NCBI GenBank assembly: GCA_022579005.1
Contig: MU401467.1
Location: 1-64,000 of the forward strand
Length of the DNA: 64,000 nucleotides
Reading direction: 5' to 3'
Source of the DNA: Poronia punctata
Taxonomy: Eukaryota; Ascomycota; Sordariomycetes; Xylariales; Xylariaceae
In this document: piece by piece, positions 1 to 64,000 of the stretch
Numbering within the stretch: the stretch's first letter is position 1
How the letters are laid out: each line of letters starts with the position of its first letter
The notes under the pieces: generated by a model
Told to the model about the DNA's origin: nothing
The model's input: the letters and a program-made list of their open reading frames with translations, nothing else
Database searches by the model: none
Program-made: the position numbers and the translations under genes

Positions 1-1620
1 TAAGTAAATTAACTAGCAAATTAAAAATAAGCACTATAAATTAACATATATACTTTTAAACTTAATAAAAGCAAAGCTATTTATTTTTATAAATAAATTA
101 TTTGCTAACAATACTAACTTAAGCTTTTAAATTAATTTTATTATTATTTTTGCTACTAAATTAATTTTAAATTATAAGCAAAATAAATATAAAATTACTA
201 GCAATATTATATATTAAAACTTAAATAAATATAAGCGTATTACTTAATTTATTTTTGCTAATAAACTATATAATATAATTAATAAAGTTAATAGCGCTAT
301 TGCTTTATATACTACTTTATACTTAATTTTTAAAGTACTTAAATTACTTTTAATTTTTTTAATACTTTATACTAATTTTAAGTTGCTTTATTAATATTTT
401 ATAAAACTTAAAAGTATACAAAAAAAACGCTTTATAATTAACATAATATTGCTATAAAAATTTTATAAAAAAAGAGAAATTATAAAGGTATGTTAGATTA
501 ACAAAAAAAATAACCTTATAAATTTGTTTATAAAAAGGACTTTTAACTAAGCACTTAAGTCTTTTATTATAATAAATTAAACATAAATAAAAATTAAAGC
601 AATAGTAGATTGTTTATAAATTAAAAACAAAAGCACAAAGAAATAAAAATATAGTTAAAAGAAAAATAGTAAGTATTAAAATCTTTTTTAATACTTTTAA
701 CTTTATTAACTACATTAAAACTATTAAAACGCAAATATTTTATAAACATAAATATTTAGTTTTTTATACATTTGTTATAAATTACGTTAAACTTACCTTA
801 TTAAGGAAGTATATGTGTAATATACGTATATAGTACGTAATTAGTATATATAAAGTATATGTTCTTTATATATTAAATATGTAAGGTATACGTGTTTCTC
901 TTATATTGCTAATAAGTCTTAATTAATTGCAAACTTTTATAGCTATATAAAACTTGCTAAAGAAAGTCTTTATAACTTCTTTTTCCTTTTTATTAATTAA
1001 GTTAACATAGTACTATAAATAGTAACGTGTTGTAATTATATTAACCCCTAGCTAGACTAACAATATTAATATATATATTTACTAGTTATAATAAAAAGTA
1101 ATTAATAAAATACTTTAAATAGTTTATATACTTATAAATTTAATAATAGTAAATAGCCTTATAAAGTTATTAGTTTATAATAAATAATTAAGCTTTTTAT
1201 ACTAAGTTAACTTAATTAATATAAAAACAATATAGCTTTTAAAAAAGCTTTAAATAGTTATTATAAAAGTGCAAAAAAGTAAAAAAATTAAATAAAAAAA
1301 CTAAAAATATTATATTTAAAATTATAAATTTTTATTTATTATAATTTAAAAGCTTTATTTTAGCTATAAAATAGTTTAATAAGTTAGTTTATTTTAAAAG
1401 AGTATATTAAATTTAATAAGTTATAAAAAACTTATAATTAATATAATGTTTATATAATAAAAATAATATAGTTAAAATAAAAACTACTATAAAAAAAAAG
1501 TCTTTTTATAAAAAGTTTTTTTATACTTATTTAATATAAAAAAACTTTATAATAAAAAAAAATACTTTTTTTATATATTATATAATATAATTATATATTA
1601 TAAGCTATATTACTAAGTTT
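1..1620. repeat. AT-saturated, gene-free block (RIP-like)
   Basis: The sequence is almost only A and T, with scattered AAGC/GCTT and very few CpG. No open frame of useful length appears on either strand. Filamentous ascomycetes produce such blocks when RIP converts C to T in repeated DNA. The original element cannot be recognised. The block runs to the window edge, so its true size is unknown. It could also be a native AT isochore, but its continuity with the mutated minisatellite on its right favours RIP. Confidence 0.75.
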
Positions 1621-2570
1621 TAATAGCTATTATAATTATTTTTTATAGCTATAAATAATATAAGTTATTTTAAAAGGTTATAGCTATAGCAAGTAAATTT
1701 TAAAAGTTATAACTATAGCAAGCTATTTTTAAAAGTTATAATAATAGCAAGTAAACTTAAAAAGTTAAAGTTATAGCTTTAATAAGTAAATTTTAAGATT
1801 ATAGCTTTAAAAAGTAAATTTAAAAAGTTATAGCTATAGCAAGTTATTTTAAAAGGTTATAATTATAGTAGGTTATTTTTAAAGCCTATAGCTTTGCTAA
1901 GTAAATTTAAAAAGTAATAGTTATAGCTAATTTATGTTATTTAAAAGGCTATAGCTTTGCTAAGTAAATTTTAAAAGTTATAGCTATAGCAGGTTATTTT
2001 AAAAGGTTATAGCTATAGCTAATATAGGTCATTTTAAAAGGTCATAGCTATAGTAAATTATTTAAAAGGTAATAGTCATAGCTAATTCAGGTTAATTCAA
2101 AAGGTCATAGCCCTAGTAGGTCATTTCCAAAGGCTATGGCTCTGCCAGGTCAATTCAAAAGGTAATGGTTATGGCTCTGCCAGGTGAATTCCAAATGTAA
2201 TGGCCATAGCAGGTCATTTCGAAAGGTAATGGTCATGGCTAATTCAGGTCATTCGAAAGGCTATGGCTCTGCCAGGTGAATTCCAAAGGTCATGGCCATG
2301 GCAGGTCATTTCGAAAGGTAATGGTCATGGCTAATTCAGGTCATTCGAAAGGCTATGGCTCTGCCAGGTGAATTCCAAAGGTAATAGCCATGGCAGGTGA
2401 ATTCCGAAGGTCAGGGCCCTGGTAGGTCATTTCGAAAGGTCATGGTCATAGCAGGTCAATTCCAAAGGTAATGGCCATGGCAGGTGAATTCAAAAGGTAA
2501 TGGTCATAGCTAATTCAGGTCATTCCAAAGGTCATGGCCATAGCAGGTGAATTCTCAAGGTCATAGACCT
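1621..2570. repeat. Degenerate minisatellite with left-to-right mutation gradient
   Basis: Imperfect tandem units of roughly 25-35 bp are built from modules such as GGTCATGGCCATGGCAGGTC, ATTTCGAAAGG and CTATGGCTCTGCCAGGTGAA. In the right half (about 2100-2570) the units keep their C and G. Moving left, the same units read GGTTATAGCTATAGCAAGTT and ATTTTAAAAGG, meaning C to T and G to A at equivalent positions, until they merge into the AT block. Both strands appear to have been hit, as expected of RIP. Confidence 0.85.
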
Positions 2571-3401
2571 TACCTTAGCTGACCTGACCTTGTGGCTGTG
2601 TTGTAGCTAATTCTAAGTGGTGTGGCTAAGTAGTCATCAGCAGTGCCCAATGCCAAGAAAACCTCCCTATAAAAATGCAAATGTCTTAGCATTGGCCATT
2701 TTTCGTCCGAAATAGGAAATCCTCTAACTACTTTTAGACGCATTTTCTCCCATAGAAAACAAGAACGATACAGCAAAGTAGTCATAGTTATAGCAGACAA
2801 AACAGGAACACCATCTCCCTCGTAAACTCGAGCACCTCACCAGACTCCAGCTCGAGGCAAAGTCAAGCACTTCCTTATTCGTACAGATGCAGGAGTAGGT
2901 ATGTGCTTAGGTTAGGTTAACAATGTACTCCTATGTATGCACTTATTGTATGTAAATCACCTACCACTTCCGTCAAGCGAGCTCCCCATCGGCATCGGCA
3001 TCGAACTCCTGACGCTTGGCCGTAGCAATATTCATCAGGTTAGGGCAAAAGGCCCGAAGCTTGGCTGCATGCACAAGCCGCAGTATCGTACGCGAGGTCT
3101 TCACCTCTTTTTAGGGCTATCTAAACTAGGAATTGTGATATTCTCTACTTATTTATCATCATGTGATATATCATATATTGTATCAAGAGACGATATAATG
3201 CTCGATACGCATATTTTGCCGGTTTGACATGACCCTAATGCTAACCCTCGTCACTGTGGTGGCGCCGTTTGCTGAATATGCCACTTGGGTTAACATGTCT
3301 CCATCAAGGGGAAACTGCTGAGTGTTCAGAGGGGAGCCAAGTAGTTGAGTAAGAACGCCGTCTAGGTACATACTTAGTGTCGAGATACGCATTCCTGATT
3401 T
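2571..3401. other. Intergenic, no gene seen
   Basis: Transition from the minisatellite to normal-composition DNA. Only short open frames without recognisable features occur on both strands. A missing 5' exon of the hydrolase-like gene that follows could lie here, but none was found. Confidence 0.5.
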
Positions 3402-4367
3402 TTGCCCCCAAGTATAGTTGCTGTACATGGCTTGAACGAGGATTCGGTCGACACTTGGACAGATTCTTGTACTGGGATCAATTGGCTCCGGGATCTCATA
3501 CCTAAACGTCTAAATTGGGCCCAGATTCTGGCTTATGGATATGACGCTTCCGCAGCTCGCTTCCTATCGAAGGGTGCCTCTATATCCATACGCGAAACAG
3601 CAAAGGACCTCGTCAACACGTTGTACTCCGAGAGGGAATCGACCAATAGACTGAGGCGGCCTATCATCTTCGTTTGCCATGGCATCGGCGGGATCATCGT
3701 GAAAGAAAGCCTCATCTATTCTTCCACGCAAGATCATCTTCGAGATCAGTTCGTGTCGACCTACGCAATCTTATTCTTCGGTACACCCCATGAACGCACG
3801 AGAAAATCTACTTGGTTGGACCTTGAGAAGCTCTCGACCGGCTCTTGGCTGGGGAGGGTGTTGTCCACAGATCGACTCCTCCGCTACAAGAAAGAAGACG
3901 TTATATCGTTCCAATCCGTAACGGACGAGTTCGGCCCCCTTAAGGAGCACTTTCGCATGTTCTGCTTTTGGGAGGAGCTTCCAACCAAAATTGGGGGTCG
4001 TTACGAGTATATCGTTCCCAACACATCTGCTGTCATGAAACTTGAAGTCGTTGAAAGAGCCGGCATCCCTACCCCGCATTTACGCATGACCAAGTTTGAT
4101 TCCGAATTCACGTCTTCTTACCGAACCGCGCTAGAGGCACTCCTGAGATATAGTCAGGATGCTCAAAGGGTAGTGGCCCGTCGTTGGGATAAAGCGGTTG
4201 CTACCCCCAGTGAAACGCACACAGACGACCGAAACGAACCGAGCCCTCTGATGCACCATGTCTACTCCAGCGATACATTGCAGGAAAATGGGGTCGGTAC
4301 ATCACAGAGTGCCATGTCCCATTCCTGTCCTCTGGAAGGTTCAGCGCCGGAATTTGTTGTGGGGTGA
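3402..4367 (+). CDS. SERAC1/DUF676-like alpha/beta-hydrolase domain (NLR N-terminal type), partial
   Basis: The open frame of about 320 codons matches the alpha/beta-hydrolase-like domain (DUF676/PGAP1/SERAC1 type) found at the N terminus of many fungal NACHT/STAND receptors. Landmarks are VAVHGLN near residue 8, WLRDLIP, AYGYD, RPIIFVCHGIGGIIVKESL near residue 90, and FFGTPH near residue 125. The nucleophile elbow, usually CHSLGG, reads CHGIGG, so the catalytic Ser is Gly and hydrolase activity is unlikely. The frame opens at a TTG just after an in-frame TGA and has no upstream ATG, so a 5' exon is missing or the gene is broken. A splice acceptor could lie at CCCAAG or TATAG near 3412-3417. 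No NACHT or repeat domain follows. It may be a stand-alone domain gene or an NLR remnant. Confidence 0.6.
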   Translation: MPPSIVAVHGLNEDSVDTWTDSCTGINWLRDLIPKRLNWAQILAYGYDASAARFLSKGASISIRETAKDLVNTLYSERESTNRLRRPIIFVCHGIGGIIVKESLIYSSTQDHLRDQFVSTYAILFFGTPHERTRKSTWLDLEKLSTGSWLGRVLSTDRLLRYKKEDVISFQSVTDEFGPLKEHFRMFCFWEELPTKIGGRYEYIVPNTSAVMKLEVVERAGIPTPHLRMTKFDSEFTSSYRTALEALLRYSQDAQRVVARRWDKAVATPSETHTDDRNEPSPLMHHVYSSDTLQENGVGTSQSAMSHSCPLEGSAPEFVVG

Positions 4368-5802
4368 GAAAACATCGCAGTGCCCTCGTGATGCTCTCTT
4401 TGCTTAGAGGCGAATTTCTCCGACATCATGTTCCCGTTACCGGAAACCCGTCGTATGGAAGAGACAAAGAGCAATTATTATTGGCTAATTCAATGGCATG
4501 AGATCACTCTAACGGCATTGAATAAGCCGTCATTCTTGCAGCGATACGCATATATGGCGCGAGCCTCACGCTATATCCAGAAGTACCGGGCTTCAGGTAA
4601 CGCTCCTTAGGGGGAATCCACCTACGCGGTTTGCCGAACGTGAGCAACCTCGCGATGATGACCCTGAGCCCGGGGAACCCAGAGAAGGCGGGCCAAATGA
4701 TGAGCATGTTCCACAAACAGGAGCACCGGTTGAGTAAATAGCATCATAGGACACTCGGAACATTGGGATACTTGATATGTATTGTGATAGGGGACCTGGA
4801 GAATAGTTCGCTTGCATGGAGACTTTCCGCCATATACAGAAGGGACCGCTAAAGGCATCTTATACCGTCCTATCTTAACGGGATGGGCCGAGCTTGCTTG
4901 TCTGCGTCTCCGGCAGGGAAGGACCGTAAAAGTAGAAAAGCCACTTGTGGATACTGTACAACACGGAGGTAGGCACTCGTGGTCTTGTAACCTCTTGTTC
5001 ATCCGGATCATGTTTATAGCTAGCGGCTCGTACTTCGAAACCGAGAACAGAGAGAAACCGAGGGAGAATATTACCAGGGCTCTTCCAAAGACTGGTCCCG
5101 ACTGGTGTTCCTTTCAGCCCCCAACTAATGGAGGGGTATGTTGACTTGAGGGGCCATAATTGCTGTTTAAGACCCGCCAAATTGCAACACAATACTGTGA
5201 TTCTAAAAAAAGCGACAAATTACTTTATGTAGGTGGAGGTGGATATTACCTTAGGGATCTGGATACCTCATAGGTTTACTCTTGTCGAGGGTTACACTAC
5301 GGAAGGCGCAAATCGACAAGAAAACAGGCAGGCAAGTAATTTTTGAAGTTGCACTGGGAGAGTGCAGCTTCCAGGGTTGGCATGCTACCCTGAGATCCTG
5401 CCCAGGCGGGGCTGGGGCTCATCGTTACCTGAACTGCGAACGCCGTTAGGCAACATGAAAAGGAACGCCTGCTTATCCTCGTTGCTATCGATCGAATGTG
5501 AGTGGCAGTGGACGTCGAAGCCTGCCCAAGTACTTAGTACTAACACGGCATGCTGCGACGTTCTGTGGCAAGATAGAGAGTTAGAAAGAGTGAAGAACCA
5601 GCTCAAAATGTGAGAACAGTCTCCTTGGTTTTCTTGTCACCATTCCTTCTTTCTCTCTTTCTTTCCTCTGGGCCAAATAGCGAGTCTTGCTGGCACTCTA
5701 CTAAGGACAGGAATCGGAAATGTGCCCTATGTCTAAAACCTAATAATATCAAATATGACAAAACGGGATTGCAGTATATGAACGACGATATAGCGATACG
5801 CA
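4368..5802. other. Intergenic; possible gene debris at 4428-4735
   Basis: A 60-codon frame (4428-4610) and an acidic open stretch in another frame (about 4624-4730) lie just downstream of the hydrolase-like domain. They may be decayed 3' parts of that gene, but neither matches a domain I know. Nothing convincing is seen from 4740 to 5802. Confidence 0.4.
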
Positions 5803-7304
5803 ATGGACCCGGAAACGCCGCCTCAGAGCCCGCCCCCTGGAATGAATCCGAACTTTGAGAACCCTCCCAACGGCAATCTTCAGGCCCATTTCGGAATCGC
5901 TATTTGCTTAGCCCTGGTGTTTGTCGGCGTTTCCCTTCGCATTTACTCGAGAGTCTTTTGTATTAAAGACGTGAAGCTTGAAGATTGTAAGCCTAACAGC
6001 CTCGTGCTCAACTCTCTTGCATCACTGAGTCACTGACATGAAATCAAATTAGACGTAGCGCTTGCAGCGCTTGTGAGTAGTCCTCTGTCGACAATGGTGG
6101 TAGTAACTGGTGCTGATTCATAACTAGGGTCCATATGTTGCTTTCATATACGGTCTATATAGGCTTCTGAGCATCGTCGGGTTCTATGTCCATGGATGGA
6201 ATGTTCCCCCAGCCGAAGTACCCTCGGTTCTCTATGTGAGATCATTCAGCCTCTAGTGTATCCTGTGTCTGTATCTACCTACTTACCTAGGACTGACATT
6301 CGCCAGATCGTCTACTTGAATACCTCTTTTTTTCAAGCTACGATAGGCTTGGTGAAGGTAGCGATACTGATCGAATGGTCCCGGTTGTTCGTACCGAGAG
6401 GCACCAAAAATGGCTTTTACTGGACGTGTCAGGGCATCATGTGGGTAAACATTACCTATTATACCGCCGGAATCATCATATCTGGATTATCGTGCATGCC
6501 GCACGAGAAGATATGGAATTCGAGCCTCCCAGGCCGATGTTTCAATACCAAGGCCTTCTTTGTCAGCAATGCCTCACTCAACCTGGCTTCCGATATTATC
6601 ATTTTAGCTCTCCCACAAAAGATCATCTGGAACCTCCACTTGTCGAAGAAGAAGAAGATTGGAGTCTCCTTAGTATTCGCAGTGGGCATAATGTACGAGC
6701 ACCCTTCGTTGCCACTTAAAGTAATATGAATGCTGACCGTCACGATATCTGCCCACCTAGCGCTTCCTTAGTAGGAGCCGTGCGTCTATCGAAAGCGGTG
6801 CTGTACTATGCCGGGGATGACAATATCTACAATATCTCGGCCGTTCTTCTCTGGTGCACGGCCGAGCTATCCATCGCCTTCCTGGTATTTTGCCTACCAG
6901 CCATTCCACCCATCTTCTCGGGGACCAACAAGCTGAGGCTAGACCTATCAAAATTGCGTTTATGGCCGTGGTCATCAAGTAACCGTTCGAGGGATGTTAA
7001 CAGAAGCGGGAAGTTTATGGACGACTTGACCTGCAACTCATCGGCCTTTATCAGGACAGCGTCAATCGAGGCTTGGGAGGGCAGAATAAATGACGAGGTC
7101 ATCAAACAACCTTACCCACCTCCGGTGTACAGGCCAATGAATTCACGACAGGAGTTCGACATATCGGCCGGGATAAGACCAACTACTCTACAGAGACAGC
7201 CTTCCATCCGTTCAGATAATGGAGATTATGATCTCGAGCATAAAAGACACTTCATCCAGGACACCCGTCGCCATCCAAACACTAGCTGGTACGATGAAAC
7301 GTGA
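5803..7304 (+). CDS. PTH11/SAT4-type fungal rhodopsin-fold membrane protein
   Basis: A five-exon model restores a 413-aa protein: 5803-5986, 6053-6072, 6128-6235, 6307-6692 and 6761-7304, with phases agreeing at every junction. The introns are 55-71 nt with GT-AG ends and CTGAC-like branch sites. The protein shows the pattern of the fungal rhodopsin-like domain (SAT4/PTH11-like): an N-terminal helix ending RIYSRVF, the LEDY motif created across intron 1, a helix ending ATIGLVKVAIL, a Cys-containing loop (GLSCMPHEKIWN...GRCFN), a NLASDIIILALP helix, and GAVRL in the sixth helix, about seven membrane segments in all. A hydrophilic tail of about 140 residues follows. Members are proposed plasma-membrane sensors; the ligand is unknown. 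Exon 2 is only 20 nt, so automated calling may break this gene. Confidence 0.85.
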
Positions 7305-7422
7305 AGGGCATTGCGAGGTATACCATTTTATGTCCACAAAAGAGAAACTCGTCTTTTGCGCTCTATTTCTTCCGCCACGCATATATGCTATGGCCAGCCC
7401 TGAAGGTCAATAATATGCCAAC

Positions 7423-10053
7423 TTAGACTATTGCAATCTCGTATGTGGCAAGGTCTTTGGGATAGAAGCTCAGCTCCGATTGTGCCCACCCTCTAGGGAC
7501 GAAGTCTGAGACTTTGATACGTCCTGTGCTTCGCAGACCAAGCGGCGTTGAAGGAAGCGGATTATCACCAGACGTCTCGGCCCCCTCACCCAAGCAAGCA
7601 AGCCTATCCTCTTCCTCCTGGTTGCCTATGGTACATAAAAAATGGCCGAGAGAATATTCATCCAGCGTAGCCACCCCGATCCTTCGGTATGTCCCGGACG
7701 CCCCGTCTTTCGCGAGGATCAGGGCCCTGAGAGCCTCTACCTCGGGGTAGTAGTCCTTATCGAATTCGCAGAGCACTGGCATAAACACAGGTTCCAACTT
7801 CTGGAGCTTCTCCCAGTCATACTCCTGATCAGTGCGGATACCTTTCTGAACACTGCCAAGATCCATCGAGAAGTTCCGCTTGGGATTGTCTTCTCCTTCC
7901 TGCTCGTCGAAATCTGCGCCGTCTTGCTCCGCTATAAGACCAGCGCTGACGTCTATCATAAGTCTCTGTTTTCCTGATCTGCCAGTCGGTAATCCATCGG
8001 CTGAGAGACCGTAGGAAACCAGGTTCTCTCCTGTGTAACCCGTAGTTTCGGTATCCAGATTTGTCTTCTTCATCAGATTCACAATAGACGAGCGGTCGTC
8101 TTTTGTACTTATGACGGGGGGCTTCTCTTGTCTCGCGAGCTTCAGACGTAGCAAAGGCGCGGATATGCGCAAGTGCCTGCCAAAGCCATCTGTACAGTCT
8201 TCGGATACGACGGAGCCTGTGTAGTCGGACGATCCAACGTCAAGAAGCTTAGCGATGGCTTTGGCTTTGGGTCTATCTGCAGCTTCATGGCGGGGCAGGT
8301 CGATGAAATTTGGTTGAATGAAGCCATCCATGGAGCACCACGACCACGACGGAGCTCGGTCATCTGAAGAGCGAAGGGCTTCTGCAGAAGCAGACCAGCA
8401 CAACTGACCAATGAAGCTATATTCCCACAGCCCGTATATATAACGACCTGAGCTGGGAATAGACTCGGACAATTGCCTCGAGATGGCCGAGACGGCAACC
8501 ATCTTATCGGAGTCGTGGGACAGTTTCAGACATGTGTATTTCCACACAATATCCTCCCAGAGCGGGATCAGGCTATACATCCCCTCCTTCTGTTGTATAT
8601 CGTGGTGGAAGTCATCCCTGAGACTGGAGCGACGCTCTCTGGCCTTTATGCCACCGGGTATCCTTTCGGAAGCTTTCATTTCCAGACATTCGAAGAACAC
8701 CTGTGTATCAGCAAAGTGCACGATCCGGGGAGACAGAAGACGCTCCTGAAGCACCCAGGCCCGCCTATTCAGCGGCGCGGACTCTACGCATGCTTTCCAC
8801 TCGTCGCCGTCGTAGCACTCGTATACTCCTCCCTTGAGCTGTGCGTGGCCTTCTGGTACGCATACCGTGGCTCGGTCCGTAGTCGCGGCTAGTCTGTTAC
8901 GAAAGAGACCCTCGCTAGAATCCCACGATGCAGTTGCTGCCAACGTTACGTACGAGTTGGTGTACACCTCCCACATGTGCGCCGCGTTTCGCTGCCAGTC
9001 TTCCTTGGAGTCTTGCACGATACACAAGGAGTCGATCCATATATATCGCACACCAAGACATCGAGCGACATATACAGCACCGATGAAACTTTTGGGAAGA
9101 TCACGCAGCGGTATACCTGCGGCGAAACGCTCCTCGTTGGACCGCACCAGTTGGCTCGATATAGACGGCGTCGGTCCCCAGCAGTGGCTGAGCGCCATGT
9201 AGCGCTCCGTGTGCGGGACCGTGAGCCCTTGTACTACGCGGACTTGATCTAGTCTGCCCGGGTTCACATCTAGTAATCGCTCCGGTAAAAACTCGCTCGT
9301 CGGGGACGGAGCACAAGCGCAGCTTTCGAGCCATCCAGCTATCTGCTCCATGACCTCGGGAGACCCGGTGAAACTAGCTCCCTTTGTCGGCGTCGTCTGC
9401 GCCAATGCATCCTTTTCTTCTTCTTCTACCACCACCACAGGCTCGAGAGTGAGCGTGATGACAGGCCACATCCTCGTCATCTTCCGACCCTCGTCCCCAT
9501 AATCGACCCTATCAACCGGATAAAACTTGACAGCAAGGATCTGGGGTTCCGACCCGGTATACCATCCATAATCATATCTCAGCGGGAGCTCCTCTCCCAA
9601 CCCCGCACCCAGAGCCATTCTCGTCCGCCGGTACTGATTCCACAAGATGGCGCAGATGGCGCATCCCTCGAGCGCCGACTCCACCAGGGACTCGCAATCC
9701 AGATGATGCTCGAAGAAGGCGCCGTTGTTCACATCCGGAGGCGGACTGGGAACCTCCTTCCCCGTACCCTGCAGCATATGTCGGCACGGACCGCAGAACC
9801 CCTCGTTGATCGGATCCAACGGGTGGTCGGGATCGTATTTCTCCGGTCTCCACGTCAGGTCTTTCGTTATCACCCTGTTGATCGAACTCGGTTTTGGTTC
9901 TTTTCTTTTTTCTTCTTCTTCTTCTTCTTCTTCTTCTTCTTCTTCTTCCCTTTCCTGCTGCTGTGTCTTACTCTGTTCTCTACGCTCGTCCATGATTTGT
10001 AGCCGTACATGTCCGCGAGCTCCATATGCTGCTAGGAGATCGAATTTGTACAT
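7423..10053 (-). CDS. HET-domain (heterokaryon incompatibility) protein, 876 aa
   Basis: A single uninterrupted exon. Near residues 284-430 it carries the three HET blocks: YMALSHCWG, then GVRYIWIDSLCIVQDSKEDW, then YTNSYVTLAATAS with GLF. HET proteins act in allorecognition and regulated cell death in filamentous fungi, often with NLR partners. Upstream, CGPCRHML and CAICAILW form the Cys-rich pre-HET region common in this family. An N-terminal poly-Glu run (about residues 36-48) is encoded by a CTT/TTC microsatellite at 9911-9948. A second in-frame Met at residue 21 could be the real start. The C-terminal 350 residues have no domain I recognise. Confidence 0.9.
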   Translation of the reverse strand: MYKFDLLAAYGARGHVRLQIMDERREQSKTQQQEREEEEEEEEEEEEEKRKEPKPSSINRVITKDLTWRPEKYDPDHPLDPINEGFCGPCRHMLQGTGKEVPSPPPDVNNGAFFEHHLDCESLVESALEGCAICAILWNQYRRTRMALGAGLGEELPLRYDYGWYTGSEPQILAVKFYPVDRVDYGDEGRKMTRMWPVITLTLEPVVVVEEEEKDALAQTTPTKGASFTGSPEVMEQIAGWLESCACAPSPTSEFLPERLLDVNPGRLDQVRVVQGLTVPHTERYMALSHCWGPTPSISSQLVRSNEERFAAGIPLRDLPKSFIGAVYVARCLGVRYIWIDSLCIVQDSKEDWQRNAAHMWEVYTNSYVTLAATASWDSSEGLFRNRLAATTDRATVCVPEGHAQLKGGVYECYDGDEWKACVESAPLNRRAWVLQERLLSPRIVHFADTQVFFECLEMKASERIPGGIKARERRSSLRDDFHHDIQQKEGMYSLIPLWEDIVWKYTCLKLSHDSDKMVAVSAISRQLSESIPSSGRYIYGLWEYSFIGQLCWSASAEALRSSDDRAPSWSWCSMDGFIQPNFIDLPRHEAADRPKAKAIAKLLDVGSSDYTGSVVSEDCTDGFGRHLRISAPLLRLKLARQEKPPVISTKDDRSSIVNLMKKTNLDTETTGYTGENLVSYGLSADGLPTGRSGKQRLMIDVSAGLIAEQDGADFDEQEGEDNPKRNFSMDLGSVQKGIRTDQEYDWEKLQKLEPVFMPVLCEFDKDYYPEVEALRALILAKDGASGTYRRIGVATLDEYSLGHFLCTIGNQEEEDRLACLGEGAETSGDNPLPSTPLGLRSTGRIKVSDFVPRGWAQSELSFYPKDLATYEIAIV
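9911..9949. repeat. (CTT)n microsatellite coding poly-Glu
   Basis: About 13 uninterrupted TTC/CTT triplets lie within the 5' part of the HET gene and encode Glu on the minus strand. Length changes would keep the frame, so allele variation is expected. Confidence 0.95.
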
Positions 10054-10765
10054 TTTTCTTTCTTTCTTTATCTATCTAAACAAAGTTTTTTAAAAAGAAG
10101 TATGAACCTAAATAAATCAGTAGATAGATATAACTATCTGCTCGACTACCTATCTATTGCATGTATAACAGAAATTTGGATACCTTAGGTATTTTCAAGG
10201 TTAGCGCACTCCAACCAACAACATTATGTAAGAGAGAGAAAGACACAATGACAATGATAAGTCCAAATTTCAATTTCTCTTTTATTTCAAACAAGTGTAT
10301 TTCACTCTATTACCAGGCACACTATATACTAAAATAGATATACATGTTCTCCATGATTTTCTGTGCTTGACCTCGAGTCCCTACTTACTTTATGCACAAG
10401 ATCTTGGCGCGCGGGGGGGGGCCGGTGTTTTGGCCAAGGTATCACGGGGCAGAAGAGAAGTACCCCAGCCACGGCTAGCTACGAGTATGTTAGGTAAGTA
10501 GGTACCTTGAAATTTCTCAAATTGGCGTGTAAATGACTGCAACTGCTAAAGCCATCCTCAAAATAGTAGAATGACGGGAACATGCCACCAAGGACGCCAA
10601 GTCAAATAGGTAAGTATGAAGTCGCTAAAGGTTAAAGACGATGTACACGTACGTGTAAGTAGGTATTTAGAAAGGAGTGTGTAACGATTGCCTATTTCAT
10701 GTATTCGGTTAGGCTACTCCTATACTCTATCTAAGTACCCAAGTATGCAATAACTACAGCCGACC
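10054..10765. other. Intergenic between HET gene and SDR remnant
   Basis: No gene is seen. The stretch includes a TTTCTTTCTTTC run just upstream of the HET start, a G9 tract near 10410, and many TAGGTA/TACCTA words. Confidence 0.6.
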
Positions 10766-12344
10766 CTACGCTGATCTGGTATTCCGTTGCCATTGGGTTC
10801 CAACAGGGGGTACACCAGCCTTTTCGAGAAGCATAGTCGCAGCCCTCATGAGCATGCGGGTTATCATGGCCTTCCGGTCCTCATTAGGACGTGTGGCAAA
10901 TGGTTTTCCCGCCTCGGCCCCAGTTGCGACTGGCCGTGCCATAGGTAAGAGGCTAAGGTACTGCCGTGCTGTATCGAAGACCTGTTCTGAAAAGGTTCTG
11001 AATGCGAAGTCAAGTGCCCTCTCGGCCTTTCCCGTGTCCAGGATGACGAAGACCAATTTTATATTAGGTGGCTTTTTGACAAAAACGGGGCCGACAAAAG
11101 TCGGAAAATATGTTTCGAGTACTGACGCCGCGATTCCCCATGGCGTCATTCCATGGTCACCCTGGAGTATGTACCGCCCCGGCGGCACAGATGTGTCGAG
11201 GGCTTTGACATGGGCGGCTACAACGTCGAAGATATGCACCGAAGCCGTGACGACTAGTTCTCCTGGCGTCAGCTGGCCGAGAATATAGTCGAGAAGCATG
11301 GCATTCGAACCCGTGCGCAGCTGAGCCGCGTTTTCGGCTAGCGGGTTGGGCCCGAAGACGGTGGTCGGCATCAGCTGCACTAAATCAAAGTGAGGTTTGT
11401 ATACCTCCATATGCGCCTGCGAATCCGTCAAAATCAGGGACGTGGTTGCTAAGTATAGAGTCCCCGGGTCAGGTAACGGATCGCTCGCCCAGTCGTACGC
11501 GAAGGGCTCATCATCGCTCGTTATCTCTGAGGGTGCCTTGGTTAGAAGCGAGCCTGTGTGGGGTGCATGCATGCGTTATGGACTCGACCCTCAAGACTCA
11601 CCTTGGAACCTCACACCCCTGTTCTACTGGGCATCGCCGTTCTCAGGCTTTCGTCGTCCATATGGGTCCATGTAGAGCGGCGCTGCGGAAGAGGTGACGA
11701 TGATGCGTTTGATCGACCTATGCTCCATGGCTGCGAACAATATGTTGACCATTACGGATAAGTTTTTGGCGAGACGTGTCTGATTGTCGTCCGAGGTTAG
11801 ATGCTCCTGTTCCCACATTAGCTCTATGTGTCCTGTTGCAAGTTAAGTAGGTCGCACGGATGATTTACGTATTCCTGGGCCATGGGCGACGCCATATGGA
11901 TGAAGTAGTCGACGCAGGAAGAATTCAACGCCTTTTTGACATCGCTTGGTGACAGCAAATTACATCTCCTCGGCGTCATATGAGCCCTGTATCTCATGGG
12001 TGTCACGGACATTATCTGGAGTAGCTCGCTGCTTCTTCCCCAGAGAGCCACGACATGGTAGCCTGCCTCGAGAACCCCGACCATGGTCTGGAAACCCACG
12101 AAGGTGGTTGGGCAAGATATCTGCCGGTACCGTCACCAAACGTGGTCTATGTCAGCAAGTATCACACCAATGTTTCCCAAGCTATCGTGACCAAAGGATA
12201 GGGCCAGCTTACCATGACGATCTCCTTCGACGGTTGTGATGGTGTCTCCGCTTCTTGCCCCTTACCTTCTGCCTTTTCCGGTCGCGGCCGAAGCTTTTTT
12301 CGAGGTGTCCGATGCATTCCCGTCGCTTGGTGAGCCGTCGACAT
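10766..12344 (-). pseudogene. Extended SDR / dihydroflavonol-4-reductase-like gene, probably decayed
   Basis: Four exons can be aligned to the NAD(P)-dependent epimerase/DFR-like reductase family: 12344-12213, 12120-11869, 11806-11602 and 11553-10766. The introns are 48-92 nt with GT-AG ends. Recognisable pieces are FVGFQTMVGVLEAGYHVVAL (beta1-alphaA-beta2), VDYFIHMASP, IKRIIVTSSAA, FDLVQLMPTTVFGPN and VHIFDVVAAHVKALD. Three defects suggest loss of function. The Rossmann glycine motif TGGTGFVGF is replaced by SCPTTFVGF. The catalytic YxxxK reads YLATT, with no Lys. An in-frame TAG interrupts exon 3 at 11624-11626, and no alternative splice around it was found. A highly diverged gene with an unseen small intron cannot be excluded. 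Confidence 0.65.
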
Positions 12345-13038
12345 GGTGATCAGGGGTTAATAGAATGAAGCGCCGAACAACGAAGCTAAAACGAGTTTGT
12401 GGATGGATGGGTTACGTTTACGCTCGAAGCAATGAACGATATCTTTGCTCTAGTCTAGCTATACAAGCAATATTGAAGGAATAGAAGATGAGCTGCCGTT
12501 GCTAGTGTGGATGTGCGGTGTAAATATCTGATTTGGTCCGTCTTTACCAAAAATGTGTCAACGTCCACACGCTTCCAAGTTATAGCTTCTACAAGTATGC
12601 CAACGGTAAACAGCTTCTCTTTCCATTTCCGCCAAACCTTATATTTGTAGGATTAATGTAGGTAGGCACATCGGTTGATACTTCCTCGTCTCGTTGGTTC
12701 GATATGTCCTTGTGTGCTTGTACATGGGAAAGAACAAGCACCACCGAATCGCGCAGAGGACCTCCCTACCCTTATGGTAAAGATAGGTCAGATATTCCGA
12801 TGATTTCTACTAATTCTCTTCTACAGGCTCTCCATTTGGGCGGCCGGAGCAAGAGTGTATTAAAAAAGGTACCTAGGAAGTATCTTGATATTCAAGTACA
12901 TGTACAGCTAAAAGAGAAGGAAAAGGGCAGCAGTTGATAAAAGACTTTGACATAAACCGGGTCAAGAAAAGAAAACGAAAAAAAAGAAAAAAAGAATGGG
13001 TTGCTATTCCCAGTATATCTAGGAAGCATCAGGAATTG
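12345..13038. other. Intergenic; T-run on minus strand after the tRNA gene
   Basis: No protein gene is seen. On the minus strand, T-rich runs (12978-12992 as A-runs on the plus strand) lie about 50-60 nt beyond the 3' end of tRNA-Lys and are candidate Pol III terminators. The 67-codon open frame covering 12934-13137 runs antisense through the tRNA and is not believed. Confidence 0.5.
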
Positions 13039-13177
13039 AGCCCAATGCGGGGGTCGAACCTAAAGCTTGAGAATCAGCATTTTTTGTTTTCAGATTTGCA
13101 ATGTGATATGAACATGTTGACTCACCCGCAACCTTGAGATTAAGAGTCTCACGCTCTACCGATTGAGCTAACCGGGC
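13039..13177 (-). tRNA. tRNA-Lys(CUU) interrupted in the T arm
   Basis: Read on the minus strand, the gene has acceptor GCCCGGT/ATTGGGC, D arm GCTC-AATCGGTA-GAGC, anticodon stem TGAGA/TCTCA with loop CTCTTAA (anticodon CTT, Lys), and variable loop AGGTT. The T stem begins GCGG, and 66 nt then intervene before GTTCGACCCCCGC. Removing plus-strand positions 13060-13125 gives a perfect T arm (GCGGG-TTCGACC-CCCGC) and a 73-nt tRNA with every stem paired, counting G-U pairs. There is no intron at the usual 37/38 position. Whether the transcript is matured is unknown; without removal of the insert the T arm cannot form normally. Confidence 0.9.
13060..13125 (-). other. Spliceosomal-type intron-like insert inside tRNA-Lys
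   Basis: The 66-nt segment begins GTGAGT, ends GCTTTAG, and has GCTGAT (CTRAY consensus) with its A 14 nt before the 3' end. These are the same signals and length as the protein-gene introns in this window. It lies between tRNA positions 52/53, or equivalently 53/54, because both flanks carry G. The removed segment is inferred from restored tRNA structure, not from RNA data. Confidence 0.8.
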
Positions 13178-14527
13178 AGAATTTGTTAGTTTTCTTCATC
13201 TGCAACATCCACTCTTGTATGAGGCACTTGGCAGACCTTTTTTTCGTCTGTTTATCGTCAATACCTACCTACTGTCTGTCACTGTACTGTGCCTGTAACA
13301 GTGGCCGTTACTTGTATTTTCACGATTAAGCTTATCGGACTTTAGTTTAGTGGGTAAGGGTTGTTGTTTCTGTACAGTGCGTACAGACCATCACACGGTC
13401 GAAGACGTTCTACGAGCACAAGTAGAGGTACCTACCCTCGTAGACCCCATGGCAATGTCTTCCTTTCTTCTCTCGTAGTATAGGCCAGCATTTGCTTACA
13501 ACAAGTAATAAAGGTTACCCATCTTACGCATAACAATGTTATTGATATCATGTGTGCCTACTGTGCTTAACCTTATTATGTTAAGAAATGATGTTAGAGC
13601 AGACTGGGATTATTTAAAATAGTAAAAGCATATGATCTAGCTGCTGCAAACAGAGGAAAATCCATTACTCGTACAGCCCTACTTTTACTTGAACTTTTCT
13701 AGACCTTCGGTAGAGGCTGCACTTTGGAAGTTTGGCTACATGAACCCTGTCTACGAGTATACAATAACACATGGAAGCGGCCGCAATTAGGTTCTTCTCA
13801 TTGTACACGTAAATACCACCCTATGTAGGTTACGTAGGCAAAGCTCGTTCGTTCGCCTTGTCAGCTGAGTGTCATCCCGTTTCTCATGTCAGCTACGACC
13901 TCTGGAGGAGTATCGATAGTCGAGCTGGGCGAGTACGCCCGAGTAAGCATGTAGGTAACATCAAATATGGCAATTAACCTACAGTGGCACCACTGTAAAC
14001 ACAGCATCATTATCGAGGAAACATTTAACCCAGTCAAACGTCAATAGTCTCGTATATGTTGAGACATAGCCCTAGGTTATTACTTCATGATGCGTGGACG
14101 ATTCGACAGACTAAATGCTACACTTTGGCCTAACTTCTGACGGCCACATGCGCAATGCCAATTAGGTATACTGGCCCTGTCTTCTAGGTGTTGCGTAGCA
14201 TCAGCTTTGCTGACTGTTCTGGAAGCCTACTTTTGGCGAAGGATCGGCCCAGGAGGGATTCAGTACTAATCAAAGAAACAACATTGACAAATCATGGTTT
14301 CATATGTACGATAGGCGAAAGCTGCTGAAATGAAAACTACGATCGATGGGTCCGGAATATACTAAATGTGAAGGTCTGGAAGGAGTTTGGCAAACTGATT
14401 CAATGTTCTAGATATCCTGTACTATAGTTGTTGAACCAACATCTGTACTTTTTGCAATCGCATAGTTTTAATCGTATAAACCGGTGCATAGTCGTTCGCG
14501 CCTCACCCACGACTGACCAAGAAAAGC
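13178..14527. other. Intergenic, no gene seen
   Basis: 1.35 kb of mixed-composition DNA between the tRNA and the Cys-rich gene. There are no long open frames and no recognised RNA. TACGAGTA occurs at 13752. It presumably contains the promoter of the downstream gene. Confidence 0.5.
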
Positions 14528-15905
14528 ATGGCAAGTCCAGAAGTCAACACAATGAGACGGCTACACCCAGATGGCGGTCCCGCGCCCCGCCCCGTTAGCT
14601 GGAGCGCGATTCCGGCCGACGATCCAGCGGCCCACGAGCAGATGATCAAGTTCATATCCGAATCGCTAGTGTGCGATATCCAGGGCAACATGTCAAGCGG
14701 GTTCATGAAGCAAGTGCACGCTTGCAAAAAGAGTCCCATGTCACCTCACGACAAGGCCGAACGGATGCGTCTGGTCCGCGATATGCGGACAACGCTGGAA
14801 CGCCTTACAGAAGAGTTGGGCCAGAAGTTCTTCCAGGAATTCCGTCACAGACCGGCTGTTGGCAGGTGGTATGACTCCTGGTTGTTCAACGAGACGCCCC
14901 AATTCCTACGTTGGGAACCGGAATGGGCCTTGACGCCGGACGAGAGTCTTGCGACACCCCAGAGTCGCAGCGAGAGCGATAGTATGGATGAGCGTGTTTT
15001 CGGCTCCGAGACCACACCCGAAGTTAGGGTGGACCACGAAGACGAAGGCGAGATTGAGGATGACCTGGACGAATTCGAAGACAGCCAGGAGTTCCCCCAG
15101 GTTTCCGAGTATAGACCTGAGGCGCCGGTAACCGAGGTAAGCTGAGCTCAAAGGGGTTATTTTTCTTTTTGTGCCAACCATGTTCCGCCTAGGTAGGCCG
15201 CAAGTAGGCTAACAAACGCAACTGTAGAAGAAAACCGAGCAGCCTGTCGTCTCCCTGAAGGGCTGTCAGTGTGAGCATGATGAACAGGGATCCGGCCTCC
15301 GTCTGTGCCAAAGCTGTGCTTGTAGTGATCAAGGCCACGGCTGCATTGCGTCATGTGGCTGCGATGAAACATGCAAGAACAACTTCAATAGCATTGCAAT
15401 CGACAAGATTCTCGGTCCCCAAGTCTCTGGATCCCCGGCTAGGCTCCATCCTTGTTTTATCTCCTACTTGCAGCAACATGAACTGGATGAAGAGATCACG
15501 CTTGATGCTCTGTTCGAACATTTGCTGTCAGGCCTCGACTATGTACCCGACGGTAACGATGAAGCAATCGACGCGTGGCGGGAGAAATGGGAAACGGTCT
15601 GCAGTGGGCCGGATCCGTTGGCATTTACGGAAGAGCTTGAGCGGGAGCTCCTCCGCATAGGATTCGGCCTTGGTGATAAAGGCGGAGAATGGTTCTTCTC
15701 ATTCTGTTATCCCAATGGCGGCCGGATTGGGAGCTGGCAGCAGGGCCACCAAGTCTGGCACTGCAGGGACTGCGGCAACTGTCGCGAAGGGCAAGAATGG
15801 CACTGCGGGGACTGCAACAAGTGCAATTACGGGAAGGATGTTCCTTGTGGTAGATGTGGAGGGGTCTCGGTTTCATATCACCATGGCCATGACCATGAGG
15901 TATGA
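14528..15905 (+). CDS. Cys-rich protein of unknown function, 428 aa
   Basis: Two exons, 14528-15136 and 15228-15905, are joined in phase 0 across a 91-nt intron (GTAAGC donor, GGCTAAC branch, TGTAG acceptor). The N-terminal 200 residues are hydrophilic and end in an Asp/Glu-rich stretch. Exon 2 starts with a dense Cys cluster (GCQCEHDEQGSGLRLCQSC, then CIASCGCDETCKNNF). The C terminus has paired CxxC ribbons (WHCRDCGNC, WHCGDCNKC, CGRCGG) that look zinc-binding, then a His-rich end. The first cluster superficially recalls the Cys-rich segments that precede some SET domains, but no SET domain follows. I do not recognise the family. Confidence 0.75.
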
Positions 15906-16593
15906 CTTGAGCCAAGGTCCATAACTGAGGCCGGCTCCTCTCACACTCAGAGGAGCACGTACACGCCAACTCGATTCGGAGCCGAGAAAGTGGTGGTTAC
16001 AACACGGTCGAACCTGACATGGTGCCTTCGCGTTGCGGACATTACGGTAGGTATTGGGAACGAGAAGTCGCACGACAGGAAGTCACACAGAGAAAGCAAT
16101 GCGCCTGCCAAGCTCACATGTACTTTAAATCACGCTCTTTTGGTTTTCCCCTTTTCTCTGTCTTTTTTTGGCTCCTTGGTTTCTGGTCTGGTTTGGATAA
16201 TTGAGCAGTCGACGGCATGGATATTGGACACACACGATAGAATTAATTAATAAGCTGTAGAATGTAGGTAGTTTCTACCGATACTTTGAAAATCGAGCTG
16301 ACGGTTTGCTTTACACGTACAACCTCCATACACCTACAGTTGTGTACAGATAAAATGTTGATGTATAATATGGCTGCAGCCAGTTTGTCCTTTCTTGCCG
16401 TCTGTACTCGTAGTAATTTTGAGGGCGCGTTTGACTGACAATATTAGGTAATATACCTACTCGAAGATCACCTTACTAACCACATGCAGTACTTTCCTGC
16501 GGCTGTACATATAGAGGTACTTAATGTCCCCTATTAATACACAGCAACATGCCTGTAATGTACTTACTTAACTGTAGGGGTAGTCTTCCAGTA
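15906..16593. other. Intergenic, no gene seen
   Basis: 3' flank of the Cys-rich gene up to the TIR element. Only short open frames occur. TACTCGTA lies at 16405. Confidence 0.5.
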
Positions 16594-16645
16594 CATTACC
16601 GTGTGGCACCCTCTGTATAAGACGATCACGGTGATGATCTCCAAA
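16594..16645 (+). repeat. Left terminal inverted repeat
   Basis: CATTACCGTGTGG followed by the GACGATCACGGTGATGATC block. It pairs with the right end in inverse orientation. Confidence 0.8.
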
Positions 16646-17049
16646 TCGTGAGACGATCTCCAGGCGGACATGATCAGCTGCGCGTCCTATAGCAAAGACA
16701 GTACTAATTCTGAGACGGTCTGTCACTTTGGAGATCGTCTCCAGATAGAGACCGTCTCAGAAAAAATTATGAATTAAAAAAGAAATATTCTTATAGCCAT
16801 ATCTTATACTGTATATATACAGTATATATGACTTATTGCTACTATTTATACTATGTTCCATTTTTAATAGGGTATTTTTTTTTTTTTTTTTTTTTTGCAA
16901 GGGTCAAGGTTCGAACTGCAGGTCTACGGTCTACGCATATTACACTGTATTACATACTAGGTACTTAACTACTATACTACGTAAGTTAATTTAATTACAC
17001 ATACGCGCGAAGGGTTAAGTGACATTATAGGTACTTTATGTGTTTTGAA

Positions 17050-17500
17050 GAGTAAATGCAATTGTAATTGCAATTGTAATTGCAATTGTAGGTGTAGGTG
17101 TAGGTGTAGGTATGGCTTGATTCGGCTGCGCGGGCTGGCCCTTAGTATGGCTAGATCCGGCCGCGCAGGCAGGGATTCTCCTTGGCTAGGTCGGCTGCAA
17201 AGGTGTAGGTGTAGGTCTGGCTGCGTAGGTATAGGTCTGATTGAATCGGCTGCAAAGGTCGGCTGCAAAGGTCGGCTGCAAAGGTCGGCTGCAAAGGTGT
17301 AGGTCTGGCTGCGTAGGTGTAGGTCTGGCTGGATCGGCTGCAAAGGTGTAGGTCTGGCTGCGTAGGTGTAGGTCTGGCTGGATCGGCTGCAAAGGTGTTA
17401 GAATGGCTGCAAAGGTGTAGGTATGGCTGCAAAGGTGTTGGAATGGCTGCAAAGGTGTTGGAATGGCTGCAAAGGTGTTGCAATGGCTGCGCCGACTAGG
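17050..17500. repeat. GGCTGCAAAGGTGTAGGTCT minisatellite inside the TIR element
   Basis: It starts with (ATTGCAATTGTA)n and GGTGTA repeats, then units of GGCTGCAAAGGTGTAGGTCT alternating with GGCTGCGTAGGTGTAGGTCT. It ends with about four 20-bp units GGCTGCAAAGGTGTTGGAAT. The repeats keep several overlapping frames open on both strands; these are not believed to be genes. Confidence 0.9.
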
Positions 17501-17807
17501 TATGGGATGTAGGTATGGGCTATGTTATGTAGGTATGGGCTATGTTATGTAGTTATGTAGGTAGGTAGGTAAATAGGTCTGGGATAGGTTGGTAATGACT
17601 TTAGCTAGCGGAGACCACTTTGGCTGCAGAGACCATTTCTGGCCGGCTGAGACCGTTTTATCTAGCCTGAGATCGTTTTCATTTTTGGAAATTATACCTA
17701 TTAAGAGACTATCTAATCAGAAAAGACAGTATACTATAGAAAAACATCACTGTAATTGTCTTAAATTATAGAGACGGTCACAAAAATTTCAAGACGGTGC
17801 CAAAAGC

Positions 17808-17856
17808 TTGGATCATCACGGTGATCGTCTCCAATTAGGGGCACCACACGGTAATG
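17808..17856 (-). repeat. Right terminal inverted repeat
   Basis: The reverse complement begins CATTACCGTGTGGTGCCCC and contains GACGATCACCGTGATGATC, matching the left end with a few substitutions. Confidence 0.8.
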
Positions 17857-17858
17857 TA

Positions 17859-18367
17859 GGTTAGGACTGCTAGGTTACCTAGGTTCGTCTCATAAGCTTC
17901 GTACCTACTCCATGACATTCAGTATGAATACTTGGTAGATGTACTGTGGTCATAAGGTAATACCTCTTCCACAATCCCTACTGCTGTGTAAAGGCAACAC
18001 ACGTTATAATCCGAGTTCCATCCTCATCAAATTCATCTAATTCGACCTCTCTTTCGCATTGGAAAGTCTCATTACGCCCTGTTCAGTATTTACACCTCGC
18101 GACGAATACCAGAGCAGTCGGTGACAGTGTTCGCGGTTAACGGCACCAGTCTCGAACCCCCTCCGAGGCTCCGACCAATATCTCAGCTTTATTTACCACG
18201 AACTCGTTTCACTCCCGACCCCTTTTCCTCTCAAGCATCCAGTCTTTGAATCGCGTCTACCCGAGCGTGGTCTTGCCGTGGGCGCGCTACGTTCCTCCCC
18301 GATTCGAGCATTGACGACAATGAGGGCGCACTCATGATTTCTCTCCTTTCCCTGAAGGAGTGCCACC
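17859..18367. other. 5' flank of the Rgp1 gene
   Basis: No gene is seen. It lies between the TIR element and the Rgp1 start codon, so the element sits about 510 bp upstream of that gene. Confidence 0.5.
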
Positions 18368-20911
18368 ATGCCGCCCGAGGGACGCTCGAGCAATATCCGC
18401 GTTTTTATAAAATGGGATGATCAGACTGTATTCGCCGGGGAAGAAATAAGATGCCAGATCACTTTCAGGAATGTCGCGCCAGGGCCTTCCCAGGTGGCCT
18501 CAACCTCGGCCTCGCCGGCGAGCCAACGTCAACCTTCGCAACCCTCCCCGCGTGCCGATCGAACGAGGCAGCCGTCGCCATTACTTGGTGCTAGAGGGAA
18601 ACCTACCAATGGCTTGACGCCCCCTTCCGCAGCACGTGGTCACCGATCGACCTTGTCACTCAATGTTCCCTCAACAAGTTCGCGCCTGATGGCCAACAGT
18701 CAACAATGGCCTCCCCCTCAGCTGCCCGTGATGCCGCAAAAGCCGGGCCATGCCCACAAGAGATCTCTCTCCATCGTGTCTATAGGGTCCAACGCAACCG
18801 TGGACGATCAGATCTATGGCCACAGTGGAAGTAGCCAGCTAAAGAATCAGCGTCCTGGTCGTGGCCACGGCCGGTCGGCTAGTCTCCAAATAGTGCCTCG
18901 CAACGGAACCATCAATGGTCCTCAGTCAGCAGCTCTACCGCGCCGATCGCCGCTGGGGCCGGACGCTTCGCCGGTATTCCACAACCATTCGTTTCCCCCG
19001 TCGCAGCATGGTTTCGCCCGAGCCCCCGGGGTCTCAACCGCTCCCAATACCCCGGGCTTTAGTAGTGTATCACCTATAAGAAGGAAAGCTTCTGGCCATA
19101 TGCCAGACTTCAAGTTTCCCATGGCTCCCGCCGCTCCCGCTAGCAATTCAGGTAGTGTAGCTGGTCAACATACGGACGAATTTTCTACAACACCTACGGC
19201 AGAGACAATGCCCAATGTTGCTCTACCTGTCCGTCCTAAAGACTCGATACCCACCATCTCCGAACATGCTGCGCCCGTTGCACGGATTCTTTCCACCACA
19301 AGCATAGCAGGAGGCACCCCCAGAAGCAGTGGCGAGTTTTACTCACTGAGCAATAACTCGTCAGAAACATTAGCATCCGAATACGTGACCCATCCGTTTC
19401 TGAGTGCACGCCGGCCGGCACACCTGCGCCGCAGCTCGGCCATGTCAGGCATCAGCACGGTGAAGATGCCAGAAGCTCTAATGATGGGCTACGCTCAAGT
19501 CCAAGGCTCCTTTACGCTTGATGGGTCACTCATCAACCTTGCGCCCTTCGAAGCGGTCAAGCGAAAGGCAGTGGTAGGCGGGCAAGGCGGTGGTGTGATT
19601 GGTGTCGAGTCGTCCAGAAGATCTAGCGGCTTCTTAACTGGCTTTGGATGGGGTGGCATTGGCAACTCAATCGGCGAGCTTTTGGGCGGGGGTGAATACA
19701 GCAGTATCAAAAACATGCGCGGTGCGGCGAGCTCCAAGTCGATACCCCTATTGTCTACTCCGCAGTCGATCCTCTTTGTAGACCTCCAACTAGGTCCGGG
19801 CGAGAGTAGATCGTACGAGTACTCGTTCAAACTGCCCAAAGGGTTGCCCCCGACGCACCGGGGCAGAGCTATAAAGATAGCTTATAGCCTAGTCGTCGGG
19901 ACACAAAGAGCCGGCGGCGGCAAGGAGCAGCTAATGCGATCTGTCGAGATCCCCTTCCGCGTCCTTGGAAGCGTCAATAGTTACGGAGAGATCCTTGGCC
20001 ATGATCTGCTTTCTCCCTACATCATCCTCCGCGATCTGGCCAAGGTTCAGGCGCGCGAGAAAGGCCCTAACTCTTCGATAGTGAAGAAGCGGAGCAAAGT
20101 TGACCAGCCAGACGCAACCCTAGACGGATTCCTGACTTACGTCGATGAGCTTCTTAACCGGCCCCGAGATAGTTTCGGCCTTCTTTCACCCACAGCGACC
20201 GCGACGCCTTCTCGTCGCTCGTCGTATGTTGGCGGGGAAGCAGCAACCGCCAAAGAAGCGATTGACTTGGCCATCATCCGCTCTAACATGTCGTCCGAAT
20301 CCGGTCAGAGCAGTAACCGGTTCGAGATTGCCCGTAACGGTCAGCGTGTGGGCGTAGTCATGCTGGCTCGTCCCTCGTATCGTCTTGGCGAAACCGTGAG
20401 CATGGCCATCGATTTCAGCAGCGCCCAAATACCTTGCTATGCCGTTCACGCTGCGCTCGAGACGAGCGAGCGGGTTGATTCTTCTCTGGCTTTGCGCAGT
20501 GAGGCTAGTATACACCGCGTCACGCGCAAAATATACGGCAGCTCATCAGAAGCCACTATGTTTGCGCGTCGGGTAGTCTTCAACCCCACCATCCCCATCA
20601 CTGCAACTCCAGAGTTCGTCACCAGCAGCCTGAGCCTCGAATGGAAGATTCGCATCGAGTTTGTAGTCCCATCCTCGGCCCCTCAGTCCACGATTGATAG
20701 CCCAGACGATCAATCATCTCTCAACGGACCTCAGGCTCTTCTCGAGGAAGTATCTCGCGATGACCGGAGTGGCCTTGTCCTCGTGGCCGCTGAGACGCTC
20801 GAATGCGAAAGCTTCGAAGTCGCTGTTCCTCTACGAATCTACGGCGCAGTATGCAACGGTTTAGAGCGTCTAGAACGAGATGAAGCACTTGAGGAAGGCC
20901 TTGTAGTCTAA
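18368..20911 (+). CDS. rgp1: Rgp1-family protein (Ric1-Rgp1 GEF subunit), 847 aa
   Basis: A single exon; the ATG sits in the good context GCCACCATG. The N terminus, IRVFIKWDDQTVFAGEEI followed by CQITFRN, is the arrestin-like start typical of Rgp1. The middle has GESRSYEYSFKLPKGLPP, then HRGRAIKIAYSLVVGTQR and VEIPFRVLG, and the C-terminal half has FEIARNGQRVGVVMLARPSY and LEWKIRIEFVV. In yeast Rgp1 and Ric1 form the exchange factor for the Golgi GTPase Ypt6, in retrograde endosome-to-Golgi transport. A Ser/Pro-rich low-complexity insert (about residues 40-330) makes it longer than the yeast protein, as usual in filamentous fungi. Confidence 0.9.
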   Translation: MPPEGRSSNIRVFIKWDDQTVFAGEEIRCQITFRNVAPGPSQVASTSASPASQRQPSQPSPRADRTRQPSPLLGARGKPTNGLTPPSAARGHRSTLSLNVPSTSSRLMANSQQWPPPQLPVMPQKPGHAHKRSLSIVSIGSNATVDDQIYGHSGSSQLKNQRPGRGHGRSASLQIVPRNGTINGPQSAALPRRSPLGPDASPVFHNHSFPPSQHGFARAPGVSTAPNTPGFSSVSPIRRKASGHMPDFKFPMAPAAPASNSGSVAGQHTDEFSTTPTAETMPNVALPVRPKDSIPTISEHAAPVARILSTTSIAGGTPRSSGEFYSLSNNSSETLASEYVTHPFLSARRPAHLRRSSAMSGISTVKMPEALMMGYAQVQGSFTLDGSLINLAPFEAVKRKAVVGGQGGGVIGVESSRRSSGFLTGFGWGGIGNSIGELLGGGEYSSIKNMRGAASSKSIPLLSTPQSILFVDLQLGPGESRSYEYSFKLPKGLPPTHRGRAIKIAYSLVVGTQRAGGGKEQLMRSVEIPFRVLGSVNSYGEILGHDLLSPYIILRDLAKVQAREKGPNSSIVKKRSKVDQPDATLDGFLTYVDELLNRPRDSFGLLSPTATATPSRRSSYVGGEAATAKEAIDLAIIRSNMSSESGQSSNRFEIARNGQRVGVVMLARPSYRLGETVSMAIDFSSAQIPCYAVHAALETSERVDSSLALRSEASIHRVTRKIYGSSSEATMFARRVVFNPTIPITATPEFVTSSLSLEWKIRIEFVVPSSAPQSTIDSPDDQSSLNGPQALLEEVSRDDRSGLVLVAAETLECESFEVAVPLRIYGAVCNGLERLERDEALEEGLVV

Positions 20912-21965
20912 CGCCGCCATTTTAGTCGTGATAGGAAGCGGCTCGGGACTCTTACTCTCTCTATAGAGGATGATTGGAAGTCATTCCGTAAGATCTTTTA
21001 TGCCTTTTATCAGCAACCTCGGGGGAATAGAACTTGAGTGCTTTACAACGTGGTACGATTTAAAACCCCACGGCCACAGTCAGAGATTACATATATTATC
21101 TAGCAACTGGAAGGAATAGCAAGCGAGACGGCCGAGTGAATTTTTGCACGTCGCCAAACTGGATAAAAGAATGGCGAAGATCTCGGGGGAAAGACAAAAC
21201 AGGGGGGGGGGGTGGGGGGGGGTGGGGGGCGAAAAGTCAGCTTCAGGTCTCTTCATTCAGAGTATTATCATTATATCATATCTATCACACACCATTATAC
21301 CTTGTACATGAGCATTAGTAGTCAGTTGTAATAATATGGAGATAGATGAGGATGGACCGAGTAGCCCGAAAGCTCCTTTTACTGCTTGTTATAGTAAAGA
21401 AATGAGATATTATGCCTAGCGCGTTGGGTATTTGTTGGGCTCCGTAGATGAAATCAAAGCATGTCCGCCTCAACTCGTGAGAGGACGGATAATATTTTAT
21501 CTAGTGTCTAACAGCATATGATGATAGTCCCAGATATCTAATAAGGAATCAAACGCAACGACATAAAAGAGACCGACCCGTTACATCTAACGAGGAAAGC
21601 CCAGCCCAGCCTAACCCTGTCCGTCAACTCCGGTTATCCTTGCCTCCGCTTGGTTATGGTAGGTATCCCTGCCTTTTTCCCCCAAAATAATTCACAACGC
21701 CGCTAGCCAGCCAGTTATTCGGTTTGTTTTCCTTTAGACGCAATGCTCCGTGATAAGAAAATCGAAGATAGTTGAGGGTCGGGAAGCCGCCCAGTCGCAG
21801 GGACATGCCGCGTTTTTATGCTCGATCCGCGCGCACGAGTACCCCGTCTACCCATTTATCCGTTGGCCACCCCTATCCACCCCTTATTAGCCGCATAGGT
21901 ATGCACAACGCCGGGTTTAGAAATACAAAGACGTATACAAAAATTTAAAGCGATTGTGATCCAGG
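20912..21965. other. Intergenic between convergent Rgp1 and WD40 genes
   Basis: 3' regions of both genes. It includes the long G tract at 21202-21229. No gene is seen. Confidence 0.5.
21202..21229 (+). repeat. G-tract, G-quadruplex-like
   Basis: Three consecutive runs of 6-10 G separated by single T residues lie about 290 bp past the Rgp1 stop codon. Confidence 0.9.
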
Positions 21966-24900
21966 TCAGGCACTGCTAGACCCTGTTCCCGATGACCCCG
22001 GGCGTTTCTCCGTACTTTCTGATTCTTGGTCTGATGACCGTCGGTACTTGCTGAGACTAAGTTTCTCATCAAGAAGCGATACTAAGCGCTCCGAGTATTG
22101 GTCGAGGAGACCGTTGAGCATGGTGTCACTCATCACCTTGCTCCGCGTAGCTCGATCGCCGAGTGCAACGGCTGTGAGGCGAAGTTCTTGATCGAGTTCA
22201 GCCAGTACCTCCTGACTGATGGGATCCGTCGAGGCAAGCTTCTTGCGATAAGCCCGGAGTGTACGGCATGTTTGTTCAGTCGACATATTCAAAGAACCAA
22301 AGGACCTCAAGCTGCTGTTGCTCTTGGTTTTTGCCTTGTTCAGCGCAGGCATGCTAGGACGTCGCCTCACTTTCGACTTGGGACTCGCTGGTGGGCTACC
22401 AGACGGTGTGCCAGGGTTGTGCCTCGACGACGTATCCTCGGCAATAGGCAATGTCGAGCTTGATTGGTTTGTAGAGCTCTTCGTTGGCGGTGTCGAGGCG
22501 AAATTAAAGATTGATCGTCTCTTATGGAGAGTTCTCGGTGGTGACCTTCGGCCGTTGACAGTCGGCGAAGGGCGCTGAAACTCGGCTAGTTCCGACTTTG
22601 AAAGAACGCGCCTCAATGTTGGTCGGTTAACGGGGGTGGCAATGTCCTTCACTGGTGAGGTCTCGCGACTAGCGGATCCCCATCCCCGGTCTTGCAAATC
22701 TATCTCCCAGATCATGATGGTGCCGTCAGACCCAACACTGACTACCTTGCGGCTTCCGTCGTCCTCTTCCACCATGGCCACACCGTGTATCGCTTCCGTG
22801 TGGCCCCACTCCCTTGCAAGGAAATGGCCGGTTTGAGTATCATACATTCTAATCGATTTGTCCGTGTTGGAGAGACCGAGGAGAAAGGCGGGTTCCTTGT
22901 CCGTTGCAGCGCGAGCCGTGAGGGAATCCAACATTACTGCATCAACGCCACTTTCGTCGAAGCACTTGAAAGCCTTGGCGTGCTTGCCCGTTTCCAGATC
23001 AAACATATAAACGGACCGGTCGGTTTGGGATATAAAGAGCGTTCTGCCGTCGTGGCCTTTTGCTATGGAGATGGGCGTTGCTTTCAGCGAGACGGTTCGA
23101 GAAGGAATGGCAGCCATAATGTCCCGATCCCCTTCTTTCGTTACCAGGTCGTGTATCTGTAGCGTCCTGTCTGACGAGCAGGTGACGACTCTGTCCGTCG
23201 ACGGGAACAGAACTTGACAGACTCTAGCGGTAAATTCAAGCGTCTGGAAATGCTCAAACTCCCCATCACTTTTGCGGTGGAATAGTTGGGCCGTCCGATC
23301 GCGGCCACATGTTGCAAAAAGAATCCGTGGCCCCTCCTCGTATATGGTTATATACTGACACTCAGAAGAGTGTGCCTTCATAGATGACACGCAATGCTTG
23401 GTCGAGAAGTTGATGACCTTGACAAACCCTAATTTGTCCCCTATAATAAAGTACTTCCCATCTGTGGTCGCTCTGACTGTGACCATCTGGTTCAATAAAT
23501 CGGGCTCGTCTTCGAAATAAGCCTCGTCTAGGGGTACCCGAAAAGAACTGACGATGGCGCCGTCACTGCGCCAGAGCAGCACGTGTCCCGCCTGGGACCA
23601 AGTGTAGAACTGAGCACCGGTCTCATTCGAAGAGGCCAGGCTTCCGACGCCCGTAACTGCATCTCCACGGCCGGGTATGGGGATCGAGATGGAGTCCGTT
23701 CTCGGGCAACCCGGGACGTGATCTTGGTTCCACATCTCTATAGAACGCTTAACATCGACCGTGACCATTTTGTCTTTCAGAAAGCCTAGGGCAAGCACGC
23801 CGTTGCTGGCGGACGACTCGGTAATCGATCGGATGCATGTTGCGTTTCCTTTCAAGAAGGAGGCCAAATCGAGCGTCGCAAAGCCACCCGATTTGCCACC
23901 AATGTAAATTACGCCATCACGCGTGGCAACACACGTAGTTACAAATCCACTTTCGAGGATATGTGTTAGTTTCATCTGCTTGCCACTGTCGTCCAATAAG
24001 CATATATCGCCCGTTTCAGAGCAGATGATGGCCCTGGTATCGTCAATGGCAGCGGCGCATGAGAATGTAGCCTCGATCATATTGCCAAGCAGAACGTTTC
24101 TCCCGGGCAATGTCCTCTGCGAGTTCGAGGTCGAATTAACATCCCCAATGAATTTCTGCTTCACTGGAGAGATTGCCGGCGCCTCGTCAACTCGCCAGAT
24201 CTTCACATGGCGCACGCCCAACGTGATGAGATTGCTGCCCATCCAAATCATCCCCTTGATATAAGTTGTGCATCGGTTTTGCTGGAATAACTTGGCCGCC
24301 CCGGTCCTGGGATCGATCTTCCATACGTAGAGGAAACCATCATTGGCCGAGCCAAGGGACGCCAGATACCTAGAATCGGGAGACCAGGCAACCGCCCTGA
24401 CACCGAAACCGTGTTCGCTGATTGAAACCAGCAACGTGTCGGATAGCGGATCCTCCAAGCTATAAATAAGGACTCTAGGCGCGTAGCCGGTTTCGCCCAC
24501 GGCCAGGAACCGGCCGTCTTTGCTCAAGGCGAGGCATGTCGCAGCTTTGATGCGCTCCCGACTGGTCCAGGTTTTGGAGCTGGGAGATTCCGTCCAGTCG
24601 GTTAGACCCAGGGTAGACTCGCGAAGTGAGACTCTATTTCGGCTATCATTCGCTTTCGGGGTGGACGGCGTCGAGGAATAAGGGAGGGAAGGAGTGCCGT
24701 AAGCCGGGACCGCTGTTGGACGAGCGCGGAAGAAACGCTGGTCGTAATTATCGTCATCAACATCAACCACCACAACAGCCCCACCAGCAATGTAGGCGAA
24801 GGAAGAATCAATGGCATCGAAACCGGTGGGAGAAGAACAAGTCGTGCCAATCACCCGTTTCAAACTCAGTCGGGAATCGTGCAATGGTGGGGCCCGGCCA

Positions 24901-24983
24901 CGGAGAGGAGATCGTGAAGAAAATGGTAGAAAAGGTGAGCTTGCGGGAGTCAGCCTCGGCCGGTGCGCAGGAGTAGATGACAT
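21966..24983 (-). CDS. WD40 protein, WDR62/MABP1-like, 1005 aa
   Basis: A single exon. WD40 repeats span about residues 150-770 as two propellers, with blades such as VRAVAWSPDSRYLASLG, DGFLYVWKID, LGVRHVKIWRVDEAP, LFATCGRDRTAQLFHRK, RVVTCSSDRTLQIHDL and VVSVGSDGTIMIWEIDLQD. The order and the HGFGVRAVAWSPD and ITLGVRHVKIW blocks resemble WDR62/MABP1 (JNK-binding, spindle-associated in animals). The fungal role is unclear. The N terminus is Ser/Pro-rich. The C-terminal 230 residues hold a basic Ser-rich linker and a helical segment (LRAYRKKLASTDPISQEVLA) that may oligomerise. The assignment rests on pattern, not on a search; another WD40 family remains possible. Confidence 0.75.
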   Translation of the reverse strand: MSSTPAHRPRLTPASSPFLPFSSRSPLRGRAPPLHDSRLSLKRVIGTTCSSPTGFDAIDSSFAYIAGGAVVVVDVDDDNYDQRFFRARPTAVPAYGTPSLPYSSTPSTPKANDSRNRVSLRESTLGLTDWTESPSSKTWTSRERIKAATCLALSKDGRFLAVGETGYAPRVLIYSLEDPLSDTLLVSISEHGFGVRAVAWSPDSRYLASLGSANDGFLYVWKIDPRTGAAKLFQQNRCTTYIKGMIWMGSNLITLGVRHVKIWRVDEAPAISPVKQKFIGDVNSTSNSQRTLPGRNVLLGNMIEATFSCAAAIDDTRAIICSETGDICLLDDSGKQMKLTHILESGFVTTCVATRDGVIYIGGKSGGFATLDLASFLKGNATCIRSITESSASNGVLALGFLKDKMVTVDVKRSIEMWNQDHVPGCPRTDSISIPIPGRGDAVTGVGSLASSNETGAQFYTWSQAGHVLLWRSDGAIVSSFRVPLDEAYFEDEPDLLNQMVTVRATTDGKYFIIGDKLGFVKVINFSTKHCVSSMKAHSSECQYITIYEEGPRILFATCGRDRTAQLFHRKSDGEFEHFQTLEFTARVCQVLFPSTDRVVTCSSDRTLQIHDLVTKEGDRDIMAAIPSRTVSLKATPISIAKGHDGRTLFISQTDRSVYMFDLETGKHAKAFKCFDESGVDAVMLDSLTARAATDKEPAFLLGLSNTDKSIRMYDTQTGHFLAREWGHTEAIHGVAMVEEDDGSRKVVSVGSDGTIMIWEIDLQDRGWGSASRETSPVKDIATPVNRPTLRRVLSKSELAEFQRPSPTVNGRRSPPRTLHKRRSIFNFASTPPTKSSTNQSSSTLPIAEDTSSRHNPGTPSGSPPASPKSKVRRRPSMPALNKAKTKSNSSLRSFGSLNMSTEQTCRTLRAYRKKLASTDPISQEVLAELDQELRLTAVALGDRATRSKVMSDTMLNGLLDQYSERLVSLLDEKLSLSKYRRSSDQESESTEKRPGSSGTGSSSA

Positions 24984-27039
24984 CTTGATGCCATGGATTG
25001 TAATATTAGGCGGCCGTGTTGCAATGACGATATCGAAGCACTAGAATCTCGAATGCTGATAATATCGGGCCGTAAGGTGACGTTCAGCCGCGCAAGCATG
25101 GAGGTGGGACCCTAAATATGTGTGGTTCTCAAGGATAGTAGGACAGAGAAGGATAAGTGGCAGGTAGCAACCAGGTATGTGTAAGATATAAGAATTGATA
25201 GCTGGCAAGAGAGGAGTTCGAGTCAATAATATCGGATCCTTCCTTATGTTACTACTTTAGCTGATAGGGAATCGAAGATGGAGTCGCAGGAGCTCCTAAG
25301 GACAGACAGGAGCTCGCTAGGTTCGCAAGGATGGACCCAGGAGGTGGGTAACGGGATATTTCTAAACGCTGGAGACTGTCAGTTCGAGAACATCACAAAG
25401 CCGATTGGGACCAAATACTGAGCTTACAATGACAAGAAAGGGATTGTGCCGGGGAAAGAACCTAAGCCACCATCTAGATATTGGAGGGAATGAAGAACCA
25501 GCCAAAAGCTGGCACTTTTGACTTCTGTAGTTGCTGGGAATCGGGCAAGCACCTAGTCTAACTAGGTACTTAACATAGCAAATGTGTTGTAATTATGTAA
25601 TTATCGTCCTTTCCCGTTGACGAAAGGAAACTAGACCACGTAGATATGAAGCGTATGGCAGATTATCTCTTCACATTGAAATCACAGAATCTCCATGGAC
25701 GGATCACAATCGGCATCGAGAGAAGAAAAGACAGAAAAGGTGGGAGGCGGTCGAGGTGAGCTTTGTCCAGCCAACCTGAACGATGCGCCTATCGGGCATC
25801 AGATATTGCTAGGGACAAGCCAGACTACGAGTAGATAGAGCATCCCCAGTGCCTACAGTATGCAAGTCTGTTTATTTTCCCACTTGGCAGTAGTATAAAG
25901 GTCAGAAGCCGCAACTGGCTGGGGTGGTCAACGGGGAGCAACCGAAACTGCAAGGGTATTGGTCAGGACCTGAGCTCTAGTGGGACACTTCAAGATAGCC
26001 AAGACATTTCGGGCAAGGTCCAGTGTGACCGCCGCACCCTGGATCCAATGATGAGCATCTCTGCATACGCCGGCTCCTTCTGGACCTTGTCATGCCTCCC
26101 TGTCTCAGCCGCTTTTGGTTTTTTTTGTAGTGACATCCACCCCACTCACCTGCAGGTGGAGAGGAACCATCACACCAGCAACCAGTCCCCGGGCCAGTCA
26201 ACTACCACGCAAGTTTTCTCAAGCACTTGTGTCCATGTTTCCACGAGTATCCGTGTTGCTCAGCATATGCTCTCTGCGTTGCTGTCCGTCTCTAGCAAAT
26301 AGCAGCCTTCTCTAAGAGAAATCCAATGGATATCACATTTATACATGTTTCACCTATCAATTATAATTAATTGAGCCGTTACAGTTAAAGGCAACGCGAC
26401 AACAAGCGAGGTTTCTCACCCAAGAAAAATCGACGTCTCCCACTGATCCTGCCACCATAATTTCTTGGCTGTGAGACCGAACTCGGCATTCGTCAACCCC
26501 AAAGCCCGTCCAAAAGAAGCAAAAGTATAATTTGCGCTAGGCTATATAAGACTTAGTCTTCTATCCCAAATCTGCATCCACTCAACGCGAAAAAAGAAGA
26601 CGCTGCGACTCAAGCTCGCGATTCCATGGTATTTGTACACGGCATTTTCATATAATGATAAATAATACCACCTGGCAAGAAAATCGTGAGTTCCTGCCGC
26701 GGTAGTTTTAGAGACACGGACCGCTCAAGGTCGTATATGAACTAGGTATGTCCGTGCCGGAAACTGACCGCTAGTCCTTTTAGTGTCAATTATGTTATAG
26801 GAGCAGCTCCGTAGAGCAACAATAGAAGGTATACCAGCTTCAAGCAAAAAACGAGTTACTAACGGTAAGAAAGGTTCATTAAAAATTTTAATACGAGCAG
26901 GGACAATAGACCTTGAGAAGCAGATATCTAGTCATATAACCAAGTCTATCCACAATGATAATATACAAGCTCAAACGCACTTTTATACATACAGTCCAAA
27001 TCCGATGGGAATACACTTTCCACAAAGCGCCTCCGCAGA
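24984..27039. other. Intergenic, no convincing gene
   Basis: 2 kb between the WD40 gene start and the Rrg9 gene end. Only short frames occur. TACGAGTA lies at 25826. A TATATAAG box near 26543 is not followed by a recognised transcript. An unbroken frame without a useful ATG crosses 26800-27107 and continues antisense into Rrg9; it is not called. Confidence 0.45.
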
Positions 27040-28107
27040 TCATAGTAAGCTATCTGAGAACTTTCGGTGCGCACTTTCTTTCGGGGCGTCATCGTAAGAA
27101 TCCTCGTGTTGGGAGTGCTCGTGATGACGGGGCACGTACGGATACTCGGTGCGTGGACCCTTCTTGACGTTCCAGTGAGGTTTCCGGACGATACCCTCCT
27201 GGCGCCACTTGCGCGGCGGTTTCTTCCCGATTTCCGCCATCTGGGCCCAGATACTCTTTCCGCGGTTGAACCAGCGCTCCTGGCGCTTCACCTCCTCCTC
27301 GGGCGAGGGTCGCCACTTGCTCTTCAGGATGCGCCGGATGGCCTCCGCCGACACCTCGAAGTGCTGCGCCAGCACCGCCGTCGTGTACTGTTCCGGGAAC
27401 TGCGAGTGGAGCGCCCGGATGCCGTCTAGTGCGTCGGGAGACAGTCTCTTGCGCGGCCGCCAGCCTTCGGGGAATTTCTCCTCGAGGGCGCTCTTCTGAA
27501 TCTGCCACTCCTCCTTGCGCGCCGCGTGCTCTTCGGCCGGGTTCGGTTTCGAGCTTCCGTCGTCTTTTATGATCTTCAGTCGCTTTAACTGACTGTGTAC
27601 CACGGGTGGCTTGGGCCGTGTTCGCTTGGTTGATTTGGAATTGGCATCGGCCGAGTCGTCCTCGGCTGATGGTGATGATTTTTCCCTTGACAGGGTTGAT
27701 CGGTCCAGCATCGAAACAAGCGAATCGATAGAATCGGGATTGTATTCGAGGATGGTACCGTTTATTTTCGCGAGCGTGACATCGTTGTCTGAAGCAGATG
27801 GTATAGTGGCTGCAGAACCAGATCCTGTCGAGGACTCCGCCTCAGCATTGGTGTTGACCGACACTCCATTCTCCTCGTCCTTCGGTGTGGCGTCGACTCT
27901 TTCTTCCCGTCTTTCCCTGGGCGAGTAGGCAGTGGAAGTGGACGTGAATAACCTCGTGGGATAACGAACGGGCGTCTGACGAAAGGCTGATGGGGTGGTG
28001 TGGCTATGAAATCGGACTGTTCTTCGGGCAGCAGAATCTGTCACGCGGAACTCGGTGAGACTCTGAACGAAAATCCGGAGAGACTTGGTTCGGCAAGTGC
28101 AATTCAT
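27040..28107 (-). CDS. rrg9: Rrg9-like mitochondrial protein (neugrin family), 355 aa
   Basis: The C-terminal half has the Rrg9/neugrin signature: [55 protein letters not shown] and [13 protein letters not shown], near residues 205-290. The N terminus is rich in Arg and Ser with few acidic residues ([19 protein letters not shown]), as in a mitochondrial presequence. In yeast RRG9 is needed for respiratory growth and mitochondrial genome maintenance. The low-complexity linker (residues 65-170) is normal for filamentous fungi. A conserved-looking frame ends only 31 bp upstream on the same strand. Confidence 0.88.
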
Positions 28108-28138
28108 TTTTCGGGTCCTCGAGAACAGGTTGCACTTT

Positions 28139-28600
28139 TTAGCTTCGGCGAATATGAACGATGTGATTACTGGATTGCGACGGATACTTGCTGCGCAACC
28201 TCGCGATCTCTGGTCTACTCAGTTTTTCGCGTTCCCAGTCAGGAAAGACATTCGTAGGGTCAAGATGCATAAAGGGTTTTGGGGCCCACATTATGCGGTT
28301 ACCGAGACCGTCCGGTTTTATGTGGGGGTTTGAGGGGATGTGCAGATCGGGGGGTGTAGAGGGGACCCTCTTTTGACCCTCTTTAACCTCATCCTGCTTC
28401 AAGGCTACGACGTCAACCAACGTCCGCGAGCACTCTGATTTGCCGCAGCACTTAACAGGGGTGTTAATATTCCTGACTTGATTTCCTTCTTCGTCAAGCT
28501 TCCTTAGTAGAAAACTTGGCCCCCTCGGCCGACTAGTGTACTCGTCAGGGAGGGTGGTTCAACTCGCAGTACTGATTCTTTCCAAGTTAATAGATAGCAT
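28139..28600 (-). CDS. Unknown 140-codon frame with an in-frame TGA near its start
   Basis: From 28558 down to 28139 one minus frame stays open for 140 codons and reads like protein, with [40 protein letters not shown] and [18 protein letters not shown]. There is no ATG within its first part. The only in-frame ATG (28598-28600) is followed after 12 more codons by TGA (28559-28561), and only a weak acceptor (GACGAG, about 28541-28546) could bypass it. It ends 31 bp before the Rrg9 start codon on the same strand. It may be a gene with an unseen 5' exon, a pseudogene, or upstream coding in the Rrg9 mRNA. I do not recognise the family. Confidence 0.45.
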
Positions 28601-28870
28601 CAACCCTACCTCGGCAGGAGTTTGATTCTTTGATACCTATATTTAAGCAAGGTTCCCTGGGGGAAAGGTCATGATGATGGGTTCTATTCTACCAATGTAT
28701 CTCAAATTGTCACTTTTGGTCTATCCAAGTTCTGCGACACTGGTGACCAATCTGTCTTCAAACTGAATTGCGCCACATATGACGCTGTTGTGCACTGGAT
28801 GTACTCTTCGCATACTACCTATTTAATCGACTAATTAATAACAAATATTGGGATTCAAGATTACGAGCAG

Positions 28871-30452
28871 ATGAAAATGGGCTACACATATGATTGTCCC
28901 GATCTCGTCGAGGGCGCCTGGCAGGAGCGCTGGGGGATGAAGTTCCAATGGACATCCCAGCACAAGACGCCGAAACAGCTAGAACCCTTAATCCACTCCT
29001 ACGATACAGTGGCAACGGAGGCTGTAGAAGCGTTGGACGAGATAACACCTCCTCCGTATGCGACGGCGCCACCAAAGGATGGGAATATCGAAGGAGCCAT
29101 CAAACCGGATGGGGAGAAGAAACCGCGTCGAGACTTATACAAGATGGTTCAAGAATACGCAGATAAGGACGAGAAAGTTGGAAAACTTTGGACGGAGATA
29201 AACACGATTCCCGAATGGGTAGACTGGGAGCAGATAGAAAGGGGACAGAAAGTGTTCTTCCGGTACGGAGGTCCCGCTCTCACCAGTGTAAGTTGTCCCA
29301 ATGGTAACTTGGCGCATGATATATAGTATAGTCATTAACACTCGTACAGTTGACTTTCCTCTCCTTACTGGGCGGTATGGGCAGCGGCAGAACAGTCGAG
29401 ACGCTCGATAGAACGGGCGGCTTCAACGTCAACGTCGTGCGGCGTCGCCTGCTCGAGACAACGCAGCACACACTCAACGTCCATAAAGATCTGAAATCCA
29501 TCCAGCCCGGCGGCGACGGCTTCGTGAACTCGGTGCAAGTCCGCCTCCTGCATACCGCCGTCCGTCGCCGTATAATGCACATGGCGGCCGAACGACCCGA
29601 GTACTACAACATTGCCGAGTACGGCGTGCCAGTCAACGACCTCGACAGTCTCGGCACCATCAACACCTTCTCCGCCACTGTCATATGGATGGGACTACCC
29701 CGACAGGGTATCTACCTGCGGAAGCAAGAGATCCTCGACTACCTCGCACTATGGCGATACGTGGCCTACATCATGGGAGTGCCCCACGACTGGATGGCCA
29801 CCCCGGAGTCGGCCAAGTGCATGATGGAGTCACTTCTGATCTCGGAGATCCGGCCCACACCGGCCTCAGCCAACCTCGCGAATAACATCATCACCGGCCT
29901 CAAGAACCACCCGCCCACATATGCCTCGCATGAGTTCATGTGCGCGCAGACGTATTGGCTCAACGGCAGGGAGCTATCCGAGAAACTGCAGATCGACCGC
30001 CCGAGCCTGTACTACTCCGCTCTCATGTTCGGCCAATGCATGTTCTTTATGACAATGGGATATATAAACCGCAGTTTCAGCTTCCTGGACGAGCGTAATA
30101 TTAATGTAAGCTTCACCTCACCTACCCAGCCCCAGCCCCATCCCCCCTTTTCCCATTACAAATCGCTAACCCAATCCCCACACTTTAGCTCGTCCGTAAA
30201 GTCCTTTTCAGGGTCCTCCTACACGACAAATCCAAAGGCGGCCTAGGATATACGAGCAAGTTCGTCTTCAAGTTCATCCCGCAGTATGAGAAGATGTCCA
30301 CAGAGCGGGGTCCCCGCGACGCCGGATCGGGTGTAAGGAAACCCGGCATCGAGCGCACTGCGCTACTGTCGCTGCTCACATTTTCGGCACTCTTCGGTAC
30401 CGGCGCCTGGTACGGATCGAAGGCCTTGCTTCGTACAATACAGCAGAGGTAG
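28871..30452 (+). CDS. MpaB/Lcp-type (DUF2236) ER oxygenase-like protein, 478 aa
   Basis: Three exons, 28871-29287, 29350-30105 and 30189-30452, all join in phase 0; the introns are 62 and 83 nt with CATTAAC and GCTAAC branch sites. The core (about residues 140-390) fits the MPAB/Lcp catalytic family: LLGGMGSGRTVETLDRTGGF, HTLNVHKDLKSIQPGG, VQVRLLHTAVRRRI, VPVNDLDSLGTINTFSATVI and YLALWRYVAYIMGVP. This heme-dependent family includes rubber oxygenases and MpaB of mycophenolic acid synthesis. The His in LLHTAVR is the likely heme-ligand position by family analogy. A C-terminal hydrophobic segment (LLSLLTFSALFGTGAWY) would anchor it in a membrane. It stands alone, not in a biosynthetic cluster. 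The N terminus could extend into an upstream exon. Confidence 0.85.
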
Positions 30453-31200
30453 TCCGATTTTGTAAACGTAACTCTTTCCGAGTGTATTGACCTGCACCTA
30501 AATATTTGATGGGAAGCAAGTGAGACTTGAACGAATTTCATGTAAATTTATTACACAAATTTTACGACGTATATAGGTAGCAATTGGATATTAAAAACAA
30601 ACACGTAGCCCATGAAGTCATAGACCTGACTTTTGCCTGCGTGCCACAATTGTCCAGGGCAGGAACGTTTCACCAATAAATCGTTAATGATCCCCAAGAC
30701 GGCACGCCACCCGCTTATACATATGCATACAACCCATGCAGCATCCGAACCCAGCAATAAGAGGAAGATCTAAGCGAGCAAGACGGAAGTTTTTTTTTTC
30801 TTCAGTTTGATTTCAATATTATCTAGTCTAGACTACCTGACATGGTTGTGTAAACACAAAGCACAGACAACATGCTTTCCAGCCCCAGCAAAGTGCAGCG
30901 ACTGCGTATCATCCGGTACACCTGCATGTTTAATGCCTACTTTAATTTCGGCCCATGAACCCATCGTTCCTTTCCTGTCCGGTCTTGTTTCAATGCATGT
31001 GAAAATGATGATATATGACGGTAAACCCAACCGTCGGCCGGAAGAATCCATGGCCATTATGTTCCCCTCCCCTTAACGCCACTGTTTGCTGGGTAAAGTA
31101 GAAGAAAGCCACAATTAGTATGTGTGTTGGTGTGGTAGAAATACAATTAGACGGCGCCAAGCATTGCAGCTTCCGGAATCTTCGGAGAAATCCAGCTGGC
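30453..31200. other. Intergenic between convergent genes
   Basis: 3' flanks of the oxygenase-like gene and the calcipressin gene. A T9-10 run lies near 30790. No gene is seen. Confidence 0.5.
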
Positions 31201-31989
31201 TTATTCCATCAGTTCCACAGGTGGGCGTGATGTGTGTGCCATAATCGGCTGTTCGCGGCTTGGGCTTATCTCTAGCGGCTCGTCCGTCATGTCGTCGACC
31301 GAAATGGCAGGCAGGTGCGGGCTGCTGCCGTGCTCGCCAGGCTCGTAGATCAACGTACTGCTCCTGCTCCGTGAACGCAAGACGCCGCATTCAGTGGGAG
31401 AAACAGGTGATGCTTCGGCGGCTACTGCGGGTGCTCCGTGGTGTAGCTTCGCCAGGGCCTCCGCCAGGTCATCAGCGTGGACCTGCTTGTTCGGGGCGTC
31501 CTCTAGGCGCACCTCCCATCCGTGAGGTGGCGAAGGCGGCGGGCTGATGAAGAACAGTTTACCCGCATCCGGGAGGTTCAGGTGCTTGTCCTTGGCTAGA
31601 TCTAACGGTGTGGTCTGGCCGAAATACACTCGACATCTCTCGCCCATGATCGCCTCGCCATCCCATATTGAGCGTACTTTAATAGCGGCCTGCTCGTCCC
31701 AGAACGACACCACGATGCGGCGGAAGGACTTGAGGGGCGACCATGTGTGTATCGGGGCAGTCGCTTCAACCAAGTCTCGAATCTGCTGCAGATTTTCTGG
31801 CCGGAAGATGTCTAAATGATCTAGGTTGGTGATCAGGAGAGTGTTGCTGGGTGGCGTCGGCTGTGTAAGTGGCGGTATGCTGGACATATCTAGACTGAGA
31901 GAAGACCTAGATGATCCTCTGCGCTTGAGCAGGGGCGACTGGGATATCGACGAGGTGGGAGAAGCTGTCGGTGATAGGTTATCGGCCAT
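31201..31989 (-). CDS. rcn1: Calcipressin (RCAN-type calcineurin regulator), 262 aa
   Basis: A single exon. An RRM-like N-terminal part (NTLLITNLDHLDIF, FRRIVVSFWDEQAAIKVRS, RCRVYFGQTTPL) is followed by the family signature LFFISPPPSPPHGWEVRLED and APNKQVHADDLAEAL near residues 150-180. Calcipressins bind and modulate the Ca2+/calmodulin phosphatase calcineurin; the Ser residues in the SPPPSPP block are the usual phosphorylation sites. The C terminus has an acidic Ser-rich segment. The N-terminal Ser-rich 45 residues are longer than in yeast Rcn1. Confidence 0.92.
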   Translation of the reverse strand: MADNLSPTASPTSSISQSPLLKRRGSSRSSLSLDMSSIPPLTQPTPPSNTLLITNLDHLDIFRPENLQQIRDLVEATAPIHTWSPLKSFRRIVVSFWDEQAAIKVRSIWDGEAIMGERCRVYFGQTTPLDLAKDKHLNLPDAGKLFFISPPPSPPHGWEVRLEDAPNKQVHADDLAEALAKLHHGAPAVAAEASPVSPTECGVLRSRSRSSTLIYEPGEHGSSPHLPAISVDDMTDEPLEISPSREQPIMAHTSRPPVELME

Positions 31990-34900
31990 GTTTGCGGTCT
32001 GTATTCGTTTATTTAGGGAGCGTCCGTCTTTCTTGCTTGTATCGTCGTCAAGGTGATAGTAGTATTGGATAGTTGGACTTGCTTTACTGCAACGGTAATC
32101 AGGTATGGCACGAGTAGTCGTGGTAGAAGCTTTCGACGTTGGGAGTCCCGTGTATAAGGGCGAGTCCTTTTGTAAAGCGATCTGAAGAAGAGAGTGGAAG
32201 TGAGGAGGTTATTGTGAAGGAGCGTTGTGACGGCAAATATGTAATTATTTATCAATCCGGCGGTGGCTGCGCAGGTCCAAAGAGGGATGAGCCAGTCAAA
32301 TAGCGATATGCAAATCAAGGTGGGATGGCAGTTTTAGAGTTTGGCTGCAGCCGCCGCGAAGATCCACACTAGACCCGCGCGATACGCCTTGGCACATTCA
32401 CGAGCAGTGGCCCCGAGGTCTCCTACAGGGGTTTAGGTGACAGTAACCAGGTACAGTAGGTACTAATCTACCTTTGACGGGCCTGATCCCTAGCTCCCCC
32501 AGAGTTTCCAACGTACAGTTTCTATTTTATTTTCTAATACTGTGTAGACTAAAAGCCTCCAATGGGGCAGTGGTTATCACAGTGTAGACAACCTACTGTC
32601 GGAAGTAATTTGTCTAATTTGTACTGTACCATATCTAGGTGCGTTAGAGCGCTACGAGTACGTGACAAAACCATCTGCTGCTGATGCCCACTGCATTAAC
32701 CGCCCAGATGCATGTTTAATACCAGTAGATTGATCGCAGTTTACACAAATTCAGTAGGAATATACTTGTCCTAGACTCAAGTTTGGTTCCGGCCAATGGC
32801 ACGGCTCAGGAAACGGTAATGTGTTGTTACAAGAGGTAGAAAATTCCCTTGGAGGTACATATCTTCCACTACCAAGCCGCAACGTCGGCAAGTGAGGCGG
32901 CATGCTTCCTCTTGATTCAATCACTGGTCACGAGTTTGACAACCAAGCATACATGCCAAAACAACAAAGTCTAAAACCTACGAGTATCTACCCAACAAGA
33001 AAAAAAAGTGCTCAACGTAGGCATTGCTAGGAAATTAAAGGCTTGGAACATCCCGAAGCTCGCTAGATAGGCATACCGCAGCGTAGCCATCCTGTGATAA
33101 CCCACAATACGAGTACGTGTTATTTACAAGTACGTGGACAGAAGCCTCAGTTTACAGTATATGGTTATAAAACCGCACTGTTACCGAGTGCAGTGATACA
33201 GTACAATCAAGTTGCATCAAAATCTGTTTGATATCAAGTTGACGCATGTTTCCAGAGAGATGGAAAAGTTACCAATTGTGGTGGGGGAGGGAGGGAGAAA
33301 TTTCAATTGAGGCGGTGCAACAACACCTTTTTAGTCTACTGTGTACTTAGTTTTGGGCTATTGGGGAGGCAACTGACAAAGGATACCAGGGCTATGTAGT
33401 AGGTAGTTTGCCGCTGGCTTAAGGCGCAGTTGATACAGACTCAACACGAATGCGAGCTGTTGTTTCCCAGACTTTTAACCTAGGTTTAATTATTCTCATC
33501 GGACCAGGCGTGTGTGTAGCTTCCTGCAAATCTCTAGGTTACCTGCAACAATGATCCAGATCCCGCTAACCTAGAGTATCAGATCTGGCATGGTTATCGA
33601 GGTTTTGTCCTATCGTATGTAGCACGTCGTTATTGGCACACGTATTACCCTTCTACTACTGTTGAGTGTTTGCTGCCATGCCACCCTCGTCTACAATAAA
33701 CCATTGTTTAGATAGAGTTGTTGGTAATTTACTGGTCTATTTGCCAAAGTTGAAACAAACTTGCAGTACATACAATACGTAGAATGTACCTACTCGTAGA
33801 ATCTCTTCCCTTCTGTACGAGTAGAACCGCAGTGGGGTGGACAAGCTTGCCCCTCCTCCAACCCCCAAAAACCCCCAGACTCCAAGAGTCCGAATTTACA
33901 AAGTCAAGTCAACTTACAAGAAACACTACAAACTTGCAGACGGCAGTTGTTCGGTATTATGATACAGTTCATTAGGATCTTGGCGCGTAGGGGCGATGCA
34001 CCAATGACGATCTCTCAACGTTTATTTCCCTTTGTCATTTGGGAGAGCATAGCCTCCTCCCCGGGGAGTCCCTCCCAAAGTTGGCCTCTCGGCTTTTTGC
34101 GGACACCTTAGATGGGGAAGCCGAGACCATCTCCATCCCAGCACGAAGGCGCAAGGGAATAGATAGTCAAAAATTGATACCCCGATTTCCTAGGTGCCTA
34201 GGTTAACGAATAATACCTACCTACCTACTATTAATTTGGTTCCGGCATTTTGGTAAGGAAGGTACCTTATATGCCGTTACTGTATTGTCAGTTCACTTCT
34301 GATTCCACCGGCATCGTGAAGATGGCTATGTTCGGGCATCCAGGACAATTGCCTAGGTACATTCTGACGAATCTCTACGCGTACGTGACCCAGCGCATCG
34401 CCATCATCCTTCAACTCCGTCACAGGAACATGCCTTTCTAAAGCATAGCCCTCAACCAACTCTAATCAATCTGCGTTTTTGTCAACCAAGGCTCATCATG
34501 CTTGCTTAATACCTACCTATCTCAGTTTGAAAGCCCCGGTTGAATAAATAAAAAAACTCCGATGGTCTGCCTATATGTACAGGTAGGTGCCTGCGGCGCG
34601 GTTACAAAACTCTAGCAACGGGCTGTGCTTCATACATAATATCCCGCTCGGAGATTAGGTAGGTAGGTAGGTAGGTAGGTAGGTAGGTAGGTAGGTAGGT
34701 AATGTGCCTCCCGTGTCAGCCGAGCAACTGGAGAAACGGAAAATGACAAAGCCGCACCAAGCCATCTAATCTACCTTGTTGCACGCGACATCTCTCACCA
34801 GACAAAAGGCTGACGCAAGCGGGCAGGATGACTGACATTTGCGGCGGAGATACTTGCACTTTCGTGTCAGTCCGTAGTAGAAAAGGTCAGAAGTAACAGA

Positions 34901-35283
34901 GTCATCCTTGTGAGTGATGACGAGCTACAGTGCAGCCAAGGAATAATGAAAAAAGCGTGATAGGTTCTGGACATTCAAAGTGGCGTTTTATCCACTATAT
35001 GAGGCTCTAATATACACCTTATATCGATCGTACAAAAGTCCTAGATGGGTCAACACAAAGCCCCCTTCCTTGCGTATAACTTCGCCGCCATGAGCAATAC
35101 TCGCCACGGAAGGTGACGAGTAGATATAATGATACAAGCCCACTGCCGGCTCCTCGGGGGATATTCGGGTCAAGAGGAAGTCATATACACCCGTCGCACC
35201 GCCTCGCTTGACATGGCAAAGCTGTCCGTGACATCCGTGGCATGACGAATGCCAATAATCAAGCCCTGTTGCTCTACGTAGAT
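31990..35283. other. 3.3-kb gene-poor stretch
   Basis: No convincing gene on either strand. It contains at least five TACGAGTA/TACTCGTA words (32653, 32979, 33108, 33791, 33816) and the (TAGG)n array at 34656. A 90-codon minus frame directly after the PheRS stop codon (about 34988-35270) has no recognisable domain. Confidence 0.5.
34656..34701. repeat. (TAGG)n microsatellite
   Basis: About 11 uninterrupted TAGG units. Confidence 0.97.
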
Positions 35284-36836
35284 TTACCGAATCTCGACAC
35301 CCAAATTACGCACCAAGGCTTCCCTAACCGCTTTGTGTAGATTGTTGACCTCCAGGTTTGTAAGAGTGCGTTCGAGGCTTCGATAATTGATGCGGTAACA
35401 CATGCTATTCCGCCCGCTCTTCGGGTGTGTGAATTTGTCGACGAGTTTGACGTCCTCCACAACGTCGCCGGCTACACTTCGCACGATCTCCATCACGTCA
35501 TTTTCGTGAAAGTCGTGCGCGTTGGCCTTGGTGCTGCCGCCCGCCGCGGACGTTGACTTGAGCCAGAATGACACGTCCTTGTAGCAGGCCGGGTACTTTG
35601 AGAAGGGCGTGAATCGCCGTAATGAGTCAAGATTGTCCGAAACGCCCTTGAACTGGTTGAGGAACCGCTCGTCCTGGGACCAGAAGAGCCGTATATCAGG
35701 TACCTTGAACAGCAACATCGCTATACGATCGAGACCAATACCGAAAGCCCAGCCGAGCTGGTTGGGCATGCCTGCGTTGATATAGAGGTCCTGTTTAACC
35801 ACGCCGCAGCCCAGACACTCGAGCCAGTCACCATCATAATAGACCTCTAGCTCCCAGGATGGACTAGTGAACGGGAAGTAGGCTTCTACCCACCGTACCT
35901 GAAGCGGCTCGTCGACGAAATCAGGGTCGGCCTTTTTCGCCGCGATTTTGGCTCTCGTAAATATCTCCACGACCATAAGCTCTAAAGATCTCTTCAGGTG
36001 TGCTCCAATGGCCTCGGCCTCGGCAGAAGAGTGATGAGCCTCCTGTAGCGGATTGCGCTCATGGTGGAACGGCGGATTGGGGTCCTCAACTTTGATATCG
36101 TGGCTCGGCAATTTCTCTAAATCCGACCATACGGCAGCAGCCACATCGCCATTGGGTACTTTTGTGCGGTCCCATGAACGCGCTCCCTCCATCTGGTGAA
36201 ATATCGGGTAATGGCTACGGTCGATTTCATCGCGCCGGTACACGTCGGCGCTGATGAGGTACCCGTCGCTCAGGTTCGCCCGAAAGGTTTCGGCTTGGTG
36301 CGCGCTCGTGTGTGTTCGAAGTAAGGTATTATCATTAATGTAGTATGTGTCGGACTTGGCGCGGCCCGGGTGGTCTTTTGGGAAGCCTAAGGAATCGAAG
36401 TTCTGTAGCGTCGATACGATAGGATTGAAGTCATTGTGATATTTGTAGGTCGGCGGCGGAAAAACCGACTCGATGATCTGACGGGTAATGTACACTGGGT
36501 GGTCTTTTTGCAGATGTAACCGGCGCGGGATCTTTTCTATAATGTTCGGCGGTACATTATACCAGGAATCGGTAGGATATGTTTTGCCATTTATTTCGGC
36601 CGAACCTGCTCCAGTCTGTTGTTGAAAAGCTGTGGCCGTTGCTACACCCAGTCCATTAGACTACCTGAATCTTGCCCTCCAAGGCCTACGAGGGGCTTGG
36701 GTTGGGGGTGATAAGTGAACATACTCTGCGACAAGAATCTGTTACTCGGCCGGTGACAGAGCGGACTGCTCCTTATAAGAAGTCCGGCTGCTCTGCTCGT
36801 GCCCCTACAAGCGATGTTGAACCGAGAGGTCCACAT
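35284..36836 (-). CDS. msf1: Mitochondrial phenylalanyl-tRNA synthetase, 497 aa
   Basis: Two exons, 36836-36665 and 36605-35284, are joined in phase 1 across a 59-nt intron (GTAGTC donor, GAGCAG acceptor), which gives QDSG-SAEINGKTYPTDSW. Exon 1 encodes an Arg/Ser-rich presequence (MWTSRFNIACRGTSRAAG). The class II core shows LRTHTSAHQAE (motif 2 region), FHQMEGAR, WVEAYFPFTSPSWELEVYY and GWAFGIGLDRIAML (motif 3). The C terminus has the FDX-ACB anticodon-binding domain beginning FSKYPACYKDVSFWL. It charges mitochondrial tRNA-Phe as a monomer. The carrier gene starts divergently about 720 bp away. Confidence 0.95.
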
Positions 36837-37554
36837 CGTACACAGACTCTAGGAGGATGTTGACCCTCTGTGTACGCGAGATGTTGACGTCTACTACCTT
36901 GCTGGCCATAGAAACGTTACCGTAAATCTTTATCACGATTGTTGGCCAGGGTACCCCTTGTTATCTCTCGTTTCCCATTATGAATGAGTAAGCACATCAA
37001 TTGGAGACATGCATAATTGCATGGCGACGTCTCGCTGCAGGATAGCTTTCGCATTCTTCAATTTCGACAATATTTCTCCAAATCTCCACTATTACTTCCA
37101 TTCTGGGACGCTGATTTGGCGGTCTGGAGCTCCACAACGCCGGTTTATGCGCAATGAGGTAAAGGGCCGAGAGGGATCCCCTGCAGCTACCCGGACGAAG
37201 ACCGCGGTAGGCTTTTGCTCTTTCAGCGATAGTTTATTACCGATCTGCTGGGAGAATTCGAAACCGCTTGAAAAACAATTACCGTCTCCGGTTTCCCCAG
37301 TTCCATACGCCCAGATTGCCCCATCACACGGCACCCCGTCGCCTGTCTGGTTTGCTTTTTGTTCTTTAATGGCCGGGCCTCGTTTATCATTCCTGCTGGT
37401 GGTGAATTTTGTTGTTTTGTCGTGATACCTACGAATATTAGAGTCTGCATTTACCTTCCGCGGTCAAGGATTATTGCAGAATAGACCGCGAAAATTACGA
37501 GATAACGCAAAAAGAAGCGGGGTTTTCTTATATAGCGAGCGTTGTTTGGTTGCG
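36837..37554. other. Divergent promoter region, mtPheRS / carrier
   Basis: The shared 5' flank of two mitochondrial-protein genes. No credible coding frame is seen. Confidence 0.5.
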
Positions 37555-38710
37555 ATGCAGCAGCAGGTCGCAATGCCTGAGACAACACCCAGTGACCCGG
37601 CGGCGGCGGCGGCTGCTCCGAAACCCGCAGGAAGCAAAGGCGTCAAGTCCAAGCTGCAGAAGAAGGAAGTCGTGCTCAAAAATATCCCATATCCTTTCTG
37701 GTTTGGTGGTAGCGCCAGTAGCATGGCAGCCTGCGTAACACACCCGCTTGATCTTGGTACGACATCTCGGCTCTTTCAAATTACCCATTCGATCAAAATA
37801 TAATTTCGCTAACACATCTTCTCTCGCGCCGTAGTCAAGGTTCGACTGCAACTTCGATCGGGTGATGCGCCGAAGAACATGAGCGGGACCTTTATGCACA
37901 TTGTGCGGACGTCAGGGCCACGCGGTCTATACGACGGCCTGACGGCGTCGCTGTTGCGACAAATGACATACTCGACCGTACGATTCGGCGTATACGAAGA
38001 CCTGAAGCGGCGGTTCACACCAGAGGGGAAGAAGCCATCACTACCGCTCCTGATCGGGCTCTCCTCCTTCTCCGGCTTGATGGGCGGCCTGGCAGGCAAC
38101 GCAGCAGATGTCGTAAACGTACGGATGCAGCAGGATGCGGCCCTACCGGCGTCGCAGAAGCGCCACTACCGACACGGCCTCGACGGCTTACTCAGGATGG
38201 CGCGAGCGGAGGGCTTGTCGAGCTGGTTCCGCGGCGTGTGGCCCAACTCGGCGCGCGCGGCGCTAATGAACGCCGGTCAGCTCGCCAGCTACGATACCTT
38301 CAAGGTATTACTAATGTCTTACACGCCGCTCGGCGACACGACGACGACGCACTTCGCCAGCTCACTCCTCGCCGGCTTCGTCGCGACCACCATTTGCTCA
38401 CCCGTGGACGTCATAAAGAGCCGCGTCATGAGCGCACATACGAACAAAAGTCTCATCAGCTTCATGACCGAGATTTACGCCAAGGAGGGTGTGAGTTGGA
38501 TGTTCAAGGGCTGGGTGCCGGCCTTCCTGAGACTCGGACCGTAAGTGGAATTTTCCTTTCTCTACTGTAACCAGTCCAACTCTATGTGACCGTGACAAGG
38601 GCGGGTGATCCTGGAAACTAACTACTTCTAATAGGCAAACAATATGTACATTCTTGTTCCTCGAGGCACACCGCAAAGCGTACAGAAATATCAAAGGCAT
38701 TGAAGAGTGA
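37555..38710 (+). CDS. dic1: Mitochondrial dicarboxylate carrier-like (SLC25 family), 327 aa
   Basis: Three exons, 37555-37756, 37835-38540 and 38635-38710, joined in phases 1 and 2. The three carrier repeats are visible: THPLDLVKVRLQ (created across intron 1), AADVVNVRMQQD and SPVDVIKSRVMS, each a PxD/AxD-type helix end. GLYDGLTASLLRQMTYSTVR and WFRGVWPNSARAALMNAGQ are typical of yeast Dic1 and relatives, which exchange malate or succinate for phosphate at the inner membrane. The second repeat has Ala in place of the usual Pro, as in dicarboxylate/oxoglutarate carriers. The first ATG (37555) is used; a second in-frame Met lies six codons on. The N-terminal Ala/Lys-rich extension is longer than in yeast. 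Confidence 0.9.
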
Positions 38711-39327
38711 GGTACCTCCCGACCTCTCCTCGACAAGAGAAGAAAATAGCATAAACCACCTAAAAAATTGGGTTTCCATTTTTATGGCTACAAGGCAGCA
38801 AACCGGATAGACGGTTCGGTATGGTCAACATAGAGGCTTTGTGTTCTTCCGGGTTCATGGAATGGGCGTTTTAGAGCACGGCAATTTGCGCATATATCTT
38901 GCTTTGCTTTACGGGAGCATTTTGTAGAATCTGCATAATCGGCTGGCGTTAACTTCGTTTTTAGCTTCAATTTGTTAAAAAGAAGCGTACGGCATATTAA
39001 AAGTAGCGCTGACGAATATAGTTTTTGTCTTTGCCCCTGTTTATTTCCGCCTATAACCCGTTTAATTCATACGGCCTTCAGAGCTTCCAGCTCCTTTGCC
39101 TGGCGTCTAAAGTTGGACAACTGAAATCAAATAATGCTCCCCGTGTGAATTTTTCAGAACCCCCAACTCCAAGTGATGCCGTGATGTGCCTTGACGACGA
39201 CTATCGTAGGCCAGAATCCACCCGTGTTCATAGCACCAAGCACTCCATATAGTACAGAGCAGCAGTAACTGCAAGCATAACCACCCAAGTGTCATTGGAT
39301 ATAACCTCAATCCAATAGTGGTCCTTT
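38711..39327. other. Intergenic between convergent carrier and Rpb3 genes
   Basis: 3' flanks; no gene is seen. Confidence 0.5.
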
Positions 39328-40503
39328 TCACCATCCGGTTGAGCCGGAATTTCCATACGGTGTGGTTCCGTAGGCGGTAGTTCCGCCACCACCCCATGTG
39401 CTTGCATTGCCAGCACCCGCATACGGCGTAGTGTAGCCCTGTTCTTGCCAGGGGGCGCCTCCGTCCATACCGGCATCAGGACTTCTAGGTTCGTCGTAGT
39501 CGCCGTTCATATCATCATTCTCGCCAAGATGCTTGATGACGGCGGCAAGTTTTCGCTGAAGTTCCTTGATTCCTTCATGGATGATATTGTCGGGTTCAAT
39601 GTTTCCGGCACTTTCAACCTCATAGTAAAATCGATTAGGGACAGCGTCGTAATCGAAAGGTTCGCCTTCGGCCGGTGGATCCTCCCAGTCGGCGTATTTG
39701 CTCTTTGGCCTAAGACATGCCTTTTAGCTTCAGTTGCCCAATAGGATCTACCGGCGGTAGACGATGTGATGGCTAGACTTACCATTCCGCCGCTGCATCT
39801 GCTTCGTACCACAGATCCAGGTGATGTAACTTGTTATGAGGGTCATACTCGAAGCCAACGGCAGCAGTTGGTGACCACTTGGCGTGTTCTTTCGCAATGC
39901 CCTTCTTCGCAATGCAAGTGATCTTCAATTCTTGGCCTTTACGTAACTTGGCTATTAACGAGCCCTGACCTTCTGGATCTGTGATGACGGGATTTCCAAT
40001 GTGATTGTTGGGACGATCGATTCCAACGATGAGGTCCCGCGCATAGACTTTCATGACCTCATCCGACGAGCACTTAGCATGCAGAGTGAGTGTCACCGTG
40101 CACTTTCCACAAGACTGGTCACAGTTGCATTCGCGCGTGTAATTGAGCTGATCGATTTCGCGCGAATCGAGGGGAATAAGCCCGAGACGATGGGCGATAA
40201 ATTCGTCGGCCAGTACGGATGTGTTGACTTCTATCTCGACCAGATCGATTGCAATCGTGGGGATTTCGGCTTGTATGACGCGGCGAAGTGAGTTCGCAAA
40301 CGATAAATCGACGTTGCTAAGTTCGAAATCGACGTGCGAACTATCTGCCTACAGCATCGGACGCGGCTGTTAGATTCATCTTGAAGGGATCCGTGTGTAG
40401 AAAGCTTCACAGAAACAGAGTGGCAAACCGGCCAACTTACAGCTGAGATCTTGACAGACGGTCCTAGGGACTCGCCGTCCATCATCATGGCGTCGTACTC
40501 CAT
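39328..40503 (-). CDS. rpb3: RNA polymerase II subunit Rpb3, 336 aa
   Basis: Three exons, 40503-40441, 40348-39783 and 39709-39328, joined in phases 0 and 2 across 92- and 73-nt introns. The alpha-like dimerisation region is clear: [38 protein letters not shown] and [12 protein letters not shown]. The zinc-binding loop follows ([15 protein letters not shown]), then [18 protein letters not shown], the insert domain, and [19 protein letters not shown]. The C-terminal tail is Gly/Tyr-rich (about residues 280-336), as in other filamentous fungi. Rpb3 pairs with Rpb11 to nucleate Pol II assembly. Confidence 0.96.
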
Positions 40504-41458
40504 CTTTCCGGTACGCGACGTCTATATTTCTTATCAAAAAGTATTGCGCGCAGAAGAAGTGTGGAGGACCCGCGCAACTTATAAAGGATAATATGAGGGG
40601 AAGTTGTCAATAATGAAGGGAGGGACGCAGAAGGTTCTCTTCAAGGCTGCAGACCACAGCAGGTTACGAGTACACTTGTACGAAAGTGGGCCCTACACGT
40701 AGGCGCGACAAGGGTCCCCGAACCTGCAAGGCTACTGCGCTAGTATGCATCCGGCTATTACTTGCACCCAGTAAAGAACTTAGGAATGTAACCTAGGATT
40801 TATTAGGAGACCAGGCACTCAGGTAATCAGAATAACTTTGTAAATTATGGTCAGACTGGCGGTTACCATGAAAAGAGAAACCAGACCTTTCGAGCGTCAG
40901 GTTGACCTTTAAGTAGGCAATACGTCTATGGAACAATAAGGTCACGTTGCCGAATCTACGCAGCTTAAGGACTTATGGTATCTTCGGTCCTAACACGGTA
41001 CAGGTCTGCAACCTGTATTCCGGTAAGACCGAAGTCCTCACGTCATGACAGAGAGGCTCTCACGCCATACCATACCTATGCCACGATAGCCTCGTAGCTA
41101 TCCTATCGGCTCTTGTATCCTTGCAATTTTGGAACACAAGCTTGGCTTTTATGTCTGGCATGTTGCTTACCTAGTTCACAACAATGATGCACACTATCAA
41201 TCATTGAGTCCATGTCTAGGTCAGGCCTTACAGATAAAATTGAACTCAAGCTACTAAGACATAACCCATTAAAAACAGATGTTGTATGAAAGTCGGCAGT
41301 GTTGCTTACGCTACTCGTTTACCACTATCCAATCCGAGGCTTGCCAATTGTCGTTCGATGATATGCCATATCAACCTGAGACCGTGCCTTTCTACGTGTA
41401 GATCTGTTATTTCAGATCTTTACACCAATATACGAGTAGAACAAACACTACCTTAATT
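40504..41458. other. Intergenic with a nested hairpin at 40968-41038
   Basis: No protein gene is seen. AGGACTT...CGGTC (40968-40989) can pair with GACCGAAGTCCT (41027-41038), with a second internal stem ACAGGT/ACCTGT (41000-41016). TACGAGTA words lie at 40665 and 41431. Confidence 0.45.
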
Positions 41459-42859
41459 TTATTCCCCAGAGGCCCCTTCCATAAGAGCTTTCAGACGCTT
41501 GTCGCTTCCATATCGCTTCAAGGCTACCTGCTTCCATTCATCCCACCCCAGGTCGACACCAAAGACTTGAAGGATGGCCTTTGCCAGTGGCAATGCATAA
41601 TCCCACTCGGGCTCAAGCCCCAAGCCCCAGAAGAACCTCCTAACCGTCTCATCTTTTGTATAGGCGGCCAGATCTGGCTTCTTCTCGCCTATGGCATCGC
41701 TAAGTTCGATATCTTTCGTACTGAGTGAGACATCGCCATTGCACAAGGCCTGCATATCGGCAGAGACGAGGGATAGCGCAAATGCCTCCCGTCGTGGGAC
41801 AACACGCGCCATCTGCCAGTCGATGATTCCCGTGATGTTGAGATCTTCGTCGACCATCAGGTGGTCCCCCTTATCATCAACATGTTTTAGAAAGAACTTG
41901 TCCTCCGGATCAGACAACCGGGCGACGTTGTCTTGGAGGAAGCGGTATATCAAGTAGGCTTCGACAGGAAACTGGGGATACAGCTGACCGTCTGCAATCA
42001 GTGTTAGATATTCCTCGGTCCAGGCCGTATAGTATTCCGCCAATGTATCGAATGGTCCGTATGGATCGAGACAGACGAATCTATCGCTCGCCGTAGCAGA
42101 GACCCACGGTGTGTCACTGGGAGACTTGACGTATAAGGAGCCCGCTTTGTTAAACGGGTGTTTCTCTAACTCTGTGAAGATCTCGGCAAGCCCTTTCCAA
42201 ACCTTGGTGGCGTTACCCTGGCCATCCCACGGTTTCCCCGGTAACTCCTCCATAAGAAGGAAACAAACACCAATACCACGGTCTGTACCCTCGGATGGGA
42301 TGCCGAACGAGAAAGGTCGCGGTGCCGGTACTGCGGTACTCTCTAGAAACTTCAAGGTTGCGTACTCGCTTCGGATTAGATATTCCGCTAGACGAACGGG
42401 GAGACCGACGGCAAAGCCTGAAATCCGCGGCACTCGCATGAGCCACGACGGTGACGCATCGTCGAAGCGGATGCGGAGGTGGTAGTTAGCGCACCCCATT
42501 AGTCCACCATTTGATGGGTACTCGATAGTGCAAGGCTTTCCATCGTTCAAGGTAGAAGCCAGCTCGCAGACTGCCTTCTCGTTGATCCGAGCACGAAGGC
42601 TGCCGATTTCGTCGACAATAAGGGCGTCATAAGCTTCATCATCCAGATCCTAGATAGATATATAACAATGGTAAGATTACAATTTACTAGCCGTAGCACA
42701 TGATGGGGAAAACCTTACTGCAATATTACACTTATGGAAATTCTTGGACATATGAAGTCTACAGAAGTGACGCCGGCATATATCACACCCAGCTCCAGAA
42801 GAGCGAGCACTTGGTCTCTTGCACTCGGACACCGAGCAGTCGAAGAACCTCTGCGCCAT
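41459..42859 (-). CDS. Zinc-finger-like N terminus fused to APH phosphotransferase domain, 443 aa
   Basis: Two exons, 42859-42719 and 42649-41459, join in phase 0 across a 69-nt intron. Exon 1 encodes a Cys/His cluster (CSVSECKRPSARSSGAGCDI, then CRRHFCRLHMSKNFHKC), likely a small zinc-binding module. Exon 2 encodes an aminoglycoside phosphotransferase-like kinase fold: MGCANYHLRIRFDD (P-loop region), WLMRVPRI, VCFLLMEELPGKPWDG (hinge), KHVDDKGDHLMVDEDLN (catalytic loop, with His where Asn is usual) and ITGIIDWQMARVVP (metal-binding Asp). Such fusions recur in filamentous fungi with unknown substrates; antibiotic resistance should not be inferred. Confidence 0.85.
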
Positions 42860-43504
42860 TGTACAATTTTACGAGGAATAAGGACAGCAAAGCAAAATAA
42901 TTAAAGATAAGTGCGGCGACGTTTCTGTGTACACACATATAGGTAGGTAATGTAGTTATACGTACATAGAATAGAAGATCCTATCTTCATTTGATATTTA
43001 CACTATGACTTTCATGATCAAGCAATCCAATCAAATGGATTAGTGAGCTGCACCTTCCTGCCAACACGTCTGTAAGAATATGCCTGTTGGTTTGTCTTGC
43101 GTTTATGGCAATACTAGCCCTATCTCGTTTGCAGGCAGCAGGCAACATGCGTGAGGTTTACAGTCATTCAGCTAACCCACGGTGTAGATTGAAGCCTTTG
43201 CGCCGTGTTGGAGCTCTTTCAGAGAGCATCTTGAGAACACAGCAGAAAGCCCGGTTGCCGTGTAGAAGTGGTGCCAATAAGGTCGTGAAACTACGAGCGT
43301 ACAGGGAATCTGTATTTGCAAACGCTACGACTTCCGATAAACATGCGCAACCAAAACGAGGTACAGCAACAATGACTCGACTTCAATAGACGACAGCAGA
43401 TTTACAAGCCACTATCTTCCAATCGTATAACACACAGGGAAAAAAGTCATTTGCATCAAGTCTTCTTCACCACCCTGGACAAGCCAGGTATAGCAATGAA
43501 AAAC
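42860..43504. other. Intergenic upstream of the kinase gene
   Basis: 5' flank of the kinase gene and 3' flank of U2. A 100-codon plus frame (43087-43389) has no recognisable features and is not called. Confidence 0.45.
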
Positions 43505-43698
43505 AAAAGGTTTGCGTCACCTGGAGGCAGTGTAATACCAGGGACACGGTGGAGGCGGTCATGCGCAAGCACAGAGGATACGCCTCCTAAGGGTAAAAAT
43601 TAGAATAATCACGATTGAGTCCAAGTAGGACTCTTTCAGAGATTAAACTGAAAAGAACAGATACTACACTTGATCTAAGCCAAAAGGCAAAGAGAGCT
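43505..43698 (-). ncRNA. U2: U2 spliceosomal snRNA
   Basis: Read on the minus strand from about 43698: stem-loop I region with GCCTTTTGGCTTAGATCAAG, then the branch-site recognition element GTAGTA (complement of 43662-43667) in TGTAGTATCTGTTCTTTTCA, and stem-loop II. An Sm-like site AATTTTTA (43594-43601) comes next. The 3' stem-loop has CCTGGTATTACACTGCCTCC followed by AGG, very like the U2 stem-loop IV. The length of about 190 nt fits. Both ends are estimated by analogy with known U2. Confidence 0.93.
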
Positions 43699-43746
43699 AA
43701 AGAAGAAAGGAAAAGAAAAGGTCCAAAAAAGTTGGGAGGGAAGGCG

Positions 43747-43757
43747 AGTTTATATAG
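43747..43757 (-). promoter_or_regulatory. TATA box of the U2 gene
   Basis: On the minus strand TATATAAACTC lies about 50-60 nt upstream of the estimated U2 5' end, in line with a Pol II snRNA promoter. Confidence 0.55.
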
Positions 43758-44159
43758 ACCATTGAAGGCGGTGAGCAAGGCGGTCAGAAACTTTTCTGCC
43801 GGCAGACTTCTGCCTAGGAGGGGTCCGAGCTCAACACCCGCCAATTGACAATGGTCAGGGAGCTTTTAGCAGGTTCCGCCTCTGTACAGTACATGGATTT
43901 ACGGCAGGGGCGGCTACGTATGGCAAGTACCCGAATACCTAGGTACCCACGCGCCAATCATTTGCCTTGGAGGCTTTGGACGGGGGGTTTCAAAAAATTG
44001 TTCGTAGCCCGTAACCGGTTCTAGTGACAAGCAGAAGAATCGAGAGAAGAATTGGCGCTTGTCGCATCGCTTTTCCAGAACATCAACTTCATAAAACCTT
44101 CATTTAATCATAATACCTATACCCCATACGTCGTGCCCGACTCCTCATTATTGCCCATC
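43758..44159. other. Shared 5' flank of U2 and Mge1
   Basis: The U2 gene (minus) and the GrpE gene (plus) diverge from this region. No gene is seen. Confidence 0.5.
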
Positions 44160-44975
44160 ATGTTCCGGCAAGCGTTGACAAAATCTTCCAGAGCGATTTC
44201 TTCTAGCTCACGAACAATTGCACAGCGTCCTTTAGTCCGGTCACAGTTCGCCGCCCCTGCTCCTTTAAATACACTAAGATCTATACCCGCCGCGAGGACG
44301 AGATGGTATAGCAATTCCACAGAGACCACATCAAAAGAAGGCGAGAAGTCTGCGACAGAAGCCGAGTCCAAGGAAAGCCCGAAGGATGGCGAAGCGCCAC
44401 CAACCGCCGAGGCCGAGCTGAAGAAGAAGCTCGAGACTAAAGAGAAGGAGGCTCTTGAATGGAAGGTTCGTGTTTTAACATCCCGTCATATTGCGTACAC
44501 CTACCGATGACTAACACTACGGATGGCAATATAGGATAAATACCTTCGATCCGTAGCTGAATTCCGCAACCTGCAAGACCGGACCCAGCGAGAAGTCAAG
44601 GCGGCTCGCGACTTTGCTATCCAGCGATTCGCCAAGGATCTCGTCGACACGGTCGACAACCTGGACCGCGCCTTGACCATGGGCCAGGAGAAGCTGAAGC
44701 CGGCCGAGGACCAGGAGGCGAACATGGACCTGAACAACTTCTACGAGGGCGTCAAGATGACGGAGACCAACATGCTCTCGACCCTGTCCAAGCACGGACT
44801 AGAGAGGTTTAGCCCCGAGGGCGAGAAGTTCAACCCCAACGAGCACGAGGCCACCTTCATGACGCCCATGGCCGGCAAGGAGGATAACACCGTCTTCCAC
44901 GTCCAGCAGAAGGGCTTCAAGCTCAACGGAAGAGTTCTCCGTGCTGCCAAGGTCGGCGTTGTCAAGAGCCAATAA
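44160..44975 (+). CDS. mge1: Mge1, mitochondrial GrpE nucleotide exchange factor, 248 aa
   Basis: Two exons, 44160-44465 and 44535-44975, join in phase 0 across a 69-nt intron (GTTCGT donor, GACTAAC branch, ATATAG acceptor). The start chosen, MFRQALTKSSRAISSSSRT, gives a classic mitochondrial presequence; upstream in-frame codons would extend it without such features. GrpE landmarks are DKYLRSVAEFRNLQDRTQRE (long helix), FAKDLVDTVDNLDRAL, ETNMLSTLSKHGLERFSPEG, NPNEHEATFMTPM and LNGRVLRAAKVGV. Mge1 exchanges nucleotide on mitochondrial Hsp70 (Ssc1) during import and Fe-S cluster work. Confidence 0.95.
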
Positions 44976-46841
44976 AGGAACAAAAAGCGATGAGCGTCGT
45001 GTCTATTCATGGCGCGCAACAACTTCGAAAAAACGGTTTAGAAATCCGTTAAAGTCTATCTGGAGCAAGCAAAATCGAATTGCTCCTTGTACAAAGATCA
45101 ACCATGTATAACAAGCAACAATTTTCGCGCCGACAAAAACACTTGATGACCAATGTCCTAGGGAGGACTCTCGGCGTTGGGTATTACTGTAATGTGTATA
45201 AAAGACGCTCCTCTCACGAAAAAAACAACAAGAAACAACAACTAAATCGAATCATAAGCCGGTCGGGTAAAAAGATGTCCATTTACTTTGCATGACAATC
45301 TATATGTCATGGTCGATGGGGGATAATGGGACGGGCACAAATAGATAAAATTAGGGGGTTCCACCAGCAGAGAAATCTCGGGGGTTTATGACCGGTTGTT
45401 AGAGCCCAGAGATTGGCGATAACTTTATAAATTATATATATATATATATAACATGAACCTTACTTGAACGCTTCCATTTGAACCATCCATCCGGGCCTGT
45501 TTTCTTCGGTTGCTGTTTATATTTATCACGGAATTCCTTGCTCGCCCTGTGTAAAGAATAAGATAATAGCCATTCTCAGGTGTCTGGATCCTGGATATCC
45601 TCCGATCATATCAAACAAAGCTCTCTAATCTACATATTTCTTTCCCTTTTTCTCTTTTAGGTGTGGCGGGGAGGACATGAATACCTAGCAATCGACCTCT
45701 CTCTCTCTCTCCCTCTCCAATCCTCCATCTCGACTATAACAGGCTCTGATTTCACTACATAGCATATCATGTTTGGAAATCACATCGAGGCGTGTGACTG
45801 GTGTAACAATAGGACCATTTTATCTTTGCGTTCCTTTTACTCGTCTCCTGGCGGGGGAGAGAGGAAAAACAAGAGAAACCCAGGACGAAGACAAGATACT
45901 TATGCTTGGTCTCCCGAGGCAGACAGGAAAACACTTTGTAAGATTATATGGTTGAACTGCAGATTTGAATATGATAAACTTTGTACAGTCGTGATCTACA
46001 TTTCCGCTAGTTTTCGGCGATATGTGGACTGCCTTGTTGTTTTGTTTGTACACTTACTTATTTCTCTATTAGTTACTACGTCAACAGCAGCAGCAGCAGC
46101 GTATGAGCTACCTAGTTTATCATCCCGTGCTGGTAACCTAGATGATTTTGTTATAGCCACATCTAGGCCTAGCCACATCTGCTCTGAAATTGAACATTCA
46201 ATAGGTACACACAACACACGATAGTAAGGCAAAAGCTAGAGTATTTATTACATTACAATTCCCCATTGACTACCTAGGTACTACTATCAGACACGAGAGC
46301 ATGCGGCTTTTTACTATCCGCAATGCCCATTATACATTATTGGCAACACATCTCCCTGCACCGGAAAACGACTTCGCCGGCCACATTACCTCCATTTATT
46401 ACTCCCCTCGCAAACCCCTTTCTTCCCAGTGCTTGAGAAAAAAAATCAAATGTTGATGCAAAACGCCCTAAACGCCTCCGGGTATTATTCTGCTGACAAA
46501 CTCCCGTCCATTACGTATATGTCCTAGCCGATGAATGAAACGGTGGGAACGGCAGGGATAGACTCACTCGGGACCGCTGTACATTGCCACTTCTCCTTGA
46601 AAACCTGTGGGAAGAAGGAACAGCAAGAAGGACAGAGAACCTGCAGGGAGCGCCGCTACTGCTTAACAATCCCTGCAAGGTCATATATACAGAGAGCCAT
46701 TAGTCTAGATTCCGTGGGAAGCCAACAGCTCTCTGCGTATAAAGGACCGAAAAAGGGGTGAGGAAACCGACGAATGCCCATTTAACACACGGCAGCAGTG
46801 TATGGCGCAAAATCGTCAAAAGTCTTGCTGCCAATCCCAAC
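44976..46841. other. 1.9-kb intergenic, no convincing gene
   Basis: It holds an (AT)n microsatellite near 45434-45451 and CT-rich runs near 45699. A 151-codon plus frame at 45769-46224 has a hydrophobic stretch and a poly-Ala run, but no domain or gene-like context. Confidence 0.5.
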
Positions 46842-49261
46842 TCAGAAGAGGGGGTTATACCCCATTCCGGTGCCGGGGACGCCGCCATTGCCACTGCCAC
46901 TGCCATAAGAGCTCCCTTCTGCTGTTCTTCGCAAACTCATAAGCATTGCCTCCCTGTTGTTGGCCGCCTCGCGCTCTAGCCAGCGGTCATATGCCCCCTC
47001 GGAGTTGATCAGTCGAGGCGGCTGCGACACATGCCCAAGGCCGTCCCCGCCGTGACTTGTGAGCCCGGCATATTCGGCGTAGCCAGTCGTAACAGTACCT
47101 GACCCGTCATCGGCGTGGGAAGTCTGGTCGAAGCCGACTGTGCCGTCATCGACAACGTTTTCACTACCGCGCTCATCGGCATCCTCAACGTCGTCGTCGT
47201 CGGCTTCTTCATCCATGAGCACGGCAAATGCATGTTCCGGATCACGCACGCCGACACTCGCACAGACATTCTGGATCTCATGTTTCAGGGCAGCGATGCG
47301 TGACGAGTTCCTCTCCATAGCCGCCTGCGCCGTGTATAGTTTGTCCCATGCGTCGTCTAGGTGGCTCTGCGCCTCACGAGCGTGGTTAGCTACGCGAGCC
47401 TTGATTTCCTCGATGCGCCTCTGCTTTCGTCTCTCCTCCCTGGCCTCGTCCGCGCGCCGTTTTCGTTCCGCCTCGTCTTTTTCCTCGCGCCATAATTGTA
47501 GGGCAGGCATGCACCTTTGCAAGTAGTGCAGATCATATTCTAGACCGGTGATCGCCTCGGTCTGTCGCTGCGTTTGTGCGAACAACTCTTTCCAGGCGAC
47601 TTCAGTCTGCCGCGTTTCCTTCCATTGGCGTCGCAAGAGCGCAAATACCTGTGGATGCCCTTGGGCATGAAGCTCGGGTATGTAGTCTTGAACGGCCGCA
47701 TTGACTTCAGTCTAGTTGGTGAACGGGCAGTTAGTTAGCCATGCACGTGGAACGGCTTCCGTCATATCTGGTCGAGACCATGTAAAAAGATAAGAGGGTA
47801 GTACGACGGAGACGTATTGGCAACTTACAGAAGTGAAGGATGTAGCGTCACCTTGGGAAAGGTTAGTAGGGAGCATGATCCGGGCACCGTACAGGTGATT
47901 TCGATAATCACGCTCTACAAGTGGCACCATACGACTGTATCGCCGACGGAAGTCCCCAGGCATGGGACCAACGACCTCGAGTCCCGGTGGCGTGAATATG
48001 ATGGAGGGGCTGGACGGGATTTCGTAAGCTGGCGTTAACTCCTCGCCCGTCTCAAAATCCCGTTGAAACTCGAAGTGGCTATTGACCGTATGCGCGCGTC
48101 TTCTCTGCTTCTGGGATGGGACAGTATCGTCCTTGGGGGTAGGGGGCCGCATTCGCCTATACGACGAAGTGACCTAGGGGCGGACGAACAAGTTAATAAG
48201 AGTGTACCGAGTAGGTAAGCAGGACGATACTAATCGATTTGTAGAGGGAAATCATAGGAAATATGCATACCTCTGAAGAAACCTTATACTCGTTTTCCTT
48301 TTCGTTCCAGCGAACACAGCCTTTAGACCATTCTAGGAAAGTACAGGGTGAGATACGGCCGCCATTGAGATCCGCTTCCTCATCATCCGAATCCTTCTCC
48401 CATTCAAAGTCGGCGCAGCTAGTGGTAAATTCGTGCGTTGACAGATCCATGCCACTCGGTGGCTTGATGTGACTAAAGTCAGGTCGATATACCTCAAAGA
48501 TGTGGTCGCGGGGCGAGTCGCCGCCAGCATTTGCGGCATCTAAGGCCTTGTCAATCTTGGCCAGCATTCTGAGAAACACGTGGTTAGTCGCGACTAGGTA
48601 CTTTGGGAGCCATGCAGTAGAGTCTCCCAGCTGCAAGGGGCATTATCAACTTGGGGAGGTTACGAAGTACCTTGAGATGTCCCGTTCGTTACGGATGGTG
48701 TGCTTGGAACCGCTCCGCAGTTCTTCTCGTCGTCGGATCCAGTCAAATAGGGGATCGTCCTGGTCGTGCTCGCCTCCTAGCCAATTACCGCGCATGGCGA
48801 TATAGGCCTTCATCATGGAATTCGAAACGATCTGAACCTCCTTAGGCTGGCCAGAGCTGCAACCAGGAAGATGGCGAGTGTGAGGGGCGGGGAGCAAGTT
48901 CAAATTCCCAGCCTTACCCGCCGACTTCCCTAGCGACGTCGACGAGCCCGCGGTACGTCCCTTTGTAGACTCGGCAAGGGTTGAGCTCCGGGGTAGAAAT
49001 CTGTCGGGGATACGAGGAACTCGTGGGATCGATTGATCACCTGTATTGTTTTCATCTTCATTGTATCCGCGGTACACCCGCGTAGTACTAACGTCAGAAC
49101 CACCACCTGACCCTCGTGATCCTGTTCATAATGAGATTCGCATGCTGAGAATGCATGATTGGATATTACTTACGACTGCGACGGCGAACCCGGCCAAGGA
49201 CAGGTACTCCGAGAGGACCGCGGGTCGAACTTCCACCATGACTGTCCCTAAGGCTCGACAT
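46842..49261 (-). CDS. Coiled-coil protein of unknown function, 683 aa
   Basis: A five-exon model keeps one frame: 49261-49174, 49121-48671, 48568-48271, 48173-47829 and 47711-46842. The introns are 52-117 nt, several with GACTAACC- or GCTAACTAAC-type branch sites. The N terminus is Ser/Arg-rich. Middle exons carry KAYIAMRGNWLGGEHDQDDP, DSPRDHIFEVYRPDFSHIKP, CTFLEWSKGCVRWNEKENEY and PGDFRRRYSRMVPLVERDYR, which look conserved but match nothing I know. Residues about 420-540 are strongly charged and helical (EEKDEAERKRRADEAREERR), likely a coiled coil. An acidic segment and a Gly-rich C terminus follow. No function is proposed. Confidence 0.75.
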
Positions 49262-49918
49262 CTTGCGGACCCAAAGATGATTGTGGAAGGAAACGAAATA
49301 TTAAGAACCAAGGTATCGTCGTTGTACGAGAGACTCAGTACTGCATGCAGCCTTTCCAACAAGGAGACGGACACTCTCACCTGCTCCCTGTACGGAAAAG
49401 CGAGGGGGAATTGATAACAGAATTCCACACACGAAGTGAGAAACCGGGGCAATGGTTATTTATGGTCAACCACAAGGAACCCAGGTTCTGTGTTTGTTTT
49501 GGGAGATTCTTCTTCCCTAATAAATATGCTATCGTGCGCGGTATAGGAAGAATGGTGCCATGCAATATGCTTAACGAAAGCCGTTTCTATAGGTGGGTAC
49601 GAGGCAACGCTGTATTTTTGTAAACAATAGACCAACGCCATTGAGCGAGCCCCCTTCAGTTGTTTGCGTGTTTCACCTTCGCGAAGCAGGTAGTCTAGAG
49701 TAAATGCAAGATTAAGGTAGGTAGGTAGGTACCTAGGGTAACCTGATGGTAGGTAACCCTACAATATCTCCCAGGTACCAAACACATTGAATCAACTCTT
49801 GTTCAGCCGATGCCCTATGATCGCTCACCGCCTGCCCCTCGAGGGTTGGTTTGGCATACTAAAGACCCATCATGGCCATAATCGCACGCCGCGCCCCTTC
49901 ATATGACTTTCCCACTCT
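49262..49918. other. Intergenic between the coiled-coil gene and RFC1
   Basis: 5' flank of the coiled-coil gene and 3' flank of RFC1. Short TAGGTAGG runs lie near 49717. No gene is seen. Confidence 0.5.
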
Positions 49919-52900
49919 TCACTTCTTCGCTTTACTCTTGGCTGCGCCGGCCTTCCGGCCCCTGCCTTTCGGTTTGTCCTCGTCTTCGTCTTCGTCGCCG
50001 GCCTGTGTTTTGGTGGTCTTCTTCGGTCCCTTTTTGGCAGCTTTGGCCTTTGGCTTCTTGATGTACTTGTCTTTCGTGATGTCTCCATCATCCTCGTCGT
50101 CGACCTCGGCAGCCTCTGGAATTTCTGCGTCCTCGTCGTCCATGGCCTCTTCAAGGTCCGGCTTGTCTTTGCTAGTCTGCTTCGAGCCAACAACAGCGGA
50201 GGCTCTCATGAAAGGGACGGGATGAGACATGGTATTATACCTAAAGAGAAAATTAGCGATCCCACCCATGATGAGACTAGAGGCTGACTCACATTCTCGT
50301 AAAGGCGGCCTTGGTTTGACTATCGATTGAAACCGCCTCCTCGTTCTGAGGACCGATGCCAAGCTCCTTAATCGAATCAAAGTCGTCTCGCGTGAGATAG
50401 TAGCTGTCCATGAGTTCAATTACCTCCTCGATCGAGTCCTTGCCGTCGGCGGCCAACCGTTGTATAAGTTGCGTCCACAGAACAGGAAGATATTGCTGGC
50501 GAATCTCGTTATGATCACCCGAGGCCTTGAGCCGCATGTGTGAATGGATTTCGCGGATGAATCGCCCGAGCTTGCCGTATTTGCTGTTGTTGCCGAGCCA
50601 CGTCGTAAAAGCAGAACCCATCAGCTGGCCAGATATGAAACTGGCAGGCCGAACCGTGCTGAAGATGGCATGGGTGGGCATGAGACTCCAATGCTGTTGC
50701 GGGCCGTGTATCATACGATCTACTAGATCACCGTCGGAAATGCTTTCGGCGGCCTGGTCCATCAGCTCAAGAAGCTTCAAGTTCTGCTCCCGCTTGTTGT
50801 CTCTGTACTGGCCTAGTACTGACGGTTTCGTTCGCAGATAGTTCTCCTGTATCATGAGGTAGCTGAATTCGTGGTCGTTGAAATACAACTCGATCTTGTC
50901 GTTTAGCGTAGCTTTGCTCGTAGGCGAGAAGAGACCGCCGCCAAGCATCTTTTGGCATATTTCCCATGGCTTGAGGACGATCGACTTCTCCCAAGCCTTG
51001 GACATATCTTTGCTCTGATCAAAGTCCATTGATATCTGATCCAACTTGATTGTCGACAACATGTTCACGATCTGCCGGATGTCCCGATTGCTGCCCTCGA
51101 TAAGGGCGTCGAGAACTTGCGGTGCCAGCTTTAGGCCCTCGCGATGGCAGATCGTCATCATCCGCGAACGGATCTGGTCGACTTGGGGTCGCTGAAACTT
51201 GACGTCGAATGTAACAAAGTCGAACGGCTTCATCTTTGGCAACTTGCGCTCGTTACAGATCAGAATCAGAGGGACTTCCGTCTTTTTGCAAAACTTGGCA
51301 AGGGCACCGACACCTCCTCGGTCACCCGCAGACATGCCGTCGACTTCGTCCATGATCAGGACAATCCTCTTCTTCTCCTGGTCAATCTTCTTCCCGTCAC
51401 CGGCGAAAAAGCCGTGTAGCGAGGTGTTATTCATGACCTCACTGACACCCGACTCGACAAGCTTTTTGCTACGCGCGTCACTGGCATTGCTCTCAATAAC
51501 ATCGTAGCCCTCCAGTTTGGCCGCCAAGTGGGCAGCGGTAGTCTTGCCAATTCCAGGGGGACCAGACAGGATAATAGCACGCTCGCCACCCATGCCATCT
51601 GCTCCACGCTTCTGAAAGTTATACTTCTTTGCTTGGGGCCAATTCTTAAGCCATTTCTGGATTTTCTCGACCGCTGCCTTGTTGCCACAAATATGACTGG
51701 GCTGCGTTGGCGCATATTTGACCGTCCACAATTGGGCAGGGGGAGGTTGAGATGCTTGAGTAGCGGTGGTGGCCCCGCGAGCGACAGCCGTCTTGCGAGC
51801 CTTCTCTTGCTCCTCCCGCTTTCTCTTCTCTTCTTGTTCCATCTCTGCAGCCTGCTTCTTGATCTTCTCCTCCTCTTCCTCTCGTTTCTGTCTCACTTTT
51901 TCGGCACCCTTTCCACTTCCGCCACCTGCAGGCAGTCGGCGTATAAGTTCAAACAAGCCTTCTTCATTAATGGTTTTGATGCCATGTGCCTTAATCTTTG
52001 CGAGCTTGCTCGGGCCGGCATCATCTCCAAGGACCACGTAGCTTGTTTTGCTACTTGGGGCGCCAGTAATCTTGCCGCCGTGACGTTTTACCAGAGCTTG
52101 GGCCTCTTCCCGAGCTATGCTTGATAACTGGCCTGTGAAGACGAAAGTGAGACCGGCAAGGCAATCGGGCTCTCCGGTTGGTAAATCTCCTACGATCGGG
52201 TTGGGGGGCGGACCAGAATTACCCCCGCCAGCAGCAGCCTTTCTCCAATCGAACTTCTTATTGGCGTCTGATGATGGTGGAGTCGGTGGCCTAACCGTAG
52301 GAATATCGTCAAAAATAGCCTGGATTTCGGAATCCTCCTGTTTGTCAGCCTTTTTGGCTCTTGGGGCTCTAGGCTTTTTAGCCGCAGGTTTTCTGCGAGG
52401 GGTTGGATCCTCATCTTCGTCCTCTTCCTCTTCTTCAGAGTCGGATTCGGGGGTCTTCCTTTTCCTTGCCGCACCAGATGGTTTGGAACCTTTTGTCTCT
52501 TTGGTAGTCAGTTTCTCACCATCATCGGCTGGCTTGCTACGAGAAGCCAGTCGTTTCGGTTTCGGTAGAATTTCGTCTTCACTATCTTCTTCCATATAGT
52601 CATCGTTTTTTCTTTTGCTACGAGTTCGAGCATCGGCAGCGAAGATATCGTCACCCGCGTCGTCATCGTCCACAAACGCATCGTCATCGTCGTCTAGGTT
52701 GTCATAGCTAACAGCCCGAGGTGCACGCTTCTTCGCTTTCTGGTCTTCTGTGGCTTCTCCCTTTGCACTGGTCCGCGTTGTTCGAGGGCTGGAACGTAGC
52801 CCTGATGAAGCAGGGGTATCTGATGCCTTGGGCTCGGATTTAATCGACTGTACGGCCTTAGTCTTGCCGCCGGCAAAATATTCACTAGCTGTGGTTGTGG

Positions 52901-53278
52901 TTCCTTGTATCTCCTTGTCACTATAGAAAAACGTCAGCTTCGAGATAGAGAAAGCCGAACGCAAGGCATCTTACTTCTGCTTCTTCCGAGGAGTTGATCG
53001 TGTAACCGGTTTCTTTGACCTTATGAACCTTATTAGCCACAGGTAAATGCGGCATCAGTCAGACTACTTACTGAACGCTCACTTCATCTTCGTCTTCATC
53101 ACTATCTTCGACAACCTTTCTGCCCCCTAAGTGTATTAGTCAACCATAGAAAAGCACATCCTTGTACGGCATACCTACTACGCTTCTTTACAGGTTCTAG
53201 GTCTGTCTTTTTAGGGGCGCTAGGCTTTGCAGGGCCGGCGCCGTTCTTTGCGCCGAAAAAGGAGCGAATATCCGGCAT
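49919..53278 (-). CDS. rfc1: Replication factor C large subunit (Rfc1), 1052 aa
   Basis: Five exons: 53278-53179, 53126-53072, 53028-52975, 52920-50293 and 50240-49919. All phases close, and the introns are 43-54 nt. The N terminus, MPDIRSFFG, is a PCNA-binding (PIP-like) motif. A BRCT domain follows (DCLAGLTFVFTGQLSSIARE, VKRHGGKITGAPSSKTSYVV), then the AAA+ clamp-loader core: LWTVKYAPTQPSHICGN, Walker A LSGPPGIGKTTAAHLAA, Walker B IVLIMDEVDGMSAGDRGGVG, LILICNERKLPKMKPFDF and sensor-2 region GSNRDIRQIVNMLSTIKLD. A helical C domain and a Lys/acidic tail finish it. It loads PCNA in DNA replication and repair. It is divergent with the uL16m gene. Confidence 0.96.
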
Positions 53279-53729
53279 CGCGATGGTACCAGAGCAGAAA
53301 TGCAGAAGTTGAGAAGGGGAAGAATATTGTTGTCCGATGGCAGTTTGCAGGCTACAATATCCGTAGTTGAATCATTTTACATACAAATTCCTGGAAGTTG
53401 GGCCAGCTGCACGCGTTGATTGCCTAGATGACGCGCGTTACTTGATTAACGCTACCAAATTGAGCTTTAGCGCGACTTCCCTAGGCGCCTCGGCGTTATC
53501 CCTGAGACACCCGCATACTGTACATGTGCACTTATTACATAGGACATGTACGTAACAAAGACCCAAGTCCCCACAGTGTGTAAATGGGTAATAGTTTAGA
53601 AATTACAGCCAATCAAAGAGCTTCCTTAAACAGCTCTGGATAATACCTAACCTACCAAAAGCTAAAGTTTCTCAATGATTGACAGTTGACTGTCGAGACT
53701 TGGTTGCTGCAACCTTCACGCCAACAACC
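53279..53729. promoter_or_regulatory. Divergent promoter region, RFC1 / uL16m
   Basis: 450 bp between two start codons on opposite strands. It must hold both 5' UTRs and promoters. No specific element is identified. Confidence 0.5.
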
Positions 53730-54585
53730 ATGCGTTCCGCCACCACGCCGTCCCTTCTCGGGGCGTTCCGGTCCTTGAAGATTGCACACACACCCACGAT
53801 ACGGCCGTCGATATTACCAAGTGCTGTAACTGTCTCCCGACCGACTGCGGTATCGCAAAATGTCCGACTCTTTTCAGCTTCGGCTTCAATGGCAGGCAAC
53901 TGGCTCGAGCCTTCGATAGACCGTAAGAAGAAGATGATGAAAGGCCGACCAAGAGTGGCTACTGGGGGGTCAGTTAAGGGGACAACAGTTGTCTGGGGCG
54001 AGTACGGTCTGCGCATGATCGATCACCACCGGCGGATCAGTGCAAAGCAACTTAAGGTTGCCGAGGATACGATTAAAGCGCGACTACGTGGTCAGAAATA
54101 CCGTTTGTATAAGCGTGTTTGCTGTAACGTGGGCGTATACATTAGCGGCAATGAGGTGGGCTCCTTATATACTGAACAAAATCTGCCTCGATCACGATGC
54201 TGACTCGAGGATCCAGATACGTATGGGTAAAGGAAAGGGAAGCTTCGATCATTGGGCGGCCCGTGTAGCGGTCAACCAGATCATTCTAGAGCTGAAGGGG
54301 TTGGTTCACGAACAAGTAGTACGGGATGCATTTCGACTTGCGGGAAACAAGCTTCCAGGTATGCTCCCCAGTCAACGGATGCTATTCTATTTCTAACCTA
54401 TTACGACGCGGATAGGTCAGTGGGAGTTCGTCAAGAGAGGGGAACCGGCGGTTGTAGGGATCACGAAGTTGGATGGTGTTACATTGGAAGAGTTGATGAG
54501 GCCGAGGCGGAAAGTCTCCGCTGATGAAATAAAACCCGTTTCTGCCCCCGGTGAGATATCAGAAACACGCACCCCTTGTAAGTGA
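53730..54585 (+). CDS. mrpl16: Mitochondrial ribosomal protein uL16m (Mrpl16), 245 aa
   Basis: Three exons, 53730-54155, 54217-54358 and 54416-54585, joined in phases 0 and 1; the introns are 61 and 57 nt. The N terminus (MRSATTPSLLGAFRSLKIAH) is a mitochondrial presequence. The L16 family motifs are KGRPRVATGGSVKGTTVVWG, YGLRMIDHHRRISAKQLKVA, IRMGKGKGSFDHWAARV (first residues created across intron 1), HEQVVRDAFRLAGNKLPG and QWEFVKRG. It belongs to the large mitoribosomal subunit near the peptidyl-transferase centre. Confidence 0.94.
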
Positions 54586-55434
54586 AAATACACCCGCCAT
54601 TCAAGAATATTGGACATCACGAGGGAGGAAAGATGTTGAATTAGCCTGCGTCTATGTTCCGAGTACTCTTCCCATGTCACTAGCCACTTGCAAACCGACT
54701 GGAGGCATCTTACTAACGTGGGTGTGATGTAGTGGACGCACCCTGAACGGGCGCAGGGTCAGTCATATTGGGAATTTGTTGAAGTACGGCAATTCCCCAC
54801 TGTACAATACACTACTACAATGTACGATGGTTTGGCCTTCAAAAAAGCCTCAGTCTGATCATTAAAGCAGGCTTGCCTCGTGATTACCCTGCAGTTACCT
54901 ATGTATGTTGATAATTGGGAGTTGAAGTATATAAACGCTGGCGATCAATTAGTATATCCACCAACCGAGCAACAGAAAGTGGCAGGCACGTATGTGTAAA
55001 TGCCGAGACGTGCCTCCCTACCTTAGGTACCTTGCCTAAGGTAACCAAAGCGCCTCCTCCTGTTCCTTCTGGCAGTAACCGGAAAGATTCACCGGTCGTT
55101 CTTTCAAGGTGTTTCTATACGTGCGGAAGCAATGACCTACCTACCTCAGGTACGTACATCCTAAAGCCGTATCTACATGTGTGACAAAGTCAAATGGAAA
55201 TTCTTGATAGGCAAGATGCTACTTCACATGCACCTGGCAGTACCTACATACTGTATCTTTAGCCGAGCGCGTGCCTTCTGCCCGTCGCCGGTCTAGTTCT
55301 AACATGTCGACTCTGATTCATTAAGGTATCCTCTTTACCTTATGAAACTTTAGATCGTTCATCGCTCATCGCTGAGTGCTTGACAAAATGTTGCGGTGGG
55401 GAGCTTTGGTTGAACATCTATAGTATCATCTACT
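54586..55434. other. Intergenic, no gene seen
   Basis: Only short frames occur. It is rich in TACCTA words and contains the 5' flank of the next, uncertain gene. Confidence 0.45.
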
Positions 55435-57006
55435 ATGACGAGTCGCGCCACGTTGGAATTAAAAGGGGTCGTAATATCAAAAGAAACAGATGGCGTCGAA
55501 CTATTTTTATCAATGTCTTCTACAGCTTTTCTTTATAAAGTACCAATTCAAGGAGCGACCCAGAACAACCTCATGGCATCTATCAGATCCAAAAAGTTAT
55601 GGTTACTTCCGCCCGGACCTTGTCGGCTTGACCTGCGCCTTGACTTGCACCAACTTGGCGTTTGTCTTGAGGAGGCATGTGGTTTTGTGGAATTCATTGC
55701 CGCTGCGATCTGTCGCTTTCCGGTATGTAGGCTATAAACTCTTGCGCCCTCTCTTTGCCACTTTTCAGTGCTATCAGCTCACACAAAGCTCAGTTGTGGT
55801 CGAAACTGGGTGTTTCAGTAAAGGTGCTGGACAACGGTATCCAGTACCAGCCGGGCGACGACAATCCGAACATATACCTCAGCGTTGAGCAACCCGACAT
55901 GTCCTCTGCTCTCCTTTCACCTCCCCAGGCACATACAGCTCAGCTTAGAGGTCTGGAATCCTTTCTACGGTTCGAGGCCTTTAGTCGGCAAAAAGCCTCC
56001 GTTAACCAGGGGCGGCTGGGCTCCATGAAACTCCATCGGGAAGATGCGTCATGTTTAGTCATGGCGGCACTTGATGTAGTCTTTGGCATTCGCCAGCGTT
56101 TCCCGACTCTGAAATCCTGCCGGATTGTAAACGACGCACCGTCGCTATTAGATATCGCGCCTGCGATTTGGAATGCCCATTATCTAAAGGTATGTGCACA
56201 GGGCGAGACACGAAAAATGACCCATTCTCATACTCATGCAGGCAACCGTGAGCCACACTGAGAATTTCGGTATCATTTCCAGTATCCTGGCATCCACTGC
56301 TAGCAGCCAGTCCCCGGGACTTAGGCGGCAAGTGAATGATATTATACGGAGTTGTCCCGCTCCAACCAGCAATGACCTAGATCCCAACGTCGACAACCCA
56401 CTAGGCGCCCCTAAGTCGTCTATCGAGCGGCGGTTATGGGATTTGCTAAGGGTTACACTGAAGCCCACTATTGGAACTTCCAGAAAAGCCAGCGGGAATC
56501 CAGACACCGCAGGGGAAATCCAGTACCCCAAAGGTAGAAGAATGGTAGAGGAAGAGAACTTTAACCCACGCTTGCTACCCGCGTATCAACATATTCACCA
56601 GAATCCAGGGTCACAACAATCTCTATCGTACCATGACATCGAGACTGATAAGGGCGAGCCTATGGGTGTTTACAGCAACCAAGGAGGATTCGGCGTCATG
56701 GAAGAAGGGAATGTTGGGAGAAACGGTGGGCTCCATCAATGGCGGCAATCCTACTCAGACTTACAGCAACCACCAGGCTTGGTCTACCATGATTCTCAGA
56801 GTACCGTGGACACTGATATAAGTATCGACTACAGTTCTCAGGATATACCGGACCCTAGGGTAACCCGGAATGATGAATTATTCGAGACCTTAGTGACTAC
56901 GAACGAAACAGACTATCGACACCACTATTCAAGCGCTTTGGCCATGGCTCGCCCAAACTCACAAATAAGAAATGAATCGAGACACAATCAACAAGACGCC
57001 GGATGA
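55435..57006 (+). CDS. Unknown protein, exon model uncertain
   Basis: The secure part is an exon ending at 56189 (reading GVSVKVLDNGIQYQPGDDN to APAIWNAHYLK). A 52-nt intron (GTATGT...ATGCAG) joins it to the exon 56242-57006, ending QQDAG. The 5' exon is ambiguous. Starting at ATG 55435, with donor at 55723 and acceptor at 55793, gives one protein. Starting at ATG 55490, with the same donor and acceptor at 55768, gives another. Both keep the frame. The protein has AALDVVFGIRQRFPTLKSCR and LRRQVNDIIRSCPAP in the middle and a hydrophilic Gln/Ser-rich C terminus. No domain is recognised. Confidence 0.55.
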
Positions 57007-57320
57007 GCCCAATCATTTAGAGAGGAAGCGACTGGAAGCATATGCGCTCTAGGCCGAAGCCAGTCTACGTCCATTCCGGACGGGCTGAAGCAGGATTGAA
57101 TATCGACCTAGCGGCGACAATCTGGAATGGCCAGAATCAGATGAGCCTCGTGAACCGATGCCAAGAGTCTGAGACATACTCATGGCGGTCGCATATATTC
57201 AAAGACCGGCGGCCTGTCTCCCAACACTGTAAAGGCGAGCACATATTGCCACATCCCATCCACTCGACAAGATCAAACTTTTCGAGAATAGGGCGACCCC
57301 CGCCTCGTAGTGGCGCCACT
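57007..57320. other. Short intergenic between convergent genes
   Basis: No gene is seen. Confidence 0.5.
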
Positions 57321-57587
57321 TCACCGCTGCGCAGGAGGCTTATTACTAGGCCTTTTCTCACTTCCCTTCTTTTCATCCTTCTTCTTCTGCTCCGGCTTCA
57401 TGGTTGCGTAGTGGATGTACCATATGAAGAGGCACTCGAGCACAAGAATTATGAGTGAGATGATAAGGACGAAAAAGGCGTACGGTTGATCGTTCAACGT
57501 GGCGACAGCCTCGGGTGTGGCGCCGATTTTGGCTAGGAAAGCGAATTGACCGCCCACGGGAGGATGGGACTGCTGGGGATCTGACAT
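57321..57587 (-). CDS. Small single-pass membrane protein, 88 aa
   Basis: Starts MSDPQQSHPPVGGQF. A strong transmembrane helix (AFFVLIISLIILVLECLFIW, about residues 37-56) is followed by a Lys/Glu-rich tail (KPEQKKKDEKKGSEKRP) that suggests the C terminus faces the cytosol. It is a single exon with clean ends. The composition is gene-like. The family is not recognised; it could be a small ER or mitochondrial subunit. Confidence 0.65.
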   Translation of the reverse strand: MSDPQQSHPPVGGQFAFLAKIGATPEAVATLNDQPYAFFVLIISLIILVLECLFIWYIHYATMKPEQKKKDEKKGSEKRPSNKPPAQR

Positions 57588-58752
57588 GGCTAAGGTGTGG
57601 GCTGCGAGCTATCCTGTATAATGGCGAGAGTCCAACTGAATCGAAAGCTTGTCCGGGATGATAGAAGTTGGCTTCAATATTAAAGAGCCTCAAACTACCT
57701 TCTATATAATGTCTAGTTATATATGGGGTGAAGATATGTTGAGGGATGGAATCATATACTGAGACTAATATTTGATGTAACAAAGGTATGTTACAATTAC
57801 AGTGAGCCAGTCACTGTGAAAAAGAGCAGATGAGATATCGTGATGGTTGAGGTAAAATGCCTTTGGTCGTATCCAACGTGTACTCGTATACAAAAGCTAG
57901 GAACAAGGAAAAGGAGATGACCACCTTAATATAGATAAGAAAGAAGAGCTGGTTCTGGGTTTAGATCTATGTAGACGCTCGCACTTACGCTCCGCTCCGC
58001 CTGTGTAGCGACTCGCTGTTGAGGGTTGTGATATTCTCAATTTCATACCCAGGTGAAACTTTGGTGTTTCATAGCTGTAACAGACGTTGGTGGCCCATTT
58101 TGAGTAGAGTGGGCTTTGGGGTTACTGTAGCATTATGCCGTCCAAGTAACTTGCCAAATGTACACGTCGGGTATTTTCTACCTAAACGTACTTTAACCAT
58201 GGCCTTTTGTATCTCTGGTATAAGGGAAAACTTTATACAAGTACGTAATATAGGTAAGTAACTAATTCATTATTATCATTATTATCATTTTAACTCAGTA
58301 TAGGTATGTCGTCGCCTATTTGGCAAACCTGTAATACGTGAACAAGACTCAAGGACTGACTGTTTTCCGTAATGTAACATATCGGGAGTACTTGCTACGA
58401 GTAAACGGGCCACTGCCGGGAATCGAATCTATAGTTAAATATTTGGGCCAATTACATGCGTTGTATAGTAGCAAAACCCCCATTAGTCCAGAGCCCGAAT
58501 CTCCCCTCACAGCGCTGAAATGCACTAAACCCAGCTGTCCTGCAGGGGTAATCGGCCGAACAGAAAACCCGGATTAAACGCGAGCTCCAGAAAAAATACC
58601 TAGTGCCAATTCGAGTTCGACGTGATATTACTACGTAGGTAGGTACTAGTTATCAACGATTGTAATCACTTCCTGCTGTGTTTCCTTTCTGCCGTTCTTT
58701 ATATAAAAACTGCCGCCGACTCACGGGCCATCACACAGAGCCCGGCGATGCG
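57588..58752. other. Intergenic, no convincing gene
   Basis: 5' flanks of the small membrane protein and of uS5m. TACTCGTA/TACGAGTA words lie at 57881 and 58396. A 79-codon plus frame (58338-58577) shows no features. Confidence 0.5.
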
Positions 58753-60189
58753 ATGAGTGTGGCACGGCCCATAAGATGCCTGCTGCCGCGCGGGCTCGCC
58801 GCAACAAGCTCCAAGGCCGGAGTCGCAGCAGCAACGCCGAGAATAATACCACGATGCCACGCTCCCTTCCACAGCTCAGCCAACCTATCGAAGCGGCGAT
58901 CACGATTCAAGAGCATACGCGCCGAGGCCATGGGCCTCACCTCTCCCGAAAAAGTCCAGGAGTTCACCAAGAAGGCCTTCCCTGATTACACACCCGAAGA
59001 GCTAGACGTTTTGCGGACACGGTACACGCCTGAGCAGATGGCGGCGATTGAGGCCGGTGAGGCGGCCATCGACCCGAAAGATCTCACCATACAAGGCCGG
59101 TTACGCATAGACCCCTACCGATCACCCTACCTCGACGACTTTAGTCGGATCCTCCCCATCGTCGACAAGCGACCTAAGCTGCACCCGGCACCTCCGGCGA
59201 AGTTGGAACCTATGGCATTATTAGACGAAGAAGAGGCGCTGAAAAACGCAGCCTATGAATCAGTGCCAAAGAATTTGAATATTGAAGGCTTGTCAGGGGA
59301 ACAGTTAGAGAAGGCACTGGCCAATGTAGACGAAAGCCTAGCACAGACCAAGTTTATTGAAGATGGTCCAATGTTCAAGAACCAACCTCCGACGAATAGC
59401 GCCCTGGCTCCGGAGCTAGGCAAGGACCTATTCGGCGTCAAGGGGCATTATTCTAAGCCCAACGACCCGGCGGACGAGGGCATGGACCCCAACGGCCAGT
59501 TTCAAGACTTGAAAGCGAGGACGGGAATGAGGATGCGTGACATTGTCGAGTTGAGCAAATTCACCAAGGTCATCGTGCGGCGACGGGTCGTCAACCAGAC
59601 CCGTCTCGGCAAGGTAAGAAAAATGTGGATTCTGGCCATTTGCGGTACCGGCAACGGCCGTATCGGCGTCGGCGAGGCCAGCGCGGTCGAACCTGATGAT
59701 GCCAAGACAAAGGCTTCGCAACTTGCCATCGCGAACATGCTGCCCATTCGCCGATACGAGAACCGGACTATATACGGCAAGGTATCGGCCAAGGTCGGCG
59801 CTACCGTCGTACAGTTGGAATCGCGTCCTCCCGGTAAGATTTTTTTTTCTTTTCCTTTAAATTTGCATACCACTTGATTCCCATATATGTCTCTTTACCC
59901 TTCACTGGCTTCTAGTCACTATTCCATGTTCAACCTGTCAAGCTAACTTTTGCTTTTTTCACTATCAGGCTTTGGCCTTCGAGCCTCTCACCGACTCTTT
60001 GAGATTTTCCGTGCTGTCGGCATCCACGACATTTCCGCTAAGATGCCCCGCGGTCGTAACCCCATGAACTCGGTCAAGGCTTGTATTCAGGCTCTAACAA
60101 GCCAGCGGGACCCCGAAGAGATCGCCATCGGCCGCGGCAAGAAGCTTGTAGACGTGCGCAAGGTGTATTACGGTGGCAACACCCTATAG
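58753..60189 (+). CDS. mrps5: Mitochondrial ribosomal protein uS5m, 433 aa
   Basis: Two exons, 58753-59833 and 59969-60189, join in phase 1 across a 135-nt intron with a GCTAAC branch. The presequence is MSVARPIRCLLPRGLAATSS. The S5 double-stranded-RNA-binding fold begins MRMRDIVELSKFTKVIVRRR, with AICGTGNGRIGVGEASA. The C-terminal S5 domain is restored over the splice junction as QLESRPPG-FGLRASHRLFEI and continues VGIHDISAKMPRGRNPMNSV. The N-terminal 270 residues are a mitochondrial-specific extension. It is part of the small mitoribosomal subunit. Confidence 0.94.
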
Positions 60190-61076
60190 AGAAAGAAAAG
60201 GAGGGATGGGGGGGGGAGACCATGTAATACCACTGAGAAAAAGGAGACATCTAATATCCTTCCCCAATGTGTATATCTGTACAAGACATAAACTGTGTAG
60301 TAAAATATCGAAACAGCGTGTTCAACAAAGCTTGTCGAACCCTAAGCTTTACAGAATGCTATGTCGGAAGCTTGACGGCGATTATAGACATCATCCTATA
60401 TATAGTCTTGTTTGGGCGGATGCGATCAACATGTTTACAGGTATCCCTGGCTTCCGCTTGACTATGACTTGTGCGTACGAGTAGGTACAGAGCGGACCAG
60501 CATTATTTGTATAGATATATCCCCCTATTCCCGTTATCCTTTAGAATACCCAGCGCTGCACGTCTTAACTCGTCATTCCTACCGTGCCGTCGACGATTTC
60601 CCCACATCTTGCGAGAGCTTTTAATCGTTGCTTTCCCCGAGTTCGACATCCCTTCCTCCCTTTCCCTCCCCTCGATGACTCATTATTCGGTGTGTCTTCC
60701 GCATACTCATATCCATGTGTGCGCTCTTGTAGCAGTAGTACGTGAGGGTATATAAACCCGGGGGATGTGATGTATGCATACATGGACCACCTAGGTTTAT
60801 GTTAACCTGTCTGAATTTCATTCCGGGCTCGATCCTACAAGTGTCGAATTCCCGGCATCTTGGTAACCATTGCTTCCTGTCAAGTCGTGTACGACGGATC
60901 GTACTCGTAGTCAGGGGGAAGAAAAAAAGTAAAAATAGGACAGAGGGGGGCAGAAGATAATATCCCATCCATCCATCTCATCTCATCTCTCAACCTGCTT
61001 TTTTTCCCCCTCCTTTCTTTCTTTCTCCCTTGGGCAAGTTAAGCAAGCAAAAAAGATCCCAACCCCCCTTTTTTTT
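60190..61076. other. Intergenic between convergent uS5m and Dad3 genes
   Basis: No gene is seen. Poly-T/C-rich stretches lie near 60998-61030. TACGAGTA words lie at 60476 and 60902. Confidence 0.5.
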
Positions 61077-61515
61077 TCAATCCCGTTCATCATCATCATC
61101 ATCATCATGACCATCATCATGGTGTTGATTATTATTATTGTTGTTGTTGTTGTTGTTGTTATTATTATTACCCCAATCAATCTCCTGCTGCAAGACGATA
61201 CTGTAAACACTAGCCTTCAACAACGTAAACACTAGACTCGTCTTCCGCTCTAACTCGCGGAGACCGTCTAGGATTTCGGCTGTTGGTTTTCCGGCCATTG
61301 TGTCGAGGATTGAGGCGAGCTGTTTTTTTTTTTTTTGTGTTAGTTATATATATATCTATAACTGACTGAGAGGTAGATGTGTGTGTGTGTGTGTGAGTTG
61401 GGGGGAGGGGAAATTATAATACCTTTTTCATATTCTCTGCTAGACGCTCATATTCGTCTAATACCTCTTGCTCTAGAGGGGAGAGCTCGGGTGGGGAGAG
61501 GAGGGGGTTATCCAT
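61077..61515 (-). CDS. dad3: DASH complex subunit Dad3, 111 aa, with poly-Asn tail
   Basis: Two exons, 61515-61423 and 61319-61077, join in phase 0 across a 103-nt intron containing a CA repeat and an A-run before CAG. The protein starts MDNPLLSPPELSPLEQEVLD and continues EYERLAENMKK-LASILDTMAG and PTAEILDGLRELERKTSLVF, then TLLKASVYSIVLQQEIDWG, the Dad3 core. The DASH/Dam1 complex rings kinetochore microtubules in fungi. The last 30 residues are a 14-Asn run followed by a His/Asp-rich end, encoded by ATT/GTT and ATC-type triplet repeats and not expected in the family. Confidence 0.93.
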
Positions 61516-63265
61516 TTTTTTCTTTCTTTTTCTTTGTGAATGGGAAGAATTGAAGTCAAGTCTATCTTGAATTATTTTCTATTTTCTCCTTTTAGTGGTA
61601 TTAAACAAGAGTGCGAAGTCTTGTTTGTTTAAAATGCCGTCGTTTGCTAAGTGAAATGTGAAGTCAAGACACATGGTCACGTGTAGACGCGAAAGAATAG
61701 AGTGGAGTGTAAAAAGGACCCCGCGTTCGTTTACTTAGCCCCACCATATAGAAGTGACGACGCGCTATAAACTTTCTTGAACTAACCTAGGTACCTTACT
61801 TTGAAATGGTCGGGAAGACGTGTCACGATATAAGGGTTTAATAATGAATTTTTTGGAGGCAACATACGAGACGGGCTTTGGGATTATTAATTGCGTTGTT
61901 AATAGGTAGTTGTTCAATTGTAATCTTCAAGTAGTGCACACCGTGTTGCTTTGTATCCAATCTCTATCCAATCCTGAGCCTGCACTGGAGACCTAACCCT
62001 TCCAGCGCCCGTAAGTGAGTACCATTCCATCTTTTGTCCACATCCCTTCCCTTGGGTTTACTTCAACAAGAGAAGAGCCTTCTGTGTGAGTAGTCTCATC
62101 CTAAGACTACCGGCGGGGACCTGGCCATTCTTGTCATACTCTTAAGTTGACAGCGCACGTCGTGACTCGTGAGTCCCATTCCACATGTGTCCGTGTCCAC
62201 ATCCCTTAGTTTACTTCAACAAGAGAAGAAGAGCCTTCAGCCTCGGTCTCATCCTCGCACTCAACACGCCACAACGCCATCTACCCTAGGATGAGGGAAT
62301 GCCACCACCCCTTTGGCCACTGCGGAGGCAGGCAGGATGGTGGTGGTGGTGGCGAAGCCAGCGGTAGGGGCAAGGGCAAGGACAGCAAGGGGGCCAAATC
62401 TAGGGGAGCCAGCAGATCGAGAGTAGAGGGGGAGGTGCGTTTTGGCGGGATTTCGGTTTGACAACATTGTAAGGTTGAATACGATGTTGGATGGATGATG
62501 TTTTGGGCATTATTGATGACTAACTGGCTGGTTGTCGAGTAGTCAAGTCGGGAAGTAATTGATAATGTAACTGCTTTACTGCGAGCAACACCAGAGGCGC
62601 GTAGGGGATGAAGATGAAGATGAGCGCCCTCTTGGCTTTCTGGTGCAACTTGGCAGGACCGGGTTAGGCCCTGTTACAAAGGAGTCAGTAAACACGTCTT
62701 GGCTTGGCTGAGTAAAGTAGGTAGGTGACATAAAAGGATGTGATGATACTCACTGTGTCTGCTTATGTGCCCTGGCCCTTTGCACTGTTGGCTACAGCAA
62801 CAGTTCTTTTCAGTGTTGTCCGCTCGGCTCGTTTGGCTGAGGACACCCAGAGATCACCATGAACCTATCGGGGGCCGTGGTGAAGAAGGCACCGGCTGTT
62901 GGCTTGGCCGTGGGACGCTTCCTGAGCTGGTTTCTAGCCCAGGCCGACCAGGCCGCAACATGAGGCGAGAAGGGTAGAGGCCGCCGAAGTAGAGGCGAAG
63001 ATGGGTGCGAGGAAAATAGCGTTGAGGTCACTATCTACAGTGGTTGTTGCTGCAGAACCTCCTTTCTTCGCCGGCTTGTCTTGTGACCTCTGCGTTTTGT
63101 GGTCTCTGATCCCCATCCCTCAAAGCATGAGGAGGGGGAAACCAAGCCAACCACATGTGCTTCTGAGGGTTGCTCAGACAGTAAATCTCGGGTTTGTCCT
63201 GTTTTGACCAGGACAAGGTAGAGAAAAGAAAAGGAGAGAGAAGGGATAAACCATGAGTGAGGCGT
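61516..63265. other. Gene-poor right arm with an imperfect duplication
   Basis: No convincing gene. Two related stretches of about 100 bp (about 62010-62105 and 62160-62260) share TCCACATCCCTT, TTTACTTCAACAAGAGAAGA and GAGCCTTC blocks. Short frames at 62261-62467 and 62810-63031 have no recognisable features. Confidence 0.45.
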
Positions 63266-63467
63266 ACCCCATGGCTTGTCTCGAAATACCCTGTATGCTG
63301 TGTGTATACAGGAGAAGGGAAGAATAGAGATGGGGGAGTATATGCACTGAGGAATAAGTGCGGCATCCCCCATGGCTTGTCTCGAAAGGCCCTGTATGCT
63401 GTGTGCATACGGGAGAAGGGAAGAATAGAGAGGGGGGAGTAGATGTACCGAGGGATAAGTGCGGTAC
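63266..63467. repeat. 101-bp tandem duplication (two units)
   Basis: Two adjacent units each begin CCCCATGGCTTGTCTCGAAA, continue CCTGTATGCTGTGTG and GAGAAGGGAAGAATAGAGA, and end with GATAAGTGCGG-type sequence. They differ at about a dozen positions. The repeat makes overlapping frames on the minus strand that are not believed. Confidence 0.9.
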
Positions 63468-64000
63468 AACAGAGAAGAGACAGAAAATTGCACATGATAA
63501 AAAGGAAGAAGAGGAAAGGAAAGAGTCGGCGAAGATGAGGGAGGGGAGGGGCCTACTTATAGACAAATCAACAAACACTAACAGAGCTGTGAATGGGGCC
63601 GTTAAACACACCGCCCACCACAATGGGCATTGAAGGAGGGGTTTTTTCCGTCTTCTAGAATGGAGCGTTGCCCATTGTCACCCAAATCGCCATTCAGGCC
63701 TAGGACTAGACTACTTGTCTATCAATACGGTTCGTTCTCATTGGACACACATGCAAGGCGGTCAGTCGGCGTATTCACAATTTGACCGGCAGAATTTCTA
63801 TTGCCATTGAAGACCAGTAGTAATATACGTACCTACATTATGTCTACATCTAGGAGAAGTGACAGTACCAGTGGACAGCACCCAAGTACCCCTTGTCCCC
63901 TTTCTGTGAATGGGGGGTTCTAGCCTATGTAGGTACTAGGTATTACTGAATTTACTCTTTTGACCCTTCTCTGCTTAGATCGCAACACTTGTGCAATGTC
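63468..64000. other. Intergenic to window end
   Basis: A purine-rich stretch (about 63478-63560) is followed by ordinary intergenic DNA. No gene is seen. Confidence 0.5.

Follow-up and report, generated by a model that had tools for sequence, protein, structure and literature searches.

Candidate mRNA-type introns in the T arm of tRNA-Lys(CUU) genes of Poronia punctata

A family of tRNA-Lys(CUU) genes in the fungus Poronia punctata carries inserts of the kind typical of mRNA introns, at a site that the standard tRNA-splicing enzyme would not be expected to cleave, which suggests that the mRNA splicing machinery helps make a tRNA. Judging from the sequences, a nuclear tRNA-Lys(CUU) gene very probably acquired a U2-type spliceosomal intron in its T arm, and it now exists in nine dispersed copies. 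The introns would have drifted while the tRNA and the splice signals were kept, and the spliceosome would remove the intron.

The interrupted gene and its family

We analyzed a 64,000-nucleotide stretch of P. punctata DNA (Sordariomycetes, Xylariales, Xylariaceae), hereafter the window. Two of its proteins, RFC1 and mitochondrial PheRS, match proteins named P. punctata at 100% identity over 98% and 100% of the query, and for its Rgp1 the closest named kin, at 81%, are in Xylariaceae. On its minus strand, positions 13177-13039 match the Rfam tRNA model as one complete tRNA (model 1-71, 49.3 bits; gathering score 29). The gene is a tRNA-Lys with anticodon CTT in which 66 nt are interposed between positions 52 and 53, so that the Rfam match and the exon boundaries bear out the original prediction of such an insert. 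tRNA gene finders can miss genes of this kind; ARAGORN reported no tRNA in the window. The features of the locus are as follows.

13126..13177, minus strand: exon 1 of tRNA-Lys(CUU), positions 1-52, 52 nt, with the A box TAGCTCAATCGG (Rfam tRNA match and boundaries)
13060..13125, minus strand: 66-nt GT-AG intron, GTGAGT...CTTTAG, 3′ end TAG (sequence)
13125-13120, minus strand: 5′ splice site GTGAGT of the intron (sequence)
13077-13073, minus strand: branch-like CTGAT of the intron, with its A at 13074 (14 nt before the intron end)
13039..13059, minus strand: exon 2, positions 53-73, 21 nt; the last G of the intron completes the B box GGTTCGACCCC (Rfam match and boundaries)
12994..13038, minus strand: 3′ trailer, 45 nt (folds, occurrence solely with Lys(CUU) genes, pair counts)
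13033-13026 with tRNA bases 13048-13041, minus strand: trailer hairpin H1 (fold, pair counts)
13025-13007, minus strand: trailer hairpin H2 (fold, pair counts)
13004-12999, minus strand: P3, GCAACC that can pair with GGTTGC of exon 1 (complementarity)
12987..12993, minus strand: run of seven T, likely RNA polymerase III terminator (sequence)

The GTGAGT start, the TTTAG end and the CTGAT with its A 14 nt upstream of the end are all present as first described. Removal of exactly GT...AG gives GCGGG-TTCGACC-CCCGC, a 5-bp T stem with a 7-nt loop, again in agreement with the prediction. Cuts shifted by -1 or +1 yield the identical tRNA because G residues stand at both intron borders, and the unshifted register alone is GT-AG. 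The first G of the intron can replace G53 in the T stem of the precursor, which might hide the 5′ splice site. The same contig carries a U2 spliceosomal RNA gene (window 43506-43700, minus strand, 161.9 bits). AAG makes up 174 of the 289 Lys codons in eight putative reading frames of the window.

We then searched the genome (45.05 Mb, 573 contigs) with the tRNA model and with the Lys(CUU) sequence. The model census is a lower bound, with at least 63 matches, since 63 of 2574 first-look candidates were scored. We found 15 tRNA-Lys(CUU) genes on 14 contigs. Nine carry an insert at 52/53 (the window gene, L009, L010, L011, L012, L013, L020, L021 and L093) and six do not (L001-L006). The inserts are 59, 61, 62, 64, 64, 65, 65, 66 and 91 nt long. 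The GT-AG insert of the window gene is thus more than chance: nine of the 15 Lys(CUU) genes that we found have a GT...AG insert at this site. One copy near a contig end, L093 (381-557), looks to be decaying: an extra nucleotide sits in its exon 1 and its trailer hairpin is weaker, and its 91-nt intron keeps GTAAGT, CTAAC and TAG. A single intron gain would explain the family, given the common site, the residual likeness of the introns and the shared T68 described below. L006 (1501-1573) has no intron and yet carries T68 like the insert-bearing group, so it represents either an intron loss or a branch that predates the gain.

The three tRNA-Lys(UUU) genes that we fetched carry their inserts in the anticodon loop, where TSEN introns normally lie; one of them (L017, 301-529) is followed after some 50 bases by a tRNA with a CAT anticodon. 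A search for GT-AG inserts just before GTTCRA gave 38 matches with one pattern (control 44) and 11 with a second (control 3). We followed up with Rfam 15 plus 16 non-Lys places of the first pattern, four of the six non-Lys loci of the second, and L135 (L136 is the same place as L125). Among the loci checked in this way, and within the incomplete tRNA census, no other tRNA has a T-arm GT-AG insert. On the minus strand of L131 (1489-1655), a 167-nt tRNA-like gene scores 48.4 bits; its anticodon arm holds a long insert that pairs strongly with itself, and the usual arrangement of U33 and anticodon was looked for there and not found. U6 has a single genomic match with no intron, and none of the 47 scored 5S genes has an insert. 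To look for relatives, we searched viral contigs with two exact patterns and contigs of prokaryote genomes with one; neither collection returned a match.

Splice signals and exon conservation

If the inserts are mRNA-type introns, they should carry the signals of such introns. The 5′ splice site is GTAAGT in seven inserts, GTGAGT in one and GTAAGC in one, so GTRAGY in all nine. The 3′ end is TAG in eight and AAG in one, and the final AG is invariant (9/9). Our strict branch site test called for CTRAY or TTAAC with its A 10-22 nt before the intron end. Eight of the nine inserts pass, with the A at 13-17 nt; in 2000 shuffles, the number passing averaged 0.71 and never exceeded 5. The ninth, L011, has CTAAG and fails. 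The fungal branch consensus is given as RCTRAY, 6-36 nt from the acceptor (PMC5832005).

As a yardstick we used mRNA introns of the window itself, a small sample of just five that were placed by the annotated RFC1 and mitochondrial PheRS proteins. They are 52, 52, 54, 52 and 83 nt long and begin with GTAGGT, GTAAGT, GTAAGA, GTGAGT and GTATGT. Their branch sites are CTAAT or CTGAC, with the A 9-14 nt before the end; four of the five pass the strict test, and the fifth has a CTAAT with its A at 9 nt. The tRNA gene inserts, at 59-66 nt plus one of 91 nt, compare with 52-83 nt in these five. By this small yardstick, the inserts resemble local mRNA introns, as had been claimed for the window insert. 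At the DNA level, the inserts have the marks of U2-type spliceosomal introns: the 5′ site and the AG, the branch site, and the length and signals of mRNA introns.

We next compared what the exons and the introns have kept. Among the eight intact insert-bearing genes, 0 of 73 exon columns vary. Over all 14 intact Lys(CUU) genes a single tRNA column does, base 68, which is T in the eight intact insert-bearing genes and L006 and C in L001-L005. Intron interiors, meaning the intron minus its first 6 and last 20 nt, have a mean identity of 48.3% in the eight genes, against 47.2% for shuffled letters (sd 1.0, maximum 50.0). L093, with its extra exon 1 base, was left out of both the exon and the interior counts. 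The closest interiors, those of the window gene and L020, are 71% identical, which argues for common descent. Whole introns of the nine genes, signals included, are 55.6% identical versus 48.9% when shuffled (in this comparison of whole introns and exons, the extra base in L093 shifts its exon window by one position), and this excess is what common descent and shared signals would give. Outside the tRNA, all 10 leader columns from -10 to -1 vary over the 14 intact genes.

In a gene that is dead or never spliced, exons and intron should decay at similar rates. The pattern seen here is the one expected if these tRNA genes work and an mRNA-type intron in them is under selection. Exon likeness could also owe something to gene conversion among the T68 copies, although the converted tracts would have to be short, lie on both sides of each intron and respect base 68. 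The groups differ at two positions, base 68 of the tRNA and base 8 of the trailer. At each, one group has the C of a CpG and the other a T, which we read as probable deamination.

The original prediction had offered two readings, an mRNA-type intron spliced from the gene or a dead copy that happens to carry a precise intron. Eight further loci are interrupted at this very site by introns that have diverged but retain their signals, and the exons of the eight intact insert-bearing genes are identical; the spliced-intron reading is therefore favored, and the sequences support it over the dead-copy reading. The latter is rejected as very unlikely for eight of the nine genes, whose identical exons stand beside intron interiors at shuffled likeness. 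Intact Lys(CUU) copies elsewhere in the genome had been named as a point against the intron. Six intronless genes do exist and could supply the tRNA, which counts against it; this is not decisive, given that the insert-bearing genes show conservation of their own.

Promoter boxes and a structured 3′ trailer

All 15 Lys(CUU) genes have the A box and the B box listed above, and in the insert-bearing genes the first G of the B box is the last base of the intron. In 15/15 genes, the first T4 past the tRNA belongs to a run of at least five T that begins at base 33-52. In 28 other tRNA genes, the first T4 comes at a median of 16 nt (range, 2-136); this first-T4 comparison took 7 of the 15 Lys(CUU) genes, while the T run count covers all 15. 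The A box, B box and T run fit transcription by RNA polymerase III. At the sequence level the genes thus have the cloverleaf, anticodon, A and B boxes and T run of a functional tRNA gene. A CAACAA-like motif lies at -20..-4 in 8/9 insert-bearing genes, 1/6 intronless Lys(CUU) genes and 3/28 other tRNA genes. We rejected CAA at -20..-4 as a general start signal, since it occurs in 11/28 other tRNA genes there versus 10/28 at -60..-44.

The long stretch between the tRNA and the T run proved to be structured. We count 14 copies of its start, TCAATTCCYRATGC, in the genome (control, 1), and all of them sit at the ends of the 14 intact Lys(CUU) genes. In hairpin H1, the trailer can pair with the tRNA's own 3′ strand, GCATYGGG with CCYRATGC, at 8/8 pairs in 11/11 distinct rows. 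Six of these eight pairs never vary, and H1 therefore rests on complementarity more than on covariation. In H2, all seven pairs have changed on both sides and 98.7% of cells pair. The whole structure pairs in 99.4% of cells, a value matched in 0/500 shuffles; its seven double-sided pair changes were matched in 2/500. When the structure is slid by 1-3 columns, pairing falls to 35-55%. For these counts L093, with its decayed H2, was left out, and L001, L002, L004 and L005, whose stems are identical, were merged. A third element, P3, is a CAACC-like sequence after H2; by a raw count of complementarity, 14/15 genes would allow it to form 5 bp or more with the final ten bases of exon 1.

When H1 and P3 form, the acceptor stem cannot, nor can part of the T stem. 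ViennaRNA predicts the H1 fold to be at least as stable as the cloverleaf in 7/8 unspliced and 7/8 spliced insert-bearing genes, the exception being L012. Among the intronless genes, it prefers the H1 fold in L005 and L006 and the cloverleaf in L001-L004. These energy differences of 0.2-8.1 kcal/mol ignore modified bases and tertiary contacts and leave out L093. From these models, we suggest that the trailer may delay folding of the cloverleaf until the intron has been removed. It cannot serve splicing alone because the intronless genes have it too. The idea that the trailer belongs to a known RNA family was rejected, since a scan of L001 gave no Rfam family other than tRNA above its cutoff. 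In Aspergillus niger, two tRNA-Lys(CTT) genes are described without intron and with terminators at 16 and 18 nt (PMC6108506), so neither the intron nor the long trailer is general in filamentous ascomycetes. The structured trailer of the Lys(CUU) genes goes beyond the original prediction.

Proposed pathway, rival explanations and known systems

The site, the splice signals, the conservation, the promoter boxes and the trailer structure are present in the DNA; from the sequence we infer transcription by RNA polymerase III, splicing, the spliceosome as its agent and a role for the trailer. The polymerase would transcribe the gene from its A and B boxes, through the structured trailer, to the T run. 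The B box survives its interruption because the final G of the intron takes the place of position 52. H1 and P3 may then keep the 3′ half of the tRNA outside the cloverleaf and the splice sites open until splicing. The spliceosome would recognize GURAGU, the branch adenosine and the AG, and the intron would leave as a lariat, joining positions 52 and 53 into a continuous T stem. The ends of the tRNA would be trimmed after splicing.

Other classes of intron explain the inserts poorly. Group I or II introns are rejected, with no such Rfam match in the window; at 59-91 nt, the inserts are too short for either. An introner is also rejected: two of the nine introns were used as DNA queries against the genome, and each matches only itself, so the window intron is unique. 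The inserts could be ectopic tRNA introns, cut by TSEN and joined by tRNA ligase as in Cyanidioschyzon merolae and nucleomorphs, with the GT-AG incidental. T-arm tRNA introns are indeed known in those algae (PMC4090602; PMC9602550, at 53/54), and shifted cut registers here would yield the same product. However, the inserts lie at 52/53 and not at the 37/38 of TSEN introns, and the three fetched tRNA-Lys(UUU) genes carry theirs in the anticodon loop. We tested for a bulge-helix-bulge, requiring a 4-bp helix between the cuts, in nine introns and three registers each: 0/27 trials gave 4/4 inner pairs, the best being 3/4, and a TSEN intron with a bulge-helix-bulge is rejected on that count. The diverged introns have no visible shared structure, while GT, branch site and AG are kept. 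We regard TSEN cleavage as highly improbable.

A somewhat less remote idea, though still improbable, is that the loci make a longer non-coding RNA, a tRNA-like domain plus trailer with another job, which is spliced by the spliceosome and perhaps made by Pol II read-through, with decoding secondary or absent. A structured, conserved trailer whose start sequence stands 14 times, solely behind Lys(CUU) genes, would suit such an RNA, as would the covariation of H2 at 7/7 pairs and an H1 fold predicted to be at least as stable as the cloverleaf in 7/8 insert-bearing genes. Against it, the tRNA body is complete and the same as in the intronless genes except at base 68, the T run at base 33-52 is placed as for Pol III in 15/15 genes, and L001 has no non-tRNA Rfam family above the cutoff. 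The remaining explanation, to which we give the least credence, is that the insert-bearing genes are dead or unspliced and that the six intronless genes alone work. The existence of those six and the decay of L093 speak for it, and D- or T-arm insertions are often regarded as pseudogenes (PMC4090602). The evidence on the other side is broad: 0/73 exon columns vary in eight genes whose introns are at shuffled likeness, 10/10 leader columns vary over the 14 intact genes, splice signals survive in nine genes (the L011 branch site CTAAG failing the strict test), and the covariation of H2 includes insert-bearing genes. A spliced, mRNA-type intron accounts best for these observations.

Known systems resemble this one in part. 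Spliceosomal introns occur in rRNA genes too, for example an mRNA-type intron in 18S rDNA. U3 snoRNA genes are not known to have an internal A and B box promoter, and with U3 as host there is no tRNA and no split T stem. In other respects, fungal U3 introns are alike: they are short, GT-AG, with an RCTRAY branch site and a structured RNA host, and some genomes have interrupted and intronless copies together (PMC5832005). Such introns are reported in 138 of 310 fungal U3 genes, and the same source states that U3 and U6 are the sole small structured RNAs so far known to be often interrupted by introns (PMC5832005). The U6 snRNA gene of fission yeast and other fungi likewise holds a spliceosomal intron inside a small Pol III RNA (PMC10484740). 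U6 differs in being part of the spliceosome itself, with an intron thought to come from reverse splicing, whereas the host here is a multicopy tRNA.

Among tRNA introns, that of C. merolae tRNA-Ile(UAU) is also in the T arm, there at 53/54 (PMC9602550), and nucleomorph tRNA genes have T-arm introns of eukaryotic tRNA as well (PMC4090602). These are attributed to the tRNA endonuclease and are bulge-helix-bulge-like, though this is not clear for all nucleomorph introns; the Poronia Lys(CUU) inserts differ in having GT-AG and a branch site and no bulge-helix-bulge. Canonical 37/38 introns interrupt nuclear tRNA genes too, and are present here in tRNA-Lys(UUU), but they lie at another position, lack GT-AG and branch signals, and are cut by TSEN. 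The eukaryotic enzyme is considered to measure from the tRNA body, and when a single eukaryotic tRNA gene has an insertion in its D or T arm, it is mostly taken for a pseudogene (PMC4090602). A 2026 review classes tRNA splicing as spliceosome independent (PMC13149111). Among the literature matches listed, we found no spliceosomal intron in a tRNA gene; an earlier report elsewhere is possible.

In eukaryotes, the introns of tRNAs and those of mRNAs are regarded as belonging to separate worlds, and a conserved family with mRNA-type tRNA introns would join them. If the reading is true, the action of the spliceosome on Pol III products extends beyond U6. We see about an even chance that maturation of the T68 isodecoder, with its nine intron copies (one of them decaying) and one intronless copy, depends on the spliceosome, that lysine-tRNA supply is thereby coupled to splicing capacity, and that the trailer acts as a conformational switch. 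Base 68, T in the insert-bearing genes and L006 and C in the other five intronless genes, would mark the product in ordinary tRNA-seq. The family would then be a natural system for the entry of introns into structured RNAs, with tRNA supply tied to splicing.
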